DNA from: Candidatus Izemoplasmatales bacterium
GTDB lineage: Bacteria; Bacillota_I; Bacilli_A; Izemoplasmatales; Hujiaoplasmataceae
Reading direction: 5' to 3'
DNA length: 37,082 nucleotides
Assembly (NCBI GenBank): GCA_028691315.1
Contig: JAQUZN010000010.1
Span: forward strand, 1 to 37,082
Shown here: positions 1-37,082 of the stretch, in pieces
Layout of the letters: the number at the start of each line of letters is the position of its first letter
How positions within the stretch are numbered: position 1 is the first letter of the stretch
The notes under the pieces: generated by a model
Database searches by the model: none
Seen by the model: the letters and a program-made list of their open reading frames with translations, nothing else
What the model was told of the DNA's origin: nothing
Made by a program: the position numbers and the translations under genes

Positions 1-13
1 AAAAAAGTCTTTA

Positions 14-1153
14 ATGAATTTTGGAAAGAAGGAAAACAGATTGAAGAAAATAATGATAAGAATTCTTAGATTTTTTCTATTATTAATCATGATTGTTTTA
101 GCTATAGTTTTCACCATCAACTTTCCAGTTGCAAGTTTTAGTCATAATATCTCTAATAATTCTTATGATTCATGGATGAGTGAAACATTAAGCGGCAATC
201 AATTAATTAAAGATGTGGCTATGCTTGGAGCTCATGACGCTTTTACTAGCAATATGTCTATTTTTAGTTCGGTAGATGAATTATCTGCTGAATCTATTCA
301 AACTGGATTCACTGGTTTTTTGATTAAAGGTTTCTCTTACAGACAATCAAAAACACAAGTATCTGATGTAACAGAACTTTTGGACAAAGGGGTTCGATAT
401 TTTGACATTCGTCTCACGTATAATAAGGATAAGTCAATGTGGATGACATCTCATACTTATTTTAGTACGCCTTTTATCGATATTCTTAACGATATATCAG
501 ATTTTCTTGGCAACCACCCGGGAGAATTTTTGGTTTTAGATATTCAACACGTGAATGGTGTAGATTATTTTGATTTATCCACCTTTAATGAAATAAAAAC
601 ATTATTTGACGAATCCGGTGTTTTGGACTATGCGTATTCAGAAGATTCAAATGCGATAAAAGATATTACATATTCTGAAATTACCAGTAATGGTACAAAA
701 GCAGGAGTGGTGATTTTATCTAAATACGAAGAAACTGATCCGCTATTTTATAGTTATCAATCCGGTATTCGATCGGCTTGGGCAAATACCGATGACCAAG
801 CATCACTTTATACTTTTATCAATCAAGAAGCTGCGGATGTATCAAACCATACAACACTCACTGGCAACCAAGTTTCTGGTAATCTAAATGCAATTGATGC
901 GATGGATGGGTTTAGAGTTATGCAAGGGGTATTAACAATGCAGATGTCTGGATCAGGAATCGTTAGTGCATTAATGGACTGGTCGTTGATTCAAAGAGCG
1001 CAAAATCTGAATTCAAGTTTAATCGCTAGGACCGAATTTATCTCATGGATGAGTGTATTGCCGATTGTTATGGTTGATGCAGCAGATACGAATAAAGCCG
1101 ATTTCCTCGATAATATCATGCAAATCATCATTGAATACAATCAAAATCAGTAA
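14..1153 (+). CDS. Membrane-anchored PI-PLC X-domain-like phosphodiesterase
   Basis: Resembles the phosphatidylinositol-specific phospholipase C (X domain) superfamily, which cleaves phosphodiester headgroups from lipids. A basic N-terminus is followed by one hydrophobic segment (about residues 17-36), so the rest is probably outside the membrane. Two histidines sit in family-like contexts: H74 in LGAHDAF and H147 in MTSHTYF, with GVRYFDIR (126-133) between them, as in the bacterial enzyme where two His act as general base and acid. A block ending GEFLVLDIQH follows. The reading frame is open to the left edge, so the true start could lie outside the window; ATG at 14 is the first visible. The gene ends before a strong terminator and is separate from the ribosomal operon. 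Substrate is unknown. Confidence 0.72.
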   Translation: MNFGKKENRLKKIMIRILRFFLLLIMIVLAIVFTINFPVASFSHNISNNSYDSWMSETLSGNQLIKDVAMLGAHDAFTSNMSIFSSVDELSAESIQTGFTGFLIKGFSYRQSKTQVSDVTELLDKGVRYFDIRLTYNKDKSMWMTSHTYFSTPFIDILNDISDFLGNHPGEFLVLDIQHVNGVDYFDLSTFNEIKTLFDESGVLDYAYSEDSNAIKDITYSEITSNGTKAGVVILSKYEETDPLFYSYQSGIRSAWANTDDQASLYTFINQEAADVSNHTTLTGNQVSGNLNAIDAMDGFRVMQGVLTMQMSGSGIVSALMDWSLIQRAQNLNSSLIARTEFISWMSVLPIVMVDAADTNKADFLDNIMQIIIEYNQNQ

Positions 1154-1180
1154 TATATATATAATAAGAAAGAAAACATC

Positions 1181-1221
1181 GATAAAGCAGTAAAAAAGAC
1201 TTGCTTTATCCTTTTTTTTTT
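1181..1221 (+). terminator. Terminator after the PI-PLC-like gene
   Basis: Nine-base perfect stem GATAAAGCA (1181-1189) / TGCTTTATC (1202-1210) followed by C and a run of 10 T. This is a classic intrinsic terminator 28 bases past the stop codon. Its 3' arm overlaps the -35 region of the ribosomal operon promoter. Confidence 0.85.
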
Positions 1222-1229
1222 GTTAAAAT
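1201..1229 (+). promoter_or_regulatory. Promoter of the S10-spc-alpha operon
   Basis: TTGCTT (1201-1206), 17-base spacer, TAAAAT (1224-1229) preceded by TG one base away (extended -10, TGTTAAAAT). The -35 lies inside the 3' arm of the upstream terminator and the spacer is the terminator T-run. The optimal spacing and extended -10 fit a strong sigma-A promoter for a ribosomal operon. The site is inferred from sequence only. Confidence 0.75.
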
Positions 1230-1235
1230 GTTAAA

Positions 1236-1376
1236 TGCCTGTCAAGTACAGGAGAGTTTAGACTTGTGAGGTTGCTGACACACACATAGCCGTTGTTACG
1301 GACAGGGTGATTGAGGTCAGGGAATTCACAACGAGCTCGTATATAAGCTAATTTATATGCAAAGGAGGAGCAATAC
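1236..1376 (+). promoter_or_regulatory. Structured 5' leader of the S10 operon
   Basis: About 140 bases between the promoter and rpsJ fold into several elements: a small hairpin CCTGT/ACAGG (1238-1252); a long arm with paired blocks TTGTGA (1264-1269)/TCACAA (1326-1331) and CTGAC (1275-1279)/GTCAG (1316-1320), capped by CCGT-tgtt-ACGG (1290-1301); the palindrome ACGAGCTCGT (1331-1340); and a weak AT hairpin (1341-1358) just before the ribosome-binding site AAAGGAGGAG. S10 operons are autoregulated by L4 in Escherichia coli and L4 is encoded here as the third gene, so a ribosomal-protein-binding leader is likely. The actual ligand is not shown by the sequence. Confidence 0.6.
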
Positions 1377-1685
1377 ATGGCTGCAAATCAAGTAATCAGA
1401 ATCAGATTAAAATCTTACGATCACAGACTTTTAGACCAATCCGCAAAGAAGATCGTGGACACTGCCAAGAAAACAGGTGCTACTGTTTCCGGACCAATTC
1501 CACTACCTACTGAAAGGGAAATCTTCACGGTGTTAAGAAGTCCACACGTAAACAAAGATTCTCGTGAGCAATTTGAAAGAAGAACTCACAAGCGCTTAAT
1601 CGACATTTTGAATCCATCTGCAAAAACGATTGATTCGTTAATGCATTTAGATTTACCATCTGGCGTCGATATCGTTCTAAAATAA
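1377..1685 (+). CDS. rpsJ: 30S ribosomal protein S10
   Basis: First gene of the S10 operon; 102 residues, the usual length. S10 binds the head of the small subunit and, as NusE, joins NusB in transcription antitermination. The family signature [19 protein letters not shown] is at about residues 55-73, in the loop that contacts 16S rRNA. ATG at 1377 follows an excellent AAAGGAGGAG site seven bases upstream. A 56-base gap separates it from rplC, the widest in the first half of the operon. Nothing unusual. Confidence 0.98.
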
Positions 1686-1741
1686 ACTAAAAACATGAAA
1701 ACAAAATACATTAATTTAAAAAATCTATAGGAGGTGTACTC

Positions 1742-2377
1742 ATGGCAAAAGGTATCTTAGGAAGAAAAGTAGGAATGACTCAAGTTTTTGACGTTGACGG
1801 AAGATTAATACCAGTAACTGTAATTGAAGTAACGCCAAACGTTGTCTTACAAAAGAAAACAGTTGAGACTGATGGATACGAATCTGTTCAACTAGGGTTT
1901 ATGGAAAAACGTGCAAATATCGTTAATAAACCTTTAACTGGACATTTCGCAAAAGTTGGAACAACACCTAAGCGCTACATAAAGGAAATTCGTCTTCAAG
2001 GAATGAATGAATACGAAGCCGGCCAAGAGGTCAAATGTGATATATTTGCCGCTGGTGATTATGTAGACGTAACAGGAACTTCAAAAGGAAAAGGATTTCA
2101 AGGTGTTATCAAACGCCACAATTTTTCAACAGGTCCAATGGGACATGGTTCAAAGTATCATCGTGGAGTTGGTTCAATGGGAACAATTGCTCCAAACCGA
2201 ATTCGTAAAGGTAAAGAAATGCCTGGTAGAATGGGACATGATACTGTAACAATCCAAAACCTAACAATCGTTCGTGCAGACGTTGAAAACAACATTTTGT
2301 TAGTAAAAGGAAATGTACCAGGAGCAAATAAATCATTATTAATAGTTAGAAACGCATTTAAAAAACAAAATAGATAA
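1742..2377 (+). CDS. rplC: 50S ribosomal protein L3
   Basis: 211 residues, typical of bacterial L3, which helps nucleate large-subunit assembly and sends a loop towards the peptidyl-transferase centre. The start [14 protein letters not shown] and the glycine-rich tip [17 protein letters not shown] (about residues 132-148, including the Gln/Ser position modified in some bacteria) are diagnostic. ATG at 1742 is preceded by TAGGAGGTG. It lies between rpsJ and rplD in the canonical order. Confidence 0.98.
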
Positions 2378-2400
2378 ATATCGCGAAAGGAGGAATTGCT

Positions 2401-3024
2401 ATGCCAAAATTAGCATTGTTAAACCAAGCAGGAGAATCTGTAGGAGAAATTAACTTAGCTGATACCGTATTTGGAGTTGAGCCAAATCAACAAGTAATTT
2501 ACGACGTCATCAAATCACAAAGAGCATCGATGCGACAAGGAAATGCAAAAACCAAAACACGGACAGAAGTTAGAGGCGGCGGTAGAAAACCGTGGCGTCA
2601 AAAAGGAACCGGTCACGCTCGTCAAGGATCCATACGTGCACCACAGTGGGTTGGTGGAGGAATTGTTTTCGGACCTATTCCACGTAGTTACGAGTTTAAA
2701 TTAAATAAAAAAATTCGTCGTTTGGCGATGAAAATTGCTTTATCTGATAAAGTCAGAGAATCAAGTTTAGTAGCTATTGACAATATCGCACTAGATTCCT
2801 TTAAGACAAAAGGAATGATTCAAATTTTAGAAAATTTAAAGGTAAGCGGAAAAACAATGTTGGTTCTTGAAAGTGTTAACGAACTTGTTGATATCGCTTC
2901 AAGAAATATTCCAAACGTTACGACAGTTACGTTTGACCATACCAGCGTATATGATTTATTAAACGCAAACTATGTCATCGCAACTGAAAAAGCTTTAAAA
3001 ATGATTGAGGAGGCTTTAGTATAA
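2401..3024 (+). CDS. rplD: 50S ribosomal protein L4
   Basis: 207 residues; a globular domain plus the long internal loop (about residues 43-80, rich in Arg, Lys and Gly with GGGRKPWRQKGTG) that lines the exit tunnel near macrolide-binding sites. In Escherichia coli L4 also represses its own operon by acting on the S10 leader, which makes it the first candidate regulator for the leader at 1236-1376. The ribosome-binding site AAAGGAGG is eight bases upstream. rplW follows after one base, so translation is probably coupled. Confidence 0.98.
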   Translation: MPKLALLNQAGESVGEINLADTVFGVEPNQQVIYDVIKSQRASMRQGNAKTKTRTEVRGGGRKPWRQKGTGHARQGSIRAPQWVGGGIVFGPIPRSYEFKLNKKIRRLAMKIALSDKVRESSLVAIDNIALDSFKTKGMIQILENLKVSGKTMLVLESVNELVDIASRNIPNVTTVTFDHTSVYDLLNANYVIATEKALKMIEEALV

Positions 3025-3025
3025 T

Positions 3026-3307
3026 ATGGATAAATATCAAATTATCAAACGCCCAGTCGTTTCTGAAAAATCAGCACATCTTGCTTCAGATCGTAAATAT
3101 ACATTTGAAGTAGATAAAAATGCTAACAAAATCCAAATCAAAGATGCTATCGAAGAAATCTTTGAAGTGAAAGTCGCGAAAGTGAATGTCATAAACTGTC
3201 TACCTAAAGCAAAAAGAGTTGGTCAACACTCTGGATTTACAGCTGCTATTTCAAAAGCAATTGTTACGCTTGAAGATGGATATAAAATCGACATTTACAC
3301 AGCGTAA
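3026..3307 (+). CDS. rplW: 50S ribosomal protein L23
   Basis: 93 residues, a normal short bacterial L23. It sits at the tunnel exit and docks trigger factor and SRP. The pattern IIKRPVVSEKSAHL near the N-terminus and YTFEVDKNANKIQIKDAIE is characteristic. It begins one base after the rplD stop, and its AGGAGG site lies inside the end of rplD, so expression is coupled to L4. Confidence 0.97.
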   Translation: MDKYQIIKRPVVSEKSAHLASDRKYTFEVDKNANKIQIKDAIEEIFEVKVAKVNVINCLPKAKRVGQHSGFTAAISKAIVTLEDGYKIDIYTA

Positions 3308-3322
3308 TGGGAGGAATACATA

Positions 3323-4153
3323 ATGGCTATTATCAATTATAAACCACGTACACCTGGAACCCGTGGTATGACGAAGTTGGATTACAAAGATCTTACAACT
3401 TCCAAGCCAGAGAAATCGTTATTAACGCCTTTAAAATCAGAAGGCGGAAGAAATAATCAAGGTAAAATTACTGTTCGTCATCAAGCTGGTGGCGAAAAGA
3501 GAAAATATCGCGTTATTGACTTCAAAAGAAATAAAGATGGTATCAAAGGAAAAGTTGCAACAATTGAATACGATCCAAATCGTAGTGCAAATATTGCTTT
3601 AATCAACTATGTTGATGGAGAAAAACGTTACATTTTAGCTCCAAAAGGATTAACAGTTGGCATGTTTGTTGAATCTGGCGAGGCTGCAGATATCGTAGTT
3701 GGTAATTGTTTACCAATTAAATTGATCCCAGTAGGTACAGTAATTCACAACATCGAATTGTCTCCAGGAAAAGGCGGACAATTAATCCGTGCTGCTGGAA
3801 CAAGTGCTCAAATCTTAGGACGTGAAGAAAAATATGTTCTTGTCCGTTTAAAGTCAACTGAAGTTCGTCGTGTCCTTGGCGTATGCCGTGCAACAATTGG
3901 TGAAGTGGGTAATGAATTTCATGAATTAGTAAAAATCGGTAAAGCTGGAAGAAAACGTCACATGGGAGTGAAACCAACCGTTCGTGGGTCCGTTATGAAC
4001 CCAGTTGACCATCCTCATGGTGGTGGAGAAGGAAAGCAACCAGTTGGACATGCATCACCACTTACTCCTTGGGGTAAATGCGCTCGTGGTATGATTACAA
4101 GAAAACATAAATTACCTAGCGATAAACTAATCGTTAGAAGAAGAAATAAATAG
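3323..4153 (+). CDS. rplB: 50S ribosomal protein L2
   Basis: 276 residues, the usual size. L2 bridges the subunits and is needed for peptidyl transfer. The C-terminal signature around [15 protein letters not shown] (about residues 224-238) contains the conserved His associated with activity, followed by PLTPWGK. An OB-fold and an SH3-like domain precede it. The start follows GGGAGGAATACATA. Canonical position between rplW and rpsS. Confidence 0.98.
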
Positions 4154-4170
4154 GAAGGAGGAACTCGAGT

Positions 4171-4464
4171 ATGTCACGTTCAGTTAAAAAAGGTCCATTT
4201 TGTGATGATCACTTAATGAAAAAAGTGGTAGAAGCAAATAAATTAAATTCAAAGAAAGTCATTCAAACATGGTCAAGACGTTCAACAATATTTCCACAAT
4301 TTGTGGGACTAACCATCGGTGTTCATAACGGAAAAGAACACATTCCGGTTTATGTTACAGAGGATATGGTCGGTCACAAATTAGGAGAGTTCTCTCCAAC
4401 AAGAACATTCCGCGGTCATGCGGATAAAAAAGTCGTCAAGAAATCAGCAGGAGGAGGCAAATAG
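4171..4464 (+). CDS. rpsS: 30S ribosomal protein S19
   Basis: 97 residues. S19 pairs with S13 at the head of the 30S subunit near the A-site t[21 protein letters not shown] and [14 protein letters not shown] are family hallmarks. The start has a GGAAGGAGGAAC site. The stop codon directly abuts the rplV start codon with no intervening base, and the rplV ribosome-binding site GGAGGAGG forms part of the last codons here. Confidence 0.98.
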
Positions 4465-4800
4465 ATGGAAGCCAAAGCAAGAGTTAATACTGTCAGAATT
4501 GCCGCTAGAAAAGTCCGCCAAGTTGTTGATTTAATTAGAGGAAAAAAAGTTGGGGAAGCTTATGCAATCCTAAGAAATACACCAAGAGGTGCAACTGAGT
4601 GTGTTGAAAAATTGTTAAAATCTGTTGTTGCGAATGCAGAACACAATTATCAACTTGATCAAGATAAACTTTTCATCAAAGAAATTTATGTTGGTGAAGG
4701 AAAAACACTAAAAAGAATGCAACCTCGCTCACAAGGTAGAGGGTTTGCAATTTTGAAAAGAACCAGCCACATATACATTACCGTGGCTGAGAAGGAATAA
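4465..4800 (+). CDS. rplV: 50S ribosomal protein L22
   Basis: 111 residues. L22 has a globular surface domain and an extended hairpin ([19 protein letters not shown], about residues 84-102) that lines the nascent peptide tunnel and is a site of macrolide-resistance changes in other bacteria. No insertion or deletion is evident in the hairpin. The start abuts the rpsS stop, so it is translationally coupled. rpsC follows after 11 bases. Confidence 0.98.
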
Positions 4801-4811
4801 GGAGGGATTTT

Positions 4812-5459
4812 ATGGGACAAAAGGTCAGTCCAATCGGACAAAGAATCGGAATCATTTTTGATTGGGAATCCAGATGGTATGCAGACAAAAATGATGTAGC
4901 AGATTTACTTCTTGAAGACATTAAAATTCGCGACTTATTAAACGATCTATATAAAAATGCTAGCATTTCTAAAATAGAAATCGAAAGAAGCAAATCCCGT
5001 GTAATTATTACCGTTAATACAGCAAAACCTGGTATGGTTATCGGTCGTAACGGAGAAACAAAAAATGCTGTTATTGCAAAACTTAAAACTTTATCTAACA
5101 AAGAAGTATTCTTAAATGTTGTTGAAATTAAACGTGCAGAACTTGATGCAAAATTAGTCGCAGAAAGTATCGCAAAACAACTTGAAAACCGTGCTTCATT
5201 CCGAAGAGTACAAAAAGTCGCTATCCAAAGAGCATTAAAAGCTGGAGCTAAAGGGTGCAAAACTTTAATTTCCGGACGTCTTGCTGGCGCTGAAATGGCA
5301 CGTAGTGAAGGATATAATGAAGGAAATGTACCTCTACATACTTTAAGAGCGAATATTGACTATGCGCTTGCAGAAGCTAAAACTACTTATGGTAAACTTG
5401 GCGTAAAAGTATGGATTTACAAAGGGGAAATTCTGCCTTCAAAGAAGGAGGCTAAGTAA
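4812..5459 (+). CDS. rpsC: 30S ribosomal protein S3
   Basis: 215 residues, typical. S3 forms the mRNA entry tunnel with S4 and S5. It starts [14 protein letters not shown] and contains a type-II KH domain with the GxxG-type loop VIGRNGE (about residues 75-81). The ribosome-binding site AAGGAGGGA precedes ATG at 4812. It overlaps no neighbour; rplP begins two bases after the stop and takes its AAGGAGG from the last codons of rpsC. Confidence 0.98.
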
Positions 5460-5461
5460 TT

Positions 5462-5887
5462 ATGTTAATGCCTAAAAGAACAAAATATCGTCGTCCTCAC
5501 AGAGTGAGCTACGAAGGCCATGCAAAAGGCGGATCTGAAATCGCTTTTGGAGAATTTGGACTCGTTGCCCTTGAGGGTGCTTGGATTACAGCTCGCCAAA
5601 TTGAGGCAAGCCGTATTGCGATGACACGTTATATGAAACGTTCAGGACAAGTTTGGGTAAAAATATTCCCACATTTGGCTAAAACAAAGAAACCTATGGA
5701 AGTTCGTATGGGATCTGGTAAAGGTTCTGTTGAAGAATGGGTAGCAGTAGTTAAAGAAGGAGTAATTTTATTTGAACTTGCTGGAGTAACTGAAGAAGTT
5801 GCAAAAGAAGCTTTAAGATTAGCCTCTTACAAATTACCAATTAAAACAAAATTTGTTAAGAAAGTGAGTGGTGATTCAAATGCTTAA
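5462..5887 (+). CDS. rplP: 50S ribosomal protein L16
   Basis: 141 residues, beginning [14 protein letters not shown] as in most bacteria, which fixes the start. L16 organises the A-site tRNA region of the 50S subunit. The central basic segment [20 protein letters not shown] and the GSGKGSVE motif are conserved. The last eight bases overlap the start of rpmC, implying translational coupling. Confidence 0.98.
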
Positions 5888-6074
5888 TTTAAAAGATTTA
5901 CGTGCAATGGATGACACCACTATTTTGACTGAAATTGAAAACTTAAAGAAAGAACTATTTGACCTTCGTTTCAAACACGCAACTGGTCAATTAGAAAACA
6001 CTGCACGCTTATACAATGTTAGAAAGACTATCGCTCGTATGAAGACTATTCTTACTGAACGAGAAGGAAAGTAG
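5880..6074 (+). CDS. rpmC: 50S ribosomal protein L29
   Basis: 64 residues when started at ATG 5880 ([10 protein letters not shown]), matching the normal two-helix L29 that sits beside L23 at the tunnel exit. An in-frame GTG at 5868 would add four residues (VIQ) but has no better ribosome-binding site, so the ATG overlapping the rplP stop is preferred. The C-terminal half with [20 protein letters not shown] is the family signature. Confidence 0.95.
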
Positions 6075-6083
6075 GAGGATATT

Positions 6084-6344
6084 ATGGAAAATACAAATCA
6101 TAAAGTGTTTACCGGAACAGTTGTTTCAGATAAAAATGATAAAACAATTACCGTTCTTGTAACGACTTATAAAAAACATCCTTTATACAACAAACGAGTT
6201 ATTTCGTCTAAAAAATTTAGAGCTCACGATGAATTAAATACAGCGAAAACTGGCGATGTTGTTAAAATTATGGAATGCCGTCCATTATCAGCCACTAAGA
6301 GATTCCGTTTAGTTGAGATTTTACAACAAAACGGTAATCTATAA
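6084..6344 (+). CDS. rpsQ: 30S ribosomal protein S17
   Basis: 86 residues, a primary 16S rRNA-binding OB-fold protein. Typical features are [18 protein letters not shown] and [19 protein letters not shown], with the conserved [19 protein letters not shown] near the C-terminus. AGGAGG lies eight bases upstream. Standard location between rpmC and rplN. Confidence 0.98.
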
Positions 6345-6367
6345 TAGGCTAAAGAGGAGGATTAATC

Positions 6368-6736
6368 ATGATACAACAAGAAACCAGATTAAAGATTGCT
6401 GACAACTCAGGAGCCCGTGAAATACTAACCATTAAAGTTTTAGGCGGAACTAGACGCAGATACGCTAATATCGGTGATATTATCGTTGCGACAGTAAAAG
6501 CTGCAACTCCTGGTGGTTTAGTAAAAAAAGGTGAAGTAGTTAAAGCAGTCATCGTGAGAACCAAAAAAGGTGTTCGTCGTGCAGATGGATCGTTTATTAA
6601 ATTTGATGACAATGCAGCAGTTATTATTAAAGATGACAAGAGCCCAAAAGGAACTCGTATCTTTGGACCTGTTGCACGTGAGTTAAGAGAAGCTGAGTTT
6701 ACAAAAATTGTTTCTTTAGCTCCAGAAGTATTATAG
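6368..6736 (+). CDS. rplN: 50S ribosomal protein L14
   Basis: 122 residues, the invariant bacterial length. L14 forms intersubunit bridges with 16S rRNA and is the docking site of the silencing factor Rsf[19 protein letters not shown] and [20 protein letters not shown] are signatures. A GAGGAGG site precedes the start. First gene of what is the spc operon in Escherichia coli; no separate promoter is visible here, so read-through from the S10 promoter is likely. Confidence 0.98.
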
Positions 6737-6746
6737 GAGGCATATC

Positions 6747-7085
6747 ATGAAACTAAAAAAAGGCGATAAGGTCATTATAATATCTGGATCTGACAAAGGG
6801 AAACAAGGTACGATTTCTAAAATCATTAAGAAATCAGAACGTGTGTTACTTGACGGAGAAGGATTAAAAAAAGTTAAAAAACACTTAAAACCATCTCAAC
6901 AAAATCAAGATGGTGGAATTATGGAACTTCAAAAACCAATTCATGTATCAAATGTGATGGTTTTAGATCCAAAAACAAAAAAACCTACCAGAATTGGATA
7001 TAAAACAGTGACTAAAAAAGTTAAAAAAGTTGAAGTGACTGAAAAAGTTAGATACGCAAAAAAATCTGGCGAAGTATTAGAATAA
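6747..7085 (+). CDS. rplX: 50S ribosomal protein L24
   Basis: 112 residues. An N-terminal KOW motif ([20 protein letters not shown], residues 3-22) is followed by a Lys-rich body. L24 is an early assembly initiator that binds the 5' part of 23S rRNA. The ribosome-binding site TAGGAGG overlaps the rplN stop codon. Ten bases separate it from rplN. Confidence 0.98.
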
Positions 7086-7101
7086 TGAAGGGAGAAAATT
7101 G

Positions 7102-7644
7102 ATGAATCGTTTAAAAGAAAAATATAAAAGCGAGATTATGCCCGCTTTACAGGCTAAATTTAATTATTCTTCCGTCATGGAAAGTCCAAAAGTTAGTAAA
7201 ATTGTTATTAACATTGGAGTTGGAGATGCTGTAGCAAATCCAAAAGTATTAGATGATGCCGTAAGTGAGTTAGCTCAAATTACAGGACAAAAACCGCTTG
7301 TAACAAAAGCTAAAAAATCTATCGCAAGTTTTAAACTTCGTGAAGGAATGCCAATTGGTTGTAAGGTTACTTTACGTGGTGAGAGAATGTTTCAATTTTT
7401 AGATAAACTCATTACCATTGCATTACCACGTGTTCGCGACTTCCGTGGAATTAATCCAAAAGGATTTGACGGACGCGGGAATTATACGTTAGGTGTAAAA
7501 GAACAATTGATTTTCCCGGAAATCAATTACGATAAAGTCACAAAAATTCGCGGAATGGACATCGTTATAGTAACGACAGCTAACACTGATCAAGAAGCCT
7601 TAGAGCTTTTAAAACTATACGGAATGCCATTCAGAAAGAACTAA
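7102..7644 (+). CDS. rplE: 50S ribosomal protein L5
   Basis: 180 residues from ATG 7102 ([11 protein letters not shown]), the family start. A TTG codon directly before it is less likely because GGGAG is seven bases from it and ten from the ATG, while protein alignment favours the ATG. L5 binds 5S rRNA and contacts the P-site tRNA and S13. The motifs [20 protein letters not shown] and [21 protein letters not shown] are diagnostic. Confidence 0.97.
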
Positions 7645-7655
7645 GGAGGCGTACT

Positions 7656-7841
7656 ATGGCAAAAACATCGATGAAAGTCAGACAAAAACGTGGTTCAAAG
7701 TTTCCAGTTAGAGACTATACAAGATGCGAACGTTGCGGACGTCCTCATTCAGTTTATCGCAAATTTAAAATATGTCGTATTTGTTTCCGTGAGTTAGCTT
7801 ACAAAGGTCAAATACCTGGCGTTAGAAAAGCAAGTTGGTAA
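7656..7841 (+). CDS. rpsZ: 30S ribosomal protein S14, zinc-binding type Z
   Basis: 61 residues, the short C+ form of S14. Four cysteines form a zinc ribbon (CERC and CRIC spaced by 12 residues, within residues 24-43). Bacillota commonly keep this form in the spc operon and hold a longer zinc-free paralog elsewhere for zinc starvation; no such copy is in this window. The start has a TAAGGAGG site. A 52-base gap follows before rpsH. Confidence 0.98.
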
Positions 7842-7893
7842 TTAAAATGATGAAATTAGATTCCTATTTATTGAGGAAGGAGGCATTATTAAT

Positions 7894-8292
7894 ATGGTTA
7901 TGACAGATCCAATTGCCGATATGTTAACTCGTATTCGCAACGCAAACCAAATGAAAAAACAAACCGTTGATATTCCAGCTTCTAAATTAAAAACAGAAAT
8001 TTTGACTGTTTTAAAACAAGAGGGATTCATTACAGACTTCGTAGTCGTTAATGAAGGCGTCCAAGGGTTAATTAAAGTGACTTTAAAATATTTACAAAAT
8101 TCAGAACGTGCTGTTAGAGGTTTGAAGAAAATCTCTAAACCGGGTTTAAGAGTTTATGCTAAATCAGATGAACTACCAAGAGTGTTGAACGGTCTCGGAA
8201 TCGCGGTCGTATCTACCTCTAGAGGCATTATGACCGATAGAGAAGCTAGAAAACAACAAGTTGGTGGCGAAGTGATAGCATATGTTTGGTAA
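7894..8292 (+). CDS. rpsH: 30S ribosomal protein S8
   Basis: 132 residues beginning [18 protein letters not shown], the common Bacillota start. S8 is a primary 16S binder and in Escherichia coli represses the spc operon. The C-terminal ISTSRG-type signature appears as [15 protein letters not shown] (about residues 107-121). GAAGGAGG is upstream with a spacing of about ten bases, slightly long. Confidence 0.98.
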
Positions 8293-8342
8293 TCAGACAT
8301 ACTTAAAAATTAAAAGAAAAATTATGGAGGTGCAAGAAAACT

Positions 8343-8885
8343 ATGAGTCGTGTTGGTAGACAATTAATCAGCGTTCCTGCTGGTGTTACAGTAACTGTAG
8401 CTGCAAACAACTTAGTGACTGTAAAAGGACCAAAAGGAACATTAGAATTTACTTTCCACAATGATATGACAATTGATTCTGCTAATAATGAAATTTCTGT
8501 AACCCGACCAAGTGATTCTTTAAAGCACCGTGCCTTACATGGTACGACAAGAGCTTTATTGAATAACATGGTTAAAGGTGTAACCGAAGGTTATACAAAG
8601 ATCCTTGATATTAAAGGTGTTGGTTACCGTGCTTCATTAAAAGAAGGAAATATATTAGTTGTAAGTGTTGGATATTCAAATCCAGTAGAAGTTTTAATTC
8701 CAAATGGATTGACTGTAGATATTCCAGTGAACACAGAAGTTCACATTAAAGGTATTGATAAGCAAGCGGTAGGAGAATTTGCCGCAAATATTCGCAAGAT
8801 TAGACAACCAGAACCTTATCAAGGAAAAGGTATTAGATATCGTGGCGAATTTGTACGTCGTAAAGAAGGGAAAACTGCTAAGTAA
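8343..8885 (+). CDS. rplF: 50S ribosomal protein L6
   Basis: 180 residues with two repeats of the L6 fold. L6 sits beside the sarcin-ricin loop and factor-binding site. MSRVGRQLISVPAGV opens it; the C-terminal signature PEPYQGKGIRYRGE (about residues 157-170) is conserved. The start is preceded by TGGAGGTGC. A 50-base untranslated gap separates it from rpsH. Confidence 0.98.
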   Translation: MSRVGRQLISVPAGVTVTVAANNLVTVKGPKGTLEFTFHNDMTIDSANNEISVTRPSDSLKHRALHGTTRALLNNMVKGVTEGYTKILDIKGVGYRASLKEGNILVVSVGYSNPVEVLIPNGLTVDIPVNTEVHIKGIDKQAVGEFAANIRKIRQPEPYQGKGIRYRGEFVRRKEGKTAK

Positions 8886-8905
8886 TAGCAGACGGGTGAT
8901 AAACT

Positions 8906-9262
8906 ATGTTTAATCCAGTAAATAAAAATGCTCAACGTGTAAAACGTCACAGACGTATTAGAGCAAATATTAAAGGAACTACATTAAGACCTCGTTTAAA
9001 TGTTTTCCGTTCCAATACAGGCATTTATTGCCAACTTATTGATGATACACTAGGAATTACTCTAGTTTCCGCTTCTTCGATTGATATTAAAGAAGGACCT
9101 AAAGGAAACATTGAGGGAGCTGCTGCAGTTGGAACATTAATTGCCAAGAGAGCACTTGAAAAAGGTATTAAAGTTGTCGTATTCGATCGTGGCGGGTATA
9201 TTTACCACGGAAGAGTCAAAGCATTAGCCGAAGCTGCTAGAGCTGCAGGGCTAGAATTCTAA
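8906..9262 (+). CDS. rplR: 50S ribosomal protein L18
   Basis: 118 residues. With L5 and L25 it carries 5S rRNA into the large subunit. The basic N-terminus ([16 protein letters not shown]) binds [23 protein letters not shown] (about residues 93-112) is the family signature. The ribosome-binding site is unusual (ACGGGTGATAA), not the AGGAGG of most neighbours. Confidence 0.97.
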
Positions 9263-9278
9263 TGAAGGAGGGTGCCCA

Positions 9279-9830
9279 ATGCTAGAGAATAATGTCAAAG
9301 ATGGACAAGATAGAAGACCATCTCGCACATCTCGTGTGAAAAAAAGAGAAGAAAAGCTTTATGAAGAAAAAGTTGTCAATATTGGTAGGGTAACCAAAGT
9401 TGTCAAGGGTGGTAGACGTTTTAGTTTCTCTGCTATCGTTGTTGTTGGAGATCGAAAAGGAAATGTAGGATTTGGAACTGGTAAAGCTAGTGAAGTTCCA
9501 GATGCAATTCGTAAAGCGATTGAAGATGCAAAGAAAAACTTGATTTTCATTCCAAGAAATGGAACAACTATTCCTCATACAATCACCGGACGTTACGGTG
9601 CTGCAAAAGTATTTTTACGCCCAGCTGTTGAAGGAACCGGCGTAATCGCAGGTGGACCTGTTCGTGCCGTACTTGAACTTGCAGGCGTTGAAGATGTATT
9701 AAGCAAATCATTAGGATCAAATTCACCGATTAATATCGTTAGAGCAACGATGTCAGGGCTAAAACAATTAAGAAGCCTTGAAACAATTGCCGAAACTCGT
9801 GGTTTATCGGTTGAGGAGGTCTTGAAATAA
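9279..9830 (+). CDS. rpsE: 30S ribosomal protein S5
   Basis: 183 residues with an N-terminal double-stranded-RNA-binding-like domain ([19 protein letters not shown], the spectinomycin-related loop VKGGRR) and a C-terminal domain. S5 affects translational accuracy with S4. [21 protein letters not shown] is diagnostic. The extra acidic/basic N-terminal tail of about 25 residues is common in this phylum. The stop overlaps the rpmD start by one base (TAATG). Confidence 0.98.
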
Positions 9831-10012
9831 TGGCTAAAGTAAAAGTAACCTTGGTTAAAGGGTTAATGGGCCGCAAACCTAACCAAGTAAAAACAGTCAG
9901 AGCACTCGGACTTAATAAGAGAAATTCATCTGTTATTAGAGAAGAAAGCGATGCAATAAACGGAATGATTAATACCATCCGTCATCTAGTTAAAGTCGAA
10001 GAAGTGAAGTAG
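9830..10012 (+). CDS. rpmD: 50S ribosomal protein L30
   Basis: 60 residues, bacterial L30. The sequence [24 protein letters not shown] matches the conserved core. It starts on the last base of rpsE, using the GAGGAGG inside rpsE, so the two are coupled. rplO follows after 11 bases. No zinc motif is expected or present. Confidence 0.97.
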
Positions 10013-10023
10013 GAGGTGCCAAT

Positions 10024-10464
10024 ATGAAACTACATGAATTAAAACCAGTTGCAGGCGCTACTCATTCCAAAAAACGAGTTGGACGCGGAACTAGTAGTGG
10101 AACAGGTAAAACATCAGGGCGTGGACAAAAAGGCCAAAACTCACGTACCGGTGGTGGAACTCGTTTAGGTTTTGAAGGTGGACAAACACCTCTATTTAAA
10201 CGCTTACCAAAACGTGGATTTACAAACTTTTTCAGAACTGAATATGCTATTGTAAATTTACTTGAATTAAATTCTTATCCAAATGGAACAATTGTAACTC
10301 CTGAAGTTCTTTTATCAGACCGTAAGGTAAGTGCGCTTTTAAGTGGTATCAAGATTTTAGGAAAAGGTACACTTACTGTTAGTTTAACTGTTAAAGCTCA
10401 TAAATTCTCGGCTTCTGCGAAAAAAGCAATTGAAGACGCCGGCGGCAAGACAGAGGTGATTTAA
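10024..10464 (+). CDS. rplO: 50S ribosomal protein L15
   Basis: 146 residues. The Gly/Arg-rich N-terminal extension (about residues 14-56: [20 protein letters not shown] and beyond) threads through 23S rRNA; the globular C-terminal domain ends [27 protein letters not shown] precedes the start. It is followed by secY after a single base, as in most bacteria. Confidence 0.98.
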
Positions 10465-10465
10465 T

Positions 10466-11836
10466 ATGGAGACTCTAAAAAAGATATTTAAGAATAAGGA
10501 ATTAGTTAAAAAATTACTATTTACTTTACTTGTCTTTTTAGTATTCAAATTATTCACTTATGTTACAATGCCACTTATTAATACGGCTTCACTTACAGAT
10601 TTATTCTCAAATAGTGGATTCTTAGGAATTATGAACTCCATTTCAGGTAATGCACTTGGGAACTATTCTGTTATTGCTTTAGGAATTAGCCCATACATTA
10701 CGGCATCAATTGTCATCCAAATGTTACAAATGGATATTATCCCTGTTTTAAAAGAGTGGTCAGAAGAAGGCGAAGTTGGCCGTCAAAAAATAAGCCGTTT
10801 AACAAGATATGTCGCAATCGTACTTGCATTTGTACAAGCACTTGCAATGACATTTGCTTTCAACAGTACACAAACATCCATATTTACGTTTGGAGTTTCA
10901 GACTGGGCAACAGCAGGTGGACGTAATTTATGGTTCTTAGTTTATTTCTATATCGCAGTCGTGTTAACAGCAGGAACTGCATTTACGATTTGGCTAGCAG
11001 ATCAAATTACATTAAAAGGAGTTGGAAACGGTTCTTCAATGTTAATCGTTGCCGGAATCATCATTTCCTTTCCTGGAACAATTGTTTCTTTATTCCAATA
11101 TTATATTAAAGATGCTGCAGGTGCATTATCAACAGATATATCGCCCGTTCAAGGAGCATTTGCTGGTTATGTATTATTTGGTGTTAGTATTTTAATGTTT
11201 GTCATCGTGCTGATTGGGGTAACCTATATGCAAGATGCGCAACGAAAAATACCTATCCAATATGCAAATAGACCGGCAAGTTCAAAATTTGCTGGAAAAT
11301 CGGAATCTAACATTCCGATTAAGATTAATACTGCTGGTGTTATTCCGGTTGTATTCTCATCCATCATCTTATCATTACCGAATACAATTTTCAGTTATAT
11401 TTCTTGGGGATCTAGCTCATTAGCTACATCAGCACAAAACTGGTTCGGACAAATCTTCTCGTATCAACAACCGATTGGATTTGCTTTATATATGCTTTTA
11501 ATTGTTGTGTTTACTTTCTTCTATGCGTTCATCTTAATTAAACCTGAACAATTATCTGAAAACCTTCAAAAACAAAATGCTTATATTCCAGGAGTTCGTC
11601 CAGGAAGTGAAACAGAAGCTTATATTACCAAAACATTGTTTAGAGTAACAGTAATTGGAGCACTTTACTTACTACTTATTGCCAGCCTTCCAATTATTAC
11701 CTCGGCTATCTTGGGACAAAGCTACGCTCAAATTGGTGGTACTTCCTTATTGATTATCGTTGGTGTTGCTTTAGAAACGGCAAAACAAATTGATACAGAC
11801 ACGCAGGAAAAGGCATACGCGGGATTCATGAGATAG
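10466..11836 (+). CDS. secY: Protein translocase channel subunit SecY
   Basis: 456 residues with about ten hydrophobic segments. SecY is the protein-conducting channel through which SecA pushes unfolded exported proteins and SRP delivers membrane proteins. The plug-region sequence GNALGNYSVIALGISPYITASI (two pieces of it: GNYSVIALGI, SPYITASI) and the cytoplasmic loop with DAQRKIPIQYA are signatures. Extra hydrophilic stretches between central segments (about residues 125-150 and 275-330) look normal for Mollicute-like and Bacillota SecY. The start uses GAGGTGA in rplO. Confidence 0.98.
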   Translation: METLKKIFKNKELVKKLLFTLLVFLVFKLFTYVTMPLINTASLTDLFSNSGFLGIMNSISGNALGNYSVIALGISPYITASIVIQMLQMDIIPVLKEWSEEGEVGRQKISRLTRYVAIVLAFVQALAMTFAFNSTQTSIFTFGVSDWATAGGRNLWFLVYFYIAVVLTAGTAFTIWLADQITLKGVGNGSSMLIVAGIIISFPGTIVSLFQYYIKDAAGALSTDISPVQGAFAGYVLFGVSILMFVIVLIGVTYMQDAQRKIPIQYANRPASSKFAGKSESNIPIKINTAGVIPVVFSSIILSLPNTIFSYISWGSSSLATSAQNWFGQIFSYQQPIGFALYMLLIVVFTFFYAFILIKPEQLSENLQKQNAYIPGVRPGSETEAYITKTLFRVTVIGALYLLLIASLPIITSAILGQSYAQIGGTSLLIIVGVALETAKQIDTDTQEKAYAGFMR

Positions 11837-11840
11837 TATC

Positions 11841-12488
11841 ATGATAAATTTATTGATTATGGGGAAGCCAGGAGCTGGCAAAGGTACCCAAGCAGCAAGA
11901 TTACTAGATTATTATAAACTTACCCATATTTCAACTGGAGATATTTACCGTGAAGAAATGGCGAAAGACTCTCCTATTGGAATACTCGCCAAGAAATATA
12001 TTGGGCAAGGTGAGCTGGTCCCTGATAATGTTACTAACGACATCGTTAGAAACGTACTGAATCAAAAGGATTATCCTAATGGCTTTATGCTAGATGGATA
12101 TCCAAGAACAAAAACACAAGCAATTGCTCTCGATAAGATGCTCGAAGACTTGAATATCCACTTAACTGCAGTTATTAATGTAGATGTGGAGGATAAAGTA
12201 TTATTAGTTCGTATGGCTGGAAGAAGGGTTTGTTCTAATTGTGGAGCAACCTATCATATCGATTTTCATCCATCTGCCAAAGAAGGTATTTGTGATGTTT
12301 GTGGATCGAAGCTAATACAACGAGAAGACGATTTGGAAGAATCAGTTTTGAACAGGTTAAGAATCTATAACGAAAAGACCAAACCGCTTTTAGACTATTA
12401 TAAGAAAAAAGGCTTACTACTCATCGTTAATGGTGAAGACCCAACAGCAACTGTGTTCCAAAATATTGTCAATAAACTAGGTGAATAA
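11841..12488 (+). CDS. adk: Adenylate kinase, zinc-lid type
   Basis: 215 residues; interconverts ATP plus AMP with two ADP. P-loop GKPGAGKGT (about residues 8-16), AMP-site STGDIYR and DGYPRT. The lid has a CxxC...CxxC set (C at about 130, 133, 150 and 153: CSNC and CDVC), the structural zinc form common in Gram-positive bacteria. Four bases after secY, with no strong ribosome-binding site of its own, so coupling to secY is likely. Confidence 0.98.
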
Positions 12489-12490
12489 AT

Positions 12491-13240
12491 GTGGTAACAA
12501 TCAAATCTCAAAGAGAAATCGAATTAATGCGGATTGCAGGAAGAATTGTTGGGCTCGCTCATCAAGAAGTAGCAAAACACGTCGTACCTGGTATATCTAC
12601 GTATGAACTCGATCAAATCGTTGAAAAAGTGATTTATGACAACAATGCAATCCCTAGTTTTAAAAACTATAACGGATTTCCTTCTGCCGCATGCATATCT
12701 ATTAACAAGGAAGTCGTACATGGTATTCCTTCAAAAAAAAGAATTTTACAAGATGGAGATATCGTATCAATCGATATTGGTGCAATTTATAAAGGGTATC
12801 ATGGAGATTCTGCTTGGACATATGCATGTGGAGAGATTTCGTTAGCTGCAAAAAAATTACTCGAGGGTACAGAAGCTAGCCTTTTCAAAGGTCTAGAAAA
12901 AGCAGCGCCTGGTAATCGCTTAACGGACATTTCTCATGCAATTCAAGAATTTGCGGAAAGCTTAGGGTTTTCGGTTGTAAGAGAATTTGTTGGACATGGT
13001 GTAGGGAAACAACTACACGAAGATCCTCAAATTCCAAATTTCGGACTTGCTGGTAGAGGCATTACTTTGAGAAAAGGAATGACCCTAGCAATCGAGCCAA
13101 TGATTAATGCTGGAAGAAAAGAAGTAAAAGTGTTACCTGATGGATGGACTACCATAACTCAAGACGGATCTTTAAGTGCACACTTTGAGCACTCTATCTT
13201 GATTACAGAAAATGGTTATGAAATCCTGACAAAGGTTTAA
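12491..13240 (+). CDS. map: Methionine aminopeptidase type I
   Basis: 249 residues; removes the initiator Met from new proteins. The pita-bread fold ligands are visible: two Asp in [17 protein letters not shown], His in [12 protein letters not shown], Glu in AIEPMI and Glu in AHFEHSI. The start is GTG 12491, two bases after adk; [20 protein letters not shown] matches the family N-terminus. An ATG overlapping it (12489) is out of frame and stops at once. Weak ribosome-binding site GGTGA. Confidence 0.97.
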
Positions 13241-13254
13241 AAAGGAGTGATTCA

Positions 13255-13476
13255 ATGGCAAAAAAAGATGATGTAATCGAAATGGTTGGAACGGTTGTCG
13301 AAGTCTTGCCAAACGCCCAATTTATAATCGAGTTAGAAATTGGACATCGCATTCTCGGTCACGTTTCTGGTAAAATCCGCATGCATTACATACGCATTTT
13401 ACCAGGCGATAAAGTCAAAGTTGAACTGTCAACATACGATCTAACACGTGGACGAATAACGTATCGAATGAATTAA
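13255..13476 (+). CDS. infA: Translation initiation factor IF-1
   Basis: 73 residues, a single OB-fold (S1-like) that occupies the A site during initiation. The family core [30 protein letters not shown] and [18 protein letters not shown] is intact. The Bacillus ybzG (KOW) gene between map and infA is absent. AAAGGAGTGA lies upstream. The infA-rpmJ-rpsM order is standard. Confidence 0.98.
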
Positions 13477-13505
13477 ATTATGAAAGATTTTAGGGAGGTA
13501 ATGGT

Positions 13506-13622
13506 ATGAAAATTAGACCATCTGTAAAAAAAATCTGTGACAAATGTAAAATCATCAAACGCAATGGCAATGTAATGGTCATATGCGAAAATCCAAAACA
13601 TAAACAAAGACAAGGAAAATAG
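13506..13622 (+). CDS. rpmJ: 50S ribosomal protein L36
   Basis: 38 codons: starts [15 protein letters not shown] and ends [10 protein letters not shown]. This is the zinc-containing form, with ligands C11, C14, C27 and a His near residue 32. The start is ATG 13506 after TAGGGAGGTAATGGT; an ATG at 13501 is out of frame and stops after two codons. The gene fills the gap between infA and rpsM and is easy to miss because of its length. Confidence 0.96.
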
Positions 13623-13631
13623 GAGGTAACA

Positions 13632-13997
13632 ATGGCACGTATCGCAGGAGTAGATATCCCTAGAGAAAAGCGCGTTGTAATTTCTTTAACTTATGTTTAT
13701 GGTATCGGTAAGCCACTATCTGAAAAGATTTTAGCCGCTGCAGGTATATCAGAAGACAAAAGAGTTAAAGATTTAACAGACGATGAAGTAGTAAGAATTC
13801 GTCAAGAAGTTGCAAAATATAGAGTTGAAGGCGATCTTCGTAGAGAAGTTGCATTAAACATTAAACGTTTAATGGAAATTGGCTCATACAGAGGAATTCG
13901 TCATCGCAAAGGTTTACCAACACGTGGTCAAAATACGCGTAACAACGCAAGAACACGTAAAGGTCCAAGAAAAACCGTTGCAAATAAGAAGAAATAG
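13632..13997 (+). CDS. rpsM: 30S ribosomal protein S13
   Basis: 121 residues. S13 is in the 30S head, contacting S19, the P-site tRNA and L5. [21 protein letters not shown] begins it (first 20 shown as [20 protein letters not shown]) and the C-terminal [18 protein letters not shown] block is the signature. TAGGAGGTAAC precedes the start. First gene of the alpha section of the operon. Confidence 0.98.
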
Positions 13998-14013
13998 GAG
14001 GGATTAATATAAT

Positions 14014-14400
14014 ATGGCACGTACAGTAGTTAAGAAACGTCGTGTGAAAAAGAATATTCCTTCTGGAGTAGCTCATATTCATTCGACTTTTAACAACACA
14101 ATAATTACGATCACAGATGGACAAGGCAATGCTATTGCTTGGTCTTCATCTGGAGCAATTGGATATAAAGGTAGCCGTAAATCGACACCTTTCGCAGCTG
14201 GTCTTGCTAGTGAAGCAGCTGCCAAAGCAGCAATGGAAAATGGCGTTCAAAGAGTTGAAGTTTCTGTTAAGGGACCAGGTCCTGGTAGAGAAGCAGCAAT
14301 TCGTAGTTTACAAGTTGCAGGCCTAGAGATTACTGCAATTAAAGACGTAACACCAGTTCCACATAACGGATGTCGTCCACCAAAACGACCACGCGGATAG
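14014..14400 (+). CDS. rpsK: 30S ribosomal protein S11
   Basis: 128 residues; lies on the 30S platform next to the E-site mRNA. The C-terminal signature [18 protein letters not shown] is intact (about residues 111-128), as is [14 protein letters not shown]. The ribosome-binding site TAGGAGGGA is about 11 bases from ATG 14014, longer than usual, but no alternative start fits the family. Confidence 0.98.
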
Positions 14401-14410
14401 GAGGCTTTTT

Positions 14411-15361
14411 ATGAAGGACTTGAAATTCGAAAAACCAAAAACCATTACTGAAGAAATTGATGACTCCTACGGAAGATTTGTCATCACACCACTTGACCGT
14501 GGATTCGGTATCACGATTGGAAATTCTTTGAGACGAGTTTTATTGTCTTCTCTTCCTGGAGCAGCAATTGTCAATGTGACAATTGATGGCGTTGAACATG
14601 AGTTCACCGCTATTGAAAATGTTGTTGAAGATGTGACTTCAATTGTATTAAATTTAAAAGGTGTTGTCTTAACAATTGACAATCCTAACCCAAATATAGA
14701 AAAACGCTTAGAAGTGATTGTAGATGGTCCTCAAGACGTTCATGCATCTGACATTATTGCAGATGATGAAGTTGAAGTGATTAATCCTGATCATTATATT
14801 TGCCACGTAAACAAAGGCAAACGTTTCCGTATGGTATTAATTGCCAGAAAAGGAAATGGTTACGCTAACGCTGACAAGAATGCACAATATGACAATATGG
14901 TCGGTGTCATTCCAATTGATAGTTTATATACACCCGTTGTTCGTGCAAACTATTCTGTCGACAAGACAAGGGTTGATGAATCAGCTGATTATGATAAACT
15001 AACAGTTGAAGTTTGGACCAACGGATCAGTTGGACCAAAAGAAGCAATTGGTATGGCTTCTAAAATGTTAATCGATCATTTATATTCCATCGTTGAACTT
15101 TCTAACCGCGCAATGGCAGAAGACTTCATGATTGAAAGAAAATCCGAGGAAACAACTAGAAACCTTGAAAAACCTATCGAAGATTTAGATCTTTCGGTAA
15201 GAAGCTATAACTGCTTAAAAAGAGCAGGTATTCACACTTTAGGTGAACTCATCGAAAAAACCGAAGAGGACATGATGAAAGTTCGTAACTTAGGTAAAAA
15301 ATCATTAAAAGAAGTGAAGCAAAAGCTTGAAGAATTAAGTTTAAGCTTAGCTAAGCACTAA
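14411..15361 (+). CDS. rpoA: RNA polymerase alpha subunit
   Basis: 316 residues. The N-terminal domain (about 1-230) dimerises and binds beta and beta'; [22 protein letters not shown] (core [14 protein letters not shown]) is conserved. A short linker leads to the C-terminal domain (about 248-312) with the helix-hairpin-helix surface that binds UP elements and activators: [16 protein letters not shown] and [15 protein letters not shown]. The start is ATG 14411 after TAGGAGG. rplQ follows after 17 bases. Confidence 0.98.
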
Positions 15362-15378
15362 TTGATAGGAGGATAGTC

Positions 15379-15738
15379 ATGGCTAGAGGATATAGCAAAC
15401 TCAACCGTCGTAGTGATAACCGTAAAGCGTTAATGCGCGATCTTGCTACTCAACTCATTTTACATGGTAAAATCGAGACAAGTGTAATCAAGGCGAAAGA
15501 ACTTAGACGCGTCGTAGAAAAATTAATTACTTTTGCAAAAAAAGGCGATTTAAATTCTTTAAGAATAGCTGGACAAACTGTTAGAACATTAGAACTTGAT
15601 GATCAAACAGCTTTACAAAAACTATTCAAAGAAATTGGACCAAAATATGCTGATCGTAACGGTGGATACACAAGAATCTTCCGCGTTGGATATCGTTTAG
15701 GCGATTCATGTCCAATGGCAATTATCGAACTCGTATAA
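15379..15738 (+). CDS. rplQ: 50S ribosomal protein L17
   Basis: 119 residues, the last gene of the operon. [20 protein letters not shown] opens it and [21 protein letters not shown] closes it (core [15 protein letters not shown]). L17 sits near the tunnel exit. TAGGAGGATAGTC precedes the start. A strong intrinsic terminator begins 25 bases after the stop, so the downstream accessory genes are not part of the operon. Confidence 0.98.
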
Positions 15739-15762
15739 ATTCCATTTTACTAAGATAGAATA

Positions 15763-15797
15763 GATGTCAATTTCATATTGACATCTTTTTCTTTTTA
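15763..15797 (+). terminator. Terminator of the ribosomal operon
   Basis: Perfect nine-base stem GATGTCAAT (15763-15771) / ATTGACATC (15777-15785), five-base loop, then TTTTTCTTTTT. It marks the end of the rpsJ-rplQ transcription unit. Confidence 0.9.
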
Positions 15798-15809
15798 TCT
15801 AGTGAGAAG

Positions 15810-15838
15810 TTGACTACTTAGCAGTTATATGGTAGTAT
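15810..15838 (+). promoter_or_regulatory. Promoter of the lipase gene
   Basis: TTGACT (15810-15815), 17-base spacer, TAGTAT (15833-15838). The -10 region is part of the direct repeat copy at 15826-15852. It lies about 35 bases before the lipase start and just after the operon terminator. Confidence 0.65.
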
Positions 15839-15852
15839 TTTTTTAATAAATA
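15826..15852 (+). repeat. 27-bp imperfect direct repeat, copy 1
   Basis: TATATGGTAGTATTT (15826-15840), four variable bases, then AATAAATA (15845-15852). It matches the copy at 18150-18176 without gaps, differing only in the four-base middle (one of which also matches). Together the copies bracket the lipase and AraC-type genes. Confidence 0.7.
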
Positions 15853-15872
15853 ATGAAAGTCTGGTGATGAAA

Positions 15873-16694
15873 TTGAATAATCTAGGGAAAACATTATATC
15901 CAATAGTTTTAGTTCATGGTATTGGTTTTAGAGATAATAAATATCTTAATTATTGGGGGAGAATTCCTAAATCTCTTGAATCGCTTGGGGCAACAATTTT
16001 TTATGGTAACCAAGATAGTTGGGGAAGCGTTAAAGGAAATGCCCAAACACTAAAAACGACGATTGAAAGAATTCTTTTAGAAGAAAAGGTGGATAAAGTC
16101 AATATCATAGCTCATTCTAAAGGTGGAATTGATGCTAGATATATGATTTCTTCTCTAGAAATGGCACCTTTTGTCAGTTCGCTTACAACTATTGCTTCTC
16201 CACATCACGGATCAAAAGCGATTGATGTTTTAAGCAAATTTCCAAAAATTCTAATTAGACTTGCTGGTTTTTTTGTGAATCTTTGGTTTAGAATACTAGG
16301 TGATAAAAACCCTGATTTTTTAAGTACAATTGATTTATTAAATACGAAAACAATGGAAGAGTTTAATTTAGAAAATAAAGACATTGAAGGTGTATACTAT
16401 CAAAGTTTTGGGTTTCAAATGAAAAGGTCATTTTCTGATATTTTTCTGTTTTTTACACATGCGATTATAAAAATAATTGATGGGGATAATGATGGAATTG
16501 TATCCATGAATTCTTCTGTTTGGACAAACTTTCACGGACCTCTAACAGGCCAAAACTGGCGAGGAGTATCTCATCTTGATGAAGTAGATTTCAGAAGAAT
16601 GAACTTTAGAAAAAAGAACAATAAGTCAGGAATTACAGATATTAGAGAAGTGTATATTGAAATTATCAAAGATTTAAAAGCAATGAATTTTTAA
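15873..16694 (+). CDS. Alpha/beta-hydrolase lipase, family I-like
   Basis: 273 residues from TTG 15873, chosen because GGTGAT lies five bases upstream, as in many genes here; ATG 15867 and GTG 15864 are in-frame alternatives that would overlap that site. It resembles true lipases of the Pseudomonas type: oxyanion LVHGIGFRD, nucleophile motif AHSKGG, an Asp in DGDNDGIVS, and a His in SHLDEVDF near the C-terminus, equivalent to the NHLDEVN box of those enzymes. YYQSFGF-type spacing also fits. No signal peptide or lipoprotein box is visible, so it is probably intracellular or membrane-associated and may act on membrane lipids or esters. It has its own promoter. Natural substrate unknown. Confidence 0.82.
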   Translation: MNNLGKTLYPIVLVHGIGFRDNKYLNYWGRIPKSLESLGATIFYGNQDSWGSVKGNAQTLKTTIERILLEEKVDKVNIIAHSKGGIDARYMISSLEMAPFVSSLTTIASPHHGSKAIDVLSKFPKILIRLAGFFVNLWFRILGDKNPDFLSTIDLLNTKTMEEFNLENKDIEGVYYQSFGFQMKRSFSDIFLFFTHAIIKIIDGDNDGIVSMNSSVWTNFHGPLTGQNWRGVSHLDEVDFRRMNFRKKNNKSGITDIREVYIEIIKDLKAMNF

Positions 16695-16759
16695 CATTTA
16701 GAATTTTAATAAAGATTAATCTAAAAAATACAGAATTGTTCATTATATTTATTCTAGAC

Positions 16760-16797
16760 GAAGCAGAACCTAACGGGTTTTGTTTCTTCTCTTGAAT
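16760..16797 (+). terminator. Probable terminator after the lipase gene
   Basis: Eleven-base stem with two G-T pairs, GAAGCAGAACC (16760-16770) / GGTTTTGTTTC (16776-16786), followed by a pyrimidine-rich TTCTCTT tail. The T-run is imperfect, so efficiency is uncertain. Confidence 0.45.
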
Positions 16798-16836
16798 GAT
16801 AACAAAATATTGAACCTTTTTTCATAATTTACTGTT

Positions 16837-16842
16837 TATAAT
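16837..16842 (+). promoter_or_regulatory. Candidate -10 element for the AraC-type gene
   Basis: A perfect TATAAT lies 35 bases before the start at 16877. The best -35, TTGAAC at 16810-16815, is 21 bases away, too far for an ordinary promoter, so activation by a regulator (possibly the gene's own product) is conceivable. Confidence 0.4.
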
Positions 16843-16876
16843 ATGCCTGTAAATCAACAAAAATTAGGTGATACCG

Positions 16877-18085
16877 ATGGTTCAGGAAATTGTTAAAATA
16901 CTTGATTATATTGAAGAAAATATACTTTTAGAGATTAAGTTAGAAGATATAAGCAAAGTAGCATATTATTCGCCAAGTCATATTAGTCGTTGGTTTAATC
17001 GTTATGTAGGGTTATCTCTTAATGAGTATATTAACAAGAGAAGATTGTCGTTAGCTGCACTGATGATTAAAAATACAAAGAAACCGATTGAGTATGTGGC
17101 GCATTTCTATGGATTTAATTCATCAAAATATTTTAGCAACTTATTTAAAAAATATTTTAACGTTTCACCTCGAAATTATCGGTTCAATAATTTTTTTGTT
17201 GATTTACAATTAAAAAGATTGATAAAAGGTGGAGAAAATATGAAAATTTTAAAAATTAGCAATTTAGTTGATCAGATTATGAAGAACAGTTTTAATATAA
17301 ATACATTATTTGATACAGTATCGGTAATCGAAAATTGTATTTTATATGAGCAAAAGAACAGTGATATTGTCCTTATTGCTTATTTCTTAGATGAAAAAAA
17401 CGATTACATGCTTATGCAAGTGGATGTTAACTTGATAACTGGAAAGTATGTTAGTAAACTTATCCTTAAGACAACTCCCAGTAAAGAGATTGAGATTAGT
17501 AAAATCGTAAAAGAAGATGATAAAGTATACGTGGAATATAAGAACATCTCTATGCAAAAAACGATACTTGCATCACTAATTCCTGTAGACACTAGAATAG
17601 AAGTAACAACGAATGTATTAGAAGAAATTGTGAATGAAAGTGGATATGAGAATGAAATTATAAATAATGAAATGTATGATGAAGTTAAAGAGTTAGCCAA
17701 TACTCTAAAAAGTGCAAATCATGTATATGAAATAGAGAATGCTGTTAAAAATGATAACGGATTATTGATATTACGAGAATTTGGAAAAGAATTTATACTT
17801 CTAAAATTGTTAGAAAAAAAGAATCATCTATTTCTATTTTCAATATATTTGAATTTTGAAGATGGTATTACTGAGATCAATAACATATATGGAGTTCTAA
17901 AAGGAATTAAAACAGTGAATTTTGTTTTGGAGAATAACATGGGATGCATATATTTGAATAAAGAATTGCATTCGCAATCATTTCTCAATGTAAATGAATC
18001 GGTTCCACCACAGTTTGTTATTTCTTTCCCAAAAGGGATATGTGGAAGAGGAAATTGGGATATATCAAATTTGTTTCACGAATAA
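16877..18085 (+). CDS. AraC-family regulator with N-terminal HTH and unknown C-terminal domain
   Basis: 402 residues from ATG 16877, after AGGTGAT with four-base spacing. Residues about 1-102 form an AraC-type DNA-binding domain with both helix-turn-helix units (LEDISKVAYYSPSHISRWF and IEYVAHFYGFNSSKYFSNLF, then the SPRNYR end). In most family members this domain is C-terminal; here it is N-terminal. The remaining 280 residues match nothing I recognise; they are alpha/beta in character, Asn/Glu/Ile-rich, with no membrane segment and a CGRG motif near the end, and could be an effector-binding domain. An in-frame ATG at 17240 (codon 122) has its own AGGTGGAG site five bases away, so the C-terminal part might also be made alone. 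It may regulate the adjacent lipase. Confidence 0.75.
   Translation: MVQEIVKILDYIEENILLEIKLEDISKVAYYSPSHISRWFNRYVGLSLNEYINKRRLSLAALMIKNTKKPIEYVAHFYGFNSSKYFSNLFKKYFNVSPRNYRFNNFFVDLQLKRLIKGGENMKILKISNLVDQIMKNSFNINTLFDTVSVIENCILYEQKNSDIVLIAYFLDEKNDYMLMQVDVNLITGKYVSKLILKTTPSKEIEISKIVKEDDKVYVEYKNISMQKTILASLIPVDTRIEVTTNVLEEIVNESGYENEIINNEMYDEVKELANTLKSANHVYEIENAVKNDNGLLILREFGKEFILLKLLEKKNHLFLFSIYLNFEDGITEINNIYGVLKGIKTVNFVLENNMGCIYLNKELHSQSFLNVNESVPPQFVISFPKGICGRGNWDISNLFHE
17228..17242 (+). promoter_or_regulatory. Internal ribosome-binding site and ATG in the AraC-type gene
   Basis: AGGTGGAG followed by AAAAT and ATG (17240-17242), in the same frame as the host gene, exactly at the junction between the DNA-binding domain and the unknown domain. 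Initiation here would give a 281-residue protein without DNA-binding ability. It is better formed than many true start sites in the window. Confidence 0.5.
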
Positions 18086-18149
18086 ACTAGTATCAGTTAA
18101 CTTGGAGTTATATGTTTTTCCTTCAAAAACAAGCAAAAATATAAAGAAA

Positions 18150-18176
18150 TATATGGTAGTATTTGCATAATAAATA
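18150..18176 (+). repeat. 27-bp imperfect direct repeat, copy 2
   Basis: TATATGGTAGTATTT (18150-18164), GCAT, AATAAATA (18169-18176); same orientation as copy 1 at 15826-15852. No -35 hexamer is seen at promoter spacing upstream, so unlike copy 1 it does not look like a working promoter. It lies between the AraC-type stop and the convergent terminators. Confidence 0.65.
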
Positions 18177-18178
18177 TA

Positions 18179-18206
18179 AAAAAAACTGGAATCTTTTAAA
18201 TTCCAG
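18179..18206 (-). terminator. Minus-strand terminator after the DUF3137-like gene
   Basis: Palindromic stem CTGGAAT (18186-18192) / ATTCCAG (18200-18206), followed on the minus strand by an unbroken T-run (A-run 18179-18185 on the plus strand). It sits back to back with the plus-strand terminator, giving a two-hairpin convergent boundary. Confidence 0.75.
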
Positions 18207-18210
18207 CATG

Positions 18211-18246
18211 AATCCGTGCCTGAGAAGACACGGATTTTATTTTTTT
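18211..18246 (+). terminator. Plus-strand terminator after the AraC-type gene
   Basis: Stem AATCCGTG (18211-18218) / CACGGATT (18229-18236) followed by TTATTTTTTT on the plus strand, stopping transcription before the convergent DUF3137-like gene. Confidence 0.75.
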
Positions 18247-19108
18247 AGTATTCAGTTAAATGTGTATAAACATTTTCTGCGAAGATACAATTATCTAGTA
18301 TGGATGCCTTAAGCAAACGATAGTTTTCGGGCGTCAAATCTTTCATCCTTTTGAATCGCTTTGGTTGAGATATTGCTATATCAAATTGATTTTTATATCC
18401 GCCTAAATATTGAATCCCTTTAGGGTTAGAGGCGCGCATCAATTGATATATCTGAAAGCATTTATTTTCAATTGGTTTTTGAATAGATATCTCTGAATAA
18501 ACTTTCGTTTTATCTGATGAATCTACTTTATTGAATTTAATGCCTTTAAGCGCTGGAGACCCCCAAGAACGAAGCTGAAATGCTTGAGGATTTTGAATTT
18601 CAAAACAATAATATAGCCCATCAAGCATAGTTGTTGTAGTTTTTCCGTTTGAAACGTAAGCATAACAATCATAAATAGTGGTTGAAAAATGATTTTGACT
18701 TAAATATTCCATTTTATATCTTAAATATTTTGTTACACCTTTATGAAATATTCCAACGTTTTCAAAAAATTCTCGTTCTTTTGGATAAGGACTATATGTA
18801 ATCGTTGCTTCCCCACTGGCGCTTATGTCTTCAATGACTTTAGGTATCAAATATTCAAACAGAGGTTTTTCGCTAATCCATGTCCTTGAGAGCATTATTG
18901 TGATCAATGCTAAGAAGATAAATATAACAATGAAAACAATGAATAATGGAAATAACTCATTGTTCGTTTTTTGAACAAACCAAAAAATGATGGACATGAT
19001 TAAGACTATGGCAGAAATAATTGTCATTACCTTGACTGTTTTATGGCGGTAAAAACGTAAGCGAGAATGATATTCACTAGCAACTTGATTAAACAGATAA
19101 TTTTCCAT
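18245..19108 (-). CDS. DUF3137-like membrane protein
   Basis: 287 residues from ATG 19108, chosen over GTG 19120 because GAGG lies six bases before the ATG. Two hydrophobic segments (about residues 27-45 and 52-73) form a hairpin; the remainder, about 210 residues, is soluble and probably cytoplasmic, with YLRYKMEYLSQNHFSTTIYD and a long beta-rich region. The layout matches the DUF3137 family of unknown function, often found near LemA genes; a lemA and DUF2207 pair lies 1.5 kb away here. It has its own promoter and terminator. Function not established; the family call is moderate. Confidence 0.6.
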   Translation of the reverse strand: MENYLFNQVASEYHSRLRFYRHKTVKVMTIISAIVLIMSIIFWFVQKTNNELFPLFIVFIVIFIFLALITIMLSRTWISEKPLFEYLIPKVIEDISASGEATITYSPYPKEREFFENVGIFHKGVTKYLRYKMEYLSQNHFSTTIYDCYAYVSNGKTTTTMLDGLYYCFEIQNPQAFQLRSWGSPALKGIKFNKVDSSDKTKVYSEISIQKPIENKCFQIYQLMRASNPKGIQYLGGYKNQFDIAISQPKRFKRMKDLTPENYRLLKASILDNCIFAENVYTHLTEY

Positions 19109-19135
19109 ATTTTGCCTCACTTTGTAACTGCATTA

Positions 19136-19164
19136 ATTGTATCAAAAAAACATGATTTTGTCCA
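19136..19164 (-). promoter_or_regulatory. Promoter of the DUF3137-like gene
   Basis: On the minus strand TGGACA (plus coordinates 19159-19164), 17-base spacer, TACAAT (19136-19141), with TGA before the -10 (extended). It starts transcription about 25 bases upstream of the gene, just past the malic enzyme terminator. Confidence 0.7.
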
Positions 19165-19173
19165 TTTTTGATT

Positions 19174-19200
19174 TAAAAAAAGTCCTTCAAATGAAGGACC
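19174..19200 (-). terminator. Terminator of the malic enzyme gene
   Basis: Stem GTCCTTCA (19182-19189) / TGAAGGAC (19192-19199) with a two-base loop between perfect arms, followed on the minus strand by T8. It separates malic enzyme from the DUF3137-like gene. Confidence 0.8.
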
Positions 19201-19241
19201 AAAAATTTGTGATTGATATCTTGTTATTTATTCTGCTTTTT

Positions 19242-20414
19242 CTAGATTCTTGCGACCCCAGATGAAATCGCCGCATTTCTTACAGCGTTGGCGACTGCTT
19301 GATGAACACCTTTATTAAAAGCAAAAGGAATGATGTAGTTTTGATTTAATTCATTATCTGGGATGAATGATGCAATGGCTTTGGAAGCAGCTTGCATCAT
19401 TTCATTATTAATATCAGATGCCAAAACATCGAGTGCACCTCTAAAAATGCCAGGGAATGCTAAGACATTATTAATTTGATTTGGAAACTGAGAACTACCA
19501 GTTCCGACAATGAAAGCACCTGCTTCTAATGCATTCTCTCTTGAAATTTCTGAAACTGGATTTGCCAGTGGAAATACAATAGAATGTAAATTCATACTAG
19601 AAATCATTTCTTTTGTAACACAGTTTGGACCAGAAACACCAATAAAAACATCGGCAGATACTAAGGCATCTTGTAATGAACCTTTCATTAAATGTCTGTT
19701 TGTTCTTTTAGATATTGCTTTATGAACATCGCTTAAGTCTTCCGAACCTTCAGTAATAATTCCAAACCGGTCGCAAACAATCATATCAGTTACACCAAAT
19801 TGTAATAGATAATCGGCGATTGAAAGTCCGGCAGCACCAGCACCATTAATGACAACTTTAATATTATTCATCTCTTTATGAACGATTTTTAAAGCATTAA
19901 TTAATGCGGCTGCGACAATGATTGCGGTCCCGTGTTGATCATCATGAAAAACAGGAACATCGCATATTTCTTTTAGTCTTTTTTCGATTTCAAAACACCT
20001 TGGTGCAGAAATATCTTCTAAATTAATTCCACCAAAACTACCAGCGAGCAATGAAATTGTTCGCACAATCTCATCGGTATCTTTGGTTCTTAAGCACAAA
20101 GGAAAAGCATCAATTTCTCCAAATGTTTTAAATAACACGCATTTACCTTCCATCACTGGCATTCCAGCTTCTGGACCAATATCCCCAAGTCCCAGTACAG
20201 CTGTTCCATCGGTAATCACTGCGACAAGATTTTGCCTTCTAGTATATAAATAACTAAGGTTAACATCTTTTTGAATTTCTAGACAAGGCTCCGCAACCCC
20301 TGGAGTATATGCCACTGAAAGTTCAGCGGAATTACTGACGCTGACACGCGGTGTTATTTCAATTTTACCTTTTAATCTAGCATGTAACAATAAAGATTCT
20401 TTCTTGTAGTCCAT
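19242..20414 (-). CDS. NAD(P)-dependent malic enzyme
   Basis: 390 residues, the short bacterial form without a phosphotransacetylase domain. It oxidatively decarboxylates malate to pyruvate and CO2, producing NADH or NADPH. Catalytic Tyr in VAYTPGVAEPC (about residue 36), Lys in MEGKCVLFK (about 91), metal-binding LEDISAPRCFEIE and HDDQHGTA, and a Rossmann GAGAAG in VINGAGAAGLSIADYL (about 187-202) are all present. The start ATG 20414 has GGTGA upstream. It is a single-gene unit. It would supply pyruvate or reducing power for lipid synthesis. Cofactor preference cannot be told from sequence alone. Confidence 0.95.
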   Translation of the reverse strand: MDYKKESLLLHARLKGKIEITPRVSVSNSAELSVAYTPGVAEPCLEIQKDVNLSYLYTRRQNLVAVITDGTAVLGLGDIGPEAGMPVMEGKCVLFKTFGEIDAFPLCLRTKDTDEIVRTISLLAGSFGGINLEDISAPRCFEIEKRLKEICDVPVFHDDQHGTAIIVAAALINALKIVHKEMNNIKVVINGAGAAGLSIADYLLQFGVTDMIVCDRFGIITEGSEDLSDVHKAISKRTNRHLMKGSLQDALVSADVFIGVSGPNCVTKEMISSMNLHSIVFPLANPVSEISRENALEAGAFIVGTGSSQFPNQINNVLAFPGIFRGALDVLASDINNEMMQAASKAIASFIPDNELNQNYIIPFAFNKGVHQAVANAVRNAAISSGVARI

Positions 20415-20464
20415 AATTTCACCAATCCCATGACTTGTTATAGAGTGTAAGTTTCATACTTCTT

Positions 20465-20494
20465 ATTGTATTACATTTGGCTATGTTTGCACAA
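20465..20494 (-). promoter_or_regulatory. Promoter of the malic enzyme gene
   Basis: Minus strand TTGTGC (plus 20489-20494), 18-base spacer, TACAAT (20465-20470). The -35 is imperfect. It lies about 50 bases before the start codon. Confidence 0.5.
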
Positions 20495-20583
20495 GTAAGA
20501 ATTTAAATATTGATTATTTACATTAATCTTTATTTTTGCTAATAAATATTCATCTCCCAAATAAGAGATGTTTTGAAAAATGG

Positions 20584-20611
20584 TTGATTTATGCATGATA
20601 TCAACTATAAT
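20584..20611 (+). promoter_or_regulatory. Promoter of the DUF2207-lemA unit
   Basis: TTGATT (20584-20589), 16-base spacer, TATAAT (20606-20611), about 40 bases upstream of the TTG start of the DUF2207 gene. Perfect -10, reasonable -35. Confidence 0.6.
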
Positions 20612-20651
20612 GAAAGTAACAAGTTCATTGTTATCTACATGAAAGGAATGG

Positions 20652-22613
20652 TTGAATAATTTGCAGAAGAAGACATTTAACATAATAATAATTTTCGGAC
20701 TAATAGCAGCCCTAGTATTCATTATCGGGTTATTTTCTAAAGGCGATTTGAATATTGATACATACACTGCCGATGTCACCATCAACGATGCTGGAGATAT
20801 GACGGTTGTGGAAACATGGGATATTAATTATTATACTCATATGAACGTTCGGTTTAGAGATATTGCGTTTAATAAATATGCGACTGATTACGAATTATCA
20901 GAAAGCCTAAATAACATCGCAAGTTTTGATACTAATCATGTGAGTGTAAAGTTTTTCAAAGATGGTCAAGATAGGACAAATGATGTTAGAGTTGCATATT
21001 CTTTCAACAATGAATATGACGAACTTGGGGGTTTAATTACCTGTGAACCAAATAGTTCGACTTGTGAATCAATCTTTGTGGATGCGACAAATGCTGGTGG
21101 ACTCGATGGTAATGTAAGTTTTGAATATACTTACACGATTTTGGGAGTAATAACTAGTTATTCCGACATATCAGAACTCAATTGGCGACTATTTGATTAT
21201 GCAGAAGACACTGTGAAACAAGCGAATATAACTGTCACTTTCCCAGAAAATGCGTTTTCTATAGAGGATATGTATGTTTGGGGACACGGCCTTACAAATG
21301 GGACGATTACCAAAAGCAGTAATAATCAAGTTGTGATGGATATTGGAAAAATCAGATCTGGAGAGTTTCCTGAATTTCGGATTTTAGTTCAAAATGATTT
21401 GTTTTCGAATATAGAACAAAAAAACGTTTATATTACTCCTAAGATGACTCTAGCTAAGATTATGGATTACGAAGAGACGATTTCTTCTGAGTTTAACCAA
21501 AGAGTAATTGCTACGAGAGTTATCTTAGCGCTAACAATTGTTATGTGTCTTGTCATGGGTGGTGTAACTTATGCTGTATACCGAAAATATGATAAAGAAT
21601 ATATTCCAGAATATAAAGGTGATTATTACAGAGAACTTCCAAATGAGGATACTCCGGCTGAAGTAAGTTATTTATATTACATGAAAAAGATATCGAATGA
21701 ATCAGTAACCGCTACATTACTTGATTTAGTGCGAAAGAAGTTTATTACTTTAGATTCTACAGGAAAAGCGATGACTTCTGCAAAAGCAGATTTTATACTT
21801 ACACTAGATAAAACGGCTGATAAATCAAAACTTAAAAAACATGAAATAGAACTTCTTCACTGGGTTTTTAACATTATTGGAGATGGCTCAGTTGTAACAA
21901 CAAAGAAGATTGAAAAATATGGAAAATCTAGCGTTGAAGAAGCTAAAATTTTTCAATCTCGATCAATGTCTTTCATTGAAGCTGCAAAACAAGTTTCCAG
22001 TAAACATCCATATTTTGAATATAATTATCAATTAAATAAAAAGAAAATTATGGTTCCAATTATTATACCAATTATTTTACTAGCCATATCATTGATAACG
22101 AGTTCAATATACGTTATTACGAATTGGATAACAACACTAACTAGTATTCTAGTAATCATTTCGTATTCAACTTATGTATATTCAATTAAGAAAAGAAGTG
22201 TTGAAGGAAACGAACTTTTCACAAAATGGAAAGCATTTAAGAATTTCTTAATCAATTTTAGTAGTATTGATGACTATCCAATACCAGGAGTCATTGTCTG
22301 GGAGCATTATTTGGTTTACGCTACGGTTTTAGGGATAGCAGATAAAGTTATGGCTCAGTTGGAAATAAAGCTTCCTAAAGAGGAATTAGCTAGTTCTAGT
22401 TCAACGTTTATGAAGGTGGGTTATTCTTCAAAAGGTTTTTATTATGGAATGATTGTTAATCGCTTTAACACAACTTTCACGAACGCATCCTCAAACTCGA
22501 TGCGGACGATTGCCGTATACAACGCTTCTAAAGTTTCATCTGGTGGCGGTGGAGGCGGTTTTGGTGGCGGAAGTTCTGGTGGTGGCGGTGGCGGTGGCGG
22601 CAGAAGCCGCTAA
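20652..22613 (+). CDS. DUF2207 predicted membrane protein with glycine-rich tail
   Basis: 653 residues. Signal-anchor segment (about 9-28), then an extracytoplasmic DUF2207 beta-domain (about 30-280: IDTYTADVTINDAGDMTVVE, WDINY), a membrane segment (about 290-312), a soluble domain, two more segments (about 465-485 and 488-510), and a final tail (about 629-653) made almost only of glycine with a closing GRSR. The pattern is typical of DUF2207 proteins found beside lemA; function unknown, probably envelope-related. The start is TTG 20652 after AAAGGA at four-base spacing; TTG 20661 is the alternative. lemA follows by 26 bases, in the same unit. Confidence 0.85.
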   Translation: MNNLQKKTFNIIIIFGLIAALVFIIGLFSKGDLNIDTYTADVTINDAGDMTVVETWDINYYTHMNVRFRDIAFNKYATDYELSESLNNIASFDTNHVSVKFFKDGQDRTNDVRVAYSFNNEYDELGGLITCEPNSSTCESIFVDATNAGGLDGNVSFEYTYTILGVITSYSDISELNWRLFDYAEDTVKQANITVTFPENAFSIEDMYVWGHGLTNGTITKSSNNQVVMDIGKIRSGEFPEFRILVQNDLFSNIEQKNVYITPKMTLAKIMDYEETISSEFNQRVIATRVILALTIVMCLVMGGVTYAVYRKYDKEYIPEYKGDYYRELPNEDTPAEVSYLYYMKKISNESVTATLLDLVRKKFITLDSTGKAMTSAKADFILTLDKTADKSKLKKHEIELLHWVFNIIGDGSVVTTKKIEKYGKSSVEEAKIFQSRSMSFIEAAKQVSSKHPYFEYNYQLNKKKIMVPIIIPIILLAISLITSSIYVITNWITTLTSILVIISYSTYVYSIKKRSVEGNELFTKWKAFKNFLINFSSIDDYPIPGVIVWEHYLVYATVLGIADKVMAQLEIKLPKEELASSSSTFMKVGYSSKGFYYGMIVNRFNTTFTNASSNSMRTIAVYNASKVSSGGGGGGFGGGSSGGGGGGGGRSR

Positions 22614-22639
22614 TAAAGTAAAGAAAGAGAGGATATATT

Positions 22640-23227
22640 ATGTTTTTATCAATTTCAACAGGTTTAGTAGTAGGTATTATATTTTTAGTTATTGTCGTTT
22701 TAGTCGTAGTAATGGTTATCAACGTTTATAATCAATTAGTAATATTACGAAATAACGTAAGAAACAGTTGGAGTCAAATTGATGTTCAATTGAAACGTCG
22801 TTATGATATGATTCCAAACCTTGTGGAAACAGTTAAAGGTTATGCTTCACATGAAGATGGCATTTTTAAAGAATTTGCCAAGGCAAGAAGTATGTATCAA
22901 GAAGCCGCTAAAACAGGTAGTGTAACTGGTGCTGCAGAAGCAGAAAAGGGAATTAGTGGTGCAATTGGCAGATTATTAATGGTTCAGGAACAATATCCTG
23001 AATTAAAAGCCAATGAAAATTTTAAAGAACTAATGGTACAATTAAAAGATACAGAAGACAAAGTTTCGTTTGGTCGTCAATTTTATAACGATACAGCTTT
23101 AAAGTTGAATAATAAGATTGAATTATTTCCATCAAACATCATTGCCAATATGTTTCATTTTAAAGCAGCTGACTTCTTTGTCGTAGATTCAGATGAAGAA
23201 AGAAAAGGGATTAAAGTTAAATTTTAA
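22640..23227 (+). CDS. lemA: LemA family protein
   Basis: 195 residues. One N-terminal membrane segment (about 7-30) and an extended helical domain with the family core YNQLVILRNNVRNSWSQIDV, LKRRYDMIPNLVETVKGYA and the end region YNDTALKLNNKIELFPSNIIA. LemA proteins are widespread and form a four-helix coiled structure on the membrane; the biochemical role is unclear. The pairing with DUF2207 on one transcript is a recurrent context. AGAGAGG site upstream. A terminator follows the stop. Confidence 0.93.
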   Translation: MFLSISTGLVVGIIFLVIVVLVVVMVINVYNQLVILRNNVRNSWSQIDVQLKRRYDMIPNLVETVKGYASHEDGIFKEFAKARSMYQEAAKTGSVTGAAEAEKGISGAIGRLLMVQEQYPELKANENFKELMVQLKDTEDKVSFGRQFYNDTALKLNNKIELFPSNIIANMFHFKAADFFVVDSDEERKGIKVKF

Positions 23228-23242
23228 ACCAATCCAAAAAGT

Positions 23243-23281
23243 AAAAAGCGCAATTGGAAAATTATGCGCTTTTTCTTTTTT
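23243..23281 (+). terminator. Terminator after lemA
   Basis: Stem AAAAAGCGCA (23243-23252) / TGCGCTTTTT (23265-23274), then CTTTTTT. Strong intrinsic terminator 15 bases beyond the lemA stop. Confidence 0.85.
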
Positions 23282-23300
23282 GGTGATAAAGCATGTTGCC

Positions 23301-23329
23301 TTTACTAAAAAATTAATGAGTGATACAAT
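23301..23329 (+). promoter_or_regulatory. Promoter of the HEPN/CBS-type gene
   Basis: TTTACT (23301-23306), 17-base spacer, TACAAT (23324-23329) with TGA just before it (extended -10). Confidence 0.55.
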
Positions 23330-23375
23330 AGATTTAGAAGTTTTCTTTACATGATATCGATAGGATGTGTTTATT

Positions 23376-24101
23376 TTGACAAAGAAAGACGAGTTTCTAG
23401 GTATTTTTAATGAACTAGAGCAATATTTAAGAATTGAATATAACAACGGAAAATACTCTGAAACCGGGTTCATGAGTACCTTATATAAAATTAGAAGTCG
23501 GAAATCAAATTCATTGATTGCGAATAAACGTAATTTTGATTTGTTGAGTCAAGCAGCACAACTTAGAAACATTATGGTTCATAATGAAAATATCGCTATC
23601 CCTACAGACGATTTTTTAATAGAATTTAAATCGACGGTACATCATATTATTCATCCAAAAAAGCTTTACCAAGTAATGAAACCTATTCATAAAACCAAAT
23701 TTGCTGTGTTAGAAGATACTTTAGATAAAGTATTTGCATATATGAAAGAATTTGACTTTTCTAACATTCCTGTTATTGAAAATAACGTTCTTTTAGGTGT
23801 ATTTACTGAGCGGACTTTATTTCATTATCTTCAAATGAATAATGATGGTGTGATTCAAAAACAAATGAAGATGAAAGATCTGCTAACATCAATGGATTTA
23901 GATAATGACCCAGCAAAATATTTCTCGTTTATTTCTAAACGTCTTGATATTTATCAAGCGTTAGATGCTTTTGGCAGAGATTTTGAGAAAGATCAAGAAT
24001 TAGAGTTGTTATTCGTGACAGAAAATGGGAATCCTACAGATAAAATTTTAGGAATAGTAACAATTTGGGATCTGAAACAAGCGTTTTTAGAAAACGATTA
24101 A
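23376..24101 (+). CDS. CBS-domain protein with possible N-terminal HEPN-like domain
   Basis: 241 residues from TTG 23376; GTG 23367 is in frame but lies too close to the AGGA site. Residues about 1-95 are helical and contain LRNIMVHNE, an R-x4-H arrangement (R64, H69) like that of HEPN domains, many of which are RNases or RNA-binding. Residues about 105-240 carry a CBS pair: VFAYMKEFDFSNIPVIENNVLLGVFTER (core IPVIENNVLLGVFTERTL) and LLFVTENGNPTDKILGIVTIWDL; CBS pairs bind adenine nucleotides. The fusion suggests a nucleotide-sensing protein, but catalytic activity is not shown and the HEPN assignment rests on one motif. It has its own promoter and terminator. Confidence 0.65.
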   Translation: MTKKDEFLGIFNELEQYLRIEYNNGKYSETGFMSTLYKIRSRKSNSLIANKRNFDLLSQAAQLRNIMVHNENIAIPTDDFLIEFKSTVHHIIHPKKLYQVMKPIHKTKFAVLEDTLDKVFAYMKEFDFSNIPVIENNVLLGVFTERTLFHYLQMNNDGVIQKQMKMKDLLTSMDLDNDPAKYFSFISKRLDIYQALDAFGRDFEKDQELELLFVTENGNPTDKILGIVTIWDLKQAFLEND

Positions 24102-24113
24102 CGTTTTTTTTTA

Positions 24114-24144
24114 GCGAATGAACAATGTTTCATTCGCTTTTTTT
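24114..24144 (+). terminator. Terminator after the HEPN/CBS-type gene
   Basis: Perfect stem GCGAATGAA (24114-24122) / TTCATTCGC (24129-24137), six-base loop, T7. It separates the accessory block from the ECF transporter operon. Confidence 0.88.
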
Positions 24145-24153
24145 GTACCTATT

Positions 24154-24162
24154 TGTTATAAT
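24154..24162 (+). promoter_or_regulatory. Extended -10 promoter of the ECF-truA operon
   Basis: TGTTATAAT (24154-24162), a full extended -10. A weak -35 (TTCGCT, 24133-24138, 18-base spacer) would overlap the preceding terminator arm. The ecfA1 start is 22 bases downstream. Confidence 0.6.
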
Positions 24163-24183
24163 TAATGAACGTAGGTGATGAAC

Positions 24184-24984
24184 ATGAGTAAAGTCAAAGT
24201 AGAGGATTTAACATTCTCATATAACCAAAGAAAAATGATTTTAAAAAATATCAACCTAGAAGTTCAAAAGGGTGAGTGGGTTGCTATTTTAGGACATAAT
24301 GGTTCTGGAAAATCAACGCTTGCTAAGACGATGGTAGGATTGCTCGAACCGGCGGCTGGTCATATTTATATTGATGATATTTTATTATCTGAAGAAACTT
24401 CTTATGAACTAAGAAAAAAAATCGGAATTGTATTTCAAAATCCTGATAATCAGTTTGTCGGTGTCACTGTGAAAGATGACATCGCTTTTGGTATGGAAAA
24501 TTTATGCTTTTCCAAAGAGGAAATGCTTGAAAATATTGATTTTTTCGCAAAAAAAGTTGGGGTTTTTGATTATTTAGATAAAGAACCATCATTATTATCC
24601 GGTGGACAAAAACAACGGGTTGCTATTGCTGGAATCTTAGCTATGAAAACAGATATTATTATATTTGATGAAGCAACATCAATGCTTGATCCATATGCAA
24701 GGGAAGATTTAATGAAATACATTAAGAAATTGCATGAGGATGGACTAACCATAATCATGATTACTCATGATATTGAGGAAGCGTTGTTCGCGGATAAACT
24801 TGTCATACTAAAAGAAGGAAAGATTTTATTAGAAGGAGACAAGTCTGCTGTTTTTCATCAACCTCGTTTATTTGAGGATGCTAATCTTGAATTACCTGTT
24901 GCTTTAAGAATTTCAAATGAGCTTGATGGAGCTGAGTTTTCTGCATGGAAGGAGTATCTATGGGCATACAGTTTAGAAAAGTAA
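24184..24984 (+). CDS. ecfA1: ECF transporter ATPase A1
   Basis: 266 residues from ATG 24184, after AGGTGATG; two upstream in-frame codons (GTG 24175, ATG 24178) fall in that site. One of two ABC ATPases that power uptake by energy-coupling-factor transporters for vitamins and metal ions. Walker A GHNGSGKST (about 38-46), Q-loop VFQNPDNQFVG, signature LSGGQKQR (about 139-146), Walker B IIIFDEATSMLD and switch His in ITHD. In Bacillota this trio normally follows rplQ; here an 8-kb block intervenes. It overlaps ecfA2 by 25 bases. Confidence 0.95.
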   Translation: MSKVKVEDLTFSYNQRKMILKNINLEVQKGEWVAILGHNGSGKSTLAKTMVGLLEPAAGHIYIDDILLSEETSYELRKKIGIVFQNPDNQFVGVTVKDDIAFGMENLCFSKEEMLENIDFFAKKVGVFDYLDKEPSLLSGGQKQRVAIAGILAMKTDIIIFDEATSMLDPYAREDLMKYIKKLHEDGLTIIMITHDIEEALFADKLVILKEGKILLEGDKSAVFHQPRLFEDANLELPVALRISNELDGAEFSAWKEYLWAYSLEK

Positions 24985-25820
24985 GTCATGAATATTCCTT
25001 TGGACAAAAAGGATTTTTTCAGGCAATTAACAATATTACTTTATCAATCGAAGAAAAAAATGAGTTCATATGTCTTGTTGGGCACACTGGATCTGGTAAG
25101 TCTACATTAGCACAACATATGAATGCACTTGCTTTTCCTACGTCTGGTGAAGTTGAAATATTTGGAAGTATCGTTTCAAGTAAAAGAAACAAGAAAATTC
25201 ATTACAATGACCTAAGAAAACATGTTGGTCTAGTTTTTCAATTTCCAGAATATCAGTTATTCGAAGAAACAGTAGAAAAAGACATCATGTTTGGCCCAAT
25301 GAATTTTAAAGTGTCTTTAGAAGATGCAAAAACCGAAGCATTAAAAGCAATTAAGCAGGTTGGACTTAATGAAACCTACTTAAAAAGAAATCCGTTTAAT
25401 TTATCTGGCGGAGAGAAAAAAAGGGTTTCGATTGCAGGCATTTTAGCGATGAATCCCGATATTTTAGTTTTAGATGAACCTACTTCAGGTCTTGATCCGC
25501 AAGGAAAAAGACAACTTATGGATTTGTTTAAACAAATTCAAGAGGATACATTGAAGACAATTGTTATTATTACACATGATATGGATTTGGTATATGAATA
25601 CGCCAATCGTGTTATTGTGTTAAACGATGGCGATTTGGTATACGATGGGAATGAAGAGGATTTATTCCACAAAGAAGAACTGGCAAGTTGGTCTTTAAAC
25701 GTTCCTTCAACGATTAGAGTCCTTCAACGATTAAAAACACAGTTTAACTTAGACATCAACCCATTTCAAAAAACAGTAGAACAAGCCTCTCTTGAGTTAA
25801 AGCGGGGGATGAATCGATGA
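24960..25820 (+). CDS. ecfA2: ECF transporter ATPase A2
   Basis: 286 residues from ATG 24960, which has AAGGAG five bases upstream inside ecfA1. It pairs with EcfA1. Walker A GHTGSGKST, Q-loop VFQFPEYQLFEETV (the YQLF form marks A2), signature LSGGEKKR, Walker B ILVLDEPTSGLD, and ITHD. A C-terminal helical extension after residue 220 is typical. The stop overlaps the ecfT start (ATGA). Confidence 0.95.
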   Translation: MGIQFRKVSHEYSFGQKGFFQAINNITLSIEEKNEFICLVGHTGSGKSTLAQHMNALAFPTSGEVEIFGSIVSSKRNKKIHYNDLRKHVGLVFQFPEYQLFEETVEKDIMFGPMNFKVSLEDAKTEALKAIKQVGLNETYLKRNPFNLSGGEKKRVSIAGILAMNPDILVLDEPTSGLDPQGKRQLMDLFKQIQEDTLKTIVIITHDMDLVYEYANRVIVLNDGDLVYDGNEEDLFHKEELASWSLNVPSTIRVLQRLKTQFNLDINPFQKTVEQASLELKRGMNR

Positions 25821-26779
25821 AAAATATCGTTATTGGACAATATGTTCCTGGAGAAGGGTTCTTTTATAAATTAGATCCAAGGACAAAAATTATCTCGATT
25901 GTATTTTTAATGGTTTCTTTATTTTTACTTGAAAGTATTACCTATCTTCTAATTGCTTTTGGATTAAGCATTTTATTGCTTATAGCAGGAAAACTATCCA
26001 TACTTCGAATTTTAAAAGGATTAAAACCAATCTTTATCCTTTTAATCTTCACCTTTATTTTTCAAATAATGTTTAATAAAGAAGGAACTCTTCTCGTCAA
26101 TCAAGTCATGAGATTTAGCGTGACAAGCATCATTGGAATTTTTGTTATTACTGTTATATGGCGGTTTTTAGCGAAATACAAACGTTTCAATACCATTTTG
26201 TTTTTTCTTTATTTAGCAGGGCTTTACTTTTTATTAGCGCGTTTTAACTATGGTGCCGTTCTTACAACATTCCCTTTAATGATATATCAAAAAGGGTTAG
26301 AGATGAGTGTGTTTGTTGTTATTCGGCTCATCATTATTATTACACTTTCTACTGTATTAACGATAACGACAAAACCCACGGATTTAACTCAAGGGTTAGA
26401 AAAATTAATGAGACCATTAAAAATCATTGGGATTAAATCGGAAGATTTTGCGCTAATTATATCTATTAGTTTAAGATATATTCCTACTATTTTAGATGAA
26501 GCGAATAAAATTATGTTAGCTCAAGCAAGTCGAGGATCGGATTTTACAGAAGGTAAATTAAAAGATAAAGTGAAGCAAGTGATAAGTTTACTTGTGCCAA
26601 TGTTTATAATCGCTTTTAAAAGAAGTGAAGATTTGGCCGATGCCATGGAATCGCGTAATTTTATTCCAGGCAAGCCCAGGACAAGAATTTTTGATTTAAA
26701 GTTTAGTTATATTGATTTATTTACAACTGGTTTTACATTACTTTGTTTTGCGACAAGTATTTATTTGAAGGTGATATAA
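25817..26779 (+). CDS. ecfT: ECF transporter transmembrane coupling protein T, enlarged
   Basis: 320 residues against the usual 250-270. EcfT links the ATPases to exchangeable substrate-binding S components, none of which is encoded here. GEGFFYKLDPRTKII and the C-terminal coupling helices (ALIISISLRYIPTILDEANK) are clear. The first coupling motif is ASRG (residues 237-240, close to the classical Ala-Arg-Gly); the second is ESRN (278-281) where EARG is usual. Extra residues at about 97-150 add two hydrophobic stretches between NKEG and the following GAVLTTFPL. Overlaps ecfA2 by four bases and abuts truA. Confidence 0.92.
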   Translation: MKNIVIGQYVPGEGFFYKLDPRTKIISIVFLMVSLFLLESITYLLIAFGLSILLLIAGKLSILRILKGLKPIFILLIFTFIFQIMFNKEGTLLVNQVMRFSVTSIIGIFVITVIWRFLAKYKRFNTILFFLYLAGLYFLLARFNYGAVLTTFPLMIYQKGLEMSVFVVIRLIIIITLSTVLTITTKPTDLTQGLEKLMRPLKIIGIKSEDFALIISISLRYIPTILDEANKIMLAQASRGSDFTEGKLKDKVKQVISLLVPMFIIAFKRSEDLADAMESRNFIPGKPRTRIFDLKFSYIDLFTTGFTLLCFATSIYLKVI

Positions 26780-27751
26780 ATGACTGTTTTTGATAAAGGC
26801 GTATTTTTGGATGGTTGCGGACTGAAATTTGATAGGGAAGTCATTTTAAATCAAGATGCAGTATATTTATTTTATCTAAATCATATCGATTGGTTTCATG
26901 ATGTCTTTTTAGATTTAAATACTGAAGGGTTTTCTTATGGGGTATTATCAAATGGATACTTTTATAAAATAGGTGTGAAGTCTAACCGTATAGAGCGAAT
27001 TGTGATATCTTCAGAAAAGGAAATTAAAAAGAGAGTCAAAGCTGTCATTGCATATGATGGTACTGAGTTTTCTGGTTTCCAAGTTCAGAAGAAAGACCGA
27101 AGTGTTCAAGGAGAAATTGAGAAAATATTGTCTGAATGTCATAATCAAGAAACAAAAATACATGGCGCAAGTAGAACTGATGCTGGTGTGCATGCAAAAA
27201 GACAAGTGATTCATTTTGATACTGACAAAAAAGATACAATTGATAAATGGAAATATTATTTTAATAGGCGATTGCCAAAGGATATATTTGTGAAAAGCGT
27301 TGAATTTGTTCATCCACTATTTCACTCTAGATTTGATGTGTTAAGAAAAGAATACAGGTATTTAATTAACATTGGCGAATACAATCCACTGAAAAGAAAT
27401 TATGAATGGAATGTGTCAAATCTTGATTTAGATATTTTAAGTAAAGAGCTTCATTCAATCATCGGTTGTTTTGATTTTACCAGTTTTTCCAAAGGGGAAA
27501 AAGATTCTAAAATTAGAACGATATATAACGCCTATATTATTCGACACGGCGACACTATAGAACTTATTTTTGAAGGTGACGGGTTTTTACGGTATATGAT
27601 TCGTTTAATGGTTTTTGCGCTTGTTAAAATTTCCAAGAAAGAATTACGAGCTTCAATGACGGATATTATAAACTTGAAGTCAAGAAAATATTCCACTCAT
27701 TTGGCTCCCGCGTGCGGATTATACCTATATGATGTCGAGTATTCGAAGTAA
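26780..27751 (+). CDS. truA: tRNA pseudouridine(38-40) synthase TruA with N-terminal extension
   Basis: 323 residues; ordinary TruA has about 245-260. The canonical enzyme begins at about residue 84 (KRVKAVIAYDGTEFSGFQVQ, core VIAYDGTEFSGFQ) and carries the catalytic Asp134 in GASRTDAGVHA, then RRLPKDIFV and LVKEYRY-like (VLRKEYRYLI). It isomerises uridines 38-40 of the anticodon arm. Residues 1-83 match nothing I know. The extension is probably real: ATG 26780 has AAGGTGAT eight bases upstream and directly follows the ecfT stop, while no ribosome-binding site is evident near codon 84. Confidence 0.92.
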   Translation: MTVFDKGVFLDGCGLKFDREVILNQDAVYLFYLNHIDWFHDVFLDLNTEGFSYGVLSNGYFYKIGVKSNRIERIVISSEKEIKKRVKAVIAYDGTEFSGFQVQKKDRSVQGEIEKILSECHNQETKIHGASRTDAGVHAKRQVIHFDTDKKDTIDKWKYYFNRRLPKDIFVKSVEFVHPLFHSRFDVLRKEYRYLINIGEYNPLKRNYEWNVSNLDLDILSKELHSIIGCFDFTSFSKGEKDSKIRTIYNAYIIRHGDTIELIFEGDGFLRYMIRLMVFALVKISKKELRASMTDIINLKSRKYSTHLAPACGLYLYDVEYSK

Positions 27752-27785
27752 CAAAAATTATATTTTATTTTTTTTAGTAACTCAC

Positions 27786-27813
27786 TTGCATTCTTTTTTG
27801 AGTGTGATATAAT
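27786..27813 (+). promoter_or_regulatory. Promoter of the T-box-asnB unit
   Basis: TTGCAT (27786-27791), 16-base spacer, TATAAT (27808-27813) with TGA before it (extended -10). Transcription would begin about 15-20 bases before the T-box stem I. Confidence 0.7.
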
Positions 27814-27834
27814 TCTACCTAATAATTTAAAAAG

Positions 27835-28090
27835 CAATGAGAAAGAGAAGTAATACTTTACACTGTTAAAGCGAATCTAGGTTGGTGTGAGCTAGAGAAC
27901 AAGCATTGTATGAATAACACTTTTTAGCTGCTTATCGAAAGGGTGATTCCTAGTAGAATAAGCCGGGTGTGTTCCGTTAACAGACACAACTTTTGATAGA
28001 AAGTATAAAGTGGCTTTTTTAAGCAAACTGGGTGGTACCGCGGATAACAGTTATTCGTCCCTTTTTAGGGATAGATAACTGTTTTTTTTA
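27835..28090 (+). promoter_or_regulatory. T-box leader, apparent asparagine specifier
   Basis: Contains the T-box core GGGTGGTACCGCGG (about 28030-28043), which pairs with the acceptor end of uncharged tRNA. Stem I: base helix AGAGAAGT (27844-27851) with ACTTTTT (27919-27925), an upper helix TACACTG/CATTGTA, and an apical stem TCTAG/CTAGA (27876-27896). The specifier loop reads GAA-T-AAC-A, placing the codon AAC (27916-27918) in the position used by known T-boxes; this is an Asn codon and matches the asparagine synthetase gene downstream. The expression platform is the terminator at 28046-28090, whose 5' arm competes with the antiterminator. It would raise asnB expression when Asn-tRNA is uncharged. 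Confidence 0.92.
28046..28090 (+). terminator. T-box terminator hairpin
   Basis: AACAGTTAT (28046-28054) pairs with ATAACTGTT (28075-28083), with an inner GTCCC/AGGGA helix, followed by a T-run of eight. It is mutually exclusive with the antiterminator that uses the T-box sequence just upstream. Confidence 0.88.
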
Positions 28091-28116
28091 TTTCTTATAG
28101 GAGAGGATTATTAATT

Positions 28117-29688
28117 ATGTGTGGAATCGTGGTGTCAGAATTAAATGTATTTGGATTAGAAGAAGGAATGCATAAAATAGATAAAAGAGGACCGGACTCG
28201 AAAAAGTTTATGTTCGCAAAAAACAATGTTTTTTTATTTAATCGGTTATCGATTATGGGATTATCCGAAAAGGGAATGCAGCCATTTTCGTATGGCGATA
28301 ATGTGCTTGTAGCGAATGCAGAGATATATAATTATAAACACTTCAAAGCAGATTTATCTCATAAATATCAATTTATCAGTGGGTCTGATTGCGAAATATT
28401 ACTTCCTCTTTATGAAGAATTAGGGACTAGTATGTTTTCTTTACTAGATGCGGAATTTGCGATTGTTTTATATGATTCAAAGAAAGATTCTATAGTAGCT
28501 GCTAGAGATCCGCTTGGCATTAGGCCATTGTTTTATGGAAGGATTAGAAACAGTCAAAAAATGATTTTTGCTTCTGAAGTAAAAGCAATTATTGATTTAG
28601 TTGATATCGCATATCCATTCCCGCCTGGTCATTTCTATATAAATGGAGAATTTACCATATTCTCTGATGTATTAAAAATTGAAGGGTTTCATGATGAAAC
28701 TTTGGATGAAACGCTTGCACAAATAAAAAATAAACTAACAGAGGCCATAATCAAAAGATTAGATAGTGATGCATCCATGGGATTTTTATTGAGTGGTGGA
28801 CTTGATTCAAGTTTGGTTTGTGCTGTCGCAGCCCGCCATTTTGATAAACCAATAAGAACTTATTCAATTGGAATGGATAAAGATCCTATTGATCTAAAAT
28901 ATGCCGCTCAAGTAGCAAACTATTTAAACACAATTCACGAAGAAGTCATCATTACTAAAGAAGATATTCTATCTTCACTTGATGATGTTGTTTATGCACT
29001 TGAAACATATGATATTACGACGATTAGAGCTAGTATGGGAATGTATCTAATTGCGAGGCATATTCATGAAACTTCGGATATCAAAGTACTTATGACAGGA
29101 GAAGTAAGTGATGAGTTGTTTGGATATAAATACACAGATTTTGCGCCAAGCGAAGAGGCTTTTCAAAAAGAATGCATCAAGAGAATTGATGAGATATATA
29201 TGTATGATGTTCTTCGTGCAGACCGTTGTTTGGCAATAAACAGTTTAGAAGCAAGAGTTCCTTTTGGGGACATTGATTTTGCATCGTATGTAATGAGAAT
29301 CCACCCATCACTCAAAATGAATAAATATAATCAAGGAAAATATTTGCTTAGAAAAGCATTTGAAGGCGATTATCTTCCTAAAGATATTTTATATCGAGAC
29401 AAAGCAGCATTTAGTGATGCGGTAGGACACTCGCTTGTAGATTATCTAAAAGAATATGCTGAAAATTGTTATTCTGATGATGAATATGAGGAAACTAGGC
29501 ATAAGTATTTATCTCCAGTGCCTTTTACAAAAGAATCTTTATTATATAGAGAAATTTTTGAAAAGCATTTTCCAAAGCACAGTCATTTAGTAAAGGATTA
29601 TTGGATGCCAAACAAAGAGTGGGATGGATGTAATGTTTTAGATCCATCCGCTAGAGTGTTATCAAATTATGGAGATTCAGGTAAATAA
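28117..29688 (+). CDS. asnB: Asparagine synthetase, glutamine-hydrolysing
   Basis: 523 residues, close to the AsnB form of Escherichia coli (554). It makes asparagine from aspartate, glutamine and ATP. The start MCGIV exposes Cys2, the glutaminase nucleophile, after Met removal; RGPD, RLSI and AEIYNY line the glutamine site. The synthetase domain has the ATP pyrophosphatase loop SGGLDSS (about residues 226-232), MTGEVSDELFGY and EARVPF. It is controlled by the T-box leader immediately upstream, 27 bases before the start. No partner gene on the transcript. Confidence 0.96.
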   Translation: MCGIVVSELNVFGLEEGMHKIDKRGPDSKKFMFAKNNVFLFNRLSIMGLSEKGMQPFSYGDNVLVANAEIYNYKHFKADLSHKYQFISGSDCEILLPLYEELGTSMFSLLDAEFAIVLYDSKKDSIVAARDPLGIRPLFYGRIRNSQKMIFASEVKAIIDLVDIAYPFPPGHFYINGEFTIFSDVLKIEGFHDETLDETLAQIKNKLTEAIIKRLDSDASMGFLLSGGLDSSLVCAVAARHFDKPIRTYSIGMDKDPIDLKYAAQVANYLNTIHEEVIITKEDILSSLDDVVYALETYDITTIRASMGMYLIARHIHETSDIKVLMTGEVSDELFGYKYTDFAPSEEAFQKECIKRIDEIYMYDVLRADRCLAINSLEARVPFGDIDFASYVMRIHPSLKMNKYNQGKYLLRKAFEGDYLPKDILYRDKAAFSDAVGHSLVDYLKEYAENCYSDDEYEETRHKYLSPVPFTKESLLYREIFEKHFPKHSHLVKDYWMPNKEWDGCNVLDPSARVLSNYGDSGK

Positions 29689-29722
29689 TTTACTATTTAT
29701 TAACGCTTAGAAACCATAATAA

Positions 29723-29731
29723 TGTTATAAT
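29723..29731 (+). promoter_or_regulatory. Extended -10 promoter of the flavodoxin gene
   Basis: TGTTATAAT (29723-29731), the same nine bases as before ecfA1, 24 bases upstream of the flavodoxin start. No convincing -35 element is present, as is common with extended -10 promoters. Confidence 0.6.
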
Positions 29732-29754
29732 ATATTTGATAGAAGGTGACATTT

Positions 29755-30243
29755 ATGGGAAAAGCATTAGTACTATGTTATTCATTTGAGGGAAATACAT
29801 TTAAAATTGCGAAAGCTATTTCAGCGGCTTTACAAATTGATTTATATGAAATTAAACCAGTAAAAGATTTGAAATCAACAGGTTTTTCTAAATTTATTTG
29901 GGGTGGTAGACAGGTGATTTTGCAAAAAAAACCAGAACTTTTGCCAATCACTATTGATCTTAGTATATATGATACTGTATTTTTGGGGTCGCCAATTTGG
30001 GTAGGGACATTCGCTCCTACAATCAAAACACTTTTAGAAGATGGACTTCTTCATGATAAAAAAATCGCTTATTTTTATACGCACGAAGGCGGTGCGAAAA
30101 ACGCTGCTGAAAAAGGCAAGGAATCGGTTGAAAAATATAATGAGTTCATTGGCTCAATCGGTTTGTTAAACGTAATGAAGCAAGTAGATGTTTGTACAAA
30201 AGAAGCTATCAGCTGGGCAAAACATATTATTGATATAAAATAG
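29755..30243 (+). CDS. Flavodoxin-like protein
   Basis: 162 residues. An FMN-binding flavodoxin fold: phosphate-loop-like SFEGNTFKIAKAI (about residues 9-21), central LSIYDTVFLGSPIWVGTFAPTIKTLL (core FLGSPIWVGTFAP, about 78-90) and FYTHEGGAKN (about 106-115). Such proteins shuttle electrons or act as flavin-dependent reductases. ATG 29755 has AAGGTGAC at about six-base spacing; the upstream in-frame codons lie before this site. Single-gene unit with its own promoter and terminator. Exact redox partner unknown. Confidence 0.88.
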   Translation: MGKALVLCYSFEGNTFKIAKAISAALQIDLYEIKPVKDLKSTGFSKFIWGGRQVILQKKPELLPITIDLSIYDTVFLGSPIWVGTFAPTIKTLLEDGLLHDKKIAYFYTHEGGAKNAAEKGKESVEKYNEFIGSIGLLNVMKQVDVCTKEAISWAKHIIDIK

Positions 30244-30272
30244 ATAACCAAAAAATGGTTGTCTATTTTTTT
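30239..30272 (+). terminator. Terminator of the flavodoxin gene
   Basis: TAGATAACCA (30241-30250) / TGGTTGTCTA (30256-30265), one G-T pair, followed by T7. The stem begins on the stop codon itself. Confidence 0.8.
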
Positions 30273-30305
30273 CAACCATCAGTTGCTTTTCTTCTTTTCA
30301 ATAAA

Positions 30306-30314
30306 TGCTATAAT
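30306..30314 (+). promoter_or_regulatory. Extended -10 promoter of the XRE-repeat operon
   Basis: TGCTATAAT (30306-30314). A TTGCTT at 30283-30288 is 20 bases away, too far for a standard spacer. The start of the regulator is 36 bases downstream. Confidence 0.55.
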
Positions 30315-30349
30315 GAAAGTGTCTTAAATAAATGAAAGAAGGTGGTACA

Positions 30350-30883
30350 TTGCTAGATCTAATTCGAATTGGCAATAAGTTATCCGATTTGAGACAACAA
30401 AAAGGACACACTCAAGAATCACTTGCCGAGTTATTACTTGTAACTCATCAAGCTGTATCCAAATGGGAAAGAGGCTTAAGTCTGCCTTCTGTGGATAATC
30501 TTTGTTACCTAATGGAGTTCTATCTTGTCAGCATTGAAGAAATCCTTTGCCTTGATAGTCCGAAAACAAGCGACTCAATTGACGAGTTATTTAAGGAACA
30601 TGACAGGCATTTTATTGTTCATGAAACCGTTCAAAAACGGATTGAGGGTGTGACCTTAGAAGACATTTTGCATAAGTTATCAAACGAAGAACGGATGTAC
30701 GCTTTGTATTTGTTAGTGAGTATAAAATATAAAATCGACGAAAAACTCTGGCCAAGATTATCTGTCGACGAAAGATATTACATTATTCACCAGCACAAAG
30801 AAGGAAACATACCATTTGATTTTGATTTATTAATGCATTTGATGTCAAAAAATGAAATTAAAAAATATAAAGGAGAAATATAA
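30350..30883 (+). CDS. XRE-family transcriptional regulator
   Basis: 177 residues from TTG 30350, which follows AAGGTGG at four-base spacing; ATG 30332 is in frame but lies before this site. N-terminal Cro/C1-type helix-turn-helix (about 5-65): KLSDLRQQKGHTQESLAELL and THQAVSKWERGLSLPSVDNL. The remaining 110 residues are helical and have no recognised ligand domain. The stop is followed after one base by the gene for a repeat protein with which it must be co-transcribed; that protein may be its regulator or target. Its own operator is not evident. Confidence 0.9.
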   Translation: MLDLIRIGNKLSDLRQQKGHTQESLAELLLVTHQAVSKWERGLSLPSVDNLCYLMEFYLVSIEEILCLDSPKTSDSIDELFKEHDRHFIVHETVQKRIEGVTLEDILHKLSNEERMYALYLLVSIKYKIDEKLWPRLSVDERYYIIHQHKEGNIPFDFDLLMHLMSKNEIKKYKGEI

Positions 30884-30884
30884 G

Positions 30885-31241
30885 ATGAAACTAGTGAGAA
30901 TGTTACCATTTTTAGAAAATGCTGAACTTAAAGAATTAGTTGACTCTATTTTGAATGATCAATTAGATAAAGATAGTATTTCTATTATCGAGGTGGTCCC
31001 TTTTTTGGAAGACGAGGAAATCAACAGATTATTTAATGGCGCTATTGAAGGAAAAATAGACGTAAATCCTGTTGCTTTCTTACCTTTTCTAGAAAATGAA
31101 GCAATGAATGAACTCGTTGATAGAATTCAATCAGGCGAAATTACAAATGTAAAAATAGAGAGCATTATTCCTTTTCTTGAAAAAGAACAAATTCAAAAGA
31201 TTTTTAGAGATACATTAAATTCAATGAAAAAGAAAGAATAA
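30885..31241 (+). CDS. Small protein with four PFLE-containing repeats
   Basis: 118 residues from ATG 30885, with AAAGGAG eight bases upstream. The sequence is four tandem units of 28-31 residues, each with PFLE at residues 8, 39, 67 and 96, followed by a helix with a similar hydrophobic pattern (ENAELKELVDSIL, EDEEINRLFNGAI, ENEAMNELVDRIQ, EKEQIQKIFRDTL). It is acidic, has no signal or membrane segment, and looks like a helical-repeat protein-binding scaffold. I do not recognise the family. It follows the XRE gene by one base, so a role in the same pathway is likely. Confidence 0.75.
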   Translation: MKLVRMLPFLENAELKELVDSILNDQLDKDSISIIEVVPFLEDEEINRLFNGAIEGKIDVNPVAFLPFLENEAMNELVDRIQSGEITNVKIESIIPFLEKEQIQKIFRDTLNSMKKKE

Positions 31242-31249
31242 TTTTATAT

Positions 31250-31286
31250 AAAAAAGGACTTCAGAATAAAACTGAAGTCCTTTTTT
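31250..31286. terminator. Bidirectional terminator between the XRE operon and the metal transporter
   Basis: Stem GGACTTCAG (31256-31264) / CTGAAGTCC (31272-31280), flanked by A6 on the left and T6 on the right. It can end transcripts arriving from both sides: the repeat-protein gene (plus) and the permease gene (minus), whose stop is at 31288. Confidence 0.88.
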
Positions 31287-31287
31287 A

Positions 31288-32169
31288 TTAGTTATTTTCA
31301 CCTAAAGGCTTTTGTTTAGCGATTTGCATTTTAAGTCTGATTTTACGTATTGCAGATACAATTAATAAGATAATAACATTTACACTGACAATAGCAGCAC
31401 CACTTGGAATTAAGAAGGTGTATGACATCCAAAGTCCAAAGAATACACTGAGTTCAGAAAATACAATTGCAATCGCGGATGTTGACTTAAAACTCCAACC
31501 AACCTTCATGGCGGCTGCAACAGGGATAATCATCATTGATGAAATTAGTAAAACACCTACCGATTCAAGTAAAACACTTACGACAACACTTAACATGACC
31601 ATAAATAAGAATTGAAACAGATTGACATTAACGCCTAAGAACTTCGCATTTGTTTCTTCAAAACTAACTGCAAGGATCTGTTTGCCAAAGACAATAAGCA
31701 AAACTGCGACGACAATGGCAATAATGAGAATCAAAACAACGTAATAATTAGTTATCGTCAAGATTGAACCGAATAAATAGTTATATAACGATCCGGTTTT
31801 CTTTGATAATGAGAAGAAAATTGCACTTAATGCTGCGCCAAGAGAGATTACGATTACCATCGAAATTTCTTTATAGTTGGTATAAGATCTTCTAAAGAGT
31901 TCGACTAAAAGTCCTCCAACAACAGAAAAGAATAATCCAAGATACAAAGGTCTTTCAAAAAATATCGAAATACCTAAAGTTGATAAATACAAACTGACAG
32001 AAATACCTACCAATGAAAAGTGCCCCAAAGTATCCGCGATAAACGACAATTTTCGAACCACAACGATTGAGCCAATTACTGGAGCTAATACTCCTAGAAT
32101 AATTCCAGCGAATAATGCTCTGAGCATAAAATCTTGTTGAAACAAATCAGTAAAGAACGAAAGAAACAT
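31288..32169 (-). CDS. Metal ABC transporter permease (ZnuB/AdcB type)
   Basis: 293 residues with seven or eight hydrophobic segments, matching the ABC-3 family of zinc, manganese or iron permeases (ZnuB, MntB). The N-terminal VVRKLSFIADTLGHFSLVGI and the conserved VGVLLISSMMIIPVAAAMKV are the main signatures. The start ATG 32169 overlaps the ATPase stop by one base (TAATG) and GGAGGTGA lies upstream. No substrate-binding protein or Zur/MntR-type regulator gene is adjacent, so metal specificity cannot be assigned. Confidence 0.9.
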   Translation of the reverse strand: MFLSFFTDLFQQDFMLRALFAGIILGVLAPVIGSIVVVRKLSFIADTLGHFSLVGISVSLYLSTLGISIFFERPLYLGLFFSVVGGLLVELFRRSYTNYKEISMVIVISLGAALSAIFFSLSKKTGSLYNYLFGSILTITNYYVVLILIIAIVVAVLLIVFGKQILAVSFEETNAKFLGVNVNLFQFLFMVMLSVVVSVLLESVGVLLISSMMIIPVAAAMKVGWSFKSTSAIAIVFSELSVFFGLWMSYTFLIPSGAAIVSVNVIILLIVSAIRKIRLKMQIAKQKPLGENN

Positions 32170-32840
32170 TAGATGTTCACCTCCGCAATTTTACAACGAT
32201 CTTTTGTTAAAAAAGTAAATGTCATATCATTATTCATTGTCAAAAGATGTGAATAGTTTAAAAATTCAATTGTATCATTATGAGTAACAATAATCACGGT
32301 AACCCCTTGTAAATTTAACTGGTTCACTGCTTTATAAAAGTAATCAGTACTTAATTTATCGATAGAAGCGGTTGGTTCATCAAGGATTAATAATTTAGGA
32401 ACATTTAACATACTTCTTACGATAAATGCCCTTTGTAATTCTCCCCCTGATAAATTATTAATATTTTGATTTAGAAGGTCTAAAATGCCCATTTGGTCTA
32501 ATGCTCTTAACCGATGACTTTGCTTGATAACTTTTAAACTCGAAATATTTAACAGTTCATTTACAGTAATTGGAAATTCGTAATTAAACTCTTCAAATTT
32601 TTGACTTACATATCCTAAGCTTGTCCAATCTTTGAAGTTATTGATATCTTCGTGATTATAAAAAATCATCCCGTTTTTAACAGGATTCATCCCTAATAAA
32701 CACTTTAAGAAAGTGGATTTACCAGAACCATTTTTTCCCCTAATGACTAAATAATCTCCACTAGAAAGACTAAAAGATAAATTACTTATAACTGATTTAT
32801 GTCCATAAGCAAATGATAGGTTGTGAACGTCAATTTGCAT
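32169..32840 (-). CDS. Metal ABC transporter ATP-binding protein (ZnuC/AdcC type)
   Basis: 223 residues from ATG 32840, chosen because AAGGTGAT precedes it; an upstream in-frame start has no ribosome-binding site. Walker A RGKNGSGKST (about 34-43), Q-loop YVSQKFEEF, signature LSGGELQR (about 131-138), Walker B LLILDEPTASID and VTHN. Powers the permease encoded on the same transcript, with which it overlaps by one base. Typical of ATPases of zinc/manganese importers. Confidence 0.9.
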   Translation of the reverse strand: MQIDVHNLSFAYGHKSVISNLSFSLSSGDYLVIRGKNGSGKSTFLKCLLGMNPVKNGMIFYNHEDINNFKDWTSLGYVSQKFEEFNYEFPITVNELLNISSLKVIKQSHRLRALDQMGILDLLNQNINNLSGGELQRAFIVRSMLNVPKLLILDEPTASIDKLSTDYFYKAVNQLNLQGVTVIIVTHNDTIEFLNYSHLLTMNNDMTFTFLTKDRCKIAEVNI

Positions 32841-32863
32841 ATAATCACCTTGCCTTTTTATAT

Positions 32864-32872
32864 ATTGTATCA
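32864..32872 (-). promoter_or_regulatory. Promoter of the metal transporter operon
   Basis: Minus-strand TGATACAAT (extended -10; plus coordinates 32864-32872) about 24 bases upstream of the ATPase start. The -35 is weak (TTTATC). No clear Zur, MntR or AdcR palindrome is seen nearby. Confidence 0.5.
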
Positions 32873-32952
32873 TAATTAAATGTATTGATAAAATATTATA
32901 TATAAAAATCTCTCATTTTATGAGATAATAGAAGGTAAAGTAGGTGACTTAA

Positions 32953-33576
32953 GTGGCAGGACTCTTTATATCATTTGAAGGAACAGAAGGTTCTGGAAAA
33001 ACATCCATCATAAAAGAAGTGGAAAAACACTTTGCAAATAAAGGCATTCAAGTTTTGACAACAAGAGAACCAGGTGGGATACGTATTTCGGAAAAGATTC
33101 GGGATATCTTACTCGATAAAAGTCATACAGAAATGGATGCCAAAACAGAAGCATTATTGTTTGCTGCTTCAAGGCGTCAGCATTTAGTTGAAAAAATTAT
33201 TCCAGCACTAAATGAAGGCAAACTAATTTTGTGTGACCGGTTTGTGGATAGTTCTTTAGTTTACCAAGGAATTGCAAGAAACCTTGGTGTAGATCAAGTT
33301 TTTCAAATCAACCAATTTGCGATTGAAAACTTGTTACCAACACTCACAATTTTTATCGATGTCAGACCAGAAGTCGGACTAAAACGTGTTTTTAAAACAC
33401 CAAACAGAGAAGTAAACCGCTTGGATTTAGAGAAATTTGAGTTTCATAAAATGATATACGATGGATATTTGTCTTTAATTAAGAAGTATCCGGACAGGAT
33501 AAAAAGAATAAACGGCGAACAAACAATCGAAGAAGTTAGTCAAGATGTTATTGCACTGATTAAACTGTATTTATAG
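32953..33576 (+). CDS. tmk: Thymidylate kinase
   Basis: 207 residues; phosphorylates dTMP to dTDP for DNA synthesis. P-loop FEGTEGSGKTS (about 8-18), TREPGG (about 37-42), the DRFVDSSLVYQG nucleotide site (about 94-105) and the lid region are intact. The start is GTG 32953, with TAGGTGAC nine bases upstream; MAGLFISFEGTEGSGK is the family N-terminus. First of five closely linked housekeeping genes. Confidence 0.97.
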   Translation: MAGLFISFEGTEGSGKTSIIKEVEKHFANKGIQVLTTREPGGIRISEKIRDILLDKSHTEMDAKTEALLFAASRRQHLVEKIIPALNEGKLILCDRFVDSSLVYQGIARNLGVDQVFQINQFAIENLLPTLTIFIDVRPEVGLKRVFKTPNREVNRLDLEKFEFHKMIYDGYLSLIKKYPDRIKRINGEQTIEEVSQDVIALIKLYL

Positions 33577-33590
33577 TGGGGGTGATGATT

Positions 33591-34625
33591 TTGAGCCAAA
33601 ATAATTGGGAATCACTTTCAATGTATCAAAATCAAGTATCTAGAATCCTGAAAAACAGTTTTTCGAATCATCGTTTAGCTCATTCTTATATTTTCGAGGG
33701 ACCTATTGGCACAAAAAGATTTGAGACCGCAAAATTATTTGCTGCTACGCTTTTATGCACAAATTTAAGTGATTCATTTAATCCATGTGGTGTTTGTCAT
33801 AATTGTATTAGAGTCGAAAATGAATCTCATCCAAATCTATTTGTCATTCGACGCGATGGAGAAAAAATCAAGAAAAAACAAATGAAAGATTTGTTAATTG
33901 AATTTTCAAAATCATCGGTAGAAGTAGGACCAAGAATTTATATTATCGATGAAGCTGAAAGGTTGAATGTAGAATCCGCAAATACGCTTCTAAAAACTAT
34001 GGAAGAGCCAGGAGCAGAAATCTATCAAATAATTGTCACCGATCAAGTGAATTCGCTTCTTAAGACAATTATTTCAAGGGCACAAGTTATTCACTTTAAA
34101 CCAATCGATAAACGTTTGATTGAAACTGATTTAGTAAACAAGGGGATAAATCCCTTATATGCAGAATCGATTCCAGAATATACAAACAACTACGAAGAAG
34201 CTGAAAAAATAGCACTTAATGAAGAAATGACTTCGCTTATATTGTTTGTGAAAGAGATGTATTTGTCACTTGCTTTACAAAAAGGTTCGGTTATTCTAAT
34301 GTTTAAAGAAAAACGCGAATTATTTATAAGCGATGCTTTATTAACAGATTTTGTTTTGTCGATGATGATTTTATTCCAAAAAGATATATTGGGATATAAA
34401 CTTAGACATCTCGATCAACTTGTTTTTAAAGACCAAACTGAAATCTTAGAAAAATGTTCAAAAAGAATGTCGCAAACATGGATAGAACAAACCTTAGACG
34501 AAATGCTTGGGTTAAAACTGAAATTAAAGTATAATATCAACAGTCAATTTGCATTTGACAAGATGTTACTTACCTTAGAAAGAGGTTATATAGATGGTAT
34601 ATCAAGTCGCTCAAATTCAATTTAA
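33591..34625 (+). CDS. holB: DNA polymerase III delta prime subunit
   Basis: 344 residues from TTG 33591, with GGGGGTGAT five bases upstream; a GTG at 33576 would add five residues but begins within the tmk stop. Clamp-loader subunit. LAHSYIFEGPIG (about 28-39) leads to a degenerate P-loop (GPIGTKRFETA, lacking the GK-S/T pair), the usual state of delta prime, which does not hydrolyse ATP. The zinc module CGVCHNC and upstream Cys (CTNLSDSFNPC) and the SRC-like ISRAQ motif are present. Overlaps ricT by 32 bases. Confidence 0.95.
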   Translation: MSQNNWESLSMYQNQVSRILKNSFSNHRLAHSYIFEGPIGTKRFETAKLFAATLLCTNLSDSFNPCGVCHNCIRVENESHPNLFVIRRDGEKIKKKQMKDLLIEFSKSSVEVGPRIYIIDEAERLNVESANTLLKTMEEPGAEIYQIIVTDQVNSLLKTIISRAQVIHFKPIDKRLIETDLVNKGINPLYAESIPEYTNNYEEAEKIALNEEMTSLILFVKEMYLSLALQKGSVILMFKEKRELFISDALLTDFVLSMMILFQKDILGYKLRHLDQLVFKDQTEILEKCSKRMSQTWIEQTLDEMLGLKLKLKYNINSQFAFDKMLLTLERGYIDGISSRSNSI

Positions 34626-35454
34626 CAAATTGAGCAAGAAATATTATTTTGATTATAATCAACTCCCAATTAAAAATGGGGATCAAGTTGTCGTTGAAAC
34701 AGTTCGTGGAGTGGAAATGGGATTTGTTGTTTCAGACTTAATTCAAATTGATGAATCTGAACTCGTTTCTCCGTTAAAACCAGTACTTCGAATTGCAACA
34801 CAAGAAGACAAACATATGTATGAAGAAAACATTAAAAATGAAGTTAGAGTTATGGAAAGAACATCTGAGTTGGTTAGAAGAAATCAGTTGGATATGAAAC
34901 TTTTAAACTGTGAGTTTACTCTAGATAGATCTAAACTCATTATCTATTTCAATGCGGATGGTAGAATTGATTTTAGAGAACTCGTTAAGGATTTAGCAAC
35001 AGAATTTCATTTAAGAATTGAATTACGACAAGTTGGCGCAAGAGATGGAGCCAAAGTTTTAGGCGGAATTGGACCTTGTGGTTATTTAACATGTTGCACA
35101 ACATTCTTAGGTGAATTTCAACCAGTATCAATTAAAATGGCGAAAAATCAAAGTTTATCGCTTAATCCTTCTAATATATCTGGATTATGCGGAAAACTTT
35201 TATGTTGCATTAATTATGAAGATGACTTATACAAACAGTATCGTAAAGAAATGCCAAAACTAGACTCGTATGTTCAAACCCCTGAGGGAAAAGGAAGAGT
35301 ACTACAAGTAAACTTCTTGACTCAAATTTGTAAAATTAGTACAGAAACTGGCGGAGTCGGTTATTTCCACGTATCGGATATTCAGTTTAAACAGCGCGCA
35401 ATTGAAGAAGAACTTGAAACAAACACTACCGATTTAAAAGATTTAGAAGAATAA
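34594..35454 (+). CDS. ricT: PSP1-domain protein RicT (YaaT)
   Basis: 286 residues. In Bacillus RicT, with RicA and RicF, forms a complex that helps RNase Y mature mRNAs and carries Fe-S clusters. Family features: GARDGAKVLGGIGPCGYLTCC (core KVLGGIGPCGYLTC, about residues 158-171) and GLCGKLLCC (about 206-214), together supplying the cluster-ligand cysteines, then a PSP1-type end. AAAGAGG precedes the start, which lies inside holB. ricA and ricF are not in the window. Confidence 0.95.
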   Translation: MVYQVAQIQFNKLSKKYYFDYNQLPIKNGDQVVVETVRGVEMGFVVSDLIQIDESELVSPLKPVLRIATQEDKHMYEENIKNEVRVMERTSELVRRNQLDMKLLNCEFTLDRSKLIIYFNADGRIDFRELVKDLATEFHLRIELRQVGARDGAKVLGGIGPCGYLTCCTTFLGEFQPVSIKMAKNQSLSLNPSNISGLCGKLLCCINYEDDLYKQYRKEMPKLDSYVQTPEGKGRVLQVNFLTQICKISTETGGVGYFHVSDIQFKQRAIEEELETNTTDLKDLEE

Positions 35455-35468
35455 GTTTGGTGATTCGT

Positions 35469-36206
35469 ATGGAAAAAGTGCTCCATGACTTAATGGCTTA
35501 TGAGGGAATAAAACTCTATCAGAATAAGGATTTATTATCTTTTTCAATTGATTCCATTTTATTAGCTGATTTTGTCAAAACCACACCACGAATGAAAAAT
35601 ATAATGGATTTTGGGACAGGTTTTGGTCCCATTCCTTTATTTTTAACGATGAAAACAAAAGCGAAGATTATTGCGATCGATATTCAAGAAGAAGCTTGTA
35701 TGTATGCAAAAGAATCAGTTTTATACAATCATTTAGAAAATCAGATTGATGTATATAATTTAGATATTATGAATGCTCACTCGGTTTTTCAACCTAGTTC
35801 ATTTGATGTTGTGACTTGCAATCCACCTTTCTTTAAAGCCGGTGATGAGAAAGTCTTTAATTGTAAGGCTGGCTTTACTATCGCAAGACATGAGACACAT
35901 TTAACATTAGAAAATATGATTATTGAAGCAAAAAGGATGTTAACAAATGGAGGATCACTAGTATTTATCCACCGAGTAGATAGACTGGAAGAAATCATTT
36001 TACTTCTTCATAAGCATCGTTTTGTGATCAAACGAATGCGTTACGTCTATCCTAAAAAAGGGAAGAGAGCTTTAATGTTACTCATTGATGCAAAATCAAA
36101 TGGGAATACAGGAAGTTTAGAACTATTAGAACCACTTGTTATATTTGATGAACTTGGCGAATACACAGATCAAATTAAAAAAATATTCAACTATAAAAGG
36201 AGTTGA
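35469..36206 (+). CDS. tRNA1(Val) (adenine37-N6)-methyltransferase-like (YabB/TrmN6)
   Basis: 245 residues from ATG 35469; GGTGAT lies four bases before it, while TTG 35457 and GTG 35460 overlap that site. SAM-binding motif I DFGTGFGPIPLFL (about 46-58), acidic AIDIQ (about 71-75) and the catalytic-type NPPFF (about 117-121), which marks N6-adenine methyltransferases. Bacillus keeps yabB next to ricT and rsmI, as here, with yabA and yazA missing. The precise modified tRNA is inferred from homology. Confidence 0.88.
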   Translation: MEKVLHDLMAYEGIKLYQNKDLLSFSIDSILLADFVKTTPRMKNIMDFGTGFGPIPLFLTMKTKAKIIAIDIQEEACMYAKESVLYNHLENQIDVYNLDIMNAHSVFQPSSFDVVTCNPPFFKAGDEKVFNCKAGFTIARHETHLTLENMIIEAKRMLTNGGSLVFIHRVDRLEEIILLLHKHRFVIKRMRYVYPKKGKRALMLLIDAKSNGNTGSLELLEPLVIFDELGEYTDQIKKIFNYKRS

Positions 36207-36211
36207 TTCCT

Positions 36212-37063
36212 TTGAAGAGGCAAAAAAGTTTTTCAGGCGATGGGCCAATCTTATATTTAGTGCCAACACCAATTGGTAATTTAGAAGATATGACTTTTAG
36301 AAGTGTTAGAATTCTCCAAGAAGTCGACATTATATACGCTGAAGACACAAGGGTATCTGGCAAACTACTACATCATTATGATATTCATAAACCACTAAAA
36401 AGCTATCATGAACATAATAAATATGAAATGACTTCCGAAATTATTTCATATTTAAAAGAAGGAAAGAACATTGGTTTAATTAGCGATGCGGGTATGCCTT
36501 TATTAAGTGATCCAGGATTTGAAATTGTAAAAAAAGCGAGAGAAGAAGATTTCAAAGTTGTAACTCTTCCCGGATCGAATGCTTTACTTACCGGGCTCGT
36601 TACTTCTGGAATTGAAGTAATTCCCTTTACTTTTCTTGGATTTCTTGACTCAAAAAAAGCAAAGCGAATTGCTACACTAGAAGAACTGAAATATCGTGAA
36701 GAAACACTTGTATTTTATGAAGCTCCACATCGTTTACAAAGTTTATTAGAAGATTTATTTGCAGTATTTGGAGATAGGCTTATCAGTATTACTAGAGAAC
36801 TTTCAAAAACATTCGAAGAAATTATCCATGGATATATATCTGAATGTTTAAAGTTAGAAGAACTAAAAGGTGAAATGGTCATTATTGTTAAAGGGTACGT
36901 AAAAGAAGATTTGTCGACTGATTCACTAAGTATTGTCAGTCAAGTTGATTATTTCATTGACGGTGGATTATCTAAAACCGATGCAATGAAAAAAGTATCA
37001 CAGATGACAGGAATACCTAAAAACAAAATCTATCAAGATTATTTAGAAAAAAAGATAAAATAG
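36212..37063 (+). CDS. rsmI: 16S rRNA (cytidine1402-2'-O)-methyltransferase
   Basis: 283 residues from TTG 36212, nine bases after AAAAGGAG; TTG 36203 overlaps the preceding stop. Tetrapyrrole-methylase fold: LYLVPTPIGNLEDMTFRS (about 15-32), AEDTR, GLISDAGMPLLSDPG (about 90-104), LPGSNALLTGLVTSG and FYEAPHR. It methylates the ribose of C1402 in the decoding centre. A short C-terminal extension after residue 230 (PKNKIYQDYL) is common. Complete; the stop is at 37063. Confidence 0.96.
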   Translation: MKRQKSFSGDGPILYLVPTPIGNLEDMTFRSVRILQEVDIIYAEDTRVSGKLLHHYDIHKPLKSYHEHNKYEMTSEIISYLKEGKNIGLISDAGMPLLSDPGFEIVKKAREEDFKVVTLPGSNALLTGLVTSGIEVIPFTFLGFLDSKKAKRIATLEELKYREETLVFYEAPHRLQSLLEDLFAVFGDRLISITRELSKTFEEIIHGYISECLKLEELKGEMVIIVKGYVKEDLSTDSLSIVSQVDYFIDGGLSKTDAMKKVSQMTGIPKNKIYQDYLEKKIK

Positions 37064-37072
37064 TGTTATAAT
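37064..37072 (+). promoter_or_regulatory. Candidate extended -10 promoter at the right edge
   Basis: TGTTATAAT directly after the rsmI stop, the same nine bases as at 24154 and 29723. It presumably serves a gene beyond the window. No clear -35. Confidence 0.45.
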
Positions 37073-37082
37073 AATACAATTA

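What the first reader, a model, noticed from the sequence alone, without database searches (positions are those of the whole stretch)
30350..31241. XRE regulator coupled to a four-repeat PFLE protein
The two genes are separated by one base. The second encodes only four similar 28-31 residue helical units, each opened by PFLE. It is an unrecognised repeat protein and could be a ligand or partner that controls the regulator, or a protein-sequestering scaffold.
Basis: partly seen in the sequence, partly recalled or inferred. Interest (0 to 1): 0.5.

Follow-up and report, generated by a model that had tools for sequence, protein, structure and literature searches.

The report
Two-gene split transcription regulator
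Two neighbouring bacterial genes appear to be the DNA-binding half and the helical-repeat half of one gene switch that other bacteria make as a single protein; the repeat family is not in the catalogues searched, and the switch has a recognisable DNA site that makes it testable.

Summary
An XRE regulator (30350-30883) is followed after one base by REP (30885-31241, 118 aa), four PFLE units (self-alignment 100; best of 1000 shuffles 50). Pfam, NCBIfam, PADLOC, PHROGs and PDB sequence searches give no significant match for REP.

REP is not an unrelated partner. The C-terminal half of the XRE family carries degenerate copies of the same repeat (hhalign 50.4; best of 200 shuffled controls 18.3). 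In other Bacillota HTH and repeats are one protein (tree: 32 fused, 63 split, separated at 97/90). Of 67 distinct split REP ORFs, 63 have XRE directly upstream. AlphaFold2 predicts REP as helix pairs (pLDDT 91).

Promoters of split XREs share a CAAC-N5-GTTG-type palindrome (54 of 63 loose; 51 in tight form and usual place), 22-24 bp before a -10-like hexamer. Similar sites precede exporter genes in some relatives (8 of 11 assigned), but other XREs share the site type.

Best reading: an HTH/solenoid regulator split over two genes; REP completes the effector domain in trans; the complex controls its own promoter and perhaps exporters in relatives. Complex, ligand and sign of regulation are inferred. 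New variant of a known kind.

The parts
30272..30286 (+). Putative operator TCAACCATCAGTTGC (CAAC-N5-GTTG palindrome)
   Evidence: Loose form in 54 of 63 upstream regions, strict CAACN5GTTG in 45 of 63, tight form at the usual place in 51 of 63; only strict match in the window, where chance expects 0.42
30306..30314 (+). Extended -10 element TGC-TATAAT, 22 bp after the operator
   Evidence: Sequence; spacing 22-24 bp in 52 measured sites. The consensus scanner did not list this promoter
30350..30883 (+). XRE-family regulator, 177 aa, TTG start (alternative ATG at 30332)
   Evidence: Pfam HTH_3 E 5.2e-12; start supported by relatives
30386..30544 (+). HTH DNA-binding domain of XRE
   Evidence: HTH_3 over residues 19-71 of the 183-aa ORF; superposes on XRE structures at Z about 12
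30578..30880 (+). C-terminal half of XRE: 3-4 degenerate copies of the REP repeat
   Evidence: hhalign of family profiles, probability 94-95, E 1e-7 to 2e-8; helix pairs in the model
30870..30875 (+). AAGGAG, likely ribosome-binding site for REP inside the end of XRE
   Evidence: Sequence
30885..31241 (+). REP, 118-aa four-repeat protein
30888..30980 (+). REP unit 1 (31 aa)
30981..31064 (+). REP unit 2 (28 aa)
31065..31154 (+). REP unit 3 (30 aa)
31155..31238 (+). REP unit 4 (28 aa)
31248..31288 (+). Terminator hairpin closing the two-gene unit
   Evidence: 17-pair stem with T tract; 1 found, 0.5 expected in shuffles

Best explanation
XRE and REP are the two halves of one HTH/alpha-solenoid transcription regulator whose gene is split. 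XRE binds a GCAAC-N5-GTTGC-type palindrome just upstream of the -35 region of its own promoter. Its C-terminal stub of degenerate repeats is extended in trans by the four canonical repeats of REP, which form the effector-sensing surface; made from the same short transcription unit, REP sets whether the complex activates or represses. Shown here: shared repeat ancestry at family level, gene order compatible with the fused proteins, conserved linkage, conserved operator position. Inferred: physical complex, sensing by REP, sign of regulation (activation judged somewhat likelier because the site sits at about -43 with fixed spacing), and exporters as targets in relatives.
For: REP profile matches the XRE C-terminal half, score 50.4 against at most 18.3 in 200 column-shuffled controls; against the HTH half 9.9, reversed 15.4. 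The repeat-unit HMM exceeds 8 bits in 21 of 22 fused XREs and 0 of 620 shuffles. Order is compatible: full XRE aligns to columns 10-203 and REP best to 233-353 of the fused profile, though REP at 208-309 scores nearly as well. XRE lies directly upstream in 63 of 67 split REP ORFs, 40 of 63 overlapping or within 5 bp by longest ORF. The XRE partner ranges from HTH only (4) through about 150 aa (20) to 172 aa or more (39), so the break lies at different places along the repeat region. Models: REP pLDDT 91.4; read-through fusion pLDDT 93.1 with 7-residue helices A in both halves. Operator: loose form in 54 of 63 regions against a shuffle mean of 2.15 and 28 of 297 real windows. Operator plus -10 composite in 44 of 57 genomes chosen as REP carriers (in G004, G011 and G323 the only hit is not an XRE promoter) against 3 of 28 REP-negative relatives. 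Fused XRE promoters: strict site in 16 of 32, loose in 21 of 32.
Against: No direct evidence of a complex. The fusion model has pTM 0.49 and junction pLDDT about 70, so how the halves pack is not established. XRE C-terminal columns alone match the fused profile weakly (E 0.009, probability 4%), the window XRE C-terminal half alone has an unremarkable self-repeat score (34; 33 of 1000 shuffles as high), and only 6 of 31 XREs score above 5 bits with the unit HMM. In four loci XRE is HTH only (72-76 aa), so REP would have to dock another way there. Nine of 63 upstream regions lack the site, among them L152, L153, L154 and L156, four of the five members of one branch. The operator type is not specific to REP-linked XREs: 5 of 25 other XRE ORFs examined also carry it, and one REP-negative genome has it near an XRE relative. 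No exporter target was found in the window's own genome.
Confidence: 0.6

Rival explanations
1. REP is an antagonist: it binds the XRE C-terminal repeats and titrates or disassembles the DNA-binding dimer, as SinI does with SinR (recalled), rather than being a functional half of the regulator.
For: Two-gene unit, often with overlapping or adjacent ORFs; homologous repeats could hetero-associate; some XREs are HTH only.
Against: In fused homologues the repeats sit permanently on the HTH protein, which does not suit a titrating antagonist.
Confidence: 0.22
2. REP has an independent role, for example as a protein or RNA scaffold, and is only co-transcribed with XRE.
For: Generic solenoid; the best structural neighbours are Pumilio/HEAT-like at Z 6.3 or less. 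A second REP-like ORF without its own XRE lies in L149.
Against: Sequence homology to the XRE C-terminal half and fused forms; linkage kept in 63 of 67.
Confidence: 0.1
3. One gene broken by an assembly error, or joined by programmed frameshifting.
For: One-base gap and a frame change in the window.
Against: Distance and relative frame vary among relatives, from overlaps to a 162-bp gap; REP has its own start codon and a likely ribosome-binding site; 63 distinct loci are split.
Confidence: 0.02
4. Toxin-antitoxin pair with XRE as antitoxin and REP as toxin.
For: XRE plus small neighbouring protein is a common layout (recalled); HTH-only, sub-cutoff matches to antitoxin models.
Against: REP matches no family above cutoff in Pfam or NCBIfam and none in PADLOC at E <= 0.1, and it is homologous to part of XRE itself.
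Confidence: 0.02

Closest known systems
Fused XRE-repeat regulators of Bacillota (Paenibacillus, Cohnella, Gottfriedia, Sporosarcina, Clostridia; repeat part without a Pfam match above cutoff in the five scanned)
   Same: HTH followed by degenerate, then canonical LAPFL/PFLE repeats; CAAC-N5-GTTG site in 16 (strict) or 21 (loose) of 32 upstream regions
   Different: One protein of 218-581 aa; here the repeats are divided between two genes
RRNPPA peptide-pheromone receptors (PlcR, ComR, PrgX, Rgg, NprR)
   Same: N-terminal HTH followed by a helix-pair repeat superhelix; nearest whole-chain Foldseek matches of the fusion model (best E 1.4e-3)
   Different: Repeat is 28-31 aa, not TPR of about 34 aa (PMC9765709, passages read); superposition poor (TM about 0.2, listed rmsd 17-26 A); REP, not a pheromone gene, follows XRE
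SinR/SinI (B. subtilis)
   Same: XRE regulator with a small partner protein; SinR HTH superposes
   Different: SinI is not a multi-repeat solenoid and is not known fused to SinR (recalled, not tested)
Lambda-type CI autoactivation
   Same: XRE/Cro-CI-type HTH protein with an operator abutting the -35 region, centre about -43 (the CI position is recalled)
   Different: Activation not shown here; lambda CI has no alpha-solenoid (recalled)

Membership tests
XRE / HTH_3 regulators | HTH_3 domain above the curated cutoff | tested here: met
   46.1 bits against cutoff 23
XRE / HTH_3 regulators | Binds a palindromic operator | tested here: inconclusive
   Conserved palindrome upstream; binding not testable here
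RRNPPA receptors | N-terminal HTH (transcriptional members) | tested here: met
RRNPPA receptors | 5-9 TPR motifs of about 34 aa, or TPR-like fold | tested here: inconclusive
   28-31 aa units; no Pfam TPR match to XRE or REP listed at E <= 1; Foldseek lists PlcR/ComR but superposition is poor
RRNPPA receptors | Pheromone gene immediately downstream of the receptor gene (Bacillales systems; other layouts exist) | tested here: not met
   XRE is followed by REP, a terminator, then convergent ABC genes; no search for small secreted peptides elsewhere
RRNPPA receptors | Peptide bound in the concave surface | not testable with these tools
   -
Fused XRE-repeat regulators | Same repeat unit (REP unit profile found in fused proteins) | tested here: met
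   21 of 22 fused proteins above 8 bits, 0 of 620 shuffles
Fused XRE-repeat regulators | HTH and repeats in one polypeptide | tested here: not met
   Stop codon and new start between them; the HTH tree separates fused (32) from split (63) at 97/90
Toxin-antitoxin | Partner matches a toxin family | tested here: not met
   No match for REP above cutoff in Pfam or NCBIfam, none in PADLOC at E <= 0.1

The most novel reading that the evidence does not exclude
A one-component regulator that has become a two-protein receptor. DNA-binding half and sensor half share one repeat lineage, the break lies at different places along the solenoid in different lineages, and reversible completion of the solenoid is the switch, controlling multidrug-type ABC/MFS exporters across many Bacilli through a common operator.
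Probability: 0.35. Interest if true: 0.7.

Novelty: new variant of a known kind. Interest (0 to 1): 0.5.

Why it matters
HTH/alpha-solenoid regulators in Bacillota are known mainly through peptide receptors (my knowledge). Here is a second repeat family attached to XRE domains, absent from the catalogues searched. Its repeats, split or fused, are in 64 of 395 genomes sampled across one class, with an operator readable from sequence. That gives a direct route to the regulon and to the signal, and a natural series for studying how a receptor is divided into two genes.

Tried and rejected
Known family for REP: rejected (the best solved-structure profile hit is a designed helix bundle at E 0.0011). 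Assigning REP to Pumilio/HEAT from structure: rejected, Z at most 6.3 and no Foldseek E <= 1e-3. Conserved neighbour gene as a clue: none shared across the whole set, only within groups. Plasmid or phage carriage: no match in those collections at E <= 1e-3. Frameshift or broken gene: rejected (varied gaps). Literature: the searches 'XRE'+'LAPFL', 'helix-turn-helix'+'APFL repeat', 'XRE family'+'HEAT-like repeat'+'transcriptional regulator'+'Firmicutes', 'Izemoplasma'+'XRE', and 'XRE family'+'ABC transporter'+'autoregulat'+'GTTGC' gave 0 papers each; a broader search held 57 papers, 10 listed, seen as a listing only, as was the RRNPP listing. Of PMC9765709 I read passages.

Regulon in the window's own genome. 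The composite search gave its own promoter at 0 mismatches, none at 1, four at 2 and 23 at 3 (28 in all, against 15 for the reversed pattern); those with 2-3 mismatches were not examined, apart from one that one search shows inside an ORF. The two other exact CAACN5GTTGCTT matches lie inside ORFs. The relaxed search adds the promoter of the genome's fused XRE paralogue, the C127 core hit and one unexamined site on C158.

Alignments A3 (55 rows) and A4 (36 rows) put XRE C-terminal repeats onto REP columns, or REP rows onto XRE columns. I chose A5 (27 XRE and 5 REP rows beside the fusion) after checking that rows fell where intended, so that model is not blind to my expectation.

Rows left out: A1 holds 28 REP proteins. 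Near-duplicates of the same loci and L037, longer REPs (L011, L016, L023, L026, L029), truncated or partnerless ones (L014, L054) and the broken copy (L008) were not used. A2 holds 31 XREs; L011, L016, L037 and L054 were not used. The 57 handles were picked by me from REP-positive genomes; not every REP-positive genome was included. The 28 were REP-negative genomes whose names were printed, not a random draw. In the upstream set (63 regions) the entry for L020 does not hold the composite site that its genome shows close before its XRE (G079 C47), so it was probably taken before a different HTH ORF.

Full report
Observation. XRE (30350-30883) and REP (30885-31241) are separated by one base. XRE carries an HTH_3 domain (E 5.2e-12); REP has no match above any curated cutoff. 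REP's four units are real: self-alignment 100, best of 1000 shuffles 50. AlphaFold2 with 28 aligned sequences gives eight helices, two per unit, mean pLDDT 91.4, pTM 0.81. P at 8, 39, 67 and 96, and F at 97, are invariant in the 28.

Conservation and linkage. A REP match is found in 31 of 101 genomes, own genome included, and REP-type repeats, split or fused, in 64 of 395 genomes sampled from the class. Among 67 distinct split REP ORFs, 63 have an HTH gene directly upstream on the same strand. The four others are two contig ends (L014, L161), a second copy behind another pair (L149) and a 65-aa fragment (L169). By longest ORF, 40 of the 63 overlap or lie within 5 bp; 15 have gaps over 60 bp. 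Four loci of this analysis (L008, L137, L158, L170) gave no REP ORF; L008 and L137 are the same place, with two in-frame stops.

Same repeat in the partner. hhalign of the REP profile against the XRE profile gives probability 94.3 and E 1e-7 over 78 columns. On the C-terminal columns alone it scores 50.4, against a mean of 10.6 and a maximum of 18.3 in 200 column shuffles, 9.9 for the HTH half and 15.4 reversed. MAFFT also confused the two when given many rows. Against this, the window XRE C-terminal half alone shows only a weak self-repeat (33 of 1000 shuffles as high), and most single XREs score low with the unit HMM (6 of 31 above 5 bits). The case therefore rests on the family profile.

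Fused forms. In 22 loci from the genome-contig scan the HTH and the repeats are one protein, and further ones came from the class search. The unit HMM exceeds 8 bits in 21 of 22 and in 0 of 620 shuffled controls. Order is compatible: full XRE aligns to columns 10-203 of a 14-protein fused profile (E 1.2e-33, largely from the HTH) and REP best to 233-353 (E 7e-19), but REP at 208-309 scores almost as well (E 1.4e-17) and the XRE C-terminal part alone is weak (E 0.009). A tree of 95 HTH domains (69 columns, 33 of 92 inner branches open) separates 32 fused from 63 split at 97/90. Within the split group XRE may be HTH only (4), about 150 aa (20) or 172 aa and more (39). So the split form may have one origin, and the break lies at different places along the repeat region.

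Model of both halves. A read-through fusion (XRE-K-REP) folds with pLDDT 93.1 but pTM 0.49, and pLDDT falls to about 70 at the junction. XRE residues 77-174 form helix pairs, three of them with the same 7-residue helix A as REP. A continuous solenoid is compatible with this but not proven. Foldseek finds PlcR, ComR, PrgX and Rgg as nearest whole-chain neighbours (best E 1.4e-3), with TM about 0.2; VIA-align places the HTH on XRE structures at Z about 12.

Operator. 54 of 63 upstream regions carry the loose form [GTA]CAA[CTA]-N5-[GAT]TTG[CAT]. Of these, 51 have the tight form [GT]CAA[CT]-N5-[GA]TTGC 60-85 bp before the HTH start; L029 and L055 have other forms and L155 lies far upstream. Controls for the loose form: shuffles mean 2.15, maximum 8; real windows from the same loci 28 of 297. 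Strict CAACN5GTTG: 45 of 63, shuffle mean 0.09, real windows 10 of 297. Nine regions lack it: L026, L028, L039, L138, L152, L153, L154, L156 and L020, whose region was probably taken before a different HTH ORF. In 52 measured sites the first base of a -10-like hexamer lies 22 (20 sites), 23 (31) or 24 (1) bases after the operator; the hexamer rule was loose and chose the candidate nearest 22 within 18-27, which narrows the spread. The -35 region therefore directly follows the operator, whose centre is about -43. That position, recalled for class II activators such as lambda CI, makes activation somewhat likelier than repression; this is inference. The window site is 30272-30286 with -10 at 30309-30314.

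Possible targets. The composite operator plus -10 occurs in 44 of 57 REP-positive genomes (reversed-pattern hits: 4) and in 3 of 28 REP-negative relatives (reversed hits: 3). Most hits in the former are the XRE promoters themselves; in G004, G011 and G323 the only hit is not. Only 6 of the 28 have a close XRE at E <= 1e-8, so the contrast partly reflects XRE presence. The bare motif is not specific: of the extra sites fetched, 26 hits were marked inside ORFs (one of these ORFs, in L253, probably spurious). Among extra sites outside XRE promoters, 11 are intergenic, have a -10-like hexamer near the usual spacing (one at 21, the others with a candidate at 23) and a gene close downstream. Eight of the 11 are exporter-type: six half-size ABC transporters of 596-609 aa (two in G039, one each in G035, G056, G098, G262), one MFS (G039) and one ABC ATPase whose best NCBIfam match is drrA, below its cutoff (G200). 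Two are small membrane-like proteins (G045, G294) and one a 958-aa possible surface protein (G029), labelled by eye. If three intergenic sites without that hexamer are added (G017, a MacB-like ABC protein; G041, a CPBP-like protein; G010, an 81-aa ORF; labels by eye), it is 9 of 14. Not counted: five composite hits sharing a CAACNNNTTGTTGCAT core (G000, G004, G010, G011, G028), which I read as a conserved ABC-ATPase coding stretch without examining them; unassigned sites (G039 C5:24979, G223, G323, G045 C1, the last not fetched); a contig end (G076); one before another XRE (G115); a second site before the XRE of G262. No exporter-type site was found in the window's genome. Caution: 5 of 25 other XRE ORFs examined also have a CAAC-N5-GTTG site upstream, so exporter sites may belong to paralogues. 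G056 is the cleanest case, with a single XRE of this type at E <= 1e-8.

Verdict. Ordinary in kind (XRE regulator with a helical effector domain), unusual in being divided over two genes, with a repeat family absent from the catalogues searched and a readable operator. Interaction, ligand and sign of regulation remain to be tested.

Noticed in passing
L139, L140, L145, L146, L147, L148, L150, L151 (REP proteins of 183-247 aa): REP proteins paired with XREs of 72-159 aa carry an N-terminal extension resembling MILKK..DGKE.Y..L..EEA...FTDE before the repeats; no Pfam match above cutoff in the three tested (L140, L146, L148).
   Followed up: partly
L149:2059-2520: A second REP-like ORF with no XRE of its own lies behind an XRE-REP pair.
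   Followed up: no
L012, L013, L016-L020, L024, L031, L038, upstream of XRE: In ten distinct loci a divergently transcribed gene of one cluster sits before XRE-REP; the one tested (L038) is a 612-aa Sulfatase-family protein, LTA-synthase-like by recall.
   Followed up: partly
L253:2038 (G115 C6): An operator plus -10 composite precedes a second XRE gene with a cysteine-containing C-terminal stretch, cut by the contig end.
   Followed up: no
L002 (G000 C232): The window's genome also has a fused XRE-repeat protein of 218 aa with GCAATGAATCATTGC in its promoter; the genome bin is 7.9% contaminated.
   Followed up: partly
L008 = L137 (G011 C24): A degraded REP copy with two in-frame stops.
   Followed up: no
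   Followed up: no
window 3323-15361: Ribosomal proteins L2 and L5, SecY and RNA polymerase alpha are among the genes scanned: this part of the window is ordinary chromosome.
   Followed up: partly
window 31288-32873 (-): Convergent ABC-3 family permease and ABC ATPase behind the terminator; not part of the unit.
   Followed up: no
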